DNA of 64,000 bases from Bradyrhizobium sp. B097 (GTDB lineage: Bacteria; Pseudomonadota; Alphaproteobacteria; Rhizobiales; Xanthobacteraceae): contig NZ_CP152412.1 of the NCBI RefSeq assembly GCF_038957035.1, positions 6,010,501 to 6,074,500 on the forward strand. The letters run 5' to 3'. Position numbers and translations under genes: made by a program. The notes under the pieces were generated by a model. The model ran no database searches and was not told where the DNA came from. It was given only the letters and a program-made list of their open reading frames with translations. Below, piece after piece: positions 1-64,000 of this stretch (the first letter of the stretch is position 1; each line of letters starts with the position of its first letter).

Positions 1-30
1 TGCCGCAACATCGAAGCAAGACGCTGGCCT

Positions 31-2364
31 GTGCCCGTTTCGGGCACCCGCAGCGCTGTCGAACTGATCAAGGGTCCGGTCCTTCAGATCATGCCGTCGC
101 ATTGGAAACAGAAGGTCCGGAATTTCTTCCTGGACCTCGATGCGCGTATCGACTCGACGCTGTTCTCGTCGGGCAAGGGCCTGCGCGAACTCTACGAGCG
201 CTATTCCACCTTCATGGACCGCTTTTATGTCGGCCGCTGGAAGCGCTGGGTGTTCATCGAGCCGCTGTCGGAAGCCGCGACCATCGGGCTCGGCGGCATG
301 ATCCTGATGCTGACGCTCGCAATCCCCGCCTTCCGCGAGACCGCCGACGAGGACTGGCTGAAGAAGTCCGACCTCGCTGTGACCTTCCTCGACCGCTACG
401 GCAACCCGATCGGCAGCCGCGGCATCAAGCATAATGACTCGATCCCGCTGGAAGACTTTCCGGACAATCTGATCAAGGCGACGCTCGCGACCGAAGACCG
501 CCGCTTCTACGACCATTTCGGCATCGACGTGCCGGGCCTCGCCCGCGCGCTCGTCACCAACGCGCAGGCCGGCGGCGTCCGCCAAGGCGGTTCGTCGATC
601 ACCCAGCAGCTCGCCAAGAACCTGTTCCTGAACAATGAGCGCACCATCGAGCGCAAGGTGAAGGAAGCCTTCCTTGCGATCTGGCTGGAGACGCGGCTCA
701 CCAAGAACGAGATCCTGAAACTCTATCTCGACCGCGCCTATATGGGCGGCGGCACCTTCGGCGTCGACGGCGCCGCGCATTTCTACTTCAACAAGTCGGT
801 GCGCGACGTGAACCTCGCGGAAGCCGCGATGCTCGCCGGCCTGTTCAAGGCGCCGACCAAATACGCCCCGCACATCAACCTGCCCGCGGCGCGCGCCCGC
901 GCCAATGTCGTGCTCGACAACCTCGTCGATGCCGGCTTCATGACCGAGGGCCAGGTGTTCGGCGCCCGCCGCAATCCGGCGGTCGCGGTCGACCGGCGCG
1001 ACGAAAACTCGCCGAACTATTATCTCGACTACGCCTTCGACGAGATGCGCAAGCTGGTCGACACCTTCCCGAAATCCTACACCGAGCGCGTCTTCGTGGT
1101 CCGCACCGCGATCGACATGAACGTGCAGAAGGCGGCCGAGGAAGCGATCGAGAACCAGCTCCGCCAGTTCGGGCGCGACTATCACGCGACGCAGGCCGCG
1201 ACCGTGGTGTCCGATCTCGACGGCGGCATCCGCGCCATGGTCGGCGGCCGCGACTACGGTGCGAGCCAGTTCAACCGCGCCACCGACGCCTACCGGCAGC
1301 CGGGCTCATCGTTCAAGCCCTACGTCTACACCACGGCGCTGCTCAACGGCTTCACGCCGAACTCGAAGATCGTCGACGGCCCGGTCTGCATCGGCAACTG
1401 GTGCCCGCAGAACTATGGCCATTCCTATTCCGGTCAGGTGACGCTGACGCAGGCGATCACCCGCTCGATCAACGTGGTGCCGGTCAAGCTCTCGATCGCG
1501 CTGGGCGGCAAGGAAGGCCCGAAGGCCGGCCGCGCCAAGATCGTCGAGGTCGCGCGCCGCTTCGGCCTCAAGGCGCCGCTGCCCGATACGCCGTCGCTGC
1601 CGATCGGCTCCGACGAAGTCACGGTGATCGAGCATGCGGTGGCCTACGCGACCTTCCCGAACCGCGGCAAGGCGGTGACGCCGCATTCGGTGCTCGAAGT
1701 GCGCACCGGCGCCGGCGATCTGGTGTGGCGCTGGGATCGCGACGGCCCGAAGCCGCGGCAAGCGATTCCGCCGAACATCGCCGCCGACATGGCCGGCATG
1801 ATGAGCCACGTGGTCAGCGAAGGCACCGCGCGCCGCGCCGCGCTCGACGGCATTCCGACCGCGGGCAAGACCGGCACCACCAACGCCTATCGCGACGCCT
1901 GGTTCGTCGGCTACACCGGCAACTTCACCTGCGCGGTCTGGTACGGCAATGACGACTATTCGCCGACCAACCGCATGACCGGCGGCTCGCTGCCGGCGCA
2001 GACCTGGCACGACATCATGGTCGCCGCGCATCAGGGTGTTGAGGTGAAAGAACTCAACGGCGTCGGCATGGGCCAGAAGCTGCCGCCGCAGCCGGCGCAG
2101 GCCAATGCCCAGGCCAACGCAGCGCCGCGTATCCTGGAGACCAAGCCGGGTCCGCCGCCGGTCTTGACCAAGCGCGGCGCCGATATCCTGGTGCGGGTCG
2201 AGAAGCTGCTCGACGACGCCGCCAAGACTGCCAACAAGACCACGCTGAACGAGCCCTCGAAGACCGGCAAGGCTGAGTCCTCGAGCGCGCTGGCGTTCCC
2301 CGAAAACTACGTTGCCGCGGCCGGACCGGACGGCACGACAGCCCCTGCGCCACGCAAGAACTGA
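31..2364 (+). CDS. Class A penicillin-binding protein (PBP1A-type transglycosylase/transpeptidase)
   Basis: This is a bifunctional peptidoglycan synthase anchored in the inner membrane. It polymerises lipid II glycan and crosslinks the peptides. One membrane segment lies at about residues 85-105. The GT51 glycosyltransferase domain follows, with catalytic Glu155 in ATEDRRFYDHFG and the motif GGSSITQQLAKN. The transpeptidase domain has SSFK (Ser426, Lys429), SIN (479-481) and KTGTT (Lys613). A low-complexity Pro/Ala-rich tail ends the protein. The GTG at 31 is the first start visible, but the frame is open to the window edge, so the true start may be upstream; ATG 91 is an alternative. The DUF1214 gene starts 2 bp after the stop. 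Confidence 0.93.
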   Translation: MPVSGTRSAVELIKGPVLQIMPSHWKQKVRNFFLDLDARIDSTLFSSGKGLRELYERYSTFMDRFYVGRWKRWVFIEPLSEAATIGLGGMILMLTLAIPAFRETADEDWLKKSDLAVTFLDRYGNPIGSRGIKHNDSIPLEDFPDNLIKATLATEDRRFYDHFGIDVPGLARALVTNAQAGGVRQGGSSITQQLAKNLFLNNERTIERKVKEAFLAIWLETRLTKNEILKLYLDRAYMGGGTFGVDGAAHFYFNKSVRDVNLAEAAMLAGLFKAPTKYAPHINLPAARARANVVLDNLVDAGFMTEGQVFGARRNPAVAVDRRDENSPNYYLDYAFDEMRKLVDTFPKSYTERVFVVRTAIDMNVQKAAEEAIENQLRQFGRDYHATQAATVVSDLDGGIRAMVGGRDYGASQFNRATDAYRQPGSSFKPYVYTTALLNGFTPNSKIVDGPVCIGNWCPQNYGHSYSGQVTLTQAITRSINVVPVKLSIALGGKEGPKAGRAKIVEVARRFGLKAPLPDTPSLPIGSDEVTVIEHAVAYATFPNRGKAVTPHSVLEVRTGAGDLVWRWDRDGPKPRQAIPPNIAADMAGMMSHVVSEGTARRAALDGIPTAGKTGTTNAYRDAWFVGYTGNFTCAVWYGNDDYSPTNRMTGGSLPAQTWHDIMVAAHQGVEVKELNGVGMGQKLPPQPAQANAQANAAPRILETKPGPPPVLTKRGADILVRVEKLLDDAAKTANKTTLNEPSKTGKAESSSALAFPENYVAAAGPDGTTAPAPRKN

Positions 2365-2365
2365 C

Positions 2366-2944
2366 GTGCGGCTCCTCCTCACCACCTTGCTGGCACTCGT
2401 CATCGCCACGGCCGTTGGCCTCGGCCTGACCTACGCGACGGCGACGCGCGGCACCGATCTCGGCACGCTAAAGATCGGCGCCTGGACGGCGCGGCCGAAG
2501 AACGGCACCTCCGACGTCGACCCCTATTCGCGCGCCACGATCGCGCGCAGCGGCGAGCTGCCGATCGGCACCGGCGACGGCATCGCGTTCTCGGCGACGT
2601 CAGACGACAAGAACAAGCCGCTCGACGGCCGCTGCGACATCGTGGTCAGCGGCGTGACGCCGGCGGCGCGGTTCTGGACGCTGACGCTGTTCGACCGCAA
2701 GGGCCACCTCGTCGCCAATTCGCTGCAGCGCTACGGCTTCACCAGCCAGGAGATCATGCGCGCCTCCGACGGCACATTCGAGATCCACATCGCCTCGCGC
2801 TCGCGCGCCGGCAACTGGCTGCCGACCGGCGGCATCGAGCGCTACGCGCTGATGTTGCGCCTCTACGACACGCCGGTCGGGGTCGCGACCCGCACCCAGC
2901 GCGACGCACCGATGCCCTCGATCGCAACGACGGGCTGCCCATGA
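2366..2944 (+). CDS. DUF1214 domain-containing exported protein
   Basis: About 192 residues with an N-terminal hydrophobic segment (LLLTTLLALVIATAVGLGL) that acts as membrane anchor or signal. The rest resembles DUF1214, a beta-rich domain of unknown function usually found next to DUF1254; the phrases ARFWTLTLFDRKGHLVANSLQRY are typical. I place the start at GTG 2366, immediately after the PBP stop, rather than at an upstream in-frame ATG (2312) that would overlap the PBP gene by about 50 bp. Its stop overlaps the start of the DUF1254 gene (ATGA), so the pair is translationally coupled. Function is unknown. Confidence 0.8.
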   Translation: MRLLLTTLLALVIATAVGLGLTYATATRGTDLGTLKIGAWTARPKNGTSDVDPYSRATIARSGELPIGTGDGIAFSATSDDKNKPLDGRCDIVVSGVTPAARFWTLTLFDRKGHLVANSLQRYGFTSQEIMRASDGTFEIHIASRSRAGNWLPTGGIERYALMLRLYDTPVGVATRTQRDAPMPSIATTGCP

Positions 2945-3561
2945 TCCGCGTGCTGTTCACCATCCTCGCAGGCGTGCTGCTCGGCGGCGTGGTGCATCTC
3001 GTCAGCGTGTTGGCGCTGCCGCGGATCGCCTCGCAGGACGCCTATTCGCGGCTGACGCCGATGACCAAGCTCAACGAGGTGACGCAGCTGCCGCTCGCCG
3101 ACCCGAGCAACTCGCCGATGCCGCTGATGGATCCGGCCTTCGCGGTGGCGATCTGCCGCTACGATCTCTCCACCGGGCCGCTCAAGCTCACCGTGCCGGT
3201 CAGCCAGGCCTATACCTCGGTGTCGTTCTACACCCGCAACGAGGTCGCCTATTACGCGATCAACGACCGCTCCGCCGGCAAGAAGGTGATCGAGCTCGAT
3301 TTGATGACGGAAGCGCAGCACAACGAGCTGCCGGAGGACGAGGAAGTCACCGCGGCCGACCGGCTGATCATCGACTCGCCGACCTCGACCGGCCTGATCC
3401 TCTTGAAGGCGCTGGCGCCGGAGCCCGGCCTGATGCCGCAGGCACAGGCCTCGCTTGCGGCCTCGTCCTGCAAGGTGCAGGCCGAGCCCGTTGCGACGAA
3501 GCAGGAAGCCCCGCCGCCACTGCCCGTTCCCGCTCCACCGCCCGCGGCGCGCAAGCGCTAG
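2941..3561 (+). CDS. DUF1254 domain-containing exported protein
   Basis: 206 residues. An N-terminal hydrophobic stretch (LFTILAGVLLGGVVHLVSVLAL) is followed by a DUF1254-like domain with the characteristic DPAFAVAICRYDLSTGPL and VSFYTRNEVAYYAINDR segments. The last 35 residues are rich in Pro and Ala (PPPLPVPAPPP). In many bacteria DUF1254 and DUF1214 are fused in one polypeptide; here they are separate genes overlapping by 4 bp. The position just after a peptidoglycan synthase gene suggests an envelope role, but this is inference only. Confidence 0.8.
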   Translation: MIRVLFTILAGVLLGGVVHLVSVLALPRIASQDAYSRLTPMTKLNEVTQLPLADPSNSPMPLMDPAFAVAICRYDLSTGPLKLTVPVSQAYTSVSFYTRNEVAYYAINDRSAGKKVIELDLMTEAQHNELPEDEEVTAADRLIIDSPTSTGLILLKALAPEPGLMPQAQASLAASSCKVQAEPVATKQEAPPPLPVPAPPPAARKR

Positions 3562-3568
3562 TTCGCAA

Positions 3569-3638
3569 GCATGATCCGGAAAAGTGCGAAGCGGTTTTCC
3601 GTCGCGACAAGCGCGGAGCGCTTGCGCGGAGATCATGC
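3569..3638. repeat. Palindromic intergenic repeat, GCATGATC...GATCATGC family
   Basis: A 70-bp element bounded by GCATGATC (3569-3576) and its reverse complement GATCATGC (3631-3638). It contains CCGGAAAAGTGCGAAGCGGTT, the hallmark of a dispersed family that recurs in this window at 55335-55408 and 58264-58351. It sits between two convergent genes and may act in mRNA end formation. Confidence 0.75.
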
Positions 3639-3650
3639 TCAAATAAAGCG

Positions 3651-4487
3651 CTAGCGCGCGTGCCGGGCGCAACGGCAGGTCTCGTAATCGACGGGATCGT
3701 GGCTGTTGACGATCGTGACATCAGAACCATGCGCCGCCTTCAGCTGGCGCAGCCGTTCCTGGTTCTGGATGCGCGTCGCGCGATCCATGTCCGCCCGGCG
3801 CTGGAACATGCCGAGCACCAGCGGGATCCGCGGCCGGGCATCGAGCTGCGCGTGGTGGAAATAGGCATCGCCGGCGTGCAGCAGCCATTTATCCTTGTCG
3901 CGCACCGCGATGCCGCAATGGCCGAGCGTGTGGCCCGGCAGCGGGATCATCAGGATATCCGGCTCGCGATCGCCGAGCGCGCGCACGCCCTTGAAGCCGA
4001 ACCAATCCTCGCCCCCGCCGGCGCCGTAGAACGCCCAGTCCGGCCCGTGCATCCACTGCGCCGTGATGTAGCGGCCTTCCGGCGGCGCGACCTGATGCGT
4101 CACCGCCATGTCGTACTCCTTGCGATCGACATGCACCTTGGCCTTCGGAAAGTCCGGCACGCCGCCGGCATGGTCGCGATCGAGATGCGTCAGCAGCAGA
4201 TGCCGCACATCGTCGGGCGAGAAGCCGAGCGCCTTCACCTGACGGACGGCCGTTTCGGCCGGATCGAGCCGCGGCGTCGTCTGCCGCACCCATTTGCGCC
4301 CCAGCCGCGGCGGGTCGCCGATGTCGTCGAGCCCGATGCCGGTATCGACCAGCACGAGGCCGTCATTGCTCTCGATGAGCAGGCAGTGACAGACCATCCG
4401 GGCGCGCTGGAAGATGCTGCCGCTGCCATTCACGAGCCGCTTGCCGATCGGGCACATTGTGCCGGTGTTGAGATGGTGGATGCGCAT
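3651..4487 (-). CDS. MBL-fold metallo-hydrolase (lactonase-like)
   Basis: A 278-residue metallo-beta-lactamase-fold enzyme, probably cytoplasmic, with an N-acyl-homoserine-lactonase-like layout. Metal-binding motifs are H101-L-D103-R-D105-H106, H186 (GHTLGH), D207 (HAGDAYF) and H263 (NSHD). The first motif has Asp where the textbook HxHxDH has its second His. Substrate cannot be read from sequence: lactone, thioester or sulfate ester are all possible. It is divergently transcribed from the LysR gene 91 bp away, so that regulator is the likely controller. The 3' end abuts a dispersed palindrome. Confidence 0.85.
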   Translation of the reverse strand: MRIHHLNTGTMCPIGKRLVNGSGSIFQRARMVCHCLLIESNDGLVLVDTGIGLDDIGDPPRLGRKWVRQTTPRLDPAETAVRQVKALGFSPDDVRHLLLTHLDRDHAGGVPDFPKAKVHVDRKEYDMAVTHQVAPPEGRYITAQWMHGPDWAFYGAGGGEDWFGFKGVRALGDREPDILMIPLPGHTLGHCGIAVRDKDKWLLHAGDAYFHHAQLDARPRIPLVLGMFQRRADMDRATRIQNQERLRQLKAAHGSDVTIVNSHDPVDYETCRCARHAR

Positions 4488-4578
4488 GACCAGTCCTCCG
4501 CTGAATTCAGCACAGGCTTGCCACCCGCCTTTCCATAGGTAAAATATTGTCTCTCTATCTTTACGATAGGACAGGCCT
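4488..4578. promoter_or_regulatory. Divergent control region with LysR-type operator candidate
   Basis: A 91-bp gap between the metallo-hydrolase and LysR genes. It contains CTATC-TTTAC-GATAG (4555-4569), which includes the T-N11-A pattern typical of LysR operators. A second match, ATAGG (4566-4570) with CCTAT (4576-4580), overlaps the LysR start codon. The region is markedly AT-richer than its surroundings. Such an arrangement would allow autoregulation and control of the divergent gene; binding is inferred, not shown. Confidence 0.5.
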
Positions 4579-5436
4579 ATGGATATCCGCGAACTCCGCT
4601 ATTTCGCCGCGGTCTACCGCGAGCGCAACCTGACCGCTGCGGCGAAGCGCTGCTTCATCTCGCAGCCGTCGATCTCGGCGGCGATCACCCATCTCGAGGC
4701 CGAGCTCGGCACCACGCTGTTCATCCGGCACAAGAAGGGCATGGCGCCGACCGAATCCGCCGCGCAGTTTCACGGCATCGCCCGCAGGATCATCGACGAG
4801 GCGGACGCGGCACGAAACCTGTTTCGCAAGCCTGCGACAAGACAGCCGCTGACGCTCGGCCTGCTGCGGACGCTCGATCAGGCGCGGACGATCGCGCTGC
4901 TGAAGCCGCTGACGGCCAATGCCGATCTCGCGCTTAGGCTGGTCGGCGCAAATGAGAAGGCTGATGCGCGGATCGTCGCCAAGTCGATGATCAACGCCGG
5001 CGAGCACTTCATCCCGCTCTGGAGCGAGCGCTACGTCGCGGCATTGCCGCCGTCGCATCCGCTTACCCTGAAGGAGACGCTGCGGACCACCGACTTCGCG
5101 GGCGTTGCGATGATCGATCGCTGCCATTGCGAGCAGCAGGAATTCTTCAAGCGCACGTCGCCGCCGCGCAAGCCGGTGGCAATCGCGGAATCGGAGGAAT
5201 GGGCGATGGCGCTGGTCGCGGCCGGGGTTGGCGTTGCGATCGTCCCCGAAGGCGTCGCGCGCGGCAATCCGGATGTGGCGGTGCGTGCGATCGAGATCGA
5301 CGTGACGCGCCAGGTCGGCCTCGCCTACCCCTCGAGGCACCCACCCTCCGATGCGCTGAAGGAGTTCATCGCAAGCTTGCCGCGGCAGGCGAGCAGCCGC
5401 GGGGTCAAATCAGCGCGGAAAGCGAAGCGGACCTAG
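4579..5436 (+). CDS. LysR-family transcriptional regulator
   Basis: 285 residues. The N-terminal winged helix-turn-helix spans about residues 3-60 (LTAAAKRCFISQPSISAAITHLE, recognition helix about 28-38). A type 2 periplasmic-binding-like effector domain follows, with the conserved late motif ALVAAGVGVAIVPEGVA. A basic Ser/Arg/Lys tail ends it. The start at ATG 4579 is preceded by GGACAGG. The divergent metallo-hydrolase is the most likely target. The stop shares CTAG with the stop of the convergent lipoprotein gene. Effector unknown. Confidence 0.93.
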   Translation: MDIRELRYFAAVYRERNLTAAAKRCFISQPSISAAITHLEAELGTTLFIRHKKGMAPTESAAQFHGIARRIIDEADAARNLFRKPATRQPLTLGLLRTLDQARTIALLKPLTANADLALRLVGANEKADARIVAKSMINAGEHFIPLWSERYVAALPPSHPLTLKETLRTTDFAGVAMIDRCHCEQQEFFKRTSPPRKPVAIAESEEWAMALVAAGVGVAIVPEGVARGNPDVAVRAIEIDVTRQVGLAYPSRHPPSDALKEFIASLPRQASSRGVKSARKAKRT

Positions 5437-6200
5437 CCCTTCGTCACCACGGCATGGCCCGTGGCCGGTCCTGAGACCAGCGGTGCATTGGCGGTGAGCC
5501 GGGCGAGTTCGTTGATCTGGCGTTCGGCGTCGGCCGCCATGCCGTCGGGCGCCTGGATCACCAGCCGCTCCAGCGCCCAGCGATAGGACGAGATCCGCCG
5601 CTCGAGGCTCTGCTGGACCCATTGCACGATCAGCGTGTTCTCTTCCATCCGCGCCACCGCGTCGGCCCGCTCGCGCGGCGACACGTCGGCGATCATGTTA
5701 AGGCTGGCATTGCGCTTGCGGTCGAGTTCGATCACCTGGATCGCGGTGGCGAAGAACGGCTCGAAGCGGGTGATGTCGTCGCGGACCTGGTCGATCAGCA
5801 GCGAATAGCGCGAGGCGAACGAGCGATGCGGCTCGTCGATCAGATTGCGGCCATACGCCGTGCGATCAAACACGACCCTCTGCCGCCACGGCGAAGGCAG
5901 CGGCTGGTAGTCGCCGTACACGCTCTTCCAGGCCGGTCGCGACAGCGGCGGCTCGACGAACTGATAAGCGAGATCGCGCAACTGACGTTCGTGTTCGGTG
6001 AGCTGGAATTGCGAGGCGTTCTTGCCGACGCTGCCAGTCGCTTCGGCACCCATCCAGCGATGCATGTCGTCGTTGCGGAAGTCGGCGCGGGTGCGGCCGA
6101 AATCGCCGCCGCTGCAGCCCGCGAGCGCTGCGCCCGCCAGGAGCAGGATCAGCGCCGGGAGTGACCGCCGAGCGGCGGTCCGCTGCGCAAGCTGCGACAT
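5433..6200 (-). CDS. Putative lipoprotein, conserved hypothetical
   Basis: About 255 residues from ATG 6200 (MSQLAQRT). A longer in-frame start at 6275 would overlap the upstream small gene and give an implausible Arg-rich leader. A signal sequence (LPALILLLAGAALAGC) ends in a clear lipobox, LAGC, so the protein should be lipidated and sit in the envelope. The mature part is mostly charged and probably helical (ERADAVARMEENTLIVQWVQQSLERRISSYRW). I do not recognise a family. It lies 16 bp downstream of the small protein at 6217-6411 and is probably cotranscribed with it. Confidence 0.75.
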   Translation of the reverse strand: MSQLAQRTAARRSLPALILLLAGAALAGCSGGDFGRTRADFRNDDMHRWMGAEATGSVGKNASQFQLTEHERQLRDLAYQFVEPPLSRPAWKSVYGDYQPLPSPWRQRVVFDRTAYGRNLIDEPHRSFASRYSLLIDQVRDDITRFEPFFATAIQVIELDRKRNASLNMIADVSPRERADAVARMEENTLIVQWVQQSLERRISSYRWALERLVIQAPDGMAADAERQINELARLTANAPLVSGPATGHAVVTKG

Positions 6201-6216
6201 TGCACGATGTCCGCGA

Positions 6217-6411
6217 TCAGGAGCGGCGTCGGCGTCGGCGGCCCTGCGCAGTGCCCTGCTCCGGTCCGCGCCCACCGCCGGTCTCCTCCGTCGTTCGCTC
6301 GATCCGGACGACGGGAAGGATCAGCACGGTCCCCATGCCTTCGCCGGCAGCACCGACAGCGCTCGGCCGCCGTGCAGCCGCATCCGCCGGAAACTCAACG
6401 ATGGTGCCCAT
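6217..6411 (-). CDS. Small conserved hypothetical protein
   Basis: 64 residues starting MGTIVEFPADAAARR, with a central GTVLILPVVRIER segment and a very basic end (GRRRRRRS). The start ATG at 6411 has a good upstream AGAGAACGG; longer in-frame starts reach into the control region and are rejected. It lies just upstream of the lipoprotein gene on the same strand. A perfect CtrA-type box lies about 70 bp upstream of its start. Function unknown; the polyarginine tail could bind nucleic acid or phospholipid. Confidence 0.55.
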   Translation of the reverse strand: MGTIVEFPADAAARRPSAVGAAGEGMGTVLILPVVRIERTTEETGGGRGPEQGTAQGRRRRRRS

Positions 6412-6479
6412 GTTCCGTTCTCTCTGGCCCCGCACGGACATGATTTGCCCCGCGCACGCCGAGTTAAGAACGCGTATGG

Positions 6480-6494
6480 TTAACGACATCTTAA
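6480..6494. promoter_or_regulatory. CtrA-type box (TTAA-N7-TTAA), left
   Basis: Exact TTAA-CGACATC-TTAA, 69 bp upstream of the small protein start at 6411 on the minus strand. It overlaps ATGGTTAA (6476-6483), the reverse complement of the CtrA half-site variant TTAACCAT. The distance fits a box around -35 of a promoter with a short leader. Binding is inferred. Confidence 0.65.
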
Positions 6495-6581
6495 ACTGCC
6501 GATACGGACGGTTACGGATGTGGCGCTGTGCTTTAATAGACACGCGCAAATTCGAGCGTTCGCCTTCACGGCTTGTTTTCC

Positions 6582-6596
6582 TTAACTGCGTCTTAA
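6582..6596. promoter_or_regulatory. CtrA-type box (TTAA-N7-TTAA), right
   Basis: Exact TTAA-CTGCGTC-TTAA, ending 71 bp before the DUF2336 start at 6668. It mirrors the left box in its distance to its own gene, so each divergent gene appears to have its own site. Confidence 0.65.
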
Positions 6597-6667
6597 AACA
6601 GCCTGCGTAGGCTCGCTGTCACAAGGTTTTCAAACCGAGTCTTATTGGCAAGTCGCGTACGCCCGAG

Positions 6668-7639
6668 ATGAGCGCAGCTCCGCTATTTCCTGGTTTCGAT
6701 GGGCTGATGACGCTCTCCCGCCGCGAGGGAGTCGACATCCGCCCCACTTTGCTGCGCGTCCTGACCGACCTGTATGTGCAGGCGAGCGCGCACTCCGCCG
6801 ACGAAGAGCGCCAGTTCGTCGAGCTGACGTCGCGCCTGATCGACGAGGTCGACGACGCGACCCGCGCCGCCGTCCGCGCGCGGCTTGCGATCTATCCGGC
6901 AACGCCGGCCGAGGTCATGGACAAGCTCGGGTTGCGCCGCGCCGGTCCGGACCAGCCGGTGCCGGCTGCCGCGCCAATTCCCGCACCCGCGCTCACCGCG
7001 CTGCCCGCCAAGATCCCGACCGAGGCAGAGCTGCGGATGGCCGCGAGCCTTGCGATGCGACCGAACGATGCCGCCGAAATCTCCGACATGTTCTTTGCCG
7101 CCAGTGCGAAGGAACGCGCGCAGATCCTGCACAATCTGCAGGAGACGCCGCTGAAGGCCGCGGCGCGGATTCCCGCCGCCCGCGCCGCGCGCGCGATCCA
7201 TATCCTGGAGATGGCGGCGTTTGCCGAGGACCTCGATAACTTCACGCTCGAACTCGGCGAGGCACTGATCCTGCCGTCGCGGATCGCAGCCGACGTTGTC
7301 AACGATCCCGGCGGCGAGCCGCTCGCCTGCGCGATGCGGGCGCTTGACGTCTCGAGCGCCGCGTTCCAGCGGATCCTGATGTTCCTCAATCCGGAAGCCG
7401 GCTCCTCGGTCAACTACGTCTATCGACTGTCGCGGCTCTACGATCGCCTGAGCGAGCGCTCCGCGCTGGTGATGCTGGCGGCATGGCGCGGCTCGACCAT
7501 GGCGGTTGCGCGCGCCAAGTACCGCTCGTCGCTCTATGACGACGAGCGTCATCGCGTCCGCACGACGCCGTCGCAGACACGACCCGTCGTGCAGCCCGGC
7601 AGCGCGCCCGGCATTCGCAACCAGAAGTCTGGAAGCTAG
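6668..7639 (+). CDS. DUF2336 domain-containing protein
   Basis: 323 residues, helical, no signal or membrane segment. It looks like a DUF2336 protein, an alphaproteobacterial family of unknown function with HEAT-like helical pairs. Residues about 120-300 carry repeated helical units (AELRMAASLAMRPNDAAEI, SSAAFQRILMFLNPEAG). A Pro/Ala linker (about 95-118) separates an N-terminal helical part. The upstream region has two CtrA boxes, pointing to cell-cycle-timed expression. A second DUF2336 gene lies at 43236-44342 next to a diguanylate cyclase. The stop shares CTAG with the convergent DUF1491 gene. Confidence 0.75.
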   Translation: MSAAPLFPGFDGLMTLSRREGVDIRPTLLRVLTDLYVQASAHSADEERQFVELTSRLIDEVDDATRAAVRARLAIYPATPAEVMDKLGLRRAGPDQPVPAAAPIPAPALTALPAKIPTEAELRMAASLAMRPNDAAEISDMFFAASAKERAQILHNLQETPLKAAARIPAARAARAIHILEMAAFAEDLDNFTLELGEALILPSRIAADVVNDPGGEPLACAMRALDVSSAAFQRILMFLNPEAGSSVNYVYRLSRLYDRLSERSALVMLAAWRGSTMAVARAKYRSSLYDDERHRVRTTPSQTRPVVQPGSAPGIRNQKSGS

Positions 7640-7980
7640 GCCTTCGCCAGATCGAGAAAGTGCCGCCCGGCGCGGTCCTCGGTCTCGACGATCCAGGCAT
7701 CGGGATCGAAGCGGAGCTCCTTGGTCAATCGCTCCTCGACCGAAGGCTCGGACACCGGCTGCTGCGCCGTCGGCACGAACAGCCGCTCGGCCGGACGGCT
7801 GTCGTCATAAACCGTCTGCGGTGCCGGCGCATACAGCATCGCGTTGCCGTCCATCAGCGCCACCTTGACGAACACGGCGCCGGCCTCTTCGGCGCCCTTC
7901 TTGCGGATCGCGCCGAACACGCCTTCGGTTTGGCAGCGGCGCAGATACGCCGCGACCCATATGCTGGTTTTCAATCGCAT
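7636..7980 (-). CDS. DUF1491 family protein
   Basis: 114 residues from ATG 7980 (MRLKTSIWVAAYLRRCQTEG); the longer in-frame start at 8040 adds a Trp/Arg-rich leader not expected in the family. The segment GVFGAIRKKGAEEAGAVFVKVALMDG and the end DPDAWIVETEDRAGRHFLDL fit DUF1491, a small cytosolic alphaproteobacterial family of unknown function. Convergent with the DUF2336 gene, with overlapping stops (CTAG). Confidence 0.8.
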   Translation of the reverse strand: MRLKTSIWVAAYLRRCQTEGVFGAIRKKGAEEAGAVFVKVALMDGNAMLYAPAPQTVYDDSRPAERLFVPTAQQPVSEPSVEERLTKELRFDPDAWIVETEDRAGRHFLDLAKA

Positions 7981-8047
7981 GCGCCGACCTATAGGCCAGC
8001 GCCGCGGCCACGTCCAATTGTCACAGATGAGATCACGCACCGGCGGG

Positions 8048-8076
8048 TTGACCGATACAAGCCTCGCTCATATCCT
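8048..8076 (+). promoter_or_regulatory. Sigma-70-type promoter candidate for the ankyrin gene
   Basis: TTGACC (8048-8053), a 17-bp spacer and TATCCT (8071-8076) give a well-spaced housekeeping promoter pointing at the ankyrin gene, whose start codon lies 130 bp downstream. No other good candidate is visible in this 226-bp gap. Confidence 0.45.
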
Positions 8077-8206
8077 TGCGTCTGCGGTGCAAGCCGCGCC
8101 CGGGTCCACGGGAAGGGTTGAACCCACTTGCACCTGATATGCGGCCAACCAAGCCTTTGTGCAGCCGGTTTTGTGGACCATCGGCGATTGATGCACGGAG
8201 GTTTCC

Positions 8207-9850
8207 ATGGACCGATCGCCCGCGCGATTGAATCTCGAACATCTGAAGAAGCAGGCCAAGGAGCTCATTCGCCTTTACCGGCGACAGGCCCCGGAGGCTT
8301 ACGCCCGTTTCCGGCAGGCGCTTCCGGGTGCGGCCGGGCGCAGCGACGCGCAGATCGCCGCACTTGATCTGCGGCTCCACGACGCGCAGTCCTGCGTGGC
8401 GCGCGATCTCGGCTTCGCCTCATGGCCGGACCTGCGGCGCTATGTCGAAGCCCAATTGCCGCCTGGTAAGAGCAAGCCCGACCGGATGCGGCGATGGCTG
8501 CAGCTGGTCTATGCCGCAGACGTCGACGGCACCACCGATCGCGCCCATCCGCGCGTCGCAATGCGGATGCTCACCGAGGATCCCGATCTTGTGGCCGATG
8601 ATCCCTATCTCGCCTGCGCCATCGGCGACGAAGAGACGATACGGCGCACTGCGGCCAGTGATCCCGCATGGGTCAACCGTCCCGGTGGTCCCCTGAAGCT
8701 GCCGCCGTTGGTTGCGGTCACGCATTCCAGCCTGCTGCAGATTCCGGAATTTCAGGCACGGCTGCATCGCTGCGCGCGCCTGCTGCTTGAGGCCGGCGCC
8801 GATCCCGACCAGCACATCAGCAGCCGTTGGCCGCCCGGATCGCTCGACACGCCCGACGACGGCAATCCGCTGTCGGCGCTGTATGGCGCCGCCGGACGCA
8901 ACCACGATCTCGCGCTGACCAGGCTGCTGCTCGAAGCGGGCGCCAATCCGAACGACAATGAATCGCTGTACCACTCGCTCGAAGGCTCCGTGACCACAGG
9001 CCTGCTGCTCAAGCACGGCGCGCGGATCGCGGGCACCAACGCGATGTACAAGGTGCTCGACGAGGAGAACGTGACGGCGCTCGAATTGCTGCTGCGGCAT
9101 GGCGGCGATCCGAACGAGCCGGCCTGCAACGCGCCGTTGACGGATTGCGGATCGCCGCTGATGTGGGCGATCCGGCGGCGGCGATCGCGGACATGCATCG
9201 CGGCCTTGCTCGACGCCGGCGCGGATCCACACATCACGACACCGGACGGTCTCGGCGCCTACCGGTACGCGCTGCGGTTCGGCTTGACCGAGGTCGCCGA
9301 GCTGCTGCGGGAGCGCACCGGCGACGAGACGCTTGCCGATGACGAGCAGTTCATCGCGGCGTGCAGCAGCGGCGACGAGGACGAAGCGCGGCGGATCCAG
9401 GCCGCCCGACCAGATCTTCCGGGATCGCTTTCTCCAACGCAGTTGCGGTTGCTTCCCGAGCTCGCCGCGGCAGGCGGCGACGATGCGGTGCGGCTAATGG
9501 TCAAGCTCGGCTGGCCCATCGCGGTGCGCGGCGGCGATTGGGATGCCTCGGCGCTCAATCATGCGGTGTTCCACGGCAATGCCGGGCTGGCACGCTTCCT
9601 GCTCGAGCACGGCGCTGGCTGGACCGAGCAGCACGGCTTCGGCGACAACGCGTCCGGAACCTTGTCGTGGGCGTCCTGCAATGAACCGGTCAGTGGCGGT
9701 GATTGGGCCGGCTGCGCGCAGGCCCTGCTCGATCACGGCATGCCGCGCGCCATTCCGGATCACAACGATCCGGAATGGGTGCTGCTGGCCGGCCGCAGAA
9801 AACTGTTCTCCGACGAGGTCAGGGACGTTCTGCTCGGCGAAGCTGCCTGA
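8207..9850 (+). CDS. Ankyrin-repeat protein
   Basis: 547 residues, no signal peptide. Ankyrin-like units of the form LLLEAGADPDQH, LLLEAGANPNDNE, LLKHGARI, LLLRHGGDPNEP, LLDAGADPHITTPDG and FLLEHGAGWTEQHG run through the protein. The first 100 residues are a separate helical module (LNLEHLKKQAKELIRLYRRQAPEAYARFR) that often precedes ankyrin repeats in bacterial proteins. A strong GGAGG lies 7 bp before ATG 8207. It probably mediates protein-protein contacts; the partner is unknown. Convergent with the peptidoglycan-binding gene, with a hairpin between them. Confidence 0.85.
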   Translation: MDRSPARLNLEHLKKQAKELIRLYRRQAPEAYARFRQALPGAAGRSDAQIAALDLRLHDAQSCVARDLGFASWPDLRRYVEAQLPPGKSKPDRMRRWLQLVYAADVDGTTDRAHPRVAMRMLTEDPDLVADDPYLACAIGDEETIRRTAASDPAWVNRPGGPLKLPPLVAVTHSSLLQIPEFQARLHRCARLLLEAGADPDQHISSRWPPGSLDTPDDGNPLSALYGAAGRNHDLALTRLLLEAGANPNDNESLYHSLEGSVTTGLLLKHGARIAGTNAMYKVLDEENVTALELLLRHGGDPNEPACNAPLTDCGSPLMWAIRRRRSRTCIAALLDAGADPHITTPDGLGAYRYALRFGLTEVAELLRERTGDETLADDEQFIAACSSGDEDEARRIQAARPDLPGSLSPTQLRLLPELAAAGGDDAVRLMVKLGWPIAVRGGDWDASALNHAVFHGNAGLARFLLEHGAGWTEQHGFGDNASGTLSWASCNEPVSGGDWAGCAQALLDHGMPRAIPDHNDPEWVLLAGRRKLFSDEVRDVLLGEAA

Positions 9851-9881
9851 CGACACATCCAACGGACCAACGAGGGCCGTG

Positions 9882-9906
9882 CATGGCCGGGCAAGACCCG
9901 GCCATG
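9882..9906. terminator. Hairpin between convergent genes (REP-like)
   Basis: A perfect 10-bp stem, CATGGCCGGG (9882-9891) with CCCGGCCATG (9897-9906), and a 5-nt loop, midway between two convergent stops. There is no T-tract on either side, so it is more likely a REP-like palindrome that limits read-through or protects 3' ends than a classic intrinsic terminator. Confidence 0.5.
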
Positions 9907-9916
9907 GCAAGGAAGC

Positions 9917-10673
9917 CTAGTCGATCGAATGCCCGATCATCGCGCTGAGCTCGCGCACCAGGCGATCGGACATCTGGCCGGTCACCGGCAGCTTGCGCGC
10001 GCGCTCGAACTTCGCGATCGCGTGCTGGGTATCGGCGCCGATCGTGCCGGTCGGCTTGAGCTGACCGTAGCCATATTCGGTCAGCGTCCGCTGGACCGCT
10101 GCGATACGCTTGCCGGCCGGGCTCAGATGTTGTGTCGGGATCGGCGCCGGCGGACGAATGATGCCGGACGGCGCGGCGGCCGGGGACGGCGCGGCCGCCG
10201 GCGGCGCGACGGTCGACTTCAGCACCAGGTTGGCCATCGGATCGACCGGCTTGGACTCGACCTTAGGTTCGGCCGGCTTGGCTTCAACGGACCTGGACTC
10301 GGCGGGCTTGGTCTCCACCGGCTTCACGTCGACCGGCTTTGATGGTTCCACGGCAGCGGGCTCGATCGATCGGGCGGCGGCCTCGGCCGGACGCGGGCGC
10401 GGAATCGGACTGGTGGCGGCGGCAGCCGGAGCCGGCGGCGGCAGCGTCACCACCGAGCCGCCGAACATCGGCGACGGATGACGGCCAGCCTGCAGGAACA
10501 GAGCGTTGATCAGGATCGCAACAATGGCGGACAATGCCAGCACGCCCGCAACCAGATCCTTCGGGCTATGCAGCAGCAGGCGCAGGACGAGGCCACGTTC
10601 CTCTTCGGCCGCGATGGCCACCGCCTTGGCGCCGCGGCGACGGCGCGGCGTTTCGTCGTCATCCAAAGTCTGT

Positions 10674-10681
<8 letters not shown>
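9917..10681 (-). CDS. Membrane-anchored peptidoglycan-binding protein
   Basis: 254 residues. A basic N-terminal cytosolic part (TPRRRRGAKAV) is followed by one membrane segment at about 43-64 (LVAGVLALSAIVAILINALFL). A long Pro/Ala/Lys-Pro linker with repeated KPVE/KPAE units comes next, then a C-terminal PG_binding_1-type domain (about 190-254: RIAAVQRTLTEYGYGQLKPTG, GADTQHAIAKFERARKLPVTG). It overlaps the upstream histidine kinase gene by 8 bp and is surely cotranscribed. The layout suggests a protein tethered in the inner membrane that reaches the cell wall, perhaps acting with the kinase. Confidence 0.85.
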
Positions 10682-12485
<1,804 letters not shown>

Positions 12486-12917
12486 AGCACTCGCGCTTCG
12501 GCTTAATCGTCAGACAGACGCGCCGGAACGCCTCCTTTGTGATTGCAGGCCAACGTGTCAGAGCGAACTTAAGCGAACGCTAAGGCGGGGCCGCCTGCTG
12601 CCAAACACCGTGCATTGGCGAGGCTTCGACGCTGTCATTCACCGGTCATTTGTCGGGGATGGTGAACGGCTGGTTTCCGGGTGCGACTAACTATGGTTTC
12701 GAAATGGTGGACGCGGCGCAGTACGCCGATTTGGCACCCGTCAGCCGCCATCAATCGAAAATTTACGGCGAATCAACTCAGGCGAATTTTCCGCGATTTT
12801 TCGGCGGATTTACTTCAATGCAGATACTTCCGATTTATCCACCGATGCTAACCGTGAGGGCAATAGCGGCATCGACCGCGCAAGAAGCAAGACAAGATAG
12901 ACGACCGGGATCGCGCC
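12486..12917. promoter_or_regulatory. 432-bp gene-free control region with near-CtrA box
   Basis: Separates the divergent kinase and DUF5330 genes. TTAA-GCGAACG-CTAA at 12569-12583 is one base off the CtrA consensus and lies 84-98 bp upstream of the kinase start. The stretch 12740-12850 is AT-rich for this genome and probably carries the promoter of the DUF5330 gene. An open frame at 12650-12991 has no family resemblance and crosses into the DUF5330 gene in another frame; I do not call it. Confidence 0.4.
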
Positions 12918-13295
12918 ATGTTCTTCCTGCTGCGTTTGGCATTCTGGCTCGGGCTTGTGCTCGTGCTGCTGCCGAGAGACAAAACCCCTGAAGCGGACAA
13001 GACGCCGCAGATCAGCGCATCGGACGCGGTGTCGGCCGCGACGGCGACGATCAACGACATGGGTCAGTTCTGCAAGCGCCAGCCTTCCGCCTGCGAAGTC
13101 GGCGGCCAGGCCGCGACCGCGATCGGCCAGCGCGCGACCGATGGTGCGCGCAAGCTCTACCAGATCATCACCGACAAGAAGCCGCCCGACCACACCGGCT
13201 CGATCGGCAAGGACGATACCGACCCGGGCGCATCCCGCGACACGCTGACCGCGGACGATCAGATGATTGAATTTCGCCTGCCGCCGATGCCGTAA
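12918..13295 (+). CDS. DUF5330 domain-containing protein
   Basis: 125 residues. A short hydrophobic N-terminus (FFLLRLAFWLGLVLVLLP) serves as anchor or signal. The domain SASDAVSAATATINDMGQFCKRQPSACEVGGQA matches the DUF5330 pattern with two Cys (in QFCKRQPSAC) that could form a disulfide in the periplasm. The C-terminus is polar. The family is restricted to Rhizobiales-type bacteria and its function is unknown. Confidence 0.75.
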   Translation: MFFLLRLAFWLGLVLVLLPRDKTPEADKTPQISASDAVSAATATINDMGQFCKRQPSACEVGGQAATAIGQRATDGARKLYQIITDKKPPDHTGSIGKDDTDPGASRDTLTADDQMIEFRLPPMP

Positions 13296-13330
13296 GCGCC
13301 AATCGAGCGCCTTCGCGTGAGGCGGTTGCC

Positions 13331-13375
13331 GGTTCGCGTGAAGAAAACGCGCCAAAACAACCGGGAACCGGTTCC
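13331..13375. repeat. Dispersed repeat fragment with 12-bp palindrome
   Basis: CCGGTTCGCGTGAAGAAAACGC (from 13331) belongs to a dispersed rhizobial repeat whose other half-form appears at 17342. It is followed by the perfect palindrome GGAACCGGTTCC (13364-13375) 63 bp upstream of sufE. The palindrome could be an operator; a TATATAAG at about 13405 looks like a -10 element for sufE. Confidence 0.45.
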
Positions 13376-13438
13376 ATTTTCGTCGCTTTCGCGGCCCGCC
13401 TTCCTATATAAGCCGGTGAGAATAGGACGCGGACCACG

Positions 13439-13870
13439 ATGACGACGATCGACGAAATCAGGGACAATTTTGCGCTGCTGGACGAGTGGGACGACCGTTA
13501 CCGCTATGTCATCGAGCTCGGCCGCACGCTGGAGCCGTTGTCGGAGGCGGAGCACTCGGCCGAGAACAAGGTGCAGGGTTGCGTCAGCCAGGTCTGGCTG
13601 TCCAAGCGGGTCGATCGCGATGCTAACGGCGAACCGCGCCTGAACTATGTCGGCGACAGCGACGCCCACATCGTGCGCGGCCTGGTCGCGATCGTGCTGA
13701 CGCTGTTTTCCGGCCACACGCCGAAGGACATCCTCGCCACCGACGCGCTCGCGCTGTTCGACGAGTTCGGCTTCCGCGACCATCTGACGCCGCAGCGCTC
13801 CAACGGCCTCCGCTCGATGGTCGATCGCATCCGCAACGACGCGCGCGAGGCGCTGGCGTCCGCCGCGTAA
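13439..13870 (+). CDS. sufE: SufE-family sulfur acceptor
   Basis: 143 residues, the usual length. SufE accepts persulfide sulfur from the cysteine desulfurase SufS and passes it to the SufBCD scaffold for Fe-S cluster assembly in the cytosol. The active Cys48 sits in the diagnostic VQGCVSQVW. The flanking motifs (DWDDRYRYVIELGR-like start, FGFRDHLTPQRSNGLRSMV end) fit. It stands alone, with no other suf gene nearby. AGGACG precedes the start. Convergent with mucR. Confidence 0.93.
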   Translation: MTTIDEIRDNFALLDEWDDRYRYVIELGRTLEPLSEAEHSAENKVQGCVSQVWLSKRVDRDANGEPRLNYVGDSDAHIVRGLVAIVLTLFSGHTPKDILATDALALFDEFGFRDHLTPQRSNGLRSMVDRIRNDAREALASAA

Positions 13871-13875
13871 GCCCC

Positions 13876-14289
13876 TTACTTCCGCTTCCGCGCCTGCTGG
13901 CCAAGTCCCATCTTCTTGGCGAGCTGCGATCGGGCCACCGCATAGTTCGGCGCCACCATCGGATAGTCGGCCGGCAAGCCCCATTTGTCGCGATACTGCT
14001 CCGGCGTCATGTTGTACTGCGTGCGCAGATGGCGCTTGAGCGACTTGAAGCGCTTGCCGTCTTCGAGACACACCAGATATTCCGGCGTGATCGACTTCTT
14101 CATCGACACCGCCGGCTTGGCCGGCTCGCTCGGCGTGTCGGCGCGCCCGCTCGACACCCGCAGCAGCGCAGCGTGGACCTGGCTGATCAGGCTCGGAATG
14201 TCCGAGGCCGGCGTCGGATTGTTGCTGAGATAGGCCGAAACGATATTTGCGGTCAGCTCGACCGGCGTTTTGCCTGACGTATCGGACAT
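13876..14289 (-). CDS. mucR: MucR/Ros-family transcriptional regulator
   Basis: 137 residues, the standard MucR length. These are H-NS-like global regulators of exopolysaccharide, motility and cell-cycle genes in Rhizobiales. The DNA-binding finger is at about 71-110 (YLVCLEDGKRFKSLKRHLRT, MTPEQYRDKWGLPADYPM). Zinc-ligand positions read Cys74, Asp77, His87 and then Gln91/Tyr92 where family members have His; the second His is lost. The N-terminus has the oligomerisation-type segment (ELTANIVSAYLSNN). Convergent with sufE, 5 bp apart. Confidence 0.92.
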   Translation of the reverse strand: MSDTSGKTPVELTANIVSAYLSNNPTPASDIPSLISQVHAALLRVSSGRADTPSEPAKPAVSMKKSITPEYLVCLEDGKRFKSLKRHLRTQYNMTPEQYRDKWGLPADYPMVAPNYAVARSQLAKKMGLGQQARKRK

Positions 14290-14468
14290 GACTCAACCTT
14301 CCCCGTGCTCTCGACGGTCCGGCGCCCACCGGACAGTATCCACGTGCAGCAATACATCAATGGAATCGCGTACTACTTTGCGAATATGAGCGGATTACAG
14401 CAAATCTGACAAGAACGGCCGTATTTTTCCGGCCGCGAACCAGCCGCTCGCAAGTATTGATGCGGACC

Positions 14469-15353
14469 TTAAGGCCGCTGCTCCAGATGCGACCTGAGCT
14501 CGTCGATCGAGGCAAACCGCATCATGCCCTCCGGCATCTGCGCCTCGATCGATCCGTCCGAATAGAGCGAATAGGCCATGCCGTCGACGACGCCCGATTT
14601 GAGCACGGTCACCGGCGGCTGCTCCTGGGGCGGCGGTGGGTGGCCTGATGACGGCGCCGTGCCGGCCGACTGGGTCTCGCCGAAGGTCGATGGCCGGGGC
14701 GTGCGCCGCGGCGCGACATCGACCGACCGCGGGCGCTCGGCCTTCGGCCAGGCATCGTCGAACGTTGCCGATGCGGGCTCGGCCGCTGCGGCCGGATCAG
14801 GACGCAGCTCCGGCGACAGCAGATCCGGCGTCAGCGGCTCAGCTATACGGCCCTGGGCCCGCTCGCGTTCCTTCCGCGAGGACGAAAACAACAGGTTGCG
14901 CCGCTTGGGCGTGGCTTCGCCCTCCGGGGGCGCTCCACCCGGCGCGGGCGGCGGCGCCACGCCCGGCGCGCCACGCGGGGGGATTTCGTCGTGCCAGGGC
15001 GGAGGGGCCGTTGACGCGGATGGCGGGACCGGAGACGGAGGCGCGGCGACCTTGGGCTCGCGCGGCGGCGGGAAGACAGGATCCTCGGGGGTATTGCGCG
15101 GGGAAGTTGCAGACGCTAGCGGAATCTCGGCCCGGGCGCCTGCCACACCAGGCTCAAGCCTCCTGGCGATGACCTGGAGTTCCCGAAGGATAGCGGCGAG
15201 CGCCAGCACAATCGCGCCGGTGCAGACGCCGGTCACGCCGGTCGTGATCAACGCGCCGCCGACGCTGAATTCCTTGTAGGGGATTCCCAAGCCGATCGCC
15301 GCCAAGCCCGCCACAACCAGGCCCACGCCGACGACCAACAGACCAACCATCAT
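14469..15353 (-). CDS. Pro-rich membrane protein, conserved hypothetical
   Basis: About 294 residues from ATG 15353 (MMVGLLVVGVG). Two membrane segments come first (about 2-20 and 32-53). A long Pro/Ala/Glu-rich, probably disordered region follows, then a compact C-terminal domain of about 50 residues (VTVLKSGVVDGMAYSLYSDGSIEAQ, FASIDELRSHLEQR). The tail domain, with its LYSDGSIEAQMPEG motif, is the only conserved-looking folded part. Function unknown. Confidence 0.7.
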   Translation of the reverse strand: MMVGLLVVGVGLVVAGLAAIGLGIPYKEFSVGGALITTGVTGVCTGAIVLALAAILRELQVIARRLEPGVAGARAEIPLASATSPRNTPEDPVFPPPREPKVAAPPSPVPPSASTAPPPWHDEIPPRGAPGVAPPPAPGGAPPEGEATPKRRNLLFSSSRKERERAQGRIAEPLTPDLLSPELRPDPAAAAEPASATFDDAWPKAERPRSVDVAPRRTPRPSTFGETQSAGTAPSSGHPPPPQEQPPVTVLKSGVVDGMAYSLYSDGSIEAQMPEGMMRFASIDELRSHLEQRP

Positions 15354-15691
15354 CGAACTAACCCCCGGGAGACCCGACCGAAAATCGGCGCAGGCCACCA
15401 ACGCCACGATACCGTCATATTGCCCACACCGCCAACCGCCAATTGTAGACGGAGTTCCCTAAAATCCCGCTTAACCGGGCCTGGTGCGCTTCTTGATCGC
15501 GGCTGCAGCCACGCGCAGGACCCCGTCTCCCGTAGATTTACTGGCTACGAATTGCTGCCAATATATTGCAATGCATCTGGGAAATTACGCCACAATTACC
15601 AATTACTCGGAAACGGAACTGCGCTATGGATGCCGGGGAATGAGGCCCTAAAGCGCCAAACTGGGCCACAGGCACGCCGGTATCACTAGCT

Positions 15692-17341
15692 ATGTCATCG
15701 ATTACGACGTCTGTCCTCGAGGCGCCTGCACGGCGCTCGGTGGAGAAGACCTGCGACGATCTCGCATTCCTCGTCCTCGGCGTGGTCGCCGTGGTCGCCG
15801 GCCTCACATTCCGCGATTACGGTCTGGGCTGGGACGATTACACCCACGCTGAATACGCCGACCTCCTGCTGCGCATGTACGGGTCCGGGTTCAAGGACAC
15901 CGGCGCGCTTTCCTTCGCCAATCTCTATATGTACGGCGGCGGCTTCGACATGGCCGCGGCCCTGCTGCACAAGGTCATCCCGCTCGAATTGTTCGAGACG
16001 CGCCGCCTGCTTGGCGCGATCGTCGGCGTGATCGGCCTTGGCGTAACCTGGCGCCTGGCGCGCCGCGTCGGTGGCCCGCTGGCGGGACTGGCGGCCCTGC
16101 TGCTGCTCGCGCTGTGCCCGACCTTCTACGGCCACATGTTCATGAATCCGAAGGATGCACCGTTCGCCGTGGCGATGGTGGTCCTGATCATGGGCCTCGT
16201 CCGCCTGATCGAGGAATATCCGGCGCCCTCGCCGCGCACGATCCTGATCGTCGGCCTCGGCGCAGGCCTGTCGATCGGCTGCCGCGTCCTTGGCGGCCTC
16301 GCCCTGATCTACGCCGTGGTCGGCTTCATCCCGCTCTGGATCGAGGAATTCCGCAAGCAGGGTCCGCGCGAGGCGACCCATCGCTTTGCCCATGCCATCT
16401 ATGTGCTGCTGCCGGGGCTCGTGCTGGGCTATCTCGTGATGGGCCTGATCTGGCCGTGGTCGATCATGGAGCCCGGCCATCCGCTGGAAGCGGTGACCTA
16501 TTTCTCGCACTTCTTCGAGAAGCCGTGGAAGGAGATGTTCGACGGTGCGCTGGTGTCGGTGCCGGACATGCCGTGGTCCTATTTGCCGACGCTGTTCGCG
16601 CTGCAGCTTCCCGAGGTGCTGCTGGTGCTGCTGAGCGCGGCCGTCATCACCACCTTCATGTCGCTGTCGCGCACCGATGTGGCGGCGAAGCGCAAGTCGG
16701 TCATGCTGATGCTGACGCTGGCGGCGACGCTGCCGCTGGTGATCGCAATGGTGAAGCGGCCGGCGCTCTACAACGGCATCCGCCACTTCATCTTCGTGAT
16801 CCCGCCGATGGCGGTGCTTGGCGGTGTCGCCTTCGCCCGCGGCATGGACTGGCTCGGCGAGAACCGCCGCGCCTGGCAGCCCGCGGCGCTCGCCGTGTTC
16901 GCGTTCGGCCTGCTGCTGCCGCTCAGCGAAATGATCCGCCTGCATCCGTATCAGTACACGCACTTCAACCACATCGCCGGCACGGTGCGGACCGCCGACA
17001 ATTTCTTCATGCTGGACTATTGGGGCCTGGCGCTGAAGCAGGCATCCGACGGGCTGCGCGAGCAGCTGGCGGAGCGGCAGGAAGTGCCGCCACAGCACCG
17101 CAAGTGGAAGGTCGCGGTGTGCGGACCGCAGCGCCCCGCGCAGGTCGCGCTCGGGCCCGACTTCACGATCGGCTGGGACAGCCATGCCGCCGACTTCGCG
17201 ATGACGCTCGGCGAGTTCTACTGCAAGGGCCTGGCCGCCCCGGTGATGGTCGAGATCAAGCGCGACGACGTCGTGTTCGCCCGCGTCTACGATATCCGCG
17301 GCCGCAGCATCTCGAGCCTGCTCGCGATCCCGGCGCCGTAA
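15692..17341 (+). CDS. Multi-pass membrane glycosyltransferase (GT39/PMT-like)
   Basis: 549 residues with about 10-12 membrane helices. The first periplasmic loop carries the acidic motif GLGWDDYTHAEY, typical of GT-C enzymes, which use polyprenyl-phosphate sugars as donors on the periplasmic face. A soluble C-terminal part (about 450-549) contains CGPQRPAQVALGPDFTIGWD. Acceptor unknown: lipid A, a glycan or a protein are possible. It stands alone between gaps, so there is no operon hint. Confidence 0.75.
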   Translation: MSSITTSVLEAPARRSVEKTCDDLAFLVLGVVAVVAGLTFRDYGLGWDDYTHAEYADLLLRMYGSGFKDTGALSFANLYMYGGGFDMAAALLHKVIPLELFETRRLLGAIVGVIGLGVTWRLARRVGGPLAGLAALLLLALCPTFYGHMFMNPKDAPFAVAMVVLIMGLVRLIEEYPAPSPRTILIVGLGAGLSIGCRVLGGLALIYAVVGFIPLWIEEFRKQGPREATHRFAHAIYVLLPGLVLGYLVMGLIWPWSIMEPGHPLEAVTYFSHFFEKPWKEMFDGALVSVPDMPWSYLPTLFALQLPEVLLVLLSAAVITTFMSLSRTDVAAKRKSVMLMLTLAATLPLVIAMVKRPALYNGIRHFIFVIPPMAVLGGVAFARGMDWLGENRRAWQPAALAVFAFGLLLPLSEMIRLHPYQYTHFNHIAGTVRTADNFFMLDYWGLALKQASDGLREQLAERQEVPPQHRKWKVAVCGPQRPAQVALGPDFTIGWDSHAADFAMTLGEFYCKGLAAPVMVEIKRDDVVFARVYDIRGRSISSLLAIPAP

Positions 17342-17386
17342 AGCGTTTTCGAACGAAGCAGACGCCGGTTCGCGTCAATCAGAACC
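17342..17386. repeat. Dispersed repeat, AGCGTTTTCGAACGAAGC family
   Basis: Starts right after the glycosyltransferase stop with AAGCGTTTTCGAACGAAGC and continues into GCCGGTTCGCGTCAATCAGAA. The second half resembles 13331-13352. A common short intergenic repeat type in this bacterial group; no coding function. Confidence 0.45.
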
Positions 17387-17565
17387 GAATATGCTCTCGC
17401 CATCGCGGCCTTGGAAGATCGGTCCTGCGGCTGCCCACCGGCCGTTGCCGTTCGGATCGTGGGCCGCATGCCGGCATGACTGTCACGCCGTTACGCTGCC
17501 TTGCTGCGATCCGGTGGCGGCGCTAGGCTCGGCCTAAGCAACAGCCATCAACGGAGCAATCGGCC

Positions 17566-18345
17566 ATGTCGCCAGCGGAAGCGCGCCTGAAGGAAGTGCC
17601 ATCGGATATCAGTGCGGCGGAATGGGAGCAGCGGATCAATCTCGCCGCCTGCTATCGGCTGGTCGCGCTCTACGGCTGGGACGATCTGGTCGATACCCAC
17701 ATTTCCGCCCGGGTGCCGGGACCCGAGCATCACTTCCTAATCAACCCCTACGGGCTGATGTTCGACGAGATCACCGCGTCGAGCCTGGTCAAGGTCGACC
17801 TCGACGGCAACCAGCTCTCGAAGAGCGACTACAGCATCAACCCGGCCGGCTTCACCATCCATTCGGCGATCCACGAGGTGCGCGAGGACGCCGGCTGCGT
17901 GCTCCATCTGCACACGGTCGACGGCACCGCGGTGTCGAGCGGCCCCGATGGGTTGCTGCCGCTGAACCAGACCGCGCAGCTCGTCACCCACGACCTCGCC
18001 TATCACGACTATGAAGGCATCGCGCTCGATCATGACGAGCGACCGCGCCTGCAGCGCGATCTCGGCACCAAGAACCACATGCTGCTGCGCAATCACGGCA
18101 CGCTGACGGTCGGCCGCTCGGTCGCGTCCGCCTTCGAGCGGATGTACCATCTGGAGCGCGCCTGCTCGATGCAGGTGGCGACCCGCGCACTCGGCGGAAG
18201 CGCCTATCCGGTCGACCAGCATGCGATCGACAAGAACACCGAGCTGCTGTCGAACCCCGATCGCGCCGAGCTGCGCTCGACCCAGCTGGTCTGGCCGCCG
18301 CTGCTGCGCAAGCTCGACCGCGTCAATCCCGGCTACCGTGATTGA
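17566..18345 (+). CDS. Class II aldolase/adducin family protein
   Basis: 259 residues. Class II aldolases of the fuculose-phosphate type are zinc enzymes cleaving or rearranging small sugar phosphates. Zn-binding motifs are visible: HLHT (HxH in CVLHLHTVDG, about residue 111) and RNHGTL (about 182). The N-terminal DDLVDTHISARVPG fits the family. Many members have adapted to other reactions, so substrate is open. A strong intrinsic terminator follows 55 bp downstream. Confidence 0.88.
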   Translation: MSPAEARLKEVPSDISAAEWEQRINLAACYRLVALYGWDDLVDTHISARVPGPEHHFLINPYGLMFDEITASSLVKVDLDGNQLSKSDYSINPAGFTIHSAIHEVREDAGCVLHLHTVDGTAVSSGPDGLLPLNQTAQLVTHDLAYHDYEGIALDHDERPRLQRDLGTKNHMLLRNHGTLTVGRSVASAFERMYHLERACSMQVATRALGGSAYPVDQHAIDKNTELLSNPDRAELRSTQLVWPPLLRKLDRVNPGYRD

Positions 18346-18400
18346 AATTTCACAATATCCGGGTAAGCTAGCCGCCAACACCCTCTACACGACCTGAATC

Positions 18401-18431
18401 AAAACGCCGCCCAATTCCGGGCGGCGTTTTT
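18401..18431 (+). terminator. Intrinsic terminator after the aldolase gene
   Basis: AAAACGCCGCCC (18401-18412), loop AATTCC and GGGCGGCGTTTT (18419-18430) followed by T. A 12-bp perfect stem with an A-tract on one side and a T-tract on the other: a textbook rho-independent terminator for the upstream gene, possibly bidirectional. Confidence 0.88.
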
Positions 18432-18450
18432 GCGTGCAGTCTTCTCTTCC

Positions 18451-18536
18451 GTAGCCCGGATGGAGCGCAGCGTAATCCGGGGCAACGCATCCGCGGATCG
18501 ACCGTCCCGGATTTCGCTTCGCTACATCCGGGCTAC
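18451..18536. repeat. Palindromic repeat, GTAGCCCGGAT...ATCCGGGCTAC family
   Basis: An 86-bp element whose ends GTAGCCCGGAT and ATCCGGGCTAC are reverse complements. The interior GAGCGCAGCGTAATCCGGG pairs imperfectly with CCCGGATTTCGCTTCGCT. A second copy is at 44348-44432. The region 18346-18721 holds this repeat, the terminator and the next repeat, but no gene. Confidence 0.8.
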
Positions 18537-18558
18537 TCGGCTAACGCTCCTCGCAATG

Positions 18559-18633
18559 CCCGTCATCCCCGTGCAAAGGCTTCGCCTTTGTCGCTGGAGG
18601 TGCGAGCTCTTGCGAGCACCTCAGGGTGACGGG
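18559..18633. repeat. Palindromic repeat, CCCGTCATCCC...GGGTGACGGG type
   Basis: Near-complementary outer arms (18559-18569 and 18624-18633) enclose two internal hairpins: CAAAGGC-TTC-GCCTTTG (18574-18590) and GGTGC...GCACC (about 18599-18620). It lies directly behind another repeat between the aldolase and peptidase genes. Confidence 0.6.
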
Positions 18634-18721
18634 TTGATATTTTCCGATGCTTATCGGAACGGCAACGAAGTGATGGGTTTCGCCGCGCTCTACTCATCCG
18701 AGCTGCAAGCCGAACGCCCCT

Positions 18722-20122
18722 CTATTTGGCGTCGGCGAACGCCGCCAGGATCCGCGCCCAGGAGCGGATGCCCTTGTGGTAGCTCTTGAGGTCGTACTTC
18801 TCGTTCGGCGAATGGATGTTGTCGTCGTCGAGCCCGAAGCCGACCAGCACGCTGTCGAGGCCGAGCGTGCGCTTGAAATCGGCTACGATCGGGATCGAGG
18901 CGCCGGAGCCGACCAGCAGCGCCTCCTTGCCCCATTCGTCGGTCAGCGCGCGGCGGGCTGCCGCCAGCGGCTTCATGTTCCAGTCGAGCGCGATCGCCGG
19001 CGCAGACGAATGATCGATGAATTCGGCCTTACAATCCGCCGGCACGCGCGCCGTCACATAATCGCGGAACGCCTGGCGGATCTTCTCGGGATCCTGTCCC
19101 TCGACCAGGCGGAACGAGACCTTCGCCGACGCCTCGGCCGGGATCACCGTCTTGGAGCCCTCGCCGGTATAGCCGCCGACGATGCCGTTGATGTCGCAGG
19201 TCGGCCGCGAGGAGACCTGCTCGATCAGGAGCCGATCCTTCTCGCCGGCTGGCACCGACAGGCCGATCGGCTTGAGGAAGCTGTCCGCCGTCAGATTGAG
19301 CTGCTTCCACTGCGCCAGGATGTCCGGCGGCAGATCCTTCACGCCATCGTAGAAACCGGGGATGGTGATGTGGCCGTTCTCGTCATGCAGGCCGCCGAGG
19401 ATCCGCGTCAGCACGCGGATCGGATTCTGCGCGCCTCCGCCGAACACGCCGGAATGCAGGTCGCGATTGGCGGCTTTGATCTTGACCTCGTCATAGACCA
19501 GGCCGCGCAGCGAGGTCGTGATCGCGGGCGTGTTCGGATCCCACATGCCGGTATCGCAGACCAGCGCGAAGTCCGCCTTGAGCTCGGCCTTGTTCGCTTC
19601 CAGGAACGGCACGAAATTCTTCGAGCCGATCTCCTCCTCGCCCTCGATGACGATGGTGATGTCGATCGGCAGCGATCCCGTCACATTCTTCCAGGCGCGG
19701 CACGCCTCGACGAAGGTCATCAGCTGACCCTTGTCGTCCTCGGCGCCGCGCGCGACGATGATCTTGCGCCCGTCGGCATGGTCGGTCACCGCGGGCTCGA
19801 ACGGCGGACGGTGCCAGAGATTCAGCGGATCGACCGGCTGCACGTCGTAGTGACCGTAGAACAGCACATGCGGGCGCCCGTCGGTCGCGCCGTTCAGCTT
19901 GCCGACCACGGCCGGATGGCCGGCGGTCGGCCGCACCTCGGTCTTGAAGCCGAGGGTTGCGATGTCCTTGGCGAGGTGATCGGCAGCAGCCTTGCAGTCA
20001 TTGGCAAAGGCCGGATCAGCCGAGATCGATTTGATCCGCAGCAGCGTGAACAGCCGCTCGAGACTGTTGTCGAAATCGGCGTCGATGCGGTCGAGGACGG
20101 GCTGCAGCTTGGCGTTGGACAT
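18722..20122 (-). CDS. M20-family metallopeptidase (dipeptidase)
   Basis: 466 residues, cytosolic. A two-zinc peptidase of the carnosinase-like M20 group. Metal and catalytic residues are seen in YGHYDVQP (His, Asp), ARGAEDDKG (bridging Asp), EGEEEIGS (catalytic Glu pair), LVCDTG (Asp) and the C-terminal DDDNIHSPNE (His). A dimerisation insert lies at about 205-330 (ANRDLHSGVFGG). Start ATG 20122 (MSNAKLQPVLDRI). The upstream glycosyltransferase frame overlaps its first 107 bp. Confidence 0.92.
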   Translation of the reverse strand: MSNAKLQPVLDRIDADFDNSLERLFTLLRIKSISADPAFANDCKAAADHLAKDIATLGFKTEVRPTAGHPAVVGKLNGATDGRPHVLFYGHYDVQPVDPLNLWHRPPFEPAVTDHADGRKIIVARGAEDDKGQLMTFVEACRAWKNVTGSLPIDITIVIEGEEEIGSKNFVPFLEANKAELKADFALVCDTGMWDPNTPAITTSLRGLVYDEVKIKAANRDLHSGVFGGGAQNPIRVLTRILGGLHDENGHITIPGFYDGVKDLPPDILAQWKQLNLTADSFLKPIGLSVPAGEKDRLLIEQVSSRPTCDINGIVGGYTGEGSKTVIPAEASAKVSFRLVEGQDPEKIRQAFRDYVTARVPADCKAEFIDHSSAPAIALDWNMKPLAAARRALTDEWGKEALLVGSGASIPIVADFKRTLGLDSVLVGFGLDDDNIHSPNEKYDLKSYHKGIRSWARILAAFADAK

Positions 20123-21476
20123 CGCTTATATCCCATTGGTTGGACATTGCGCCAAGTTGTACCGCGCCGGCCGCCGGAGGCAAAGCTTCTCCACTTTCCT
20201 TGGCGGAAGACTTGCGGATGTGCCAGACCAGGCCCCCGATCAGCACAAAGGTCGCAGCAAGATTGTTGCCATAGGCCTGCAGCGCGATCGGATACCACGG
20301 CAACGAGAGCCCGAGCAGCGCACAAGCGACCGCAAGAACGACCCAGGTTCCGGTCCGAACCTTTGGCCGCGGATGATAGACGGCACGATGCATCAAGACC
20401 GTGATCGGGAAAAATAACCACATAAAGTAGTATTCGCGTGCCAATGGCGAAGCCACCGTCATCAGACAGAACAGGATGCCGATCTCCTCCGCGTCCGACT
20501 TTTCGGTCCGCAACCAGGCCGGCGGCATCACCCAGATGTAGCCAAGCCCGATCAGGACGGTCACCGCGATGATGACCCAGTTCGCCGTCGCGAAATCGAG
20601 ATCGAGGAGGTTCATGTAACGCGGCGGCTTGCTCGGATCGTCCTGATTGTAGTTCAGCGGCCGCAGCAGCCGATGCGATACTGCGATGATCGACTGGTTT
20701 ACTGACGACCAGTTCTGCTCGGCCCGCTGGCCAAACCCCTCGGCCGAACTCGTCCCAACCATGCCGTGGTACCAGGTCTTCAATTCGTCGACGTTGTGCT
20801 GGAAGCCACGGAATGGCGCCGGCAGGACGAACAGGAAGAAGACCAGAAATGCAGTCATGCCGGCGATCGCGCCCCAGCGCCTGCGCCAGACGAGATAGGG
20901 CAATACCGCAATCGGGAACACCTTGATTGCGACAGCCAGGGCAAACATGCCGCCCGCAAGCCACGACCGCCCGCTCCGCAACAGCCAGAAGCCATAGAGC
21001 ATCATCGCAAGCAGGATCAGGTTTGGCTGCCCAAGGTCGAAGATATCGATGACGAAGGTCACCATGACGCAGCCCGGCAGCGCCTCAAGCCAGGGCCCCG
21101 GCTCGCGGCCCGATCCCGCCATCGCGTGCGAGAACTGCGCAACCATCCACCACGCGGCGGCGTTGAGCAGGGACAGGCACAAGTAAAGCGGGATCTTGCC
21201 GAAGAATGCCGGAATCGCGAGGAGCACCGCCGGTAACGGCGGGTAGATGAACTCGAAATAGCCGGAGGCATCGGCGGGATAGAGGCCGTGACCGTGCAGC
21301 ACCTGCTGTCCGGCCCAGAACCACAATGGATAATCCTTCGTCTTGCCGTGTCCCCAAATCTCAGGGACCAGAACATCAGCGATCAGCCCGACGCAGCACA
21401 CCAAAAACAGCAGGTGAAACGGGGCCTTCAGCGAAGGATATCTCAGCAAATGTTCGTACCAAGCAGTTGGCGACAA
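20016..21476 (-). CDS. Multi-pass membrane glycosyltransferase (GT87/DUF2029-type)
   Basis: About 486 residues with about ten membrane helices. Family hallmarks are the early periplasmic YPADASGYFEFIYPPLPAVLLAIP and FDLGQPNLILLAMMLYGFWLLR. GT87 enzymes transfer mannose or arabinose from polyprenyl-phosphate donors. Start is uncertain: GTG 21569 would overlap the ATPase gene by 71 bp, so TTG 21476 is preferred. The last 36 or so residues are read in another frame through the M20 gene start, an unusual overlap. Codons end in A/T more often than in neighbouring genes, a hint of transfer. Confidence 0.75.
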   Translation of the reverse strand: MSPTAWYEHLLRYPSLKAPFHLLFLVCCVGLIADVLVPEIWGHGKTKDYPLWFWAGQQVLHGHGLYPADASGYFEFIYPPLPAVLLAIPAFFGKIPLYLCLSLLNAAAWWMVAQFSHAMAGSGREPGPWLEALPGCVMVTFVIDIFDLGQPNLILLAMMLYGFWLLRSGRSWLAGGMFALAVAIKVFPIAVLPYLVWRRRWGAIAGMTAFLVFFLFVLPAPFRGFQHNVDELKTWYHGMVGTSSAEGFGQRAEQNWSSVNQSIIAVSHRLLRPLNYNQDDPSKPPRYMNLLDLDFATANWVIIAVTVLIGLGYIWVMPPAWLRTEKSDAEEIGILFCLMTVASPLAREYYFMWLFFPITVLMHRAVYHPRPKVRTGTWVVLAVACALLGLSLPWYPIALQAYGNNLAATFVLIGGLVWHIRKSSAKESGEALPPAAGAVQLGAMSNQWDISDVQRQAAARPRPHRRRFRQQSRAAVHAAADQIDLG

Positions 21477-21498
21477 TGCTGCGATGATAGCCCTAATA

Positions 21499-23121
21499 TT
21501 ATCTGCGCAGCAATCCTCCGAGCGCGCCGCGCACCAATGCGCGACCGATCGAGCCCCCGACCGAACCACCGACCGACTTGCCGAGATCGGCCGCCACCCC
21601 GCCGATCACCTTGTCGGTCACCGAGCGCGTGACGTTGCGCGCGATCACCTGCCCGGTCGACATGCGGCCGCGCTTGACGTTGGTGCCGAAGATCGTGGCG
21701 GCGATCGAGCCGATTTGGCCGAGGATGCCGCCGCCCTCGCCACCATCCGCACCGCCCGCCGGAGCCGCCGCCCCCGACAGGCGCTTCTGGATGATCTCGT
21801 ACGCGGATTCGGCGTCGATCGCGGTGTCGTATTTGCCCTTCACCGGGCTAGCATCCATGATCGCCTTGCGCTCTTCCGGCGTGATCGGCCCGATCCGCGC
21901 CGACGGCGGGCGCACCATGACGCGCTCGACCATCGACGGCGTGCCGCCGCCCTCGAGGAACGAGACCAGTGCCTCGCCCTTGGCGAGCTCCATGATCACC
22001 CGCGCGGTATCGAGCTTCGGATTGGGCCGGAAGGTCTGCGCGGCCGCGGCAACCGCCTTCTGGTCGCGCGGCGTGAAGGCGCGCAGCGCGTGCTGTACGC
22101 GGTTGCCGAGCTGCGCCAGCACCTTGTCCGGCACGTCGATCGGATTCTGTGTGACGAAATAGACACCGACGCCCTTGGAGCGGATCAGCCGCACCACCTG
22201 CTCGATCTTGTCCATCAGCGCCTTCGGCGCATCGGTGAACAACAGATGCGCCTCGTCGAAGAAGAACACCAGCTTCGGCTTCGGCAGGTCACCGGCCTCC
22301 GGCAATTCCTCGAACAATTCCGAGAGCATCCAGAGCAGGAACGTGGCGTAAAGCCGCGGGCTCTGCATCAGCTTGTCGGCGACGAGGATATTAACCATGC
22401 CGCGCCCGTCGCGGTCGGTCCGCATGAAATCCTTCAGGGACAGCGCGGGCTCGCCGAAGAACTTCGCGCCGCCCTGGTTCTCGAGCACCAGCAGCTGGCG
22501 CTGGATCGTTCCGACCGTCGCCTTGGACACGTTGCCGTAGCTCTGGGCGGCCTTGCGGATCGACGCCAGCGGATCTTCGCCGTCGTCGGCGCCCTTCTTG
22601 CTGCTGTCGGGCGCGATCGCATCCAGCAGGGCGCGCAGATCCTTCATGTCGATCAGCGCGAGGCCGTTCTCGTCGGCGACGCGGAAGGCAACGTTGAGCA
22701 CACCCTCCTGCACGTCGTTCAGATCGAGCATCCGCGACAGCAACAGCGGCCCCATCTCGGTGACGGTGGCGCGCACCGGATGGCCCTGCTCGCCGAACAC
22801 GTCCCAGAATACGGTCGAGAATTGATCGGGCTGGAAGGTCAAGCCCATTTCCTGGGCGCGCTTCACGATGAAGTCCTTGGCCTCGCCGACCTCGGAGATA
22901 CCAGAGAGATCGCCCTTGATGTCGGCGGCGAAAACCGGAACGCCGGCGCGCGCAAATCCTTCAGCCATGACTTGAAGCGAGACGGTCTTGCCGGTTCCGG
23001 TTGCACCGGTGACGAGGCCATGCCGGTTGGCCAGCGCCAGCGTCAGCCAGGCTGTCTCCTCACCCTTGCCGATAAAAATCTTCTCGTCGGTATCGGCCAA
23101 CTTGTTGTCGGGGGTCGCCAT
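21499..23121 (-). CDS. HerA-like P-loop ATPase (DUF853 family)
   Basis: 540 residues. An ASCE ATPase of the HerA/FtsK superfamily. Walker A GATGTGKT is at 39-46, Walker B in KLVFFFDEAHLLF, and the sensor-like segment GVYFVTQNPIDVPDKVLAQLGNRVQHALRAFTPRD follows. Members are often annotated as DUF853 or helicase HerA-like; their cellular role is poorly known. The C-terminus is Gly-rich and amphipathic. Start ATG 23121 has AGAGG upstream and matches MATPDNKLADTDEKIFIGKG; six residues further upstream is a weaker start. Confidence 0.9.
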   Translation of the reverse strand: MATPDNKLADTDEKIFIGKGEETAWLTLALANRHGLVTGATGTGKTVSLQVMAEGFARAGVPVFAADIKGDLSGISEVGEAKDFIVKRAQEMGLTFQPDQFSTVFWDVFGEQGHPVRATVTEMGPLLLSRMLDLNDVQEGVLNVAFRVADENGLALIDMKDLRALLDAIAPDSSKKGADDGEDPLASIRKAAQSYGNVSKATVGTIQRQLLVLENQGGAKFFGEPALSLKDFMRTDRDGRGMVNILVADKLMQSPRLYATFLLWMLSELFEELPEAGDLPKPKLVFFFDEAHLLFTDAPKALMDKIEQVVRLIRSKGVGVYFVTQNPIDVPDKVLAQLGNRVQHALRAFTPRDQKAVAAAAQTFRPNPKLDTARVIMELAKGEALVSFLEGGGTPSMVERVMVRPPSARIGPITPEERKAIMDASPVKGKYDTAIDAESAYEIIQKRLSGAAAPAGGADGGEGGGILGQIGSIAATIFGTNVKRGRMSTGQVIARNVTRSVTDKVIGGVAADLGKSVGGSVGGSIGRALVRGALGGLLRR

Positions 23122-23477
23122 CGCTTCGCCTCTTGGCACAAATTTAGATCGGTTCGATCATCGCACCCGGTTCGATACCGAACCAGCGCGCCATCATATT
23201 GCATCTTGCGGGTCGATTGAAACCGTCAGCGCATGCTGACGTATATTGTCGCGCCACTGGTTCCTCATATTTTATTCCCGGCGAAGTGACGAAAGGCATT
23301 GCGCATTGCGACAAGATGGTGTGAATCCGCCGCTCACTCTTGCAGCGAGGCCACAGTCACGACGCGATCGAAAAAGAAAACCAACTGAAATGCGCGGATC
23401 GCTTGTATTTCGTGACACAGGCGCTCAAGATAAATTCCGAAGAACGACCCGGCAAAGTCCGGTTGAGGCGGGGCAAG
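23122..23477. promoter_or_regulatory. 356-bp divergent intergenic region
   Basis: Lies between the ATPase gene (minus) and the DUF2267-like gene (plus). It holds a near-palindrome GGTTCGATACCGAACC (about 23170-23185) just upstream of the ATPase start, and AT-rich patches near 23190-23280 that could be promoters. An in-frame extension of the plus-strand gene back to 23340 has no conserved look. No gene seen. Confidence 0.35.
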
Positions 23478-23843
23478 ATGGATGAATTGGTTGGACAGCT
23501 GGCCGCGAAGGCCGGCATCGACGGCGCTGTCGCTGAAAAAACCATCGGCATCGTTCTGGGTTTCCTCCGTAACGAGGGACCTTCCGACAAAGTCCAGGCT
23601 CTGATCGACCAAATCCCCGGCGCCGAAGCGGCAATCGCCGCCTCCAACAACAGCGGTGGCCTATCGCGGTTGATGGGCGGCGGCCTGATGGCTGTCGGCA
23701 CCCGGCTGATGGCGCTTGGCCTGAGCATGGGTGAAATTCAGAACGTCGCGCGTGAACTTTTCAGGTTCGGCCGCGACAAAATCGGAGCGGATCAAATGGG
23801 CGAGATCATCTCGGGGACGCCGGGCCTCAGCCAATTTGCCTGA
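23478..23843 (+). CDS. Small helical protein, DUF2267-like
   Basis: 121 residues from ATG 23478 (MDELVGQLAAKAGIDGAVAEKTIG), preceded by GAGGCGGGG; a longer start at 23340 is unlikely. The N-terminal half (about 1-50) resembles a DUF2267/DUF2780-type helical unit (FLRNEGPSDKVQALIDQIPGAE). A Gly-rich hinge is followed by an amphipathic C-terminal half (GIGADQMGEIISGTPGLSQF-like end). Function unknown. Probably cotranscribed with the next gene 62 bp downstream. Confidence 0.65.
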   Translation: MDELVGQLAAKAGIDGAVAEKTIGIVLGFLRNEGPSDKVQALIDQIPGAEAAIAASNNSGGLSRLMGGGLMAVGTRLMALGLSMGEIQNVARELFRFGRDKIGADQMGEIISGTPGLSQFA

Positions 23844-23905
23844 AGCACTTTCCCAACGCCCCTGCACGCGCGCTCCCTTCTACCTGTTACCTGCATACGA
23901 GTATC

Positions 23906-24313
23906 ATGACATACCCCCTCTCCGAGATCGAAGGCCTGTCCGCCTATTGCGCCACCAAACTGAAATCGCAGGGTATCCGCACGACCGACGCACTGCTTGA
24001 AGCCGCCCGCACCGTCAAGGGACGCAAGGCGCTCGCCGCCAAGACCGGGATCAGCGAACAACAACTGCTGGAATGGGCCAACATCTCCGACTACATGCGG
24101 ATTCCCGGCATGGGCAAGGCGAAGGTCGGGCTGGTCCGTGCCGCCGGCGTCACCACCGTGCGCGAGCTCGCGCAGCGCAACCCGTCGCGGCTGGCGCAGA
24201 GCATGAAGGACGCCAATGTGCGGCGTAAGCTCGTCCGCGTGATGCCGTCAGAGAAATCGGTCGAGTTGCTGATCGAACAGGCACGCAAGCTGCCGCTCAA
24301 GATCACCTACTAG
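23906..24313 (+). CDS. DUF4332 domain-containing protein
   Basis: 135 residues, basic, cytosolic. Two helix-hairpin-helix-like units (IEGLSAYCATKLKSQGIRTTDALLEAA and YMRIPGMGKAKVGLVRAAGVTTVRELA) match the DUF4332 pattern, a family related to DNA-binding HhH domains such as those at the C-terminus of RadA/Pol beta. DNA binding is plausible but not shown. It stands just before the folate genes, separated by about 100 bp without a visible promoter. Confidence 0.8.
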   Translation: MTYPLSEIEGLSAYCATKLKSQGIRTTDALLEAARTVKGRKALAAKTGISEQQLLEWANISDYMRIPGMGKAKVGLVRAAGVTTVRELAQRNPSRLAQSMKDANVRRKLVRVMPSEKSVELLIEQARKLPLKITY

Positions 24314-24411
24314 CCTCACTATTAGGCCGCCTTAACCGCAGCCGCGGCCGCCGGCGCCACGCATCGCCGCGACACCTTGACTTGCCGCTGCGGTCAGCGC
24401 AAAGCCACCGC

Positions 24412-25269
24412 ATGATGGCAACCAGGCCCATAGCATCGGCGGTGACCGGCCCGGCCGCATCAGCGGTGCTGCCGGCGCTGCTGTCGAGACCCTATCCGGC
24501 GGTGATGGGTATCCTGAACGTAACGCCGGACTCGTTCTCCGACGGCGGCCAGTTCATCGCGCCCGAACAGGCGCTGGCGCAGGCCCGCAGGTTGATCGCC
24601 GAGGGCGCCGACATCATCGACATCGGCGCGGAATCCACCCGCCCCTACGGCTCGCAGCCGGTCACCGCCGAGGCTGAAATGGCGCGGCTGAAACCGGTGC
24701 TGGCCGAGGTGGTCGCGCTCGGCGTGCCGGTCTCGATCGACAGCATGAAGTCGGAGGTCGTGGCCTGGGCGCTCGACCAGGGTGCTGCGATCGCCAATGA
24801 CGTCTGGGGCCTGCAGCGCGACGCCGGCATGGCGCCGCTCGTCGCCGCGCGCGGCGTGCCCGTGATCATCATGCACAATCGTGAGCAGGCCGATCCGGCG
24901 ATCGACATCATGCAGGACATCGCCGCGTTCTTTGAACGCTCGCTCGATATCGCGGCGCGCGCCGGCATTGCGCCCGACCGGATCGTGCTCGATCCCGGCA
25001 TCGGCTTCGGCAAGACGCCGGAGCAGAGCATGCTGGCGCTGGCGCGGCTCGCCGAGCTCGATGCGTTCCGCCTGCCGGTGCTGGTCGGCGCCTCGCGCAA
25101 GCGCTTCATCAGCACGGTCGTGCCCGCAGAGCCGCAACAGCGGATCGGCGGCTCGATCGCGGCGCATCTGATCGCTGCACAGAATGGTGCCCGCATCATC
25201 CGTGCGCACGACGTCGCGGAAACCGTTCAGGCGCTGCGGGTGGCCGCGGCCATCGAGGGACAGCAATGA
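24412..25269 (+). CDS. folP: Dihydropteroate synthase
   Basis: About 285 residues. Condenses p-aminobenzoate with 6-hydroxymethyl-7,8-dihydropterin pyrophosphate to dihydropteroate; target of sulfonamides. TIM-barrel signatures are all present: GILNVTPDSFSDGG, GAESTRP, NDVWGLQRD, DPGIGFGKT and the late GASRKRF. The ATG at 24412 is preferred; an in-frame TTG lies at 24382. Overlaps folB by 4 bp (ATGA), forming a folP-folB-folK operon. Confidence 0.96.
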   Translation: MMATRPIASAVTGPAASAVLPALLSRPYPAVMGILNVTPDSFSDGGQFIAPEQALAQARRLIAEGADIIDIGAESTRPYGSQPVTAEAEMARLKPVLAEVVALGVPVSIDSMKSEVVAWALDQGAAIANDVWGLQRDAGMAPLVAARGVPVIIMHNREQADPAIDIMQDIAAFFERSLDIAARAGIAPDRIVLDPGIGFGKTPEQSMLALARLAELDAFRLPVLVGASRKRFISTVVPAEPQQRIGGSIAAHLIAAQNGARIIRAHDVAETVQALRVAAAIEGQQ

Positions 25270-25646
25270 CCGACACGATCTTCATCACCGGGATCGTCAT
25301 CCATGCCCGTCATGGCGTGATGGAACATGAGACCGAAGTCGGGCAGCGCTTCGTCATCGACCTCGAGCTCTATACCGACCTCTCGGAATCCTCGCGCACC
25401 GACCGCCTCTCCGACACGGTGTCCTATTCCAACGTGGTGGCGACCGCGACGTCGGCATTCAAGAACACCAACTACAAGCTGCTGGAGCGCGCCGCCGGCG
25501 CGGTGGCCGATGACATCCTGACCACCTTCCCGCGCGTCAGGGCGGTCAAGGTCACCGTGCACAAGCCGCATGCGCCGATCGCCGCGATCTTCGACGATGT
25601 CGGCGTGGTGCTGACCCGCTCGCGGCATCCGTCGTCCCAGAGTTGA
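25266..25646 (+). CDS. folB: Dihydroneopterin aldolase
   Basis: 126 residues. Converts 7,8-dihydroneopterin to 6-hydroxymethyl-7,8-dihydropterin and glycolaldehyde in folate synthesis. Conserved GVMEHETEVGQRFVIDLEL (substrate-binding Glu) and the catalytic Lys in VTVHKPHAPI are present. Starts inside the folP stop (ATGA) and is followed by folK after 20 bp. Confidence 0.94.
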   Translation: MTDTIFITGIVIHARHGVMEHETEVGQRFVIDLELYTDLSESSRTDRLSDTVSYSNVVATATSAFKNTNYKLLERAAGAVADDILTTFPRVRAVKVTVHKPHAPIAAIFDDVGVVLTRSRHPSSQS

Positions 25647-25666
25647 ACGCCCAAGGTTGAACGCTG

Positions 25667-26158
25667 ATGGCTGACGTCCTGATCGCACTCGGCGGCAATG
25701 TCGGCGACGTCCGCACGACGTTTCGCAAGGCGATCGCCAATATCTGCGGCATGACGCAGGCCGCGCTCGTGGCGCGCTCGTCGGACTATTCGACGCCGCC
25801 CTGGGGCGAGCAGCAGCAGGACAGCTTTATCAATGCCTGCATCGAGATCGACACCAGCCTCGATCCGCACGCGCTGCTGTTCACGTTGCACAAGATCGAA
25901 ACCAAATTCGGCCGCGACCGCAAGAACGAGCAGCGCTGGGGACCGCGCACCCTCGACCTCGACCTGCTCGCCTATGACGACGTCACACTCGACAAGCCGG
26001 AACTGACGCTGCCGCACCCGCGCCTGTTCGAACGCGCCTTCGTGCTGGTGCCGCTGGCCGAGATCGTTCCCGACCGCGTCATCGCCGGGCGCCGCGTCGC
26101 GGATGCGCTGGCTGGGGTCTCGACCGACGGTATTTTCCGTCTAGCGGACCTCGATTAA
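25667..26158 (+). CDS. folK: 2-amino-4-hydroxy-6-hydroxymethyldihydropteridine diphosphokinase
   Basis: 163 residues. HPPK transfers pyrophosphate from ATP to 6-hydroxymethyl-7,8-dihydropterin, supplying the FolP substrate. The PROSITE-type signature RWGPRTLDLDLLAYDD, with its Mg-binding Asp pair, and the N-terminal LIALGGNVGD are present, as is HPRLFERAFVLVPL. Last gene of the folate operon; about 107 bp separate it from the mutase gene. Confidence 0.96.
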   Translation: MADVLIALGGNVGDVRTTFRKAIANICGMTQAALVARSSDYSTPPWGEQQQDSFINACIEIDTSLDPHALLFTLHKIETKFGRDRKNEQRWGPRTLDLDLLAYDDVTLDKPELTLPHPRLFERAFVLVPLAEIVPDRVIAGRRVADALAGVSTDGIFRLADLD

Positions 26159-26265
26159 AAGCCGCACGAGCGCAAACAACCGTTTGGCTTGGCCGCCCGC
26201 CCGTGGCAATTTCCGGCCAAATCAAGGGGCCCCGTCGCGGGGCCGATGAAGGACGATTTGGGCGG

Positions 26266-28140
26266 ATGACGACCTCGACTGACGATTTGGCTCTGGCTTC
26301 GGATTTTCGACCTGCGACCTATGACGACTGGCGCAAGCTGGTCGACGGCGTGCTGAAGGGCGCGCCGTTCGAGAAGCTGGTCGGCAAGACCTATGATGGC
26401 CTGAGGATCGATCCGATCTATCGCCGCGCGACCAACTCAAGCCCGCTTCCCGGCCGCGCCGCCGCGACTCCCTGGCAGATCCTGCAGCGGGTCGACCATC
26501 CCGACGCCGCAGCGGCCAATGCGCAGGCCTTGCAGGATCTCGAGAACGGAGCGACCGGTCTCGAATTCGAGTTCGCCGGCGGTCCCGGCGCGCGCGGCTT
26601 CGGTCTTTCGGATGCCAGCAAGAAGACGCTGGCGCGGGCCTGCGGCGGCGTCCATCTCGATGCCGGCATCATGATCGCGCTCAACCCGGTGATCGGACGC
26701 GAGAACGCCGGCGAGACGTTCGCCGACATGGTCGAGGCCCGCAAGCTCGATCCGGCCAAGCTCGACCTGCATTTCAATTACCAGGCGCTCAGCACGATGG
26801 CCGTGCGCGGTGCCGCGGCCATCGCCTGGCCCAATTACGAAAAGTCGTTCGGCCAGGTGGTCAGCGGACTGATCAGGCGCGGCTTCAAAGGACCGTTCGT
26901 GCTGGCCGACGGCCGGCCGGTGCATGATGCCGGCGGCTCCGAGGTACAGGAACTCGCTTTCACGCTCGCGACTGCGCTCGCCTATCTGCGCATGCTGGAG
27001 GCCGCAGGGCTCGATCTCGATGCGGCGCGCGCAGCCGTGTCGTTCCGGCTCAGCGCCGATGCCGACCAGTTCCTGACCATGGCTAAATTCCGCGCGCTGC
27101 GCCGCCTTTGGGCGCGGGTCGAAGAAGCCTGCGGCCTCGCGCCGAAGCCGATCTTCGTCAATGCGCAGACCGCCTGGCGGATGCTGACCCAGCGCGATCC
27201 CAACGTGAACATGCTGCGCGCGACGATCGCGACCTTTGCGGCCGGGCTCGGTGGCGCCAATGCGATCACCGTGCTGCCGCACACGCTGGCGCTCGGCCTG
27301 CCGGACGATTTCGCCCGCCGCGTGGCGCGCAACACGCAGCTCGTGCTGCTCGATGAGTCCAACCTTGCCAAGGTCTCCGATCCCGCGGCAGGCGCCGGCG
27401 GCATCGAGACGCTGACCGCGCAGCTTTGCGAGGCGGCGTGGGCCCTGTTCCAAGAGATCGAGAAGGCCGGCGGCGTCTTCGCCGCGCTCGAGCGGGGACT
27501 GCTGCAAAACAAAGTCGCCGCGACGCGGGCGCAGCGCGAAGCCAATGTGGCGAAGCGCCGCGACGTGCTGACCGGCGCCAGCGAATTCCCCAACCTGCAC
27601 GAGGCCAACCTCGCCGTGCTGGATGTGAAGCCATCAGCGCCGGTATCCACCGCCGGTGCCAAGGTCACCTTCGACGCCCTCTCGCCGATGCGGCTCGCCG
27701 AACCGTTCGAGGCGCTGCGCGACAAGTCCGACGCCGCGCTGAAGGCGCGTGGCGCACGGCCCAGGATCTTCCTCGCCAATCTCGGCACGCCGGCGGATTT
27801 CACGGCCCGCGCGACATTTGCAAAAAGCTTCTTCGAGACCGGCGGGATCGAGGCCATCGACAGCGAGGGCTTTGCCGACGCGGCGGCGCTTGCCGCAGCC
27901 TTCACGGCCTCGGGCGCCGCGATGGCATGCCTTTGTTCCTCTGATAAGGTCTATGCCGTTAGCGCCCCTGAGGCCGCCAAGGCCCTTCACGGCGCCGGCG
28001 CAAGGCATATCTATCTGGCAGGGCGGCCCGGCGACCAGGAAGCGGCGCTGCGGGCGGCCGGCATCGGTGAGTTCGTCTTCGCCGGCGGTGATGCGCTGGC
28101 GACATTGCGCGACGCCTATCGGCGGATGGAGCAGGCATGA
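26266..28140 (+). CDS. mutA: Methylmalonyl-CoA mutase small subunit
   Basis: About 624 residues from ATG 26266 (MTTSTDDLALASDF). The small, non-catalytic subunit of adenosylcobalamin-dependent methylmalonyl-CoA mutase, which interconverts methylmalonyl-CoA and succinyl-CoA. It has the mutase TIM-barrel part (RVDHPDAAAANAQALQDLENGATGLEFEF, VLPHTLALGLPDDFARRVARNTQLVL) and a degenerate C-terminal cobalamin-type domain without the DxHxxG motif. An alternative start at 26203 adds an Arg-rich leader. Stop overlaps the GFA gene (ATGA). Confidence 0.92.
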   Translation: MTTSTDDLALASDFRPATYDDWRKLVDGVLKGAPFEKLVGKTYDGLRIDPIYRRATNSSPLPGRAAATPWQILQRVDHPDAAAANAQALQDLENGATGLEFEFAGGPGARGFGLSDASKKTLARACGGVHLDAGIMIALNPVIGRENAGETFADMVEARKLDPAKLDLHFNYQALSTMAVRGAAAIAWPNYEKSFGQVVSGLIRRGFKGPFVLADGRPVHDAGGSEVQELAFTLATALAYLRMLEAAGLDLDAARAAVSFRLSADADQFLTMAKFRALRRLWARVEEACGLAPKPIFVNAQTAWRMLTQRDPNVNMLRATIATFAAGLGGANAITVLPHTLALGLPDDFARRVARNTQLVLLDESNLAKVSDPAAGAGGIETLTAQLCEAAWALFQEIEKAGGVFAALERGLLQNKVAATRAQREANVAKRRDVLTGASEFPNLHEANLAVLDVKPSAPVSTAGAKVTFDALSPMRLAEPFEALRDKSDAALKARGARPRIFLANLGTPADFTARATFAKSFFETGGIEAIDSEGFADAAALAAAFTASGAAMACLCSSDKVYAVSAPEAAKALHGAGARHIYLAGRPGDQEAALRAAGIGEFVFAGGDALATLRDAYRRMEQA

Positions 28141-28607
28141 CGGCAGAGACACCAGCGAAACCCGTTCTGACCGGCGGTTGCCAGTGCGGCGCCGTGCGCT
28201 TTGCGGTGTCGGCGGCACCGAACCGCGTCAGCGTCTGCCACTGCCGGATGTGCCAAAAGGCCTCCGGTGCGCCGTTCGCCTCTTTCGCCGACATCAACAA
28301 GGAGGATTTCGCCTGGACCCGGGGCAAGCCGGCGGCGTTCAAATCCTCTTCGATCGCCGAGCGCGACTTCTGTGCCGCCTGCGGCACGCCGCTCAGTTTC
28401 CGACGGATCGACGGTCCGCGCATCGAGATCATGACCGGCGCCTTCGACCGGCCCGACCGGGTGATCCCGACGCAGCAATTCGGAACCGAGTCGCGCCACG
28501 GCTGGGTGGTCGGCATCGCCAATCTGCCGAGCCAGACCACGATGCAGAATTACGGACCGGAGAAGATGGCGACCATCGTCAGCCATCAGCACCCGGACCA
28601 TGACTAA
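28137..28607 (+). CDS. GFA-family (glutathione-dependent formaldehyde-activating-like) protein
   Basis: 156 residues. Zinc-binding Cys sets GGCQCGAVRF, CHCRMCQKASG and CAACGTPL fit the GFA/CENP-V fold. Most members are not true formaldehyde enzymes, so the reaction is unknown. It is embedded between mutA and the large mutase subunit, overlapping mutA by 4 bp and ending 12 bp before the next start, so the three genes are one operon. A role linked to the mutase pathway is possible but unproven. Confidence 0.85.
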   Translation: MTAETPAKPVLTGGCQCGAVRFAVSAAPNRVSVCHCRMCQKASGAPFASFADINKEDFAWTRGKPAAFKSSSIAERDFCAACGTPLSFRRIDGPRIEIMTGAFDRPDRVIPTQQFGTESRHGWVVGIANLPSQTTMQNYGPEKMATIVSHQHPDHD

Positions 28608-28619
28608 GGAAGCTAAGGA

Positions 28620-30776
<2,157 letters not shown>

Positions 30777-30810
30777 ATGATAGATTGGTGGGATTGCAAG
30801 GTCCCAAACC

Positions 30811-31107
30811 ATGACGCGCGAAGAGGTCGTAGCCGCGATACGAGAGAACGCCGATGCCATCAAGGCGGAGGGCGTGTCTAGGCTCGCGATCTATGGATCG
30901 CGTGTGCGCGGCGACTATCGGCCCGACAGTGACGTCGATGTGCTCGTTGAAGTCGAGCCGGACGCCTCGTTTTCGCTCCTCAACCTGATCGGTGTCGAGC
31001 ACATCATTGAAGACGCGACGGGCTTGCAGGCGCAAGCAACCATGAAGCGATCCCTTCCTCCTCGGCTCGCACGACAAATCGCCGACGACGTTCTCGAAGT
31101 CTTCTGA
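30811..31107 (+). CDS. MNT-type nucleotidyltransferase (putative antitoxin)
   Basis: 98 residues. A minimal nucleotidyltransferase with the full motif GSRVRGDYRPDSDVDVLVE (Gly29-Ser30, Asp41, Asp43) and a downstream acidic strand. In characterised HEPN/MNT modules this enzyme neutralises the HEPN RNase by AMPylating the Tyr of its RX4HXY motif. The HEPN partner starts 1 bp after its stop. The pair lies 34 bp downstream of the mutase gene and uses more A/T-ending codons than the mutase genes. Confidence 0.9.
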   Translation: MTREEVVAAIRENADAIKAEGVSRLAIYGSRVRGDYRPDSDVDVLVEVEPDASFSLLNLIGVEHIIEDATGLQAQATMKRSLPPRLARQIADDVLEVF

Positions 31108-31108
31108 C

Positions 31109-31444
31109 GTGCAGCCGACCGTTGCAGACCGCATAGCCACGGCGATCGACAGCATTCGGGACATAACTGCCGAGCAAACCCGCGAGAGCTTCGCCAACAA
31201 TCTGGTGATGCGGCTGGCCGTAGAGCGGCTGCTTGAGATGATCAGCGAAGCATCAAGGCACATTCCAACCGATCTGAAGGCCAGGGAACCCGGCATCAAC
31301 TGGAGGCGATTAGCCGATCTCGGAAACTGGTTGCGCCATGCCTATCATCGGACCGACGCTGACCTGTTATGGATCATGGTTGAGGATGATTTGTCGCGAT
31401 TGAAGGCGTTCGTCGATCAAATCACCAGGGAATTGAAGCATTGA
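31109..31444 (+). CDS. HEPN/DUF86 family protein (putative HepT-like toxin)
   Basis: 111 residues from GTG 31109. All-helical DUF86/HepT-type protein. The usual RNase motif RX4-6HXY is altered: His77 and Tyr79 (RHAYH) remain, but the Arg expected five residues before His is Gly72 (GNWLRHAY). Arg76 and Arg81 flank the His and may substitute. Tyr79, the AMPylation target in the family, is kept. Forms a toxin-antitoxin-like pair with the MNT gene; the stop overlaps the next start (TTGA). Confidence 0.85.
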   Translation: MQPTVADRIATAIDSIRDITAEQTRESFANNLVMRLAVERLLEMISEASRHIPTDLKAREPGINWRRLADLGNWLRHAYHRTDADLLWIMVEDDLSRLKAFVDQITRELKH

Positions 31445-32229
31445 CGATCATCGCAAAGTGGGCCGTTGCCCTGATAGCGGGCTTCCTCTTTACTTCCCCC
31501 GCCATCGCCGCCGATCCCAAGTCCGACGCCACGATCAAGAATGCGAGCATCGAGGCCAACGTCTATCTCGACGACAAGATCAAGGCGGACGCAGCGTTGG
31601 CGGCCGATTGCCTCGCCGAGGGCCGGAAGTGGATCGACAAGAACGCCGCGGAGGCGGCTTCCGCGCGCAAGGACGAGCCTGAGCTTTTCAAGGACCGCGG
31701 CGGCTATTCATTCGAGCGCAAATACACGGTGCGCTCGGTCGTCGACGACCGCTATGTCAGCGTGTTGCGCAACGACTACATGGATACGCTCGGCGCGCAT
31801 CCGAACTCCGACGTCAACACCATCCTGTGGGATACGACGGCGAAGAAGCGCATCAGCATCCGTCCCTTCTTCACCGAGACAGCCGACAACGGCCCGACCC
31901 TGACGGCGATGCGCAAGGCCGTCGTCAGCGCACTGAACGCCGAGAAGAAGCGGCGCGGTGCCGGCGAGACCGCAACCGCCGAATGGTACAAGGAGCTCAA
32001 GCCGACCCTGCTCAAGATCGGCGCGGTGACGCTGGCGCCGTCGACCGAAGCCGGCAGGAGCTCCGGCCTCACCTTCCACTACCCGCCCTACGCCGTCGGC
32101 CCCTACGCCGAAGGCCAGTATGTGATCTTCGTGCCGTGGGAGACGCTGAAGCCGTATCTGACGGCGGAAGGCGCCAGGATCTTCGGCGGCGCACGGCCGA
32201 AGGCCGACGCGGACGATAAGTCGCAATAG
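31441..32229 (+). CDS. Exported DUF3298-domain protein
   Basis: 262 residues from TTG 31441. A signal peptide (AKWAVALIAGFLFTSPAIAADPK, cleavage after AIA) precedes a DUF3298/RsiV-like domain. The late LTFHYPPYAVGPYAEGQYVIFVPW is the hallmark of this fold. RsiV-like domains bind lysozyme or peptidoglycan-related ligands in some bacteria, but here there is no sigma-factor partner and no transmembrane helix. The 4-bp overlap with the HEPN gene implies cotranscription, though a functional link is doubtful. Confidence 0.8.
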   Translation: MTIIAKWAVALIAGFLFTSPAIAADPKSDATIKNASIEANVYLDDKIKADAALAADCLAEGRKWIDKNAAEAASARKDEPELFKDRGGYSFERKYTVRSVVDDRYVSVLRNDYMDTLGAHPNSDVNTILWDTTAKKRISIRPFFTETADNGPTLTAMRKAVVSALNAEKKRRGAGETATAEWYKELKPTLLKIGAVTLAPSTEAGRSSGLTFHYPPYAVGPYAEGQYVIFVPWETLKPYLTAEGARIFGGARPKADADDKSQ

Positions 32230-32244
32230 CTGCTTCAGCAGGCC

Positions 32245-32715
32245 TCAGCCTGGCTGACGCGCCAGTGCCCTGACCAGGGAGTCGGTCCAGTCCGGAATCC
32301 AGGCCTGGAACTGGCTGTGCCAGCGATCGGCGTCAGCAGGCGCGGTGTCGAGCTTGACCGACCATTCGATGAAGGTGCGGTTGCCCTCGACGACCGGCAG
32401 CAGATGCATCGTGCCCTCATAATGGGTCGGCTGCGGCGCGTCCGAACCGGCATCCGACAGAAACGGCAGCGGCTCGATGCTGGCATAGGTCAGCGAATGC
32501 TGCGTGTCCGAGTGGCCGGCAAGGCGTTGCCTGACCCAGAGCCCGAGATAGCAGAAGCGCCTGATCGCACCGACCTGGTCGCCGCGCTTGTCGTCCTCGA
32601 TCACGCTTTCGCTGACGCCCTCGATATAGGCGGGGTAATTGTTGAAGTCGCGGATCAGCGACCACACGGTATCGAGCGGATGGTCGAGGACGGTGCTATA
32701 ATAGGCTCTGGTCAT
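32245..32715 (-). CDS. SRPBCC (START/Bet v1-like) family protein
   Basis: 156 residues from ATG 32715 (MTRAYYSTVLDHPLDTVWSLIRDFNNY). A helix-grip ligand-binding fold; typical strands include TYASIEPLPFLSDAG, THYEGTMHLLPVVEGNRTFIEWS and the C-terminal long helix. Substrate unknown; members bind small hydrophobic molecules. The same frame stays open far upstream but only this part is gene-like. Convergent with the DUF3298 gene and divergent from meaB. Confidence 0.85.
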   Translation of the reverse strand: MTRAYYSTVLDHPLDTVWSLIRDFNNYPAYIEGVSESVIEDDKRGDQVGAIRRFCYLGLWVRQRLAGHSDTQHSLTYASIEPLPFLSDAGSDAPQPTHYEGTMHLLPVVEGNRTFIEWSVKLDTAPADADRWHSQFQAWIPDWTDSLVRALARQPG

Positions 32716-32872
32716 GGCAGGCTCCGGATGTTGGTCCGCAGTGATGCGGAACGCGCCCTGATCAACCGCATGGCAACGGGCGCGCCCACCCGATTTCCGA
32801 CCTCGCGATTGATCGGGGACGAGTGCGGACTCCGCCCTCGCCTGCAACCGGCAGCCGTTGTAAACCAAGGCC

Positions 32873-33865
32873 ATGACCTCGCCGAAGCCCGCCTCTCCCG
32901 ACATCCACGCCCTCGCCAAGCAGCTCCGCGCCGGCCACCGCGCCGCGCTGGCGCGGGCGATCACGCTGGTCGAGAGCCGGCGCGGCGACCACCAGGCGGC
33001 GGCGCGCGAGCTGGTGCAGGCGTTGTTGCCCGACACCGGCAAGGCGGTGCGGGTCGGCATCACCGGCTCGCCCGGCGTCGGCAAGTCGACCACAATCGAT
33101 GCGCTCGGCATGTTCCTGATCGAGCGCGGCCACAAGGTCGCGGTGCTGGCGGTCGATCCTTCCTCGGCGCGCACCGGCGGCTCGATCCTCGGCGACAAGA
33201 CGCGGATGGCGCGGCTCGCCGTCTCCGACCAGGCCTTCATCCGCCCCTCGCCGTCCTCCGGCACGCTCGGCGGCGTCGCGGCGAAGACCCGCGAGGCGAT
33301 GCTGTTGTGCGAGGCTGCCGGCTTCGACGTGGTGCTGGTCGAGACCGTCGGCATTGGGCAGTCCGAGACCGCGGTCTGCGACATGACCGATTTCTTCCTG
33401 GCGCTGATGCTGCCGGGCGCCGGCGACGAGCTGCAAGGCATCAAGAAGGGCCTCGTCGAGCTCGCCGACATGATCGCGATCAACAAGGCCGACGGCGATA
33501 ACCTCAAGCGCGCCAATCTCGCCGCCGCCGACTATCGCAGCGCGCTGCATATCCTCGCGCCGCGCTCCGAGCACTGGCATCCGCCGGTCGAAACCTATTC
33601 CGCGCTGACCGGCGCCGGGCTCGACCGGCTTTGGCAGAAAATCCTCGAGCACCGCACCGCGATGAACGCCTCGGGCGAATTCGAGGCCCGCCGCAGGGAG
33701 CAGCAGGTGAAGTGGATGTGGTCGATGCTCGAGGGGCGGATGATGGCACGGCTGCGCTCGGATGCTGCGATCCGCGCCAGGGTGAAGAAGATGGAGGCCG
33801 AGGTTGCCGGCGGCCGCATCTCGCCCGCGGTTGCCGCCGAGCAGATCGCGGAGATGCTGCATTGA
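32873..33865 (+). CDS. meaB: Methylmalonyl-CoA mutase-associated GTPase MeaB
   Basis: 330 residues. A G3E-family P-loop GTPase that loads intact adenosylcobalamin onto methylmalonyl-CoA mutase and removes damaged cofactor. Walker A is GSPGVGKST at about 64-72; the switch region holds VETVGIGQSE and the base-recognition motif is NKAD. The fixed association with mutA and the large subunit 2-6 kb upstream supports the assignment over older ArgK-type annotations. Its stop overlaps the start of the peptidase gene. Confidence 0.95.
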   Translation: MTSPKPASPDIHALAKQLRAGHRAALARAITLVESRRGDHQAAARELVQALLPDTGKAVRVGITGSPGVGKSTTIDALGMFLIERGHKVAVLAVDPSSARTGGSILGDKTRMARLAVSDQAFIRPSPSSGTLGGVAAKTREAMLLCEAAGFDVVLVETVGIGQSETAVCDMTDFFLALMLPGAGDELQGIKKGLVELADMIAINKADGDNLKRANLAAADYRSALHILAPRSEHWHPPVETYSALTGAGLDRLWQKILEHRTAMNASGEFEARRREQQVKWMWSMLEGRMMARLRSDAAIRARVKKMEAEVAGGRISPAVAAEQIAEMLH

Positions 33866-34509
33866 GCGGCAAACTGCGCATCCTCGTCACCGGCTTCGGG
33901 CCGTTTCCGGGTGCGCCGTTCAACCCGACCATGCCGCTGGTCAAACGGCTGACCGGGCTGCGCCGGCCGGCTTTCGACAACGTCGCGCTGACGAGCCACA
34001 TCTTCGACGTCACTTATGCTGCCGTCGACCGCGAATTGCCCGAGCTGATCGCACGACATCGCCCGCAGGCGCTGTTGATGTTCGGCCTCGCCGGCCGGAC
34101 CTCGCATCTGCGGATCGAGAGCCGCGCCCGCAATGCGGTGACGACGCGCTTTCCCGATGCCGGCCGCCAGCATGCGCGCAAGGGGTCGATCGCAGGCGGC
34201 GCCGATGCGAAGGTGTTCGGGCCGCAGAGCGAAAAGCTGCGGCGCGCCGCGCTGGCCACCGGCATCGATGCACGGATGTCGCGCGATGCCGGCAGCTATC
34301 TCTGCAACTATTTGAGCTGGCGCGCGATCGAGGCCGTCGACGGCGACAACGAGTTACGCCTCGCACAATTCGTCCATGTTCCGCCGCTCGCCCATGACGG
34401 CACGGCCGCATCAGGCAAATCATCAATCACGCTGGAAGCGCTGGTCGATGCCGGCGAAGCGATGCTGCTGGAGCTGGTGAAGCTGACGAGACAGGCCGCG
34501 CGCGCGTGA
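33862..34509 (+). CDS. pcp: Pyrrolidone-carboxylate peptidase (peptidase C15)
   Basis: 215 residues from TTG 33862, which overlaps the meaB stop (TTGA). Removes N-terminal pyroglutamate. The conserved N-terminus ILVTGFGPFPGAPFNPT and the triad are present: Glu in RIESRARN, Cys in SYLCNYLSW and His in FVHVPPL. Upstream in-frame starts would lie deep inside meaB and are rejected. It is translationally coupled to meaB but unlikely to share its function. Confidence 0.9.
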   Translation: MSGKLRILVTGFGPFPGAPFNPTMPLVKRLTGLRRPAFDNVALTSHIFDVTYAAVDRELPELIARHRPQALLMFGLAGRTSHLRIESRARNAVTTRFPDAGRQHARKGSIAGGADAKVFGPQSEKLRRAALATGIDARMSRDAGSYLCNYLSWRAIEAVDGDNELRLAQFVHVPPLAHDGTAASGKSSITLEALVDAGEAMLLELVKLTRQAARA

Positions 34510-34729
34510 GCGACGCGGATTTGGCGGTCACGGGCTGGCGTGATCCTGTGAGTCCGCTGTCCCGGCAAGCCTGGGGCTGCGCACCCGAGAAATTTGCAAT
34601 TTCAGAGAGTGTAAATGGACCTCTTGCGGTCGTAAAGGCCGTCCAAAGCTCACCGGTCATGCTTGTCCTTCGGTTGACGATCAAAGTCGCTCGCAAGAGC
34701 TTATCCACCGAAACCGACACGTCCGCAGC

Positions 34730-35641
34730 GTGAAGCGGATCTCTTCCGAGAATGCAGCATTGCGGTTTCGACAGATGGAGTTGCGGGTGAACCAGTCTCC
34801 ATACGAAGGGGCAGCACTTGCTGGAATAATTCGGCTCGGCGACTTGCCGGTTAGTCGATTGGGCTTCGGCGCAATGCGCCTCTGCGGAGATTCAGCCTGG
34901 GGAAGACCAAGGGATCGAGGCCACGCCAACCGGGTTCTGCATCGCGCGGTCGAGCTTGGCGTCAATCTTATCGACACTGCGGATAGCTACGGCCCCGAGG
35001 CGAATGAGTCACAGATCTCGGAGGCGCTGTATCCCTACCCGCCGGGCTTGGTCATTGCCACCAAGGGCGGCCTGGTGCGACCAAACCGCCGATCTTGGAT
35101 CGAGGACGGTCGCCCCGACCATTTGCGGCGCGCGGTGGAAGGCAGCTTGCAGCGGTTACGGCTCGAGCGCATCGATTTGTATCAACTCCATGCGCCTGAC
35201 CCCAATGTGCCATTTGCCGAGTCGGTGGAAGCACTGGCTGATTTGAAGCGCGCAGGCAAAATTCGCCATATCGGCATTTCGAACGTCACGGTTGCGCAGC
35301 TCGAAGCGGCGCGCTCGATCACACCGATCGTGTCGGTTCAGAACCCGTACAATCTGCGAAACCGGACTAGCGAAGACGTCCTCGCCGCGTGCGAGCGTCT
35401 TGGAATTGCTTTTCTGCCCTGGTATCCGCTGGGCGGCAAACGCGGCCTGAAGGCACTCAAGGTCAAGCAAGTTGCCTCGCGCCGCGGTCTCACGCATGCC
35501 GCCTTATCCCTTGCGTGGCTGCTCGCAAGATCACCGGTGATGCTGCCAATCCCCGGCACGCGATCCATCGATCACCTGGAGGACAATGTGCGTGCGGCCT
35601 CCCTCAAGCTTGCGCCGGAAGACTTCGCCGATTTGGGATGA
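34730..35641 (+). CDS. Aldo/keto reductase
   Basis: 303 residues from GTG 34730; ATG 34775 is an alternative and neither has a clear ribosome site. An NADPH-dependent TIM-barrel oxidoreductase. Catalytic tetrad positions: Asp and Tyr in NLIDTADSYGP, Lys in VIATKGG, His in LYQLHAPD. The late IPGTRSIDHLEDNV binds the cofactor phosphate. More A/T-ending codons than its neighbours and a lower-GC 220-bp leader suggest later acquisition. Substrate unknown. Confidence 0.88.
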   Translation: MKRISSENAALRFRQMELRVNQSPYEGAALAGIIRLGDLPVSRLGFGAMRLCGDSAWGRPRDRGHANRVLHRAVELGVNLIDTADSYGPEANESQISEALYPYPPGLVIATKGGLVRPNRRSWIEDGRPDHLRRAVEGSLQRLRLERIDLYQLHAPDPNVPFAESVEALADLKRAGKIRHIGISNVTVAQLEAARSITPIVSVQNPYNLRNRTSEDVLAACERLGIAFLPWYPLGGKRGLKALKVKQVASRRGLTHAALSLAWLLARSPVMLPIPGTRSIDHLEDNVRAASLKLAPEDFADLG

Positions 35642-36179
35642 AAGCTTCGGGGCAACCAGCGATGCCCTGCTCAAGCACGCGGCCTGCGTAGCCCGAACAG
35701 CCGACCTTTGCGTCCCAGCACATGTCGCGAGAATGTGGGTGTCTGAGTCACAGGTGACGCCACAAGTTCGCTGTCGTCCCTGCGAAAGCAGGGACCCATA
35801 ACCACAAATGTCGATCATTGAACGATGCTGGAACGACGAGTCCCGTTCACAACACAAGCCGCGGAGTATGGGTCCCTGCTTTCGCAGGGACGACGTGTTG
35901 GAGGAACCGCGGACTCATATCTCTCTCCGTGTCATCGCCCGGCGTGACCGGGCGATCCGCCGCGGCCTCTCGGCTCAGCACTGCCGTCTCTGGACTACTG
36001 GATCACTCGTATGCGCGGGTGATGACACCGAGCTGTTTGACAGTGTGAATCGGCTGCACCGGGGGTTAACCCTACCGCCAACAATCGCCCGGCTGCGTCG
36101 GCGTGTTCACCATGCCGCGCCGCATTTCGCGCTACCACTCGGGCGCGAACGTCACCGCTCGCGACTATTTGCGAGGGCT
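35642..36179. other. 538-bp gene-free region holding an inverted-repeat element
   Basis: Between the aldo/keto reductase and the TIGR03808 gene. Apart from the inverted-repeat element at 35773-35894, I see no gene. A frame open from 35808 runs into the TIGR03808 gene, but its first 124 codons read repeat sequence and are not gene-like. GAGGG just before 36180 is the likely ribosome site of the next gene. Confidence 0.6.
35773..35894. repeat. Long inverted-repeat element with self-complementary arms (copy A)
   Basis: Two perfect 28-bp arms in inverted orientation (35773-35800 and 35867-35894) around a 66-bp core. Each arm is itself a hairpin: GTCCCTGC-GAAA-GCAGGGAC. The arm continues into CCATA(ACCAC). 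Related elements with different arm sequence are at 58725-58911 and 61198-61326. No transposase; looks like a MITE or BIME-type palindrome. Confidence 0.85.
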
Positions 36180-37556
36180 ATGCCCATGGACGTCAACCGC
36201 CGCCATCTGATCGGAGCCTCCGCCGCCGGTGTCGCCGGCGCGCTTGCGATGTCGCCGGATGCGGCGCGCGCCGCGCAGTCGGCCGGCTCGCTCGGCCGCG
36301 ACGTCACGCAATATGGCGTCCGTCCCGGCAGCCCCGACGACCAGACCCGCAATCTGCAGCGCGCGATCGATGATGCCGCGCGCGCGCAGGTGCCGCTGGC
36401 GTTCCCGCCCGGCGTCTACCGCACCGGCCTGTTGCGGCTTGCGCCCGGCAGCCAGCTGATCGGCGTGCGCGGCGCCAGCCGGCTCGCGTTCAACGGCGGC
36501 GCCTCGCTGCTGGAAGGCGAAGGCGCCGGCGGCATCGTCCTGATGGGCCTTGCCTTCGACGGCGGCAACGTTCCGCTGCCGGCGCGGCGCGGCCTCGTCC
36601 ATTGCCTGTCCGGCCGCGACATCCGCATCACTGATTGCCAGTTCACCGGCAGCGGCGGCTGCGGCATCTGGTTCGAGCAGATGTCGGGCGACGTCAGCAA
36701 CAACATCTTCACCGGCATCGCGTCGACGGCGCTGGTGTCGTTCGACGCGCTCGGCCTGATCGTCTCGCGCAACACCATCAAGGGCACCAACGACAACGGC
36801 ATCGAGATCCTGCGCACCGCGATCGGCGACGACGGCTCGATCGTCGCCGACAACCGCATCGAGAACATCAAGGCCGGTCCCGGCGGCTCCGGGCAGTACG
36901 GCAACGCCATCAACGCCTTCCGCGCCGGCAATGTGATCGTGCGCGGCAACCGCATCAGCAACTGCGACTTCTCGGCGGTGCGCGGCAATTCGGCCTCCAA
37001 CATCCACATCACGGACAACAGCGTCAGCAATGTCCGCGAGGTCGCGCTCTATTCGGAGTTCGCGTTCGAGGCTGCGGTCATCGCCAACAACACCGTCGAC
37101 GGCGCCGCGATCGGCGTCTCCGTGTGCAATTTCAACGAAGGCGGCCGCATCGCGGTGGTCCAGGGCAACATCATCCGCAATTTGCTGCCGAAGCGCCCTG
37201 TTGGCACCGACCCGAACGACGGCGCCGGCATCGGCATCTATGTGGAGGCCGACAGCGCCGTCACCGGCAATGTGATCGAGAATGCGCCGAGCTTCGGCAT
37301 CGTCGCCGGCTGGGGCAAGTATCTGCGCGACGTCGCGATCTCAGGCAATGTCGTGCGCAAGGCGTTCGTCGGGATCGGCGTCTCGGTGGTGCCGGGCGCA
37401 GGCTCGGCGCTGATCAACAACAACATGATCTCGGAGACCCCGGGCGGCGCGGTGGTCGGGCTCGACCACGCCCGCCCGATCACGACGGACCTGTCGGCGG
37501 GTGGCGCCCAGCAATATGCGCAGCTCGTGGTCGGCGCGAACGCGGTGCGGCACTAA
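36180..37556 (+). CDS. TIGR03808-family Tat-exported parallel beta-helix protein
   Basis: 458 residues from ATG 36180 (ATG 36186 also possible). A twin-arginine signal peptide (NRRHLIGASAAGVAGALAMS, then ARAA) precedes a pectate-lyase-like right-handed beta helix built of repeated units such as NNIFTGIAS, RNTIKGTNDNGIEIL, DNSVSNV, NNTVDGAAIGVSV and GNVIENAPSFGIVAGWG. I recognise the TIGR03808 family. Catalytic residues of polysaccharide lyases are not evident, so the role may be binding or structural. Convergent with the TIGR03809 gene 8 bp away. Confidence 0.88.
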   Translation: MPMDVNRRHLIGASAAGVAGALAMSPDAARAAQSAGSLGRDVTQYGVRPGSPDDQTRNLQRAIDDAARAQVPLAFPPGVYRTGLLRLAPGSQLIGVRGASRLAFNGGASLLEGEGAGGIVLMGLAFDGGNVPLPARRGLVHCLSGRDIRITDCQFTGSGGCGIWFEQMSGDVSNNIFTGIASTALVSFDALGLIVSRNTIKGTNDNGIEILRTAIGDDGSIVADNRIENIKAGPGGSGQYGNAINAFRAGNVIVRGNRISNCDFSAVRGNSASNIHITDNSVSNVREVALYSEFAFEAAVIANNTVDGAAIGVSVCNFNEGGRIAVVQGNIIRNLLPKRPVGTDPNDGAGIGIYVEADSAVTGNVIENAPSFGIVAGWGKYLRDVAISGNVVRKAFVGIGVSVVPGAGSALINNNMISETPGGAVVGLDHARPITTDLSAGGAQQYAQLVVGANAVRH

Positions 37557-37564
37557 CCTTCGGC

Positions 37565-38059
37565 CTACAGCGCGTTGCGCAGCAGCGGATAGCGCCGCTG
37601 GATGGTGTCGAGATCGAGCACCGGCGGCGGCATGACCGGAGGGGGCATCTCCAGCGGCGGTGCGTCGGCCACAACGGGCGGCTGCTCGAGGACCTCGGCC
37701 GCCGTTTCCATCGCGGCCGCGACTGCGCTCATCGCGGCCTCGGCCAGTGTCGCCGTCTCGGAGCGGCGCTGCGACACCGGCGAAAGATCGGGCGGCGGCA
37801 GTTTCGACTTGCCGCGGCCGAGCCAGGACAGATCGATCGGCGAATTGTCGAGCGAAGCTTCGCGGGTCAGCAATTCGCGCCAGATGTCGACCGCGGCCCG
37901 CGCTTCCCTGACGTTCTCGAGAAAGGCCTGCTCGCTGTGATAGCGGCGCCAGCGTCCGGTTTCGAACAGCTCGTTGAGGTGCTCCAGCCTTTGCTCGGCA
38001 AGGTTGCACCAGCGTGCAACGATCTCTTGGCCTCTGGCCACGTCGGTCCGATGTGTCAT
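37565..38059 (-). CDS. TIGR03809-family hypothetical protein
   Basis: 164 residues, cytosolic. A helical N-terminal half (about 1-70: RWCNLAEQRLEHLNELFETGRWRRYHSE) is followed by a Pro/Ala-rich linker and a short C-terminal motif, DLDTIQRRYPLLRNAL. I recognise it as TIGR03809, known only as a neighbour of TIGR03808 genes in this bacterial group. Here the two genes are convergent. Function unknown. Confidence 0.8.
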   Translation of the reverse strand: MTHRTDVARGQEIVARWCNLAEQRLEHLNELFETGRWRRYHSEQAFLENVREARAAVDIWRELLTREASLDNSPIDLSWLGRGKSKLPPPDLSPVSQRRSETATLAEAAMSAVAAAMETAAEVLEQPPVVADAPPLEMPPPVMPPPVLDLDTIQRRYPLLRNAL

Positions 38060-38601
38060 TCAACTTGCCCGCAGGGAAAGAAACGGACGCAGACGCAACC
38101 GAACCGAATCAACTGGACGCGACGCTGATATTCTGTGGAAAAGGTAAATAAAGTCTAACTAAATTCTTAATCGCGGACGGGCAATGAAGGAAGTCCGCTC
38201 GACTACGGAGTTGCTTGCCCGAACCATCGTCAAGTCATCGACTTGCATGGTGGCGATGTGCGTCGCTCCCGATCACTGCGCAGCCGAACGATCCACAGCA
38301 AACAGCCGCGGCCATCGCGCGCATCCCATCACGATCACGCAGCGCGACCTCGTCCGACCAGTGCGTCATGCAAGGGTGCCCCCAAAATGAAAGACCCGTC
38401 CGGGGGGACAACCGGACGGGTCAAAGCCATATGGGCGCTTGGGGTGGATGGGCGCTCGCGCCTGATATAGCCGGGGAGGGATAAACCGCTCCCACACACA
38501 TAAGTCGTGAGAGGACGGCGGACGTTCAAATCGGCGGAGATTTTTTTAACCTTTTCGCCGCCCGGTTCCATCGCACCGTCGCAGGCGTTCGGCACCGGAA
38601 A
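38060..38601. other. 542-bp gene-free region with a strong stem-loop
   Basis: Contains an 11-bp perfect stem, GACCCGTCCGG (38393-38403) and CCGGACGGGTC (38412-38422). On the minus strand it is followed by TTTCATTTT, so it could terminate transcripts arriving from the subtilase gene about 180 bp upstream. CCCCAA before and TTGGGG after the stem could extend it. A low-GC patch at 38135-38175 could be a promoter. Short open frames here have no family features. A small RNA is possible. Confidence 0.4.
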
Positions 38602-40263
38602 TCACTGCGCAGCACGGTGATTTGCCGCGGAATCGTCCGACGCGATCGACGGCGCGGGTTCATTCAACGCGCGGCTCACGGAAGTGTTATTGCCGTCCAC
38701 TGCCTGTGCAGGCTGCGACGGTTTGTCCAAGGCAGCCGCGACGGGAGCATTGGTCGCCGCCATCACCGCGGCAAGCGCGTCCGCCTCCCCGGCCCCGAAC
38801 AGATCATCACGTCCGGGTGTCCCGAGATCGCGCGCCGTGCCGGTCAGGACCTTGCGCACCTCGGCGGGCTTCAGTGCCGGACTGCGCTCCAGCACCAGTG
38901 CCGCGATGCCGCTGACGAACGCGGCCGAAAAAGAGGTGCCCGACATCAGCTGGTACTTGCCGTCCGGCACCGGCACGAGGAGATCGGCGCCCGGCGCCGC
39001 CAACGCGATGTAGCTGCCGCGGTTCGAGGCCGCCATCAGCCGTTCGCCGGCATCGATGCCGCCGACCGCGATCACGTCGGGATTGGCGGCCGGATACAGC
39101 GGCGGCGATTTCGGGCCGGCATTGCCGGCCGCGGCAACCAGCACGACGTCCCTCGCCGCGGCGGCGGCCACGGCGCGCGCGACAAGTGCGTCCTGCGGTC
39201 CGGCAAAGCTCATGTTCACGATCTGCGCGCCGTGCGCCACCGCGTAATCGAGGCTCCTGAGGATCACATAGGACGTACTCTCGGCGCCGCCGGCGGCCAC
39301 ACCGAAGGCGCGGATGGCCAGGATCCGCACTTCCGGCGCACTCCCCGTCAGCCGGACGCGCGCCGCGATCACGCCGGCGACGGCGGTGCCGTGGGCATGC
39401 GGACCATCCTTGCTGCCGAGCGCATCGAACGTATCCGCAACCGTGTTGGCCAGTTCCGGATGCGCGGCATCAATGCCGGAGTCGATGACGGCAATGGTGA
39501 CGTTCATCCCGCGCGCCAGCCGGTGCGCCTCGGGCAGATGCAGCTGCGTCTGGGCGTATTGCGCCGGATCACTGCCGCCGGCCGTCGGCTTCTGGTCCTG
39601 CAGCGCGTAACGATAGTTCGGCTGCACCGAGTGGACGCTGCTGTCGCTTGCGAGGTCGCGGACCACCGCGTCGGCGGAACGATTGCCGGTCGTGCGGAAC
39701 AGGCCGATCGTCGCGCCGAGCAGCGGGATGTTCTGCGAGGCGATCCGCCTCAGGCCATGGCGACGCGCCAGCGCGTCGGTCTGGGTCTCGGTCAATGCGC
39801 CGTCGATCTCCGCCACGAGCTCGTTCGGCACGGTTCGCGTGGCCGCGGCCGCCACGTCCTGCGCGCGGCTGCTGCCGCCACCGCCGGCCCTGCCCTTCCG
39901 CGCAGCGCCGTTGCCGCCACCGTTCACGGCGACCGGCCGGCTGGAGCATTGGCGCGTGCCGTCATCACAATCGGCAGAGAAACGGGGGGCGTCACGCGCA
40001 CGGGGCGGCGGCATGCTCGATCGCGGCCCATCACCGGTCCACGACGTCGCCGGGCCGTGCAGCGGCGCGCGGTCAGCCAGCCCGCCACCGGCCCCGCCGA
40101 TGCCGGGATTGACCCGCGGCCCGATGGAGAGCTGCGGCCTGCCGCCGATCGGCGATCGCATGAAATTCTGGGCGTAGGCCGAGCCGGCAACGGACGCCAG
40201 CAACAACACGGCGGCCGCAATGGCCGCTCGGTTCGTCGATCTGGTCCGGCCGTTGGCGGTCAT
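38602..40263 (-). CDS. Secreted S8-family serine protease (subtilase)
   Basis: 553 residues from ATG 40263, which has GAGG 6 bp upstream; a longer start at 40353 adds a basic leader. Signal peptide 1-31 (cleavage after AYA). A Gly/Arg-rich linker is followed by a propeptide-like domain at about 146-219 (NELVAEIDGALTETQTDALARR, SVHSVQPNYRY). The catalytic domain has Asp261 (VIDSGID), His291 (HGTAVAG), Asn381 (AAGN) and Ser444 (SGTSFSAAF). Last gene of a sigma/anti-sigma/protease operon, 37 bp after the anti-sigma gene. Likely periplasmic or surface. Confidence 0.9.
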   Translation of the reverse strand: MTANGRTRSTNRAAIAAAVLLLASVAGSAYAQNFMRSPIGGRPQLSIGPRVNPGIGGAGGGLADRAPLHGPATSWTGDGPRSSMPPPRARDAPRFSADCDDGTRQCSSRPVAVNGGGNGAARKGRAGGGGSSRAQDVAAAATRTVPNELVAEIDGALTETQTDALARRHGLRRIASQNIPLLGATIGLFRTTGNRSADAVVRDLASDSSVHSVQPNYRYALQDQKPTAGGSDPAQYAQTQLHLPEAHRLARGMNVTIAVIDSGIDAAHPELANTVADTFDALGSKDGPHAHGTAVAGVIAARVRLTGSAPEVRILAIRAFGVAAGGAESTSYVILRSLDYAVAHGAQIVNMSFAGPQDALVARAVAAAAARDVVLVAAAGNAGPKSPPLYPAANPDVIAVGGIDAGERLMAASNRGSYIALAAPGADLLVPVPDGKYQLMSGTSFSAAFVSGIAALVLERSPALKPAEVRKVLTGTARDLGTPGRDDLFGAGEADALAAVMAATNAPVAAALDKPSQPAQAVDGNNTSVSRALNEPAPSIASDDSAANHRAAQ

Positions 40264-40300
40264 GGTGACCTCAACTCGGCGCAGGACCGTCAGCTGCCGT

Positions 40301-41041
40301 TTACGGGGTCTCGACCGCGAGGCTGACGATCTTCTCTTTCTGCAAACGGGCAATCAGCGATGCGACGCCATCCTTGTCCATCGCGCGGAACTGCAATCGG
40401 AACATTCCGCCCTTCCCGTCGACGATCGCGCCCTGGTAATTGTCGAGCAGCGACGTGATGTCGGCGATCCTGGCGTCCGGCGTGAAGCGCACCAACAGCC
40501 GCGTCGGCGCCGCCGCCACGCTGGCGCCGAGGTCGCGGGTGATCGGCGCACTGGGTGCAACGGCCGCGCTCGGTGCGCTGCGTTGTTCGGCGGCATCAAG
40601 CGAGGCGGTCTGGAACGCGGCCGGCTCGCTGCGCATCAGCACCGCGCCGATCACGCCGGCCTGCAGCAACACCACGAGCGCACCGAGGCTGGACGACCAA
40701 GCCAGCGTCCGCGGCGACAATTTCGAAAAGAACTCCGAGACCGAGGCCGACATGCGCGCGCCCGCCGACGGCTTGCGCTCCGGCTCGGCATCGATCGCGG
40801 CAAACAGCTTCTGCATGGCACGCGCAGAGGGCGCACCGAGGCTCTCGTTGAGGCCGATCGTCTCGGCATATTCCTCGCGGATGACGGCATACTGCCTGGC
40901 CAGCTCCGGATCGGAAGCGAGCGCGTCCTCGACGCGGCGCGCGTCACGCGCGTTCAGCGTGCCGGCCGCATGCCAGGGCAGCAGCATCTCGACATCGTCA
41001 GGATCTTGACCCTGCACTTTCTTGTTGCTCGCAGCCATCAT
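40301..41041 (-). CDS. Membrane anti-sigma factor with propeptide-like periplasmic domain
   Basis: 246 residues from ATG 41041, overlapping the sigma stop (ATGA). Cytosolic anti-sigma part 1-90 (LLPWHAAGTLNARDARRVEDALASD), without the HxxxCxxC zinc motif. One membrane helix at about 113-135. Ala/Ser-rich linker, then a periplasmic domain at 179-246 with the pattern TRLLVRFTPDARIADITSLLD, GAIVDG, GMFRLQF, VASLIARLQKEKIVSLAV. This alternation resembles inhibitor_I9/fervidolysin-type propeptides, the kind also found in the protease encoded next door. Sequence resemblance only; not tested. Confidence 0.85.
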   Translation of the reverse strand: MMAASNKKVQGQDPDDVEMLLPWHAAGTLNARDARRVEDALASDPELARQYAVIREEYAETIGLNESLGAPSARAMQKLFAAIDAEPERKPSAGARMSASVSEFFSKLSPRTLAWSSSLGALVVLLQAGVIGAVLMRSEPAAFQTASLDAAEQRSAPSAAVAPSAPITRDLGASVAAAPTRLLVRFTPDARIADITSLLDNYQGAIVDGKGGMFRLQFRAMDKDGVASLIARLQKEKIVSLAVETP

Positions 41042-41694
41042 GGCCAACCTCGCTCGACACCGGCTGCCTTCAGCAACTCGGCAAGTTTCTTGCGCGCATA
41101 GAACAGGCGCGTCTTCACGGTGTTCTCCGGAATCCCGACGATCTCAGCGACGTCTTCCACGGATTTCTCGTGATAATAGACAAGATCGACAATTTCCCGG
41201 TGTTCCGCCGATAGTCCCGTCAGGCACTTACGCAGCGTGTCACCCGTGTCCTTCTTCTGCACCACCGTTTCCGGATCGTCGGACGTGTCCTCGATCGCGT
41301 TCGCGGCCTCATCGTCCAGTTCGGCGTCCTTCCTTCGCCGCAGCGAAGACAACGCCTTGAACCGGGTAATCGCCAGAAGCCAGGTTGAAACGGCGGATCG
41401 TCCCTCGAATTTGCCCGCCTGACGCCACACGTCCAGGAAGACCTCGCTAATAAGGTCCTCCGCCACCTGTTCGTCCCGCACGAGCCGAAGCCCGAAGCGG
41501 TACACCCTGACATGATGCCGTCCGTACAGCACCTGCATGGCGAGCCGGTCGCCTTGAGCGATCCGAGCGATCAGAACCTCGTCTGAAGCCGCCTGTGTCG
41601 CGCTCAATGGCCGTCTCGCAAAGTTGGTCTGAGGGGGGTGGTGCGTGGTTCGACGCGAGAGGCAAGATTCTTCACAATACGGCAATGTGCGCAC
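41038..41694 (-). CDS. ECF-type RNA polymerase sigma factor
   Basis: About 218 residues if the GTG at 41694 is used; TTG codons further in are alternatives, since the first 30 residues look non-conserved. Sigma region 2 at about 51-115 (LYGRHHVRVYRFGLRLVRDEQVAEDLISEVFLDVW) and region 4 at about 155-205 (GLSAEHREIVDLVYYHEKSVEDVAEIVGIPENTVKTRLFYARKKL). First gene of a three-gene unit with its membrane anti-sigma factor and a secreted protease, so an envelope signal is expected. Confidence 0.92.
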   Translation of the reverse strand: MRTLPYCEESCLSRRTTHHPPQTNFARRPLSATQAASDEVLIARIAQGDRLAMQVLYGRHHVRVYRFGLRLVRDEQVAEDLISEVFLDVWRQAGKFEGRSAVSTWLLAITRFKALSSLRRRKDAELDDEAANAIEDTSDDPETVVQKKDTGDTLRKCLTGLSAEHREIVDLVYYHEKSVEDVAEIVGIPENTVKTRLFYARKKLAELLKAAGVERGWP

Positions 41695-42025
41695 CGCATG
41701 TGTGATCTATGACACAGTCGACGATCCCAATCAGGAAAAATCGCCGGGGACTCGATAAGCGGTATCATAATAGTGAAAACTCTCGCGGACTCGCACCATC
41801 CGGCGCGACCATACCAAGGCTTTGCCGGCAAGCCAGCGCTGTCGCGAAGCGGGTGCCGCCGCCAGCCCCCGCCCCGATCGCTTCCGACCCGCCTCCGTGA
41901 ACGGATTCCCCTTACGAAACAAGGGTGATGACCGGGTTTCACCGGAGCAGATTCGGTTCCAAAAGATACCAAACCTAAAGGCTTTCCCACTTAGATTTTC
42001 GCCGGATTTCAGCAATGGCGAGACC
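41695..42025. promoter_or_regulatory. 331-bp divergent control region
   Basis: Separates the sigma operon (minus) from the diguanylate cyclase (plus). I find no clear GGAAC/CGTT-type ECF promoter, and no CtrA box. AT-rich stretches at 41720-41780 and 41940-42000 are the likely promoter areas. A frame open upstream of 42026 on the plus strand is not gene-like. Confidence 0.35.
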
Positions 42026-43174
42026 ATGGGCAGCGCTGCGTCGTCACTTCCCAGCCCGATCGCGGGTGCATCGGAAAGCGGCCGTCCCAGGCTGACGCGC
42101 GAGCGCCTGGCGCGCCGGGCCAGGCAGCGCCGCCAGATCCAATCGATGATCGCCGCCTGCTTCGTGCTCGATGCCGTCGTGCTGCTGATCTACGCGCATG
42201 CCGGCACCACGTCGGTCCTGGTGGCGGCGGGCTATGCCCTGACCGGCCTCTCCCTCGTCGCCGTCTATGTGCTGCTTTCGGAGCGCGGCTTTCACGAGCG
42301 CTTCCGCGACCACTATTTGGTCGCACCGCAATCGGCCGTCAACATGGTGAACCTGCTCGTGTTCACCTACATCGCGCCCGAAGTCGGCGTGCTGTTCCTC
42401 TGCAATCTGTTCGTGGTGTTCGGCTTCGGTGCGCTACGTACCTCGGCGCGCCAGACCGCGGTTGTCTGGACCATCATGGTGCTGGGCCTCGCCGCGCTGT
42501 TCCTCGGAACCGACAAGGCGATCGGGATGCCGACCGGCACCAGGATCGACCGCCTCGCCACCATGCTGGTGTTCGCGCTGACGATCGGGCGCTGCATGTA
42601 TCTCGGCATCTTCTCGAGCTCGATGCAGCAATCGCTGTATCAGAGCGGCGTCAAGCTGAAGGAGGCCTACCGGCGCATCGAGGAGCTCGCCGAACTCGAC
42701 GAGCTGACCGGCACCTCCAATCGCCGCAGCATCATGCGCACGCTCGAGGAGGAGATCGCGCGCTGCGCCCGCAACGGCAGCTCCTGCGCGGTGGCGCTGA
42801 TCGACCTCGACCATTTCAAGCGCATCAACGACGTCTACGGCCATCCGATCGGCGACGAGGCGCTGCGCACCTTCGCCATCGGCATGTTCGCCAATCTCCG
42901 CAGCATCGATCGCTTCGGCCGTTACGGCGGCGAGGAATTCCTGCTGGTGCTGCCCGACTTGTCGCAGGATCAGGCGATGCGGGCGCTCGAGCGGCTGCGC
43001 GCGATCATCGCCGGTCTCGACTGGAGCGCATTCTCGCCCGGCATGCAGGTAACGATCTCCGCGGGCGTCACGACGCTCAAGCCGCACGAAAACTCCGACA
43101 CGTTACTCGCCCGCGCCGATGGCGCGCTTTACGCAGCCAAGGCGAGGGGACGCAACCGCATCGCCACTGCCTAA
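42026..43174 (+). CDS. Membrane GGDEF-domain diguanylate cyclase
   Basis: 382 residues from ATG 42026. About six membrane helices (40-200) form a sensor unit, joined by a short helix to a GGDEF domain. Active-site GGEEF at 301-305; metal-binding Asp260 in LIDLDHF; inhibitory site RSID (Arg292-Asp295) five residues before GGEEF, so product feedback by c-di-GMP is expected. No EAL domain. Makes c-di-GMP from two GTP. Followed by a DUF2336 gene after 61 bp, probably in one transcript. Confidence 0.92.
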   Translation: MGSAASSLPSPIAGASESGRPRLTRERLARRARQRRQIQSMIAACFVLDAVVLLIYAHAGTTSVLVAAGYALTGLSLVAVYVLLSERGFHERFRDHYLVAPQSAVNMVNLLVFTYIAPEVGVLFLCNLFVVFGFGALRTSARQTAVVWTIMVLGLAALFLGTDKAIGMPTGTRIDRLATMLVFALTIGRCMYLGIFSSSMQQSLYQSGVKLKEAYRRIEELAELDELTGTSNRRSIMRTLEEEIARCARNGSSCAVALIDLDHFKRINDVYGHPIGDEALRTFAIGMFANLRSIDRFGRYGGEEFLLVLPDLSQDQAMRALERLRAIIAGLDWSAFSPGMQVTISAGVTTLKPHENSDTLLARADGALYAAKARGRNRIATA

Positions 43175-43235
43175 CATCCTTTCATTTCCCTATTCGGCGC
43201 CGGAGAATCCGTCGCCACCGCTCCAGGACAGAGTC

Positions 43236-44342
43236 ATGAGTTCGAAGCCCGAGACCGCCCCCGAAAGTCTGCTCGACGAGCTGCAGACGACGCTCGCGCA
43301 CGGCACCGTCGCACGCCGTGTCGAGACGTTGCGCCGCGTGACCGACCTCTTCATCAACGGCTCGGTCAACTATTCGGACCAGCAGATCGTGCTGTTCGAC
43401 GACGTTTTCCAATGCCTGCTCGAGCACATCGAAAACTCGGCCAAGGCGCTGCTCGCCAACCGCCTCGCCCCGATCGAGACCGCACCGCCGCAGACCATCC
43501 GTACCCTTGCATTCGACGACCTGATCGAGGTCGCAGGCCCCGTGCTGACACTGTCGCCGCGGCTCGACGACGACACCCTGATCGAAACGGCGCGCAGCAA
43601 GAGCCAGGCGCATCTGCTCGCGATCTCCAACCGCAAGACACTGAGCGGCGCCGTCACCGACGTGCTGGTGCTGCGCGGCAACGACGAGGTGATCCAGAGC
43701 GCGGTCAACAATCCCGGCGCGGAATTCACCGAGCGCGGCTTCACCCGGCTGGTCAGCCGCGCCGAGGGCGACGACAATCTGTCGACCTGCGTCGGGCTCC
43801 GCCCAAGCATCCCGCGGCATCTCTATCTCAAGCTGGTCGCCAAGGCCTCGGACACGGTCAGGCAGCGGCTCGAGGCTGCCAATCCGCAGCAGGCCAAGGA
43901 GATTCCGATCGCGGTAAAGGAGGCGACGCGACGCGCGCGCTCGGCGCCCGCCGCCGTGACGCCGGACACCACGATCGCGCATGCGCTGGTCAAGTCGCTC
44001 TACCAGGACGGCCGGCTCGACGAATTCCAGCTCGCAGCCTTCGCCGAGGCCGGCAAGTTCGACGAGACCAATGCCTCGCTTGCCGCGCTCGCCAATGTCT
44101 CGGTCAGCATCGCCGAGAACATGATGATCGAAACCCGTGCCGAGGGCGTGATGATCCTGGCCAAGGTCTCGGGCCTGTCATGGTCGACGGTGCGGTCGAT
44201 CATCAATCTGCGCGACGACATCTCGGGCGGTGAACCGACCGATTTGCAGGCCTGCAAGGACACCTATGAGCGGCTGCGGCCATCGACCGCGCAGCAGGTG
44301 CTCCGCTTCCATCGCATGCAGCAGTCCGCGCCCGCGGCCTGA
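43236..44342 (+). CDS. DUF2336 domain-containing protein
   Basis: 368 residues from ATG 43236. Soluble, helical, with repeated HEAT-like units (QQIVLFDDVFQCLLEHIE, LLAISNRKTLSGAVTDVLVLRGNDEVIQSAVNN, FTRLVSRAEGDDNLS). Matches the DUF2336 family more fully than the protein at 6668-7639. Sits directly behind a diguanylate cyclase gene; a c-di-GMP-related role is a fair guess, as DUF2336 genes recur with signalling genes in alphaproteobacteria. A dispersed palindrome follows. Confidence 0.88.
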   Translation: MSSKPETAPESLLDELQTTLAHGTVARRVETLRRVTDLFINGSVNYSDQQIVLFDDVFQCLLEHIENSAKALLANRLAPIETAPPQTIRTLAFDDLIEVAGPVLTLSPRLDDDTLIETARSKSQAHLLAISNRKTLSGAVTDVLVLRGNDEVIQSAVNNPGAEFTERGFTRLVSRAEGDDNLSTCVGLRPSIPRHLYLKLVAKASDTVRQRLEAANPQQAKEIPIAVKEATRRARSAPAAVTPDTTIAHALVKSLYQDGRLDEFQLAAFAEAGKFDETNASLAALANVSVSIAENMMIETRAEGVMILAKVSGLSWSTVRSIINLRDDISGGEPTDLQACKDTYERLRPSTAQQVLRFHRMQQSAPAA

Positions 44343-44347
44343 TCTGC

Positions 44348-44432
44348 GTAGCCCGGATGAAGCGCAGCGCAATCCGGGACCAGTCCATCCGCGGATAGAA
44401 CCCCGGATTTCGCTCCGCTGCATCCGAGCTAC
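44348..44432. repeat. Palindromic repeat, GTAGCCCGGAT family, second copy
   Basis: An 85-bp element with the same architecture as 18451-18536: GTAGCCCGGATGAAGCGCAG at the left and CATCCGAGCTAC at the right. It separates the convergent DUF2336 and NrsF genes. Confidence 0.78.
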
Positions 44433-44439
44433 AATCGGG

Positions 44440-45084
44440 TCAGTACCTCAGTGCGCGGCTTCCCATCAGCGCGCCGACGCTTGCGACGATCACAGTCGCC
44501 AGCGTGTACCAGGTGGCGACGAACAGCGGCGAGTCATCGGTGCAGTGCGACGCATAAACAGTGGCCGCGAGGCCGGCCGAGAGCAGGCCTGCCACCGCAC
44601 CCGCGACCGCCGGCCGCGCCGGTGCGCCCTGCCGGAGCCCGTACAGCGCGCCGACCAGCAGCGGCAGCGACATTGCGGGGATCGCGGTCATGCACGCCAC
44701 CGAGTTCTTGCCGATCAGCCGCGTCATCATCGGCGTGCGCTGCGGCATCATCATCTCGCCGCTGATCGTGGCAACGAGGATGCCGGCGGGAATCAGCAGC
44801 CACCAGCCGAAGCTGCGCAGCGAGGCTTCCGGCCGCGTCAGATGCAGGCTGACCCCGATCGCCGAGGCGGCGAGCGCCAGCGTCACCGCGAATTTCAGGT
44901 CGAAGAACGGATTATGCATCGCGGTCATCACGTCGGGCCGCACGCCGAGCTCGGCGAAGAAGATCAGCAGCGAGACCGGCGCCGCCGCCAGCAGCGCCAT
45001 CATCAGCGCAAGACCGATCGGACGAGGCCGATAGGCATTGTCGGCGGTCAGGGTTCGAATGAGTTGATCGGTGTCCATGCTCAT
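44440..45084 (-). CDS. nrsF: NrsF/DUF1109-type membrane anti-sigma factor
   Basis: 214 residues with six membrane helices and a short cytosolic N-terminus (MDTDQLIRTLTAD). The two cysteines thought to sense chromate or oxidative stress in the Caulobacter homologue are present, as Cys131 (NSVACMTAIP) and Cys181 (YASHCTDDS). Start overlaps the sigma stop by 4 bp. In the known system NrsF holds SigF at the membrane until heavy metals or oxidants release it. Confidence 0.88.
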   Translation of the reverse strand: MSMDTDQLIRTLTADNAYRPRPIGLALMMALLAAAPVSLLIFFAELGVRPDVMTAMHNPFFDLKFAVTLALAASAIGVSLHLTRPEASLRSFGWWLLIPAGILVATISGEMMMPQRTPMMTRLIGKNSVACMTAIPAMSLPLLVGALYGLRQGAPARPAVAGAVAGLLSAGLAATVYASHCTDDSPLFVATWYTLATVIVASVGALMGSRALRY

Positions 45085-45626
45085 CGGTCCCGTAATTTCG
45101 CGGTCAGGCTCGCAAGCCCACGATGCAGTGCAACCCGCACCGCGCCCTCGGTCATCGCGAATTTCGCAGCGGTGTCCTTGATCGAGGTGCTGTCGACCGC
45201 GATCGATTGCAGCACGTCGCGCTGCCGCGCCGGCAACGCCTGCAACTGGGCGGTCACCTCGCCGGGCGAGGCCGTCGGCTCCGGTGTTTCCCCCGGTAGC
45301 GTCTCGGCGAAGTCATCGATATTGACGAAGATGCGCCTGCCGCGGCGGCGCAGCGCGTCGATCAGCTTGTTGCGCGCGATCGCGAACAGCCACGGCGCGA
45401 ACGGCGCGCTCGTGTCCCAGGTCTGTCGCTTCAAATGCACCGCCAACAAGATGTCCTGCACGATGTCCTCGGACTGATCGACCGGTTGTCCCGCGCGCGC
45501 CAAGCTACGTCGCGCCGCGGCACGGAGTACCGGCGTGATGGCCTTGAGCAAGCGATGATACGCCGCGTCATCGCCTGAAATGGCCGACCGCATCAGGTCG
45601 GTCCATTCATCCTCACGTTCGCGCAC
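45081..45626 (-). CDS. sigF: ECF sigma factor of the SigF type
   Basis: 181 residues from GTG 45626, chosen because AGGAG lies five bases upstream; a start at 45677 would cover the promoter-like palindrome. Region 2 (SEDIVQDILLAVHLKRQTWDTSAPFAPWLFAIARNKLIDALRRR) and region 4 (LPARQRDVLQSIAVDSTSIKDTAAKFAMTEGAVRVALHRGLASL) are clear. Cotranscribed with nrsF. A SigF-like promoter (45646-45670) and two palindromes lie just upstream, fitting autoregulation. Confidence 0.88.
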   Translation of the reverse strand: MREREDEWTDLMRSAISGDDAAYHRLLKAITPVLRAAARRSLARAGQPVDQSEDIVQDILLAVHLKRQTWDTSAPFAPWLFAIARNKLIDALRRRGRRIFVNIDDFAETLPGETPEPTASPGEVTAQLQALPARQRDVLQSIAVDSTSIKDTAAKFAMTEGAVRVALHRGLASLTAKLRDR

Positions 45627-45636
45627 GCAGGCTCCT

Positions 45637-45648
45637 GAATTGCAATTC
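45637..45648. promoter_or_regulatory. 12-bp palindrome over the sigF -10 region
   Basis: Perfect GAATTGCAATTC, 11 bp upstream of the sigF start and overlapping the proposed -10 element CGAA. A candidate operator for a repressor. Confidence 0.4.
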
Positions 45649-45670
45649 GACCGATCTTTCAGTTTGTTAC
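45646..45670 (-). promoter_or_regulatory. SigF-type autoregulatory promoter candidate
   Basis: On the minus strand GTAACA (45670-45665), a 15-bp spacer and CGAA (45649-45646) resemble the GTAACC/CGAA promoter reported for Caulobacter SigF. The transcript would have a leader of roughly 15 nt before GTG 45626. The match is from memory of that consensus. Confidence 0.5.
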
Positions 45671-45686
45671 GCGGCACGCCAAGGAC

Positions 45687-45702
45687 ATCACGAATTCGTG
45701 AT
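45687..45702. promoter_or_regulatory. 16-bp perfect palindrome upstream of sigF
   Basis: ATCACGAATTCGTGAT, perfectly palindromic, 61 bp upstream of the sigF start. Size and symmetry fit a dimeric regulator operator. The rest of the 327-bp gap 45627-45953 shows the sigF promoter and, near its right end, a GGGGAGA ribosome site for the next gene; no gene. Confidence 0.5.
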
Positions 45703-45953
45703 AATCACCCTCAGGTAAGGCCGTGCCGAGGATCAGCCTCAAAGAATCGCTCCGGCGGGTTTGCAGACGGAAGGGCTCATAACACCGATCGGTCCGACAC
45801 GCATCGGTGCAGCTGCTGCCGACGATCCACCGGGACGAAATTGCCCAGCTTTTGCCCTCTGAGGCCCGAAGATTCCCTTTTTTTGCCCCGGTGTAGACAC
45901 GCAGCGGGGTCTCATTTCGCGTTCGGGACGGGCGAAATGGGGAGATCATCAGA

Positions 45954-46637
45954 ATGAAGATCAAAGCCAGCGGGCGCTTGGCCTTGATGGTTGCGACAGG
46001 GCTGACAGGGATTTGTGTGTATCTCGCCGGACCGTTGCCGGCGCATGCGGCCGGTTCGGATCCCGCCGCGGCGAAATCCGACAATGCTTCGACCGACAAG
46101 TCCGCGCAGCAGAGTTCGCGGCAGGGCCGGCGCCATGCGCGCCACCAGTCTTCCAAGGCGGCTGACAAGACGGCCGACAAATCCGAGAGCAAGAAGGCCG
46201 CGAGCGATGCCGGCAGCGTGACGTCGGCGGGCATGCCCGCCACGGTCGCCAATGCCAATGCGGAGCTGACGTCCGGCGACGGCAATGCGAGCACCGCGCC
46301 GGCCAGCGTCAATCCGGTGATGGCCGCCTCCGACAAGCCCGGCGACGCGCAACCCGACGGTAGCGTGGTCGCATCCGACCAGCTCAACGACCTCGACCGG
46401 GCCCTGCAGCAGGAGCAGCCGGCGGAACAGCCGCAACCGATTCAACCGCAGACCGCCCAGCAGGAGGCGCCCCCGACGCAGCCGCCGCCGGTCGCCGTAG
46501 CGGCACCCAAGCCGGCTCCGGTTCTGGCGAGCAGCGACAGCGCGAGCTTGGACCAGACCTCGCTGATCGGGAAGATCTTCATCGGCTTCGGCGCCCTGCT
46601 CACGGTGGCCTCCGCCGCGCGCATGTTCATGGCCTAA
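45954..46637 (+). CDS. Hypothetical exported protein with C-terminal membrane anchor
   Basis: 227 residues. Signal peptide ([24 protein letters not shown]), then a long disordered region rich in Ser/Ala/Lys/Asp and Gln-Pro ([35 protein letters not shown]), and a C-terminal membrane helix ([24 protein letters not shown]). The predicted topology is a periplasmic tether. GGGGAGATCATCAGA precedes the ATG. I recognise no family. Divergent from sigF; could be a SigF target, but no matching promoter is seen on its side. Confidence 0.65.
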
Positions 46638-46655
46638 GCCGAGGTCCTCGCGGCT

Positions 46656-46675
46656 TGCGGCGCAGGTGCGCCGCA
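46656..46675. terminator. GC-rich hairpin after the hypothetical gene
   Basis: TGCGGCGC-AGGT-GCGCCGCA, a perfect 8-bp stem and 4-nt loop, 19 bp after the stop at 46637. No T-tract follows, so it is a weak terminator candidate or a 3'-protecting hairpin. Confidence 0.4.
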
Positions 46676-46762
46676 CCGCGGCCCAAAGCCTCGCTTCAGC
46701 CACTTGAAGCGCATCCCGCCAGCGGGCACATTGCCCGGCAAATCAGGCACGGGGTTTGCGTC

Positions 46763-47542
46763 ATGGCTACGTTCGAATTCATCATCGTCGAAAGCAAGGG
46801 ACCGGTCGGCGTCATCACGCTGAACCGGCCCAAAATGCTGAATGCGCTGTCGTTCGGCGTGTTCCGCGAGATCGCCGCGGCGGTGGACGATCTCGAGACC
46901 GACGACAAGATCGGCTGCATCCTGATCACCGGCAGCGAGAAGGCCTTCGCGGCCGGCGCCGACATCAAGGAGATGCAGCCAAAGGGCTTCATCGACATGT
47001 TCAACAGCGACTTCACCGCCATCGGCGGCGACCGCGTTGCCCGTTGCCGCAAGCCGACCATTGCCGCGGTCGCGGGCTATGCGCTCGGCGGCGGCTGCGA
47101 GCTCGCGATGATGTGCGACATCATCATCGCCGCCGACACCGCCAAGTTCGGCCAGCCGGAAATCACCCTCGGCACGATTCCCGGCATCGGCGGCACGCAG
47201 CGCCTGACCCGCGCGATCGGCAAGTCGAAGGCGATGGATCTCTGCCTCACCGGACGCATGATGGATGCGGCGGAAGCCGAGCGCTCGGGCCTCGTGTCGC
47301 GGATCGTTCCGGCCGACAAGCTGCTGGAAGAGGCGCTCGCCGCAGCCGAGAAGATCGCCTCGATGTCGCGTCCGACCGCCGCGATGGCCAAGGAAGCCAT
47401 CAACCGCGCGTTCGAGACGCCGCTTTCGGAAGGCATGAATGTCGAGCGCAACCTGTTCCACTCGACTTTCGCGCTCGAGGATCGCTCCGAGGGCATGGCC
47501 GCCTTCATCGAGAAGCGCAAGCCGGTCAACAAGAACCGCTAG
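46763..47542 (+). CDS. Enoyl-CoA hydratase
   Basis: 259 residues from ATG 46763; a longer frame upstream is not conserved. Crotonase-fold enzyme adding water to trans-2-enoyl-CoA. Both catalytic glutamates are present, Glu113 ([11 protein letters not shown]) and Glu133 ([19 protein letters not shown]), as is the oxyanion-hole segment [10 protein letters not shown]. The match to short-chain hydratases of the EchA/crotonase type is high. Stop shares CTAG with the convergent acetyl-CoA hydrolase gene. Confidence 0.94.
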
Positions 47543-49401
47543 TTCACGCGGCTCCGTTGCAATGCCGCGGTGACGAGCGCGCGATAGGCGCGCTCGGTGA
47601 AATGCGTCGGCTTGTCGAGACCGAGCCGCGTCAGGCATTCGCGGTCGGCGGCGTCAGGTGGATGCCGCATCCCTTGCCATAGCAGGCCGGCGAGTTGCAG
47701 CGGGGTCTGCTGCGCCTGCTGCAAAATCTGCAGGGCCGGAATCAGCCGTTGCTCGACGTCGGTGAAATCGCTGCCGAACGGGAATGACGGCAGCAGACCT
47801 GCGTCACGTGCGGGCTTCAGCGCAGTGCTGATGCGCTCGGGATAATTTTCGCGGTGGGCGGCCGGGATTTCGTGATTGCGCGGCAGCTTGCTGGCATCCT
47901 TGGCTTGCCGCATCAACTCGCCCTGGAAGCGCGAGTCCGCCACCTGCAGCATCGCGGCGATCACGTCGGCATCGGACTTCCCCCTGACATCGGCGATGCC
48001 GTATTCGGTGACGAAGACATCGCGCAAGTGCCGTGGAATGGTCTCATGACCGTAGGACCAGCGGATGTTGGACTGCGTTTGCCTGCCGGACTGATGGGTC
48101 GCCTCCAGCGCCAGCACCGAGCGCGCGCCCTCGAGCGCGAATGCCTGCGCCACGAAATTGTACTGGCCGCCGACGCCGCTCACGACCTGGCCGTTCTCGA
48201 GCCCGTCGGAGATCGCAGCGCCCAGCAGCGTCGCCATCATCGCGTTGTTGACGAAGCGCGCATCGACGCGGGCGCGGCGCTTGCCGTCCTCGTCGCCGAA
48301 GATCTCGTTGGTGAAGGACACCGGCATCATCTGGATTCGCGCCAGCTGCTCGCCCGTCATCTCGCGGAGCGCCCGATAGAAGGATTGCGGCCCCAGGAAG
48401 AATGCGCCGTGCAGGATCACGCCGCCAATGTCGCGCTTGAGAATGCCGGCGTCGATCAGCCCGAGAAACGCCTCGAACAGCATCTCGCTGACGCCATAGA
48501 GGCCCTTCTCGAACGGCCCGGTCTCGGCCGCCGCGAGCTGTGCGCTACCGGGCGCAAGGCGCTGCATGATGCCGTGGAATCGGGCGTTGTCGCGGTGACG
48601 CACCACAAGCCCCTGCGCCAGCGCATCGCCGACCTGCCCGATCCCGATCTGCAGCGTGCCGCCGTCACGGACCAACCCCGCGGCATGCAATCCGATCGCA
48701 TATTTGGTGTCGCTGATCGGCTCCGACGGCGGCGCGAACAGCGGGAAATCGGTGTCGGGACTGTCGAGCACCGCATCGAATTCATCCGCCGGCAGATCGC
48801 CGGGCCCCGGCATGAACGGCAGTTCGGAATTGACCTGGCCGATCAGCTTGAATGACGCCCGGCCCTGCGCACGGGCGCGCAGCACGTCGAGCGTCGTGTC
48901 GGTGTTGCAGCTCAGGCTATAGCGCGGCACGCCGTCGACCACGCGCTTGGCGACGAGCTGGGGAACGACATTCAGTCCGCGCGACAGCAGGTATGACGCC
49001 GCGTGGGTGTAATTGGCGGAAATGTAGTGCTGCTGGGCGAACGGCTGATGCAGCCATTGCCCGGCGAGGAAGAAGAACTCGATCACCTTGATGTTGGGCG
49101 GAAGCGCGCCGCGATGCAGCGCCTCCGCATAGGCGAGATCCGGATAACCGCCGAACAGGCGATCGATCACGGGACCGATGAAGCGCTGTTCGAGCAGGCT
49201 CTTCGGCTTCGGCTTTTCTAGAGTCAACGCCGAGAACAGCGTCAGATTGATCGAGCGGTCGGCGACCGCCCGCGCGTACAGCGCGTTGACGATGTGGTTG
49301 GCTTTGCCGAGGCCGAGCGGCAGCCCCACCACAAGTTCGGTTCCGACATCACGAATGATGTACTCCGCGATCGCCTCGGGATCAGAGAAGAATTTCGGCA
49401 T
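47539..49401 (-). CDS. Acetyl-CoA hydrolase/transferase family protein
   Basis: 620 residues, longer than the usual 500-550. Family I CoA transferase-type fold: N-terminal [16 protein letters not shown], central [18 protein letters not shown], and [18 protein letters not shown], followed by [28 protein letters not shown]. The acyl-accepting Glu is probably the one in [11 protein letters not shown] or an upstream one; I cannot assign it firmly. The C-terminal 100 residues are an extra helical region. Probably moves CoA between short acids or hydrolyses acyl-CoA. Confidence 0.85.
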
Positions 49402-49643
49402 CTGCGATGAACCCGGGGCAGGCAGGGGATGACCGGCATCGCTGAATCGGCGGCCGGCGGTTCGAACTTATACTTCATATGACAGTTGCGTTCGCCTGTG
49501 ACGAACCGGCAACAGACAACAACCGAAATGATGTGCAGATGTCGCGTGGCGGTTTGCCTGTGGCGGCGCCGGCCCGTAAACAGGTAGATGTGTCGACGGC
49601 ATCGGCGAGAGCGGACTGCCGGGGTTTTGGTTTGCGGGATCAC

Positions 49644-51062
49644 ATGGTTGGGCGTGCCGCTGATATTGGCGACGTAGCGAGGCGCGTGCTGTTGTCGGGC
49701 ATCGGCCTTGGCGCGCTGGCCTGCGCGCTGCTGACGGACACCGCGGCCCGCGCCGAGAGCCTGCCCGAAGCGATGGCCAAGGCGTATCAGACCAATCCGC
49801 AGCTCAATGCCGAGCGGGCACGTCAGCGCGCCACCGACGAGAACGTGCCGCAAGCGCTGGCCGGTTACCGCCCCCAGATCACCGCCGGCCTCTCGCTCGG
49901 CCTCCAGGCCGTGCGCGACCAGCTGCCCGGCAACGTGATCCAGGGCGCGACGCTGAAGCCCTGGCAGATCGGGGTCACCGTGACCCAGACCCTGTTCAAC
50001 GGCTTCAAGACCGCCAACAGCGTCCGCGTCGCCGAGTTGCAGGTGCAGTCCGGCCGCGAGGCCCTGCGCAATGTCGGCCAGGGCGTGCTGCTCGACGCCG
50101 TCACCGCCTATACCAACGTCCTGGCCAACCAGACCCTGGTCGAGGCGCAGCGCGCCAACGTCGCCTTCCTGAGGGAGACCCAGGCGATCACCCAGCGCCG
50201 CCTCAATGCCGGCGACGTCACGCCGACCGATACCGCGCAGGCCGAGGCCCGGCTCAACCGCGGCCTGTCCGATCTCAACGCCGCCGAGGTCAACTTCGCG
50301 ATCAGCCAGGCGACCTATGCGCAGGTGGTCGGCAGCGCGCCGTCGCAATTGCGTCCGGCCGAGACCATCGACCGGCTGCTGCCGCGCAGCCGCGAGGATT
50401 CGATCGCGCTTGCGGTGCGCGAGCATCCGGCCGTGATGGCCGCAGGCTTCGACGTCGACGTCGCCTCGACCTCGATCCGCGTTGCCGAGAGCAGCCTGAT
50501 GCCGAACGTCACTCTGCAAGGCAGCGTCAGCCGCAGCCGCGACAGCGACCCCACGCTCGGTACGTTCGGGACCGACCAGGCTTCGGTGATCGGCCAGGTC
50601 ACGCAGCCGATCTATGACGGCGGCACCGCGGCCTCGCAGACCCGGCAGGCCAAGGAAGTCGCGGCGCAGAGCCGCCTCGTGCTGGACCAGGTCCGCAACC
50701 AGGCCAAGACCGCCGTGGTCAGCGCCTGGGTCGCCAATGAGGGCGCCAAGATCGCTGTCTCCGCCTCCGAGTCCGAGGTGAAGGCCGCGGAGATTGCGCT
50801 GGCCGGCGTGCAGAAGGAAGCCGCCGGCGGCCAGCGCACCACGGTCGATGTGCTCAACGCCCAGCAGGATCTGATCACGGCACGCGCCCGGCTGATCGGC
50901 GCGCAGCGCGACCGCGTGATCGCTTCCTACACCTTGCTCAGCGCAACCGGACGCCTCGACGTCAAGACGCTCAATCTCAAGACGCCCGACTATCTGCCCG
51001 AGGTGCACTACCATCAGGTGCGCGACGCCTGGCATGGCCTGCGCACGCCGTCGGGACAATAG
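49644..51062 (+). CDS. tolC: TolC-family outer membrane channel protein
   Basis: About 472 residues from ATG 49644, which places the signal peptide (RRVLLSGIGLGALACALLTDTAARA) at the N-terminus; the frame is open to 49479. Two OEP repeats with TolC hallmarks follow: SLPEAMAKAYQTNPQLNAERARQRATDENVPQALAGYRPQI and, in the second half, QRTTVDVLNAQQDLITARARLIGAQRDRVIASYTLLSATGRL. Forms a trimeric exit duct for type I secretion or RND pumps. No pump gene is adjacent on this strand. Confidence 0.92.
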   Translation: MVGRAADIGDVARRVLLSGIGLGALACALLTDTAARAESLPEAMAKAYQTNPQLNAERARQRATDENVPQALAGYRPQITAGLSLGLQAVRDQLPGNVIQGATLKPWQIGVTVTQTLFNGFKTANSVRVAELQVQSGREALRNVGQGVLLDAVTAYTNVLANQTLVEAQRANVAFLRETQAITQRRLNAGDVTPTDTAQAEARLNRGLSDLNAAEVNFAISQATYAQVVGSAPSQLRPAETIDRLLPRSREDSIALAVREHPAVMAAGFDVDVASTSIRVAESSLMPNVTLQGSVSRSRDSDPTLGTFGTDQASVIGQVTQPIYDGGTAASQTRQAKEVAAQSRLVLDQVRNQAKTAVVSAWVANEGAKIAVSASESEVKAAEIALAGVQKEAAGGQRTTVDVLNAQQDLITARARLIGAQRDRVIASYTLLSATGRLDVKTLNLKTPDYLPEVHYHQVRDAWHGLRTPSGQ

Positions 51063-51199
51063 GCTTTACGGAACCGTTCGCACCGCGAACCGGACCTTTC
51101 CGCCCGCTCTCTCCGCCGATAACCTCCGCCCCGCCGGCCATCAACAATGCCGGTGCGCGGAGTGCGCGCATAACAGCCGAGCACGCAGGGAGACGTCCA

Positions 51200-52168
51200 A
51201 TGCTGACGCGACGCAGTATGATGCTGGCTTCCATCGCAGCGGGAGTGACCATGACCAGCAGCAACGCATTTTCCAAGGCATCGCAACCATCGACCCCGGT
51301 GAACTTCGACGTGCCTGCCGGTGCCTGCGACTGCCACACCCACATCCATGGCGATCCCGCGAAATTCCCGTTCTTCGCCGGCCGCGTCTACACCCCGGAA
51401 CCGGCCTCTCCGGAGGAGATGAGCGCGCTGCACAAGGCGCTGCATCTCGAGCGCGTGGTGATTGTGACGCCGAGCGTCTACGGCCCCGACAATTCGTCGA
51501 CGCTGTTCGGCATGACGGCGCGCGGACCCACGGCGCGCGGCGTCGCTGTGATTGACGACAAGACCAGCGAGAGCGATCTCGACGCCATGCAGAAGGCCGG
51601 CTTCCGCGGCATCCGCCTCAACCTCGCGACCGGCGGCGTCAACGATCCCAACGTCGGCCGGCAGCGCTTCTCGGCCGCGATCGAGCGGATGAAGGCGCGC
51701 GGCTGGCACGTGCAGCTGTTCACCAGCCTCGCCATGATCTCGGCGATCAAGGACCTGGTCGCGGCAGCGCCGGTCCCCGTGGTGTTCGACCATTTCGGCG
51801 GCGCCGAGGCCGCGCTCGGCACGGGCCAACCGGGATTTGACGACCTGCTCGCGCTGGTCAAGTCGGGCAAGGCCTACGTCAAGATTTCCGGCGCCTATCG
51901 CGCCTCCAGACTCGCGCCCGACTATGCCGACGCCGCGCCGCTGGCGAAGGCGCTGATCGCGGCCAATGCCGAGCGCATCGTCTGGGGCACCGACTGGCCG
52001 CACCCGGATTCGGTGACGCCGCAAGGCAAGAAGGTCACCGACGTCACACCGCTGTACCAGATCGACGACGGCCGCCTGCTCAACCAGCTTCCGGTCTGGG
52101 CGCCGGATGCCGCGGTGCGCAAGAGCATCCTGGTCGACAATCCGGCACGGCTCTACGGCTTTACCTGA
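51200..52168 (+). CDS. Tat-exported amidohydrolase (2-pyrone-dicarboxylate lactonase-like)
   Basis: 322 residues. An N-terminal twin-Arg-like signal (TRRSMMLASIAAGVTM) precedes an amidohydrolase-2 TIM barrel. Metal-binding CDCHTHIHG (His46, His48), VVFDHFGG and IVWGTDWPHPDS (late Asp) are typical. Members hydrolyse lactones of aromatic degradation (2-pyrone-4,6-dicarboxylate, muconolactones), but an exported form is unusual, so substrate is open. Its stop overlaps the end of the convergent pump gene by 8 bp. Confidence 0.88.
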   Translation: MLTRRSMMLASIAAGVTMTSSNAFSKASQPSTPVNFDVPAGACDCHTHIHGDPAKFPFFAGRVYTPEPASPEEMSALHKALHLERVVIVTPSVYGPDNSSTLFGMTARGPTARGVAVIDDKTSESDLDAMQKAGFRGIRLNLATGGVNDPNVGRQRFSAAIERMKARGWHVQLFTSLAMISAIKDLVAAAPVPVVFDHFGGAEAALGTGQPGFDDLLALVKSGKAYVKISGAYRASRLAPDYADAAPLAKALIAANAERIVWGTDWPHPDSVTPQGKKVTDVTPLYQIDDGRLLNQLPVWAPDAAVRKSILVDNPARLYGFT

Positions 52169-55100
52169 CGTTGTCCTTCGGCCGGCGCGAGAAGTAGGAG
52201 ATCAGCACCGGCAGCGTGATCAGGATCACCAGCGGCGCCAGCATCATGCCGGTGACGACGACGATGGCGAGCGGCTTCTGCACCTGCGAGCCAATGCCCT
52301 CCGACACCGCCGCCGGCAACAGGCCAATGCCGGCGACGACGCAGGTCATCAACACCGGACGAAGCTGCAGCTCGCCGGTACGGATCACCGCGCGCATCCG
52401 GTCATAGCCCTCGTCGATCAGCTGGTTGAACTGCGACAGGATGATGATGCCGTCCATCACGGCGATACCGAACAGCGCGATGAAGCCGATCGCCGCCGAC
52501 ACGCTGAACGGAATGCCCGAGATCAAGAGCCCGAGCACACCGCCGAAGATCGCCATCGGGATCACGCTCATCGCGAGCATGGTGTCGACCATCGAGCCGA
52601 AATTGAGGAACAGCAGCACCGCGATCAGCACGAGGCTGATCGGCACCACGATCGACAGCCGCTTGATCGCGTCCTGCAAATTGCCGAACTCGCCCACCCA
52701 TTCGATACGCGAGCCGGGTGGCAACTGGACCTGCTCGTTGACCTTCTGCTGCGCCTCCAGGATCGCGCTGCCGAGGTCGCGGTCACGCACCGAGAACTTG
52801 ATCGGCAGATAGCGCTCCTGCTGCTCGCGATAGATGTAGGCCGCGCCCGAAATCAGCTTGATCGAGGCGACCTCGCTCAGGGGGATCTGCGTGACCCCGC
52901 CATTCGGATTCGTTGCCCCGATCCGCAGGTTCTGGATCGCCTCCGCGCTCTTGCGATATTCCGGCGCAAGGCGGACGATGATCGGAAAGTGCCGGTCGCT
53001 GCCAGGTTCATAGAGATCGCCCGCGGTGTCGCCGCCGACGGCGACCTTGATCGTGGCGTTGATGTCGCCCGGGGACAGGCCGTAGCGCGCCGCCCGCACC
53101 CGGTCGACGTCGATCTGGACGGTCGGCTGGCCGAGCGAGGTGAACACTGCGAGGTCGGTGACGCCCTGCACGGTCGACAGCACCGATTTGATCTTGTTGG
53201 CGGTGTCGGTCAGCGCCTGCAAATCGTTGCCATAGAGCTTGATCGAGTTCTCGCCCTTCACGCCGGACACCGCCTCCGACACGTTGTCCTGCAGGTACTG
53301 CGAGAAGTTGAATTCGACGCCAGGGAACTTGTCCTGCAACTGCGCGAGCAATTGCGCGGTGAGCACGTCCTTGTCGTGTGTGTCGGGCCATTCGCCGGCC
53401 GGCTTCAGCGGCGCGAAGAATTCGGCATTGAAGAATCCGGCGGCGTCGGTGCCGTCGTCGGGGCGGCCGTGCTGCGACACCACCGACACCACCTCGGGAC
53501 GAGCGCTGATCAGCTTCCGCATCTCGTTGACGTAGGCGTTGCCTTCCTGCAGCGAGATCGTCGGCGGCAGCGTGGCGCGGATCCACAGGTTGCCCTCTTC
53601 CAGCTTGGGCAGGAATTCGAGGCCGAGGAACCGAACGCAGATGATGGTCGTGACCACGAGGCCGGCCGCCCCGGCCATCACGATCTTGCGGTTGGCGATC
53701 GCCCAGTTCAGCGCCGGAACGTAGAGCGCATCGAGCTTCTTGACGATCCAGGTTTCGGTTTCGTGAATATGCGCCGGCAGGATGAGCGCGCTCAGCGCCG
53801 GCGTGATCGTGAACGTCGCCAGCAATCCGCCGGCCAACGCATAGGCATAGGTTCGCGCCATCGGCCCGAAGATGTTGCCCTCGACGCCCCCCAGCGTGAA
53901 CAGCGGCAGGAACGCGGCGACGATGATGGTCGCGGCGAAGAAGATCGAGCGCGATACGTCGGCCGCCGCCGACAGGATCGCATGGCTCTTCATGCCCATC
54001 ACCGTATCGTCGGAGATGTGGCTCCGCTCGTCTTCCGACAGCGCCGTGGTCTGCGACAGCCGGCGGAAGATCGCCTCCACCATGATCACGGTGGCATCGA
54101 CGATCAGGCCGAAATCGATCGCGCCGACCGACAGCAGATTGGCGGATTCGCCGCGCAGCACCAGGATGATCACGGCGAAGAACAACGCGAACGGGATCGT
54201 GGCGCCGACGATCAGCGCGCTGCGGAGATCGCCGAGGAAGATCCACTGCAACAGCACGATCAGCAGGATGCCGACCACCATGTTGTGCAGCACGGTGTGG
54301 GTGGTGAGCTCAATCAGATCCTTGCGGTCGTAGATGCGCTCGATCTTGACGCCCGGCGGCAGGATCGAGGAATTGTTGATCTGGTTGACCAGCTGCTCGA
54401 CGCGGGCAATGGTCGGCGAGCTCTGCTCGCCGCGGCGCATCAGCACGATGCCCTGCACGATGTCGTCGTCATTGTCGATGCCGGCGATGCCGAGCCGCGG
54501 CTTCTCGCCGATCGTGACGGCGCCGATGTCCCTGACCAGCACCGGATTGCCGCCCGATTGCGAGATCATGGTGTTGGCGAGATCGTCGATCGAGCGGATC
54601 AGGCCGACGCCGCGCACCACGGCCGATTGCGAGCCGATGTTCACGGTGTTGCCGCCGACATTGATGTTGGCGTTGGAAACCGCTTGCAGCACCTGCGGCA
54701 GCGTCAGGCCGTTGGCGACGAGCTTGTTGAAGTCGACCTGGATCTCGTAGGTCTTGGTCTTGCCGCCCCAGCCGGTGACGTCGATCACGCCGGGCACCGC
54801 GCGGAAGCGGCGTTGCAGCACCCAGTCCTGCAGCGTCTTGAGGTCGAGCACGCTGTAGTTCGGCGGGCCCTTCAGCCGGTAGCGGAAGATTTCGCCGATC
54901 GGGCTGGTCGGGGAGATGCCGGGCTGCACGTTGCCGGGCAGCGGCGCGAGCTGCGACAGCCGGTTCAGCACCTGCTGCAGCGCCTCGTCATAGGTGTAGT
55001 CGAAGGAGAACTGCAGCTTGACGTCGGAGAGGCCGTACAGCGAGATGGTGCGGATGGTCTTGAGGTTCTTGATGCCGGCGACCTGGGTCTCGATCGGGAT

Positions 55101-55295
55101 CGTGATGTAGCGCTCGATCTCCTCGGCCGAGAGGCCCGGGCTCTGCGTCACGATGTCGACCATCGGCGGGGTCGGATCGGGATAGGCCTCGATGTTGAGC
55201 TGCTTGAACGCAAGCAGGCCGCCGATGAAGACGACCACGAACATGGCCACCATCAAGTAGTGGCGATTGACGGCAAGGGCGACGAGGCGATCCAT
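52161..55295 (-). CDS. HME-type RND efflux pump (CzcA/CusA-like)
   Basis: 1044 residues, 12 membrane helices and two large periplasmic loops. A proton-driven pump of the heavy-metal efflux group. The signature in helix 4 reads DFGLIVDATVIMVEA (Asp394, Asp400, Glu407), against DFGxxxDGAxxxVEN in CzcA, so Gly, Ala and Asn are replaced. The acidic residues for proton relay remain. A metal substrate cannot be assumed. Second gene of an operon; its adaptor lies upstream with one dispersed repeat between. Confidence 0.9.
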   Translation of the reverse strand: MDRLVALAVNRHYLMVAMFVVVFIGGLLAFKQLNIEAYPDPTPPMVDIVTQSPGLSAEEIERYITIPIETQVAGIKNLKTIRTISLYGLSDVKLQFSFDYTYDEALQQVLNRLSQLAPLPGNVQPGISPTSPIGEIFRYRLKGPPNYSVLDLKTLQDWVLQRRFRAVPGVIDVTGWGGKTKTYEIQVDFNKLVANGLTLPQVLQAVSNANINVGGNTVNIGSQSAVVRGVGLIRSIDDLANTMISQSGGNPVLVRDIGAVTIGEKPRLGIAGIDNDDDIVQGIVLMRRGEQSSPTIARVEQLVNQINNSSILPPGVKIERIYDRKDLIELTTHTVLHNMVVGILLIVLLQWIFLGDLRSALIVGATIPFALFFAVIILVLRGESANLLSVGAIDFGLIVDATVIMVEAIFRRLSQTTALSEDERSHISDDTVMGMKSHAILSAAADVSRSIFFAATIIVAAFLPLFTLGGVEGNIFGPMARTYAYALAGGLLATFTITPALSALILPAHIHETETWIVKKLDALYVPALNWAIANRKIVMAGAAGLVVTTIICVRFLGLEFLPKLEEGNLWIRATLPPTISLQEGNAYVNEMRKLISARPEVVSVVSQHGRPDDGTDAAGFFNAEFFAPLKPAGEWPDTHDKDVLTAQLLAQLQDKFPGVEFNFSQYLQDNVSEAVSGVKGENSIKLYGNDLQALTDTANKIKSVLSTVQGVTDLAVFTSLGQPTVQIDVDRVRAARYGLSPGDINATIKVAVGGDTAGDLYEPGSDRHFPIIVRLAPEYRKSAEAIQNLRIGATNPNGGVTQIPLSEVASIKLISGAAYIYREQQERYLPIKFSVRDRDLGSAILEAQQKVNEQVQLPPGSRIEWVGEFGNLQDAIKRLSIVVPISLVLIAVLLFLNFGSMVDTMLAMSVIPMAIFGGVLGLLISGIPFSVSAAIGFIALFGIAVMDGIIILSQFNQLIDEGYDRMRAVIRTGELQLRPVLMTCVVAGIGLLPAAVSEGIGSQVQKPLAIVVVTGMMLAPLVILITLPVLISYFSRRPKDNVR

Positions 55296-55334
55296 TCAGA
55301 TCGGCACTTTCAACGGTGAGGATTTGTCTTGGTG

Positions 55335-55408
55335 AGCATGGTCTCCGCGCAAACGCGTTCCGCGTTTGTCGCGAGGGAAAGCCGGTTCCCACTTTTCCGG
55401 ATCATGCT
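55335..55408. repeat. Palindromic repeat, GCATGATC family, second copy
   Basis: AGCATG (55335-55340) and CATGCT (55403-55408) bound a 74-bp element. It contains an internal hairpin, AAACGCG-TTC-CGCGTTT, and the family hallmark CACTTTTCCGGATCATGC. It lies inside the adaptor-pump operon, where it could adjust the level of the downstream pump message. Confidence 0.75.
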
Positions 55409-55409
55409 G

Positions 55410-56657
55410 CTAGGTACCTGACGCGGCGCGGTCGATGAAGAGGCTTCCCTTCGTCACGATCTGCTCGCCCGGCTTGAGATTGCCGGCGACCTCGACGAGG
55501 TCGCCATTGACGAGGCCGGGCTTGATCTGGCGCAGCTCGATGGTCTTGTCGTCGGCCTTCGCGATCCAGACCCGAACCTGATCGCCCTCGTAGATCAGCG
55601 CCTGTTTCGGCACGCCGACCGCCGGGTGGTCGCCCTTCGAATACAGCGTCACATTGGCGAACATCTCGGGCTTCAGCCGATTGTCGGCGTTGTCGATGGT
55701 GGCGCGGACCAGCAGCCGGCGCGAGGTCGCGTCGATCGCGGCGGCGACATAGTTGACCCGGGCGTTCAGCACCTTGCCCGGCAGCGCCATCACGCTGAAG
55801 CTGAGGTCCTGCCCGACCGCGACATTGTCGGCGTCGGATTCGCGGACGAAGGCGATCAGCCAGACCGTCGAGAGATCGCCGATCACATAGACCGGATCGC
55901 TGGCGCCGGTCGAGACATACTGGCCGGGACCGGCCTTGCGCTGAACGACGGTGCCGCCGATCGGCGCGAACACCGTCGTCTCCGGATTGAGGCGGCCCTT
56001 CTGCTGCAAGGTCGTGATGGCTTCGTCGCCGAAACCGAGGATGTGCAGCTTGTTCTGCGCGGCTTCCAGCAGCGTCTGCGCCGAGCGCGCATCGTTCTGC
56101 GCCTGCACCAGCGCCGCCTGTGCAGTCTGATAATCCTTCAGCGGGATCGCCTTGCCCTCGGACAGGTCCTTGGCGCGCTTCTCCTGGATCTGGGCCAGGT
56201 CGAGCGCCGACTGGGCCTTGTTGAGGCCGGTCATCGCGGCGACGTAGTCGTTCTGCGCCTGCACGGTGTCGGCCGCTTCGATCACGAACAGCGGCTGCCC
56301 CTTCACCACGGTATCGCCCGGCCGCACCAGGAGGCGGGTCACCCGCCCGGTATAGGGCGAGTAGACCGGAGTGGAGCGGTCCTCGTCGATCCCGATCTTG
56401 CCCTCGGTTACCAGCTCGGAGCGGAAGGTGTGCTCGGCCACGGTCTGGAAGGTCAGGCTGGCCCACTCGGCGGGCGACGGCGCATAGCGCGTGCCCCCCT
56501 TGCGGGACTGGCTGGAGACCTCCGACGGTGCCTGCTTGTCCGAGCCGAAAAGCGTGTAGCCATAGGCGCCCGCGCAGGCGACCACCAGCACCGCAGTGGC
56601 CACGAGCAGCCGCGGGCGGCTAAAGCTCTGCATTCTCTTGGTAAACTCTTTCAGCAT
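55410..56657 (-). CDS. RND efflux periplasmic adaptor (membrane fusion protein)
   Basis: 415 residues. An N-terminal membrane anchor (RLLVATAVLVVACAGAYGYTLF) is followed by a lipoyl/hairpin/beta-barrel layout. The paired half-lipoyl segments are GYSPYTGRV-like VYSPYTGRVTRLLVRPGDTVVKGQPLF and PIGGTVVQRKAGPGQYVSTG, with a coiled-coil hairpin between (QAQNDYVAAMTGLNKAQSALDLAQIQEKR). The C-terminal membrane-proximal domain has KPGEQIVTKGSLFID. Partners with the pump at 52161-55295. Confidence 0.9.
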   Translation of the reverse strand: MLKEFTKRMQSFSRPRLLVATAVLVVACAGAYGYTLFGSDKQAPSEVSSQSRKGGTRYAPSPAEWASLTFQTVAEHTFRSELVTEGKIGIDEDRSTPVYSPYTGRVTRLLVRPGDTVVKGQPLFVIEAADTVQAQNDYVAAMTGLNKAQSALDLAQIQEKRAKDLSEGKAIPLKDYQTAQAALVQAQNDARSAQTLLEAAQNKLHILGFGDEAITTLQQKGRLNPETTVFAPIGGTVVQRKAGPGQYVSTGASDPVYVIGDLSTVWLIAFVRESDADNVAVGQDLSFSVMALPGKVLNARVNYVAAAIDATSRRLLVRATIDNADNRLKPEMFANVTLYSKGDHPAVGVPKQALIYEGDQVRVWIAKADDKTIELRQIKPGLVNGDLVEVAGNLKPGEQIVTKGSLFIDRAASGT

Positions 56658-56808
56658 GCGGTCCGCGGGGTCGATCGTTGCAGCTTCCGGCGGGACAGCC
56701 CCAGCGGTGCGCTAATAGTGCCGATTTGGCGTTTCAAACAACCTAAAAATCGCACTTCGGCGGTGCGCGTCGTTAAAGTTGGGATAGCCTGAACGACGGC
56801 TGAATGTC

Positions 56809-58236
56809 TCATCCGGGAAACTCCGGGGCAGGAAACTCGGGAGCAGGAAACTCCGGGGGATGGCTGCCGAGCGGCATGGCCGGGCGGGACCAGTGGGCCG
56901 GGGTACGCGACAGGACGGCGGCATGCCGGACCGAACTCAGCGTGCCAAAACCGGACTGAAGCCGCTCGATGAAGGGCAGCACCGCATCCGCCTTCAGGTC
57001 CTCTGTGGCAAGGCCCCCTTCGAGGCGGCCGAGATTCCACAGCCAGCGCCCGGTTTGCGCCAGCGACACCCGGACATGCCAGCTGCCGCCCTCGCGCGCC
57101 TGGCGGGCCTTGGCCATCATGGCGCCGAACGCCATGAAGTATCCGGTAGCGTGATCGAGCATCTGGGCCGGCAATTCCTTCGGTCCGTCGACGCCGGCGG
57201 CCTGCCCCTCCGCATGATTGAAGCCGGTCGTGGTCTGCACCAGCGAGTCGAAGCCGCGGCGGTCCGCCCACGGACCGGCATGGCCATAGGCCGAGAGTGT
57301 CACATAGACGATCCCGGGATTGATGCGCGCCGCGTCCTCAGGCGAGAAACCGAGCCGCGCAATCGCCTGCGGGCGATAGCCCTGCGAGAGAATATCGGCC
57401 TGCGCCACGAGACCACGCATTACGCCCCGCCCCTCCTCACTGCGCAGCTCGAGAAAGCTCGTCAGCTTGCCGCGGCCGGTGTCGATGGTGAGCCAGGGGA
57501 TCGCTGGCAGATCGGGGCCGGAGATCAGGAGCACGTCGGCGCCATGCGCGGCGAGCGTGCGGCCGGCGACGGGACCGGCGATCACGCGCGACAGGTCGAG
57601 CACCCGGATGCCGGCCAGCGGCCGCTCCCCCGCGGGCCACGGCTTTGGCGCGGCTTCGCCGATCTTCTCGATCGAGATCAGCGGCAGTCGTGCAAGTTCT
57701 CCTGCATGCGGCGTCGCTGACCACTCGTCATATGAGCGCATCAAGGCGACGACGCCGCTGGCGGCATAGGCCGCGGTCTCGAACGCCTCGCCGTCCCATT
57801 GCAGCAGCGCGGCCTGCACCTCGTCGCGCTCGGCGCTGCAGCCGAGCACCTTGCAGACGGCGTCGCGGTGATGCGGGAAATTGGTGTGCAGGCGGACGAA
57901 GCGGTTGTCGCGGACACGGTAGACGCCGGCGATCTTGTCCCAGGCCGGCGGCGGCGGCTTGTCGTCGACCCGCAGATAACGCTCGCTGCGGCATTCGACG
58001 ACGGCATGGCGCAGGTCGACCGCGACGTCCTGCGGCTCGCCGCTGCGGGCTTTCCAGATCTCGGCCGCCGCAAGGCCCGCCGCGGCAATCGGTACCTGCG
58101 CCGCCGCTGCGACCCGAAACGACGACGGCAATTGCGGCTCGCTGCCGGTCAGGGCGACCGCGTCGAGCGCGGACGGCGCGCCGCCGGTGCCGGTCCAGAC
58201 ATCGGAAAGGATTTCACGGATGTCCTGCATGCGCAT
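56809..58236 (-). CDS. Class III (CaiB/BaiF-type) CoA transferase
   Basis: 475 residues from ATG 58236 (58230 is also possible). The CoA_transf_3 core starts at about 206 (PLAGIRVLDLSRVIAGPVAGRTLAAHGADVL) and the catalytic Asp is probably Asp361 in QMLDHATGYFMAFG. The first 200 residues resemble a second, degenerate half (AAAEIWKARSGEPQDVAVDLRHAV), as in two-domain CoA transferases. The C-terminal end is a threefold PEFPA repeat (see 56816-56860). Acyl substrate unknown. Confidence 0.85.
   Translation of the reverse strand: MRMQDIREILSDVWTGTGGAPSALDAVALTGSEPQLPSSFRVAAAAQVPIAAAGLAAAEIWKARSGEPQDVAVDLRHAVVECRSERYLRVDDKPPPPAWDKIAGVYRVRDNRFVRLHTNFPHHRDAVCKVLGCSAERDEVQAALLQWDGEAFETAAYAASGVVALMRSYDEWSATPHAGELARLPLISIEKIGEAAPKPWPAGERPLAGIRVLDLSRVIAGPVAGRTLAAHGADVLLISGPDLPAIPWLTIDTGRGKLTSFLELRSEEGRGVMRGLVAQADILSQGYRPQAIARLGFSPEDAARINPGIVYVTLSAYGHAGPWADRRGFDSLVQTTTGFNHAEGQAAGVDGPKELPAQMLDHATGYFMAFGAMMAKARQAREGGSWHVRVSLAQTGRWLWNLGRLEGGLATEDLKADAVLPFIERLQSGFGTLSSVRHAAVLSRTPAHWSRPAMPLGSHPPEFPAPEFPAPEFPG
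56816..56860. repeat. Three tandem 15-bp units inside the CoA transferase 3' end
   Basis: Units of the form GGAAACTCCGGGGCA at 56816-56830, 56831-56845 and 56846-56860, differing at two or three positions. Read on the minus strand they encode the tail P-E-F-P-A/G repeated three times just before the stop. In-frame unit length makes copy-number change tolerable. Confidence 0.85.
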
Positions 58237-58263
58237 TCCTGTTTGCGATTATTCTATGCCCGA

Positions 58264-58351
58264 GCATGATGACAAAATGGCAATGCCCGATCTCAACCCG
58301 TATTTGGCATCGTCTTTTCGGAAAACCGTTTCACACTTTTCCGGACCATGC
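58264..58351. repeat. Palindromic repeat, GCATGATC family, third copy
   Basis: Starts GCATGATG (58264) and ends in TTTCACACTTTTCCGGACCATGC (to 58351), with GGAAAACCGTTTC in between. Matches 3569-3638 and 55335-55408 in its right half. Located between the CoA transferase and the small membrane protein gene. Confidence 0.65.
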
Positions 58352-58383
58352 CTTAGCTCTGCCCGACCCGAACAGGAGTTGCA

Positions 58384-58671
58384 ATGGCTGCCATCGATCC
58401 CCTCACCGCCGGCGGCGTCTTCCTCGCGACCGCGGCGACCGACGCGGTCTACGTCATGTTCACCTCGGCAGTCGTCGCGCGCAAGCGCGTGCCGGCCGCG
58501 ACCTGGAGCAGCGTCTGGTACGTGCTCTCCTCCTATGCGGTGATCAGCTACACCGAGAACTGGCTCTACGTCGCCTTCGCAGCCGCCGGCTCGTGGGTCG
58601 GCGCCTATGCGTCGATCACCTTCCTGCACCGCCCGCCGGGCGGACCGCCGGTCGGCGCCGCGGTGGAATAG
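58384..58671 (+). CDS. Small membrane protein, conserved hypothetical
   Basis: 95 residues from ATG 58384, preceded by AGGAGTTGCA (good ribosome site). Two or three hydrophobic segments (GGVFLATAATDAVYVMFTSAVV, WYVLSSYAVISYTENWLYVAFAAAGSWVGAYASI) and a Pro/Gly-rich end. Charged residues and a Tyr-rich middle (SYTENWLY) are reminiscent of small inner membrane proteins. No family recognised. Long gene-free stretch follows. Confidence 0.6.
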   Translation: MAAIDPLTAGGVFLATAATDAVYVMFTSAVVARKRVPAATWSSVWYVLSSYAVISYTENWLYVAFAAAGSWVGAYASITFLHRPPGGPPVGAAVE

Positions 58672-58724
58672 CATGCAGCTGCGGAAGAATTCATCAGCTT
58701 GCGAGTGCAGGACCACGTTCAACC

Positions 58725-58911
58725 GTCGTCCCTGCCTAGTGCGCAATTGCGCACGCGAGCAGGGACCCATAACCACAGGTGATCATCGTTACACGACGCT
58801 GTGGCCCCAGCGTCTCGAGACAATCAACATTTGTGGTTATGGCTCCCGGGTCGCGCGGAGCCTGTCATCGGGCGGCGCTTCGCGCCGACCCGTTGGCTTG
58901 CCCGGGACGAC
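58725..58911. repeat. Inverted-repeat element with self-complementary arms (copy B, mosaic)
   Basis: The left arm GTCGTCCCTGC...GCAGGGACCCATAACCACA (58725-58777) contains the palindrome GTGCGCAATTGCGCAC. The right arm runs from TGTGGTTATGG (58831) to CCCGGGACGAC (58911) and contains CGGCGCTTCGCGCCG. Outer GTCGTCC/GGGACGAC and inner ATAACCACA/TGTGGTTAT ends pair, but the hairpin parts differ, so this copy appears assembled from two arm types. Confidence 0.7.
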
Positions 58912-58980
58912 ACCGAATTTGAGCGGGTTGTAAGCTTCGTGTAAGCATTCGCACGCAAGTCGTGGATGAGCACTCTCGCG

Positions 58981-59335
58981 GCGTGATGCGCCCGAGGTTT
59001 TGCTTCGTGTGTCGCCCTCTCTCGAACAGAGGGCGCAGGGAAAGCCGGGTGCCGATCGCACCCATGGGCCCCGAGCAAAAGGTAGAAAGCTCGGGGGTAG
59101 GACCACAGGTGTAACCGGAAACAGCCCGGCATTCCCTGCGCGATGGGTTACGGCTTACTTCGTGCTCTCCCCGGCGAGACTGGGCTTTTTTGTCACCGCC
59201 TTCGCAACACGCGTTGCATCTTGCGAGAGGACACCTGCCGCTAGGGCGTCAGGACCACACGACTTCACCGTCCGCCTCATGCGCACTCGTCAGTTGCGCA
59301 CTCGGCGTCCACCGCATCTCGACCCACGTTCGTGA
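58981..59335. other. Highly structured intergenic element, candidate RNA element
   Basis: No convincing protein gene, but dense complementarity. Hairpin 1: CGCCCTCT (59013-59020)/AGAGGGCG (59028-59035). Hairpin 2: GGGTGC (59047-59052)/GCACCC (59058-59063). Hairpin 3: CCCCGAGC (59069-59076)/GCTCGGGG (59089-59096). Long-range stem: GCGCAGGGAA (59033-59042) with TTCCCTGCGC (59132-59141), one A-A mismatch, then GCCGGG (59044-59049) with CCCGGC (59125-59130). I recall closely similar sequence, often mis-called as a small protein, in many places of Bradyrhizobium-type genomes. Transcription not shown. The rest of the gene-free 58672-59654 is repeats. Confidence 0.6.
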
Positions 59336-59444
59336 CGACCGCGAAGCGCCCCTCGTGTCGGGTGAGACAGGTGCATTGAACATCTGAGTTGGGTCCGGCG
59401 TCAAGTTAAATTCTGAAAAGCCGAACAATTTATTGGCGGTTCGT

Positions 59445-59593
59445 AGGATGGTAGAGCCAACGGGTCCGCGCAAAGCGCGGCCTGATGATAAACTCCGCGA
59501 AACCCATCATGGGAGCCGCGGATGGAATTGATGGGTTTCGCTTCCGCCTTCGCTCTTCGAGCTACGGCGGACAGGTCGCTCTACCCATCCTAC
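59445..59593. repeat. Palindromic repeat, GTAGGATGG...CCATCCTAC type
   Basis: Outer arms GTAGGATGGTAGAG (59445-59458) and CTCTACCCATCCTAC (59579-59593). Inside, CGAAACCCATCA (59498-59509) pairs perfectly with TGATGGGTTTCG (59529-59540), with smaller GC-rich hairpins on both sides. A third kind of repeat in the same gene-free island. Confidence 0.7.
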
Positions 59594-59654
59594 AATCTTC
59601 GTCAGAAAAGCTTCTGCCCGACCGAAGCCTGGCAGAAGCTTCACGTCGCTACTC

Positions 59655-60191
59655 TCACTTCAACGAAGCCTGGCCGGCGAGCGAGATCACGTTGTCCTGC
59701 GCGCCGGAGCCGCCGCTGACACCGATGGCGCCGACGATCTTGCCGTCGACCATCAGCAGATTGCCGCCACGCGAGGCGACGACGTCATCGAGCGTGGTGA
59801 GATAGGCGAAATACGGCCCCTTGCCGATCAGCGTTTCGAACACCAGCGTGGGGCGGCGATAACGGGTTGCGGTGCGCGCCTTGTGCTGGGAGACCCCGAC
59901 CGAGGCATACTGGCAATTGTCCTGCCTCTCGAAATAGACGAGGTCGCCGCTCGGATTGACGATCGCGATGCAGAACGCGTTCCAGTTTCGCTTTTGCGTC
60001 TCGGCAACCGCTGCGGCGGCGACCTTCTTGGCGGTCTCCAGATTGATCGGTTCGCCATAGGGCGGCGGCGTCAGGGCATCGGCGACCACGTCATTCGGAT
60101 TGTCGGGATTGGGCGGCACCTGGGCCAACGCGCCGGTGGCGGTAGCGAGCACCACCCATGCCGCGCCGATGAGCGCAGTGAAATAACGCAT
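59655..60191 (-). CDS. Exported haem-binding-like protein (GlcG/HbpS family)
   Basis: 178 residues from ATG 60191, with GGGGAGA upstream; a longer start at 60281 is rejected. A signal peptide (FTALIGAAWVVLATATGALA, cleavage before QVPPNP) precedes a GlcG/HbpS-type domain (about 55-178: LETAKKVAAAAVAETQKRNWNAFCIAIVNPSGDLVYFERQD, ASRGGNLLMVDGKIVGAIGVSGGSGAQDN). Known members bind haem or small ligands, or act in glycolate pathways; a periplasmic role is unproven. Stands alone between repeats. Confidence 0.85.
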   Translation of the reverse strand: MRYFTALIGAAWVVLATATGALAQVPPNPDNPNDVVADALTPPPYGEPINLETAKKVAAAAVAETQKRNWNAFCIAIVNPSGDLVYFERQDNCQYASVGVSQHKARTATRYRRPTLVFETLIGKGPYFAYLTTLDDVVASRGGNLLMVDGKIVGAIGVSGGSGAQDNVISLAGQASLK

Positions 60192-60412
60192 GTCATTGTC
60201 TCCCCGTTTGATTGTTGTTTTCAGACGCCCTAATGCGATGACCGGGCGGCGGGACGATAGCAATTGATCCGCGGTGCACAAGGCGAGATCGGATTGGGTG
60301 CACCGCGATATTCGCTCGGCTACGATGAAAATCGCGTGACGCGAGGGAATATCGAGGTCGCGCGATGCTGCGTGGGTCGCTACAGTCCGCGCGCATCAGA
60401 AAGGACATCCGA

Positions 60413-61183
60413 ATGGATCTGGGTTTGAAGGGACGAAACGCCATCGTGCTCGGCGGCACGCGCGGCATCGGGCGGGCCATTGCGGCGACGCTGGCGGGCG
60501 AAGGCGTCGGCGTCGCGGTCTGTGCGCGCAATGCCGAGCAGGTTGCTTCCAGCGTTGCCGAGCTGAAGGCTGCCGGCGTGCGCGTCACCGGCGCCGCCGT
60601 CGATATCACCGACAGCGCGGCGCTGACATCGTGGATCGCCGGCGCAGCAACCGAATTGGGCAGCATCGACATGATGTTCTCCAATGCAGGCGCGATGGCG
60701 CAAGGCGGCGATCCGGCATCGTGGGAGCAGAATTTCCGGCTCGACGTGCTCGGCGCGGTGAACGCGTTCGAGGCAGCGCGCCCGTTCCTCGAAGCGAGCG
60801 GCGAGACAACCGGCGATGCGGCCTTCATCATCATCTCGTCGATCTCGGCCGCGCAAGCGGATCGTGCCGGCTCCTACGGCCCGATCAAGGCGGCGCTGGT
60901 GCACATGGCGAAGGGACTGGCGCGGCAATACGCGGCAAAGAAAATTCGCGTCAACGTGGTGTCGCCGGGCACTGTGTATTTCAAGGGCGGCATCTGGAAC
61001 ATGGTCGAGCAGAACACGCCGAAGATTTATCAGGACGCGCTGGCCCGCAACCCGACCGGCCGCATGGCGACGCCGCAGGAGATCGCCAACGCCGCGGTGT
61101 TTTTGGCGAGCCCGGCCTCCTCGTTCACGACCGGCTCGAACCTCGTGGTCGACGGCGCGATCTCGAACCGGGTGAATTTTTAG
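60413..61183 (+). CDS. Short-chain dehydrogenase/reductase (SDR)
   Basis: 256 residues from ATG 60413, with AAGGA 7 bp upstream; the frame extends to 60365 without a ribosome site. NAD(P) motif GGTRGIG at 14-20; NAG motif FSNAGAM; catalytic Ser142/143 and Tyr155-x3-Lys159 (SYGPIK); C-terminal SSFTTGSNLVVDGAISNRVNF. Classical SDR length. Substrate unknown. A dispersed inverted-repeat element follows 15 bp after the stop. Confidence 0.92.
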   Translation: MDLGLKGRNAIVLGGTRGIGRAIAATLAGEGVGVAVCARNAEQVASSVAELKAAGVRVTGAAVDITDSAALTSWIAGAATELGSIDMMFSNAGAMAQGGDPASWEQNFRLDVLGAVNAFEAARPFLEASGETTGDAAFIIISSISAAQADRAGSYGPIKAALVHMAKGLARQYAAKKIRVNVVSPGTVYFKGGIWNMVEQNTPKIYQDALARNPTGRMATPQEIANAAVFLASPASSFTTGSNLVVDGAISNRVNF

Positions 61184-61197
61184 GGGGAACACTTCGC

Positions 61198-61326
61198 CGT
61201 CGTCCTGGCGAAAGCCAGGACCCAGGACCCATTACCCCAACTGCCAATTGTGCGCGGCGCTGGGGCTACAATCCCCGCAACAACAAAGTTCGGTGGTTAT
61301 GGGTCCTGGCTTTCGCCAGGACGACG
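61198..61326. repeat. Long inverted-repeat element with self-complementary arms (copy C)
   Basis: Perfect 27-bp arms in inverted orientation (61198-61224 and 61300-61326). Each arm is a hairpin, GTCCTGGC-GAAA-GCCAGGAC, preceded by CGTC. Same design as copy A at 35773-35894, but the hairpin bases differ in a pairwise-compensated way. Confidence 0.85.
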
Positions 61327-61370
61327 TTGGGGAGATAGCCGGCTCAACAGCCACCGTCATCGCGCAACGA

Positions 61371-64000
61371 CTAATGGAAATCCCGTGACGGCGGCAGGAT
61401 GCGGACGTTGCGGGGGTGGCGGATCCTTTGCGGCGAGTTGTCGCCGTGATCGCGGCGGTCGTCGTTAAGCGGCTCGTCGTTGAGCGGCTCGATCAGCGCC
61501 GGACCCGCCGGCACCGGATGCTTGCTGCTGAGGGATTCGTTGGCGAGGCCGATCAGATCGTGGGAGCGGTCGGTCATTCGCTGCGCCACCAGATGCGTCA
61601 CGCCCTCGGGGCTGCTCTGGATGTAGCCCTCGACCAGGATCAGGCGCGCGCCCATCACCTCTTTCCGATACTGCTCCATCACCTTCGGCCACACCACGAT
61701 GTTGGCGATGCCGGTCTCGTCCTCCAGCGTCATGAACACGACGCCCTTGGCGCTGCCCGGCCGCTGCCGCACCAGCACGACGCCGGCGCAACTGACGCGG
61801 CGGCGGTCGTTGCTGCGGTTGATCGTGTGACAGGCGACGACGCGCTCTCTGGTGAACATCTCGCGCAAGAATTCCATCGGATGGCCCTTCAGCGACAGGC
61901 GGATGGTCTGATAGTCGGCGACCACCTGCTCGGGACGCGGCATCTCCGGCAGCGGTTTTGCGCCCTCATCCGGCTGCTCGCGCGCGGTGGCGGCCTCGAA
62001 CAGCGGCAGCGGCACATCGTCGGGCAACCGCCGTACCGCCCACAGCGCCTCGCGGCGGTCGAGCCCGAGCGAGCGGAACGCATCGGCGTCGGCGAGCAGG
62101 ATCAGCGCGCGCTTGGGGAGAGCGGTGTCGCGGGCGAAGTCCTCCAGCGACGTGAACGGCCGCCGGTTGCGCGCGGCGACGATGCGGTCGGCCCAGTCCA
62201 ACTCATCTCCGACCGAGGCCGCGCGGGAGGTGGACGGGTTCCCTCCCCCCTTGCGGGGTCCGAGACGAGCGGAGCTCGCTCTCGAGGTTAGGGAGAGGGG
62301 TAAGCCGCACGGGCGGTGGTCGTGGCTTACCCCTCTCTCCAACTCTCCCCCGCAAGGGGGGAGAGAGCCCATCCGTTCGTGCCTCCCTGACTCAGGTACG
62401 TTTACGCTTCGCGCATTACGCAGCGTCTGCTGCATCCGCTTCAACCGCTCCTCGTCCTCATCCAGCCAGTGAAAGCCGTCGATCTGGCGGAAGCCGAGCC
62501 GCACTGCGCAATGCTTCCCGTCGCGCTCCTCCAGCGTGTTCTGCGCAAAGCTGAAGGAGACATCGACCTCGCGCACCGTGACGTCGTTGTTGCGGGCGTC
62601 GCCGACGATCTGCGCCGGGGCATAGAAGCCCATCGGCTGCGAGTTGAGCAGGCCGCAGCAGAACGCATCGGGATGATGGTGCTTCAGCCATGAGGAGATG
62701 TAGACGAGTTGCGCGAAGCTCGCGGCATGGCTTTCCGGGAAACCGTAACTGCCAAAGCCCTTGATCTGATCGAAGCAGCTGCGGGCGAAATCCGGATCGT
62801 AGCCGCGCGCGACCATGTTGCCGACCAGCTTCTCCTCATAGCTGCCGATGGTGCCGAGGTTGCGGAAGGTCGCCATCGAGCGGCGCAGGCCGTTAGCTTC
62901 TTCCGAGGTGAAATGTGCCGCCTCGATCGCGATCCGCATCGCCTGCTCCTGGAACAACGGCACGCCGAGCGTCTTGTGCAGCACGTTGTAGAGCTCGTCC
63001 TTGTCACCCTGGTCCGGCGCCGGCGCTGGATAGCTGACCTTTTCCTGGCCGTTCCGCCGCCTGAGATAAGGATGCACCATGTCGCCCTGGATCGGACCCG
63101 GACGCACGATCGCGACCTCGATGACGAGATCGTAGAAGGTGCGCGGCCTCAAGCGCGGCAGCATGTTCATCTGGGCGCGGCTCTCGACCTGGAACACGCC
63201 GAGCGACTCGCCGCGGCACAGCATGTCGTAGACTTCTTTTTCGTCCTGCGGGACCGAGGCGAGCTCCCAGCGCTCGCCCTTGTGGTCATCGATCAGGTCG
63301 AAGCATTTGCGGATGCAGGTCAGCATGCCCAGCGCCAGCACGTCGACCTTCATCATATGAAGCGCGTCGACGTCGTCCTTGTCCCATTCGATGAAGGTGC
63401 GGTCGTCCATCGCGGCGTTGCCGATCGGCACATAGGTGTCGAGCCGGTCCTGGGTCAGTACATAGCCGCCGACATGCTGCGAGAGATGGCGCGGAAACTC
63501 GATCAGCTCGGTGGCGAGCTCGACCGCGAGGTTGATCATCGCGTTCTTCGGGTCCAACCCGGCCTGCCGCACCTGCATGTCGTTGAGGCCCTTGCCCCAG
63601 CTGCCCCACACGGTGTCGGCGAGCGCCGCGGTGACGTCCTCGGTCAGCCCGAAGGCCTTGCCGACGTCGCGGATCGCGCTGCGCGGTCGATAATGGATGA
63701 TGGTGGCGATGATCGCTGCACGGTGGCGGCCATAGCGGCGATAGACATACTGCATCACCTCCTCGCGCCGCGAATGCTCGAAATCGACGTCGATGTCGGG
63801 CGGCTCCAGCCGCTCCTTGGAGATGAAGCGCTCGAACAAGAGATCGACCTTGGTCGGATCGACCGAGGTGACGCCGAGCACGTAACACACCGCCGAATTG
63901 GCCGCCGAGCCCCGCCCCTGGCACAGGATGTTCTGGCTGCGCGCATAGTGCACGATGTCGTGCACGGTGAGGAAGTAATGCGCGTATTGCAGCTCGGCGA
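61371..64000 (-). CDS. dnaE2: Error-prone DNA polymerase DnaE2 (5' end beyond the window)
   Basis: More than 870 residues, cut by the right edge, so the PHP domain is missing here. A second alpha-subunit-type (C-family) polymerase used in damage-induced mutagenesis with ImuA/ImuB. Catalytic Asp pair in PDIDVDFEH (about 63780-63800) and the third Asp in MMKVDVLALGML. The C-terminal OB-fold part and the ending RHPRNVRILPPSRDFH are DnaE2 hallmarks. A palindromic segment (62243-62363) is inserted in frame between the fingers/HhH parts (before GDELDWADRIVAARNRRPF). Confidence 0.95.
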   Translation of the reverse strand, partial: AELQYAHYFLTVHDIVHYARSQNILCQGRGSAANSAVCYVLGVTSVDPTKVDLLFERFISKERLEPPDIDVDFEHSRREEVMQYVYRRYGRHRAAIIATIIHYRPRSAIRDVGKAFGLTEDVTAALADTVWGSWGKGLNDMQVRQAGLDPKNAMINLAVELATELIEFPRHLSQHVGGYVLTQDRLDTYVPIGNAAMDDRTFIEWDKDDVDALHMMKVDVLALGMLTCIRKCFDLIDDHKGERWELASVPQDEKEVYDMLCRGESLGVFQVESRAQMNMLPRLRPRTFYDLVIEVAIVRPGPIQGDMVHPYLRRRNGQEKVSYPAPAPDQGDKDELYNVLHKTLGVPLFQEQAMRIAIEAAHFTSEEANGLRRSMATFRNLGTIGSYEEKLVGNMVARGYDPDFARSCFDQIKGFGSYGFPESHAASFAQLVYISSWLKHHHPDAFCCGLLNSQPMGFYAPAQIVGDARNNDVTVREVDVSFSFAQNTLEERDGKHCAVRLGFRQIDGFHWLDEDEERLKRMQQTLRNARSVNVPESGRHERMGSLPPCGGELERGVSHDHRPCGLPLSLTSRASSARLGPRKGGGNPSTSRAASVGDELDWADRIVAARNRRPFTSLEDFARDTALPKRALILLADADAFRSLGLDRREALWAVRRLPDDVPLPLFEAATAREQPDEGAKPLPEMPRPEQVVADYQTIRLSLKGHPMEFLREMFTRERVVACHTINRSNDRRRVSCAGVVLVRQRPGSAKGVVFMTLEDETGIANIVVWPKVMEQYRKEVMGARLILVEGYIQSSPEGVTHLVAQRMTDRSHDLIGLANESLSSKHPVPAGPALIEPLNDEPLNDDRRDHGDNSPQRIRHPRNVRILPPSRDFH
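62243..62363. repeat. Palindromic element inserted in frame in dnaE2
   Basis: Perfect 16-bp ends, CTCCCCCCTTGCGGGG (62243-62258) and CCCCGCAAGGGGGGAG (62348-62363). An inner inverted repeat, GAGAGGGGTAAGCC (62293-62306) with GGCTTACCCCTCTC (62324-62337), surrounds GCACGGGCGGTGGTCGT. In the polymerase it adds roughly 40-55 residues of low-complexity, Pro/Gly/Arg-rich sequence (PPCGGELERGVSHDHR, LGPRKGGGN) that does not look like polymerase. Confidence 0.82.

What the first reader, a model, noticed from the sequence alone, without database searches (positions are those of the whole stretch)
38602..41694. Sigma / anti-sigma / subtilase operon whose anti-sigma factor carries a propeptide-like periplasmic domain
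Three genes form one unit: the ECF sigma stop overlaps the anti-sigma start, and the secreted S8 protease starts 37 bp further on. The periplasmic end of the anti-sigma factor (residues 179-246) has the beta-alpha-beta-beta-alpha-beta hydrophobic pattern of inhibitor_I9/fervidolysin-type propeptides, and the neighbouring protease has its own propeptide of this kind (about 146-219). Subtilase propeptides are known to be folding helpers and tight inhibitors of their own protease. I infer that the anti-sigma domain may bind the subtilase active site, so that free or active protease is sensed, or cleaves the anti-sigma factor, and releases sigma. The fold resemblance is by eye only.
Basis: partly seen in the sequence, partly recalled or inferred. 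Interest (0 to 1): 0.78.

Follow-up and report, generated by a model that had tools for sequence, protein, structure and literature searches.

The report
Protease-linked sigma switch with prodomain-like sensor
A soil bacterium carries a gene switch whose sensor, on the outer side of the inner membrane, looks like a shortened relative of the piece that normally caps a secreted protein-cutting enzyme; the enzyme is encoded next door, and evolutionary evidence ties it to the sensor's likely cutting site.

Summary
An ECF sigma factor, a membrane anti-sigma factor and a secreted S8 subtilase with an intact catalytic triad form one operon. AlphaFold gives anti-sigma residues 180-246 as a confident beta-alpha-beta-beta-alpha-beta domain. 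The fold alone is generic, but profile comparison points to subtilase prodomains: 94% against the operons' own propeptides, and Pfam Fervidolysin_NPro-like matched by 12 of 33 related domains (not by the window's own). The trio is ancient: of 52 loci fetched outside the window's family, S8 adjoins in all 50 not cut by a contig end.

The domain stops at the end of strand 4 and lacks the tail that plugs the active site, so inhibitor-like active-site binding is unlikely. The subtilase was lost repeatedly (13 state changes on the tree) while the sigma pair mostly stays.

New here: a conserved juxtamembrane motif, [FY]xTAS, decays after older protease losses while the domain stays largely intact, making it a candidate cleavage site linked to the subtilase. 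A conserved promoter (GAACC-N16-CGAC) implies autoregulation and a regulon with alpha-2-macroglobulin, a protease trap. Best reading: mature subtilase triggers anti-sigma cleavage and releases sigma. No biochemistry was done.

The parts
41624..41652 (-). ECF promoter of the operon, CGAACC-N16-AGACCAA (autoregulation inferred)
   Evidence: GAACC-N16-NGAC upstream of sigma in 197 of 218 loci; the single window match would not stand out alone, its weight comes from conservation
41038..41607 (-). ECF sigma factor (open frame runs to 41694; likely start TTG 41607)
   Evidence: NCBIfam PRK12515 1.7e-104 from residue 31; Pfam sigma70 regions 2 and 4; start
40301..41041 (-). anti-sigma factor, 246 aa
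   Evidence: present in 36 of 36 same-genus genomes including its own
40790..41002 (-). cytoplasmic anti-sigma domain, residues 14-84
   Evidence: helices H14-26, H31-43, H45-67, H73-84 in the model; coordinates
40634..40705 (-). transmembrane helix, residues 113-136, with conserved Gln127 (88 of 105)
   Evidence: helix in the model, low confidence; conservation
40601..40615 (-). juxtamembrane motif FQTAS, residues 143-147: candidate site-1 cleavage site
   Evidence: conserved island; decays after older subtilase losses
40304..40504 (-). prodomain-like C-terminal domain, residues 180-246, without inhibitory tail
38602..40263 (-). secreted S8 subtilase, 553 aa
   Evidence: PF00082 1.7e-45
40171..40263 (-). 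Sec-type signal peptide, residues about 1-31 (AYA|Q)
   Evidence: read from the sequence with recalled signal-peptide rules; no predictor was run
39598..39828 (-). propeptide, residues 146-222
   Evidence: PF22148 E 0.039, below cut-off; fold order; pro-subtilisin matches
38788..39543 (-). catalytic domain with Asp261, His291, Asn381, Ser444

Best explanation
This is an ECF sigma/anti-sigma switch controlled by proteolysis, and the secreted subtilase of the same operon acts upstream of the anti-sigma factor. The periplasmic sensor is a tethered relative of the subtilase prodomain that lacks the tail which blocks the active site. I infer that once the subtilase has matured and shed its own prodomain, it engages the anti-sigma factor through the prodomain-like domain and/or the conserved stalk. 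The stalk is then cut at the [FY]xTAS motif just outside the membrane. A site-2 protease then frees sigma, which boosts its own operon and a set of envelope genes that includes the protease trap alpha-2-macroglobulin. Shown by computation: operon, fold, prodomain-like profile, missing tail, ancient gene linkage, motif decay after older protease losses, conserved promoter and candidate regulon. Inferred: binding, cleavage, direction of the signal, and that this sigma reads these promoters.

For: Motif conserved and tied to the protease. Scored with a matrix trained on 60 loci outside the family, 122 of 133 subtilase-bearing and 7 of 23 subtilase-less family sequences score 8 or more. Of all positions tested (100-246) the largest losses of conservation are at T145 and F143; mean loss is 1.59 bits per residue at 143-147, 0.21 in the transmembrane helix and 0.01 in the domain. 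Seven of 7 older complete losses score lower than their nearest protease-bearing relatives.

Conserved promoter before sigma and enriched candidate regulon with alpha-2-macroglobulin.
Against: The sigma pair, its promoter (14 of 16 subtilase-less family loci) and the domain survive without the subtilase, so another trigger must exist or the protease is not the only input. Over all 14 loss clades the motif is lower in 8, equal in 3 and higher in 3 (sign test p 0.11); the '7 of 7 older losses' set was chosen after seeing the data and includes L043, where only a short sigma frame was found. Five of six recent losses keep the motif. Mirror-tree correlations do not single out the domain: partial r with the catalytic domain 0.299, against 0.241 for the cytoplasmic domain. 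The window's own domain, alone, does not match PF22148. No binding or cleavage was tested.
Confidence: 0.45

Rival explanations
1. Ligand model, as in RsiV and lysozyme: the mature subtilase is sensed by binding to the prodomain-like domain, but the cut at the [FY]xTAS motif is made by another enzyme such as signal peptidase.
For: RsiV binds its enzyme and then becomes sensitive to signal peptidase (PMC5014341, passages); RsiP is cut at site 1 by SipP (PMC8844934, abstract). The motif has small residues at alternate positions (T145, S147), which fits the recalled -3/-1 rule.
Against: The middle residue A146 is the most conserved of the motif (87 of 105), which the -3/-1 rule does not ask for. 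A signal-peptidase site should not depend on the subtilase unless binding is the only trigger.
Confidence: 0.2
2. Output model: the subtilase is only an effector of the sigma factor, and the prodomain-like domain is a chaperone, anchor or tailless buffer for the nascent protease rather than a sensor.
For: The subtilase is the distal gene of an operon with a conserved ECF promoter; effectors are often lost while regulators stay (13 changes); prodomains act in trans as folding helpers (recalled).
Against: It does not explain why the juxtamembrane motif, outside the domain, is what decays when the protease is lost, or why the domain itself is kept.
Confidence: 0.2
3. Unrelated sensor: a generic ferredoxin-like domain that senses something else or gives steric bulk against the site-2 protease; the gene neighbourhood reflects co-expression only.
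For: Fold searches tie the domain with ACT, Lrp/AsnC, BLUF and S6 folds. The domain persists without the subtilase.
Against: In the Pfam scan only PF22148 is matched by more than 2 of 33 domains, one of them above its cut-off. The profile match to the operons' own propeptides is specific among subtilase and sigma windows.
Confidence: 0.12

Closest known systems
RsiV / sigma V of Bacillus subtilis (PMC5014341: passages seen)
   Same: Anti-sigma factor whose outer domain is an inhibitor-like binder of a secreted enzyme; enzyme binding starts regulated proteolysis.
   Different: The enzyme there is lysozyme; the RsiV domains are DUF4163/DUF3298, not prodomain-like, and bind the active site. Here the enzyme is encoded in the operon and the domain lacks the active-site tail; binding is inferred.
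Fervidolysin-type subtilase prodomains (PF22148) and solved prodomains such as 1spb_P
   Same: Topology and profile similarity.
   Different: Those are N-terminal parts of the protease with an inhibitory tail (recalled); here the domain is in trans, at the end of an anti-sigma factor, and tailless.
Stand-alone propeptide-like inhibitor POIA1 (1v5i title seen; inhibitor family recalled)
   Same: Precedent for a prodomain-like protein acting on subtilisin in trans.
   Different: Soluble inhibitor, not part of a signalling protein.
RpoE6-EcfR6 and SMa0142 of Sinorhizobium meliloti, group ECF26 (PMC6180224: one section and passages seen)
   Same: An ECF pair next to a serine protease gene whose expression rises with the sigma factor.
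   Different: Consensus -35 GGAATA / -10 GT, protease gene divergent; whether SMa0142 is an S8 protease was not checked.
RseA/DegS and RsiW type regulated proteolysis (recalled)
   Same: Anti-sigma, transmembrane helix, site-1 then site-2 cleavage.
   Different: No prodomain-like sensor and no operon-encoded subtilase, as far as I recall.

Membership tests
Subtilase prodomain (Inhibitor_I9 / Fervidolysin_NPro-like) | beta-alpha-beta-beta-alpha-beta fold | tested here: met
Subtilase prodomain (Inhibitor_I9 / Fervidolysin_NPro-like) | sequence-profile membership | tested here: inconclusive
   12 of 33 domains match PF22148; one (Dongia) at 24.1 bits is above the cut-off of 21; the window's own domain does not match; profile-profile 94.4%
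Subtilase prodomain (Inhibitor_I9 / Fervidolysin_NPro-like) | C-terminal tail reaching the active site | tested here: not met
   median 7 residues after the strand-4 valine in 120 sequences, 16 have 11 or more; strand predicted up to residue 245 of 246
Subtilase prodomain (Inhibitor_I9 / Fervidolysin_NPro-like) | inhibits or folds its cognate protease | not testable with these tools
   needs purified proteins
Membrane anti-sigma factor under regulated proteolysis | cytoplasmic anti-sigma domain, one transmembrane helix, periplasmic domain, gene overlapping that of an ECF sigma | tested here: met
   ATGA overlap; topology inferred from sequence
Membrane anti-sigma factor under regulated proteolysis | site-1 and site-2 cleavage | not testable with these tools
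   only a candidate site-1 motif was found
Zinc-binding anti-sigma (zf-HC2) | zf-HC2 signature with zinc-ligand cysteines | tested here: not met
   window protein scores 14.5 bits against a cut-off of 22.2 and has no cysteine; several phylum-level relatives do carry CxxC
RsiV type | DUF3298/DUF4163 domain | tested here: not met
   no such Pfam match at E up to 1
ECF26 (RpoE6 type) | promoter -35 GGAATA / -10 GT | tested here: not met
   operon promoter is GAACC-N16-CGAC; consensus taken from PMC6180224

The most novel reading that the evidence does not exclude
A protease-sensing transcription switch in which the bacterium's own secreted subtilase is the site-1 protease (or activating ligand). 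It is recognised through a tailless relative of its prodomain built into the anti-sigma factor, cuts the stalk at [FY]xTAS, and so turns on a protease-homeostasis regulon that includes alpha-2-macroglobulin. The system is spread through the window's order and extends into other classes of the phylum.
Probability: 0.35. Interest if true: 0.82.

Novelty: new variant of a known kind. Interest (0 to 1): 0.7.

Why it matters
For many ECF sigma factors the trigger is unknown (recalled). Here one conserved family offers a concrete, testable trigger: its own secreted protease. If right, a prodomain relative was turned into a sensor, a clear case of how signalling receptors can arise. It would also link a protease, its sensor and a protease trap in one envelope circuit, present in Bradyrhizobium and many relatives. 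A review of site-2 proteases that I searched for the words (PMC10202637) has no mention of subtilisin, S8 family, prodomain or propeptide; one on non-canonical ECF factors (PMC8999054) has two subtilase passages, neither about cleaving an anti-sigma factor. Subscription papers on ECF classification were not held.

Tried and rejected
Fold search alone could not settle the kinship. No Foldseek hit reaches E 0.001 (best 8.1e-3); subtilisin prosegments (1spb_P, rank 7, TM by target 0.60) rank among BLUF, S6, EF-G and ACT folds, and VIA scores tie with ACT/Lrp. I therefore relied on profile comparison with controls. In one search circular shifts of the propeptide alignment are not a clean control: they keep half-matches of 25-34%, or most of the match.

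A PDB sequence search with the domain profile gave one chance-level hit, E 1.5. A search of the window's own genome with the domain profile found only the anti-sigma itself.

The window's promoter match taken alone is not significant: with up to 1 mismatch 57 of 100 shuffled windows have at least one match.

Mirror-tree co-evolution was not discriminating.

A subtilase moved elsewhere in genomes that lack it: 11 of 13 such genomes hold some S8 protease, 30 hits in all. I checked 8 of the 30; their listed best hits are 27-33% identical to operon subtilases, which are 44-63% identical to the window's, so none of these 8 is the operon protease moved. 22 hits were not checked.

Domain relaxation after protease loss: HMM bits fall from 62.0 to 50.8 (p 0.035), but the mean per-residue drop is 0.01. 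I treat the domain as largely kept.

In one search I set L055 to 'without subtilase' by hand, because only a prodomain fragment is left. I dropped L188, L198, L096 and L132 (contig ends), L087 (repeat of L003), L221 and L222 from the motif tests. L078 has no sigma gene in its locus and is not on the tree. L043 has only a 65-residue sigma frame, so its place on the tree is weak. L267 and L268 look like chance matches.
Full report
WHAT IS THERE. On the minus strand lie an ECF sigma factor, an anti-sigma factor and an S8 subtilase. The sigma stop and anti-sigma start overlap (ATGA), and the subtilase ATG follows the anti-sigma stop by 37 bp. The sigma protein matches NCBIfam PRK12515 at 1.7e-104 from its residue 31. 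The GTG start at 41694 is too far upstream: a conserved promoter lies inside it (below), and TTG 41607 fits. The subtilase matches PF00082 at 1.7e-45. Asp, His and Ser are all present in 199 of 207 aligned operon subtilases (the window's counted twice); the other 8 are short frames. The window comes from a Bradyrhizobium-like genome: the closest named relatives are Bradyrhizobium.

GENE LINKAGE. Anti-sigma in 36 of 36 same-genus genomes and 44 of 60 relatives in all; 164 of 248 family genomes; 89 of 297 order genomes; 12 of 289 class genomes. Loci examined for neighbours: L002-L030, subtilase beside the pair in 28 of 29; 58 family loci that I picked, 43 (two of these broken: L055, L063); 80 genus-centred loci, 72 (two of the 8 misses are contig ends; three more keep 3' remnants of the gene); 52 loci of other families or orders that I picked from the matches of the order and class searches and one (one on the other strand), the two misses being contig ends. 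The sets overlap in part, since some named records and G genomes are the same. In four order-level loci the subtilase lies before sigma instead of after (L174, L185, L187, L189). With the domain profile alone, 38 of 398 phylum genomes match; of 18 matches fetched, 12 have sigma, anti-sigma and S8 together (L255 with the anti-sigma on the opposite strand), 4 have no S8 and 2 look like chance matches.

REPEATED LOSS OF THE PROTEASE AND A LINKED MOTIF. On a tree of sigma plus the cytoplasmic domain (163 tips, 22 without subtilase) the protease changes state 13 times by parsimony. Between the membrane helix and the domain is an otherwise poorly conserved linker with one conserved island, [FY]143-x-T145-A146-S147: 2.4, 1.5, 2.6, 3.3 and 3.0 bits in 105 sequences, neighbours about 0.9-1.3. 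A matrix for the motif was trained only on 60 protease-bearing loci outside the window's family and applied inside it. After removing identical sequences, 122 of 133 with subtilase and 7 of 23 without score 8 or more (median 13.3 against 3.6); among the L031-L090 loci alone, nearly all outside Bradyrhizobium, 31 of 42 and 1 of 16. These tests are not corrected for kinship. By clade: lower than the nearest protease-bearing relatives in 8 of 14, equal in 3, higher in 3. The six not lower are five recent losses within Bradyrhizobium and L055, which keeps a prodomain fragment; one further recent loss (L108) and all 7 older complete losses are lower, one of the seven (L043) with a broken-looking sigma gene. 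The overall sign test is p 0.11, and the older-loss subset (p 0.008) was chosen after the fact. Per residue, the two largest drops in conservation anywhere in the part tested (100-246; 42 loci with, 15 without) are T145 and F143; the mean drop is 1.59 bits for 143-147 and 0.01 for the domain, although the domain's HMM score does fall (62.0 to 50.8, p 0.035). This is what a cleavage or recognition site for the subtilase, or for an enzyme that acts only when the subtilase is present, should do.

PROMOTER AND REGULON. GAACC-N16-CGAC precedes sigma in 89 of 108 upstream regions of family, order and class loci; GAACC-N16-NGAC in 197 of 218 loci. I ran no shuffled control on these two counts. The window has CGAACC-N16-AGACCAA at 41624-41652; alone it is not significant. 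Genome-wide the pattern occurs 13 times in the window's genome against 1 for the reversed pattern; 149 against 10 in ten relatives; 71 against 8 in nine subtilase-less genomes. I compared 93 loci around such sites, 20 of them chosen by me for similar sites, with nine genes found behind the window genome's own sites: 53 of 93 have one of them behind the site and 40 have none. The recurrent ones, counted by genome among the 20 genomes searched, are bacterial alpha-2-macroglobulin (13), a PG-binding plus trypsin-like protein (10), and an SPFH/Band_7 protein (8); Pfam names. Sigma's own promoter is kept in 14 of 16 subtilase-less family loci. Other ECF factors could read similar sites, so the regulon is a prediction.

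HOW IT MOST LIKELY WORKS. See Best explanation. The nearest mechanistic precedent is RsiV, whose outer domain binds and inhibits lysozyme and thereby becomes open to site-1 cleavage (PMC5014341, passages). The difference is that here the sensor resembles the enzyme's own prodomain and the enzyme is encoded in the operon. The motif result links protease and stalk; the profile result links protease family and sensor; neither shows contact. The persistence of the pair, its promoter and the domain without the subtilase shows that the protease is not the only possible input, or that the domain has a second role such as steric bulk against the site-2 protease.

LITERATURE. Ten searches listed no title or abstract opening that describes this arrangement; I saw listings, not whole papers. 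In the review of non-canonical ECF factors the two passages on subtilases concern degradation of the sigma factor and group ECF54, which lacks an anti-sigma factor (PMC8999054). The site-2 protease review has no hit for subtilisin, S8 family, prodomain or propeptide (PMC10202637). The anti-sigma coevolution paper has no hit for subtilase or S8 peptidase (PMC7406223), and a Bradyrhizobium japonicum ECF paper none for protease or subtilisin (PMC3420878). Sinorhizobium RpoE6 raises expression of a neighbouring serine protease gene (PMC6180224, section 7) but has a different promoter consensus. The main ECF re-classification paper did not appear in the listing, so prior notice of an S8 neighbour cannot be excluded.

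Noticed in passing
window 38393-38493 (-): Rhizobiales-2 sRNA (RF01723, 93.7 bits) directly downstream of the subtilase gene.
   Followed up: no
window 41624-41652 and 41607: The ECF promoter lies inside the long sigma frame, so the sigma start should move to TTG 41607, leaving a very short leader.
   Followed up: partly
L277 and loci of 12 further genomes: A bacterial alpha-2-macroglobulin gene carries a GAACC-N16-CGAC promoter, with diverged spacers, in 13 of 20 genomes searched.
   Followed up: partly
L055: A relative whose operon keeps a subtilase prodomain fragment but no catalytic domain, with the juxtamembrane motif intact; could be an assembly artefact.
   Followed up: no
L043: A subtilase-less relative in which only a 65-residue sigma frame was found before the anti-sigma gene; the pair may be decaying there.
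   Followed up: no
L174, L185, L187, L189: Subtilase gene placed before sigma instead of after the anti-sigma in some families of the same order.
   Followed up: no
anti-sigma residue 127, window 40661-40663 (-): A glutamine inside the transmembrane helix is conserved in 88 of 105 relatives; possibly a helix-weakening residue for the site-2 protease.
   Followed up: no
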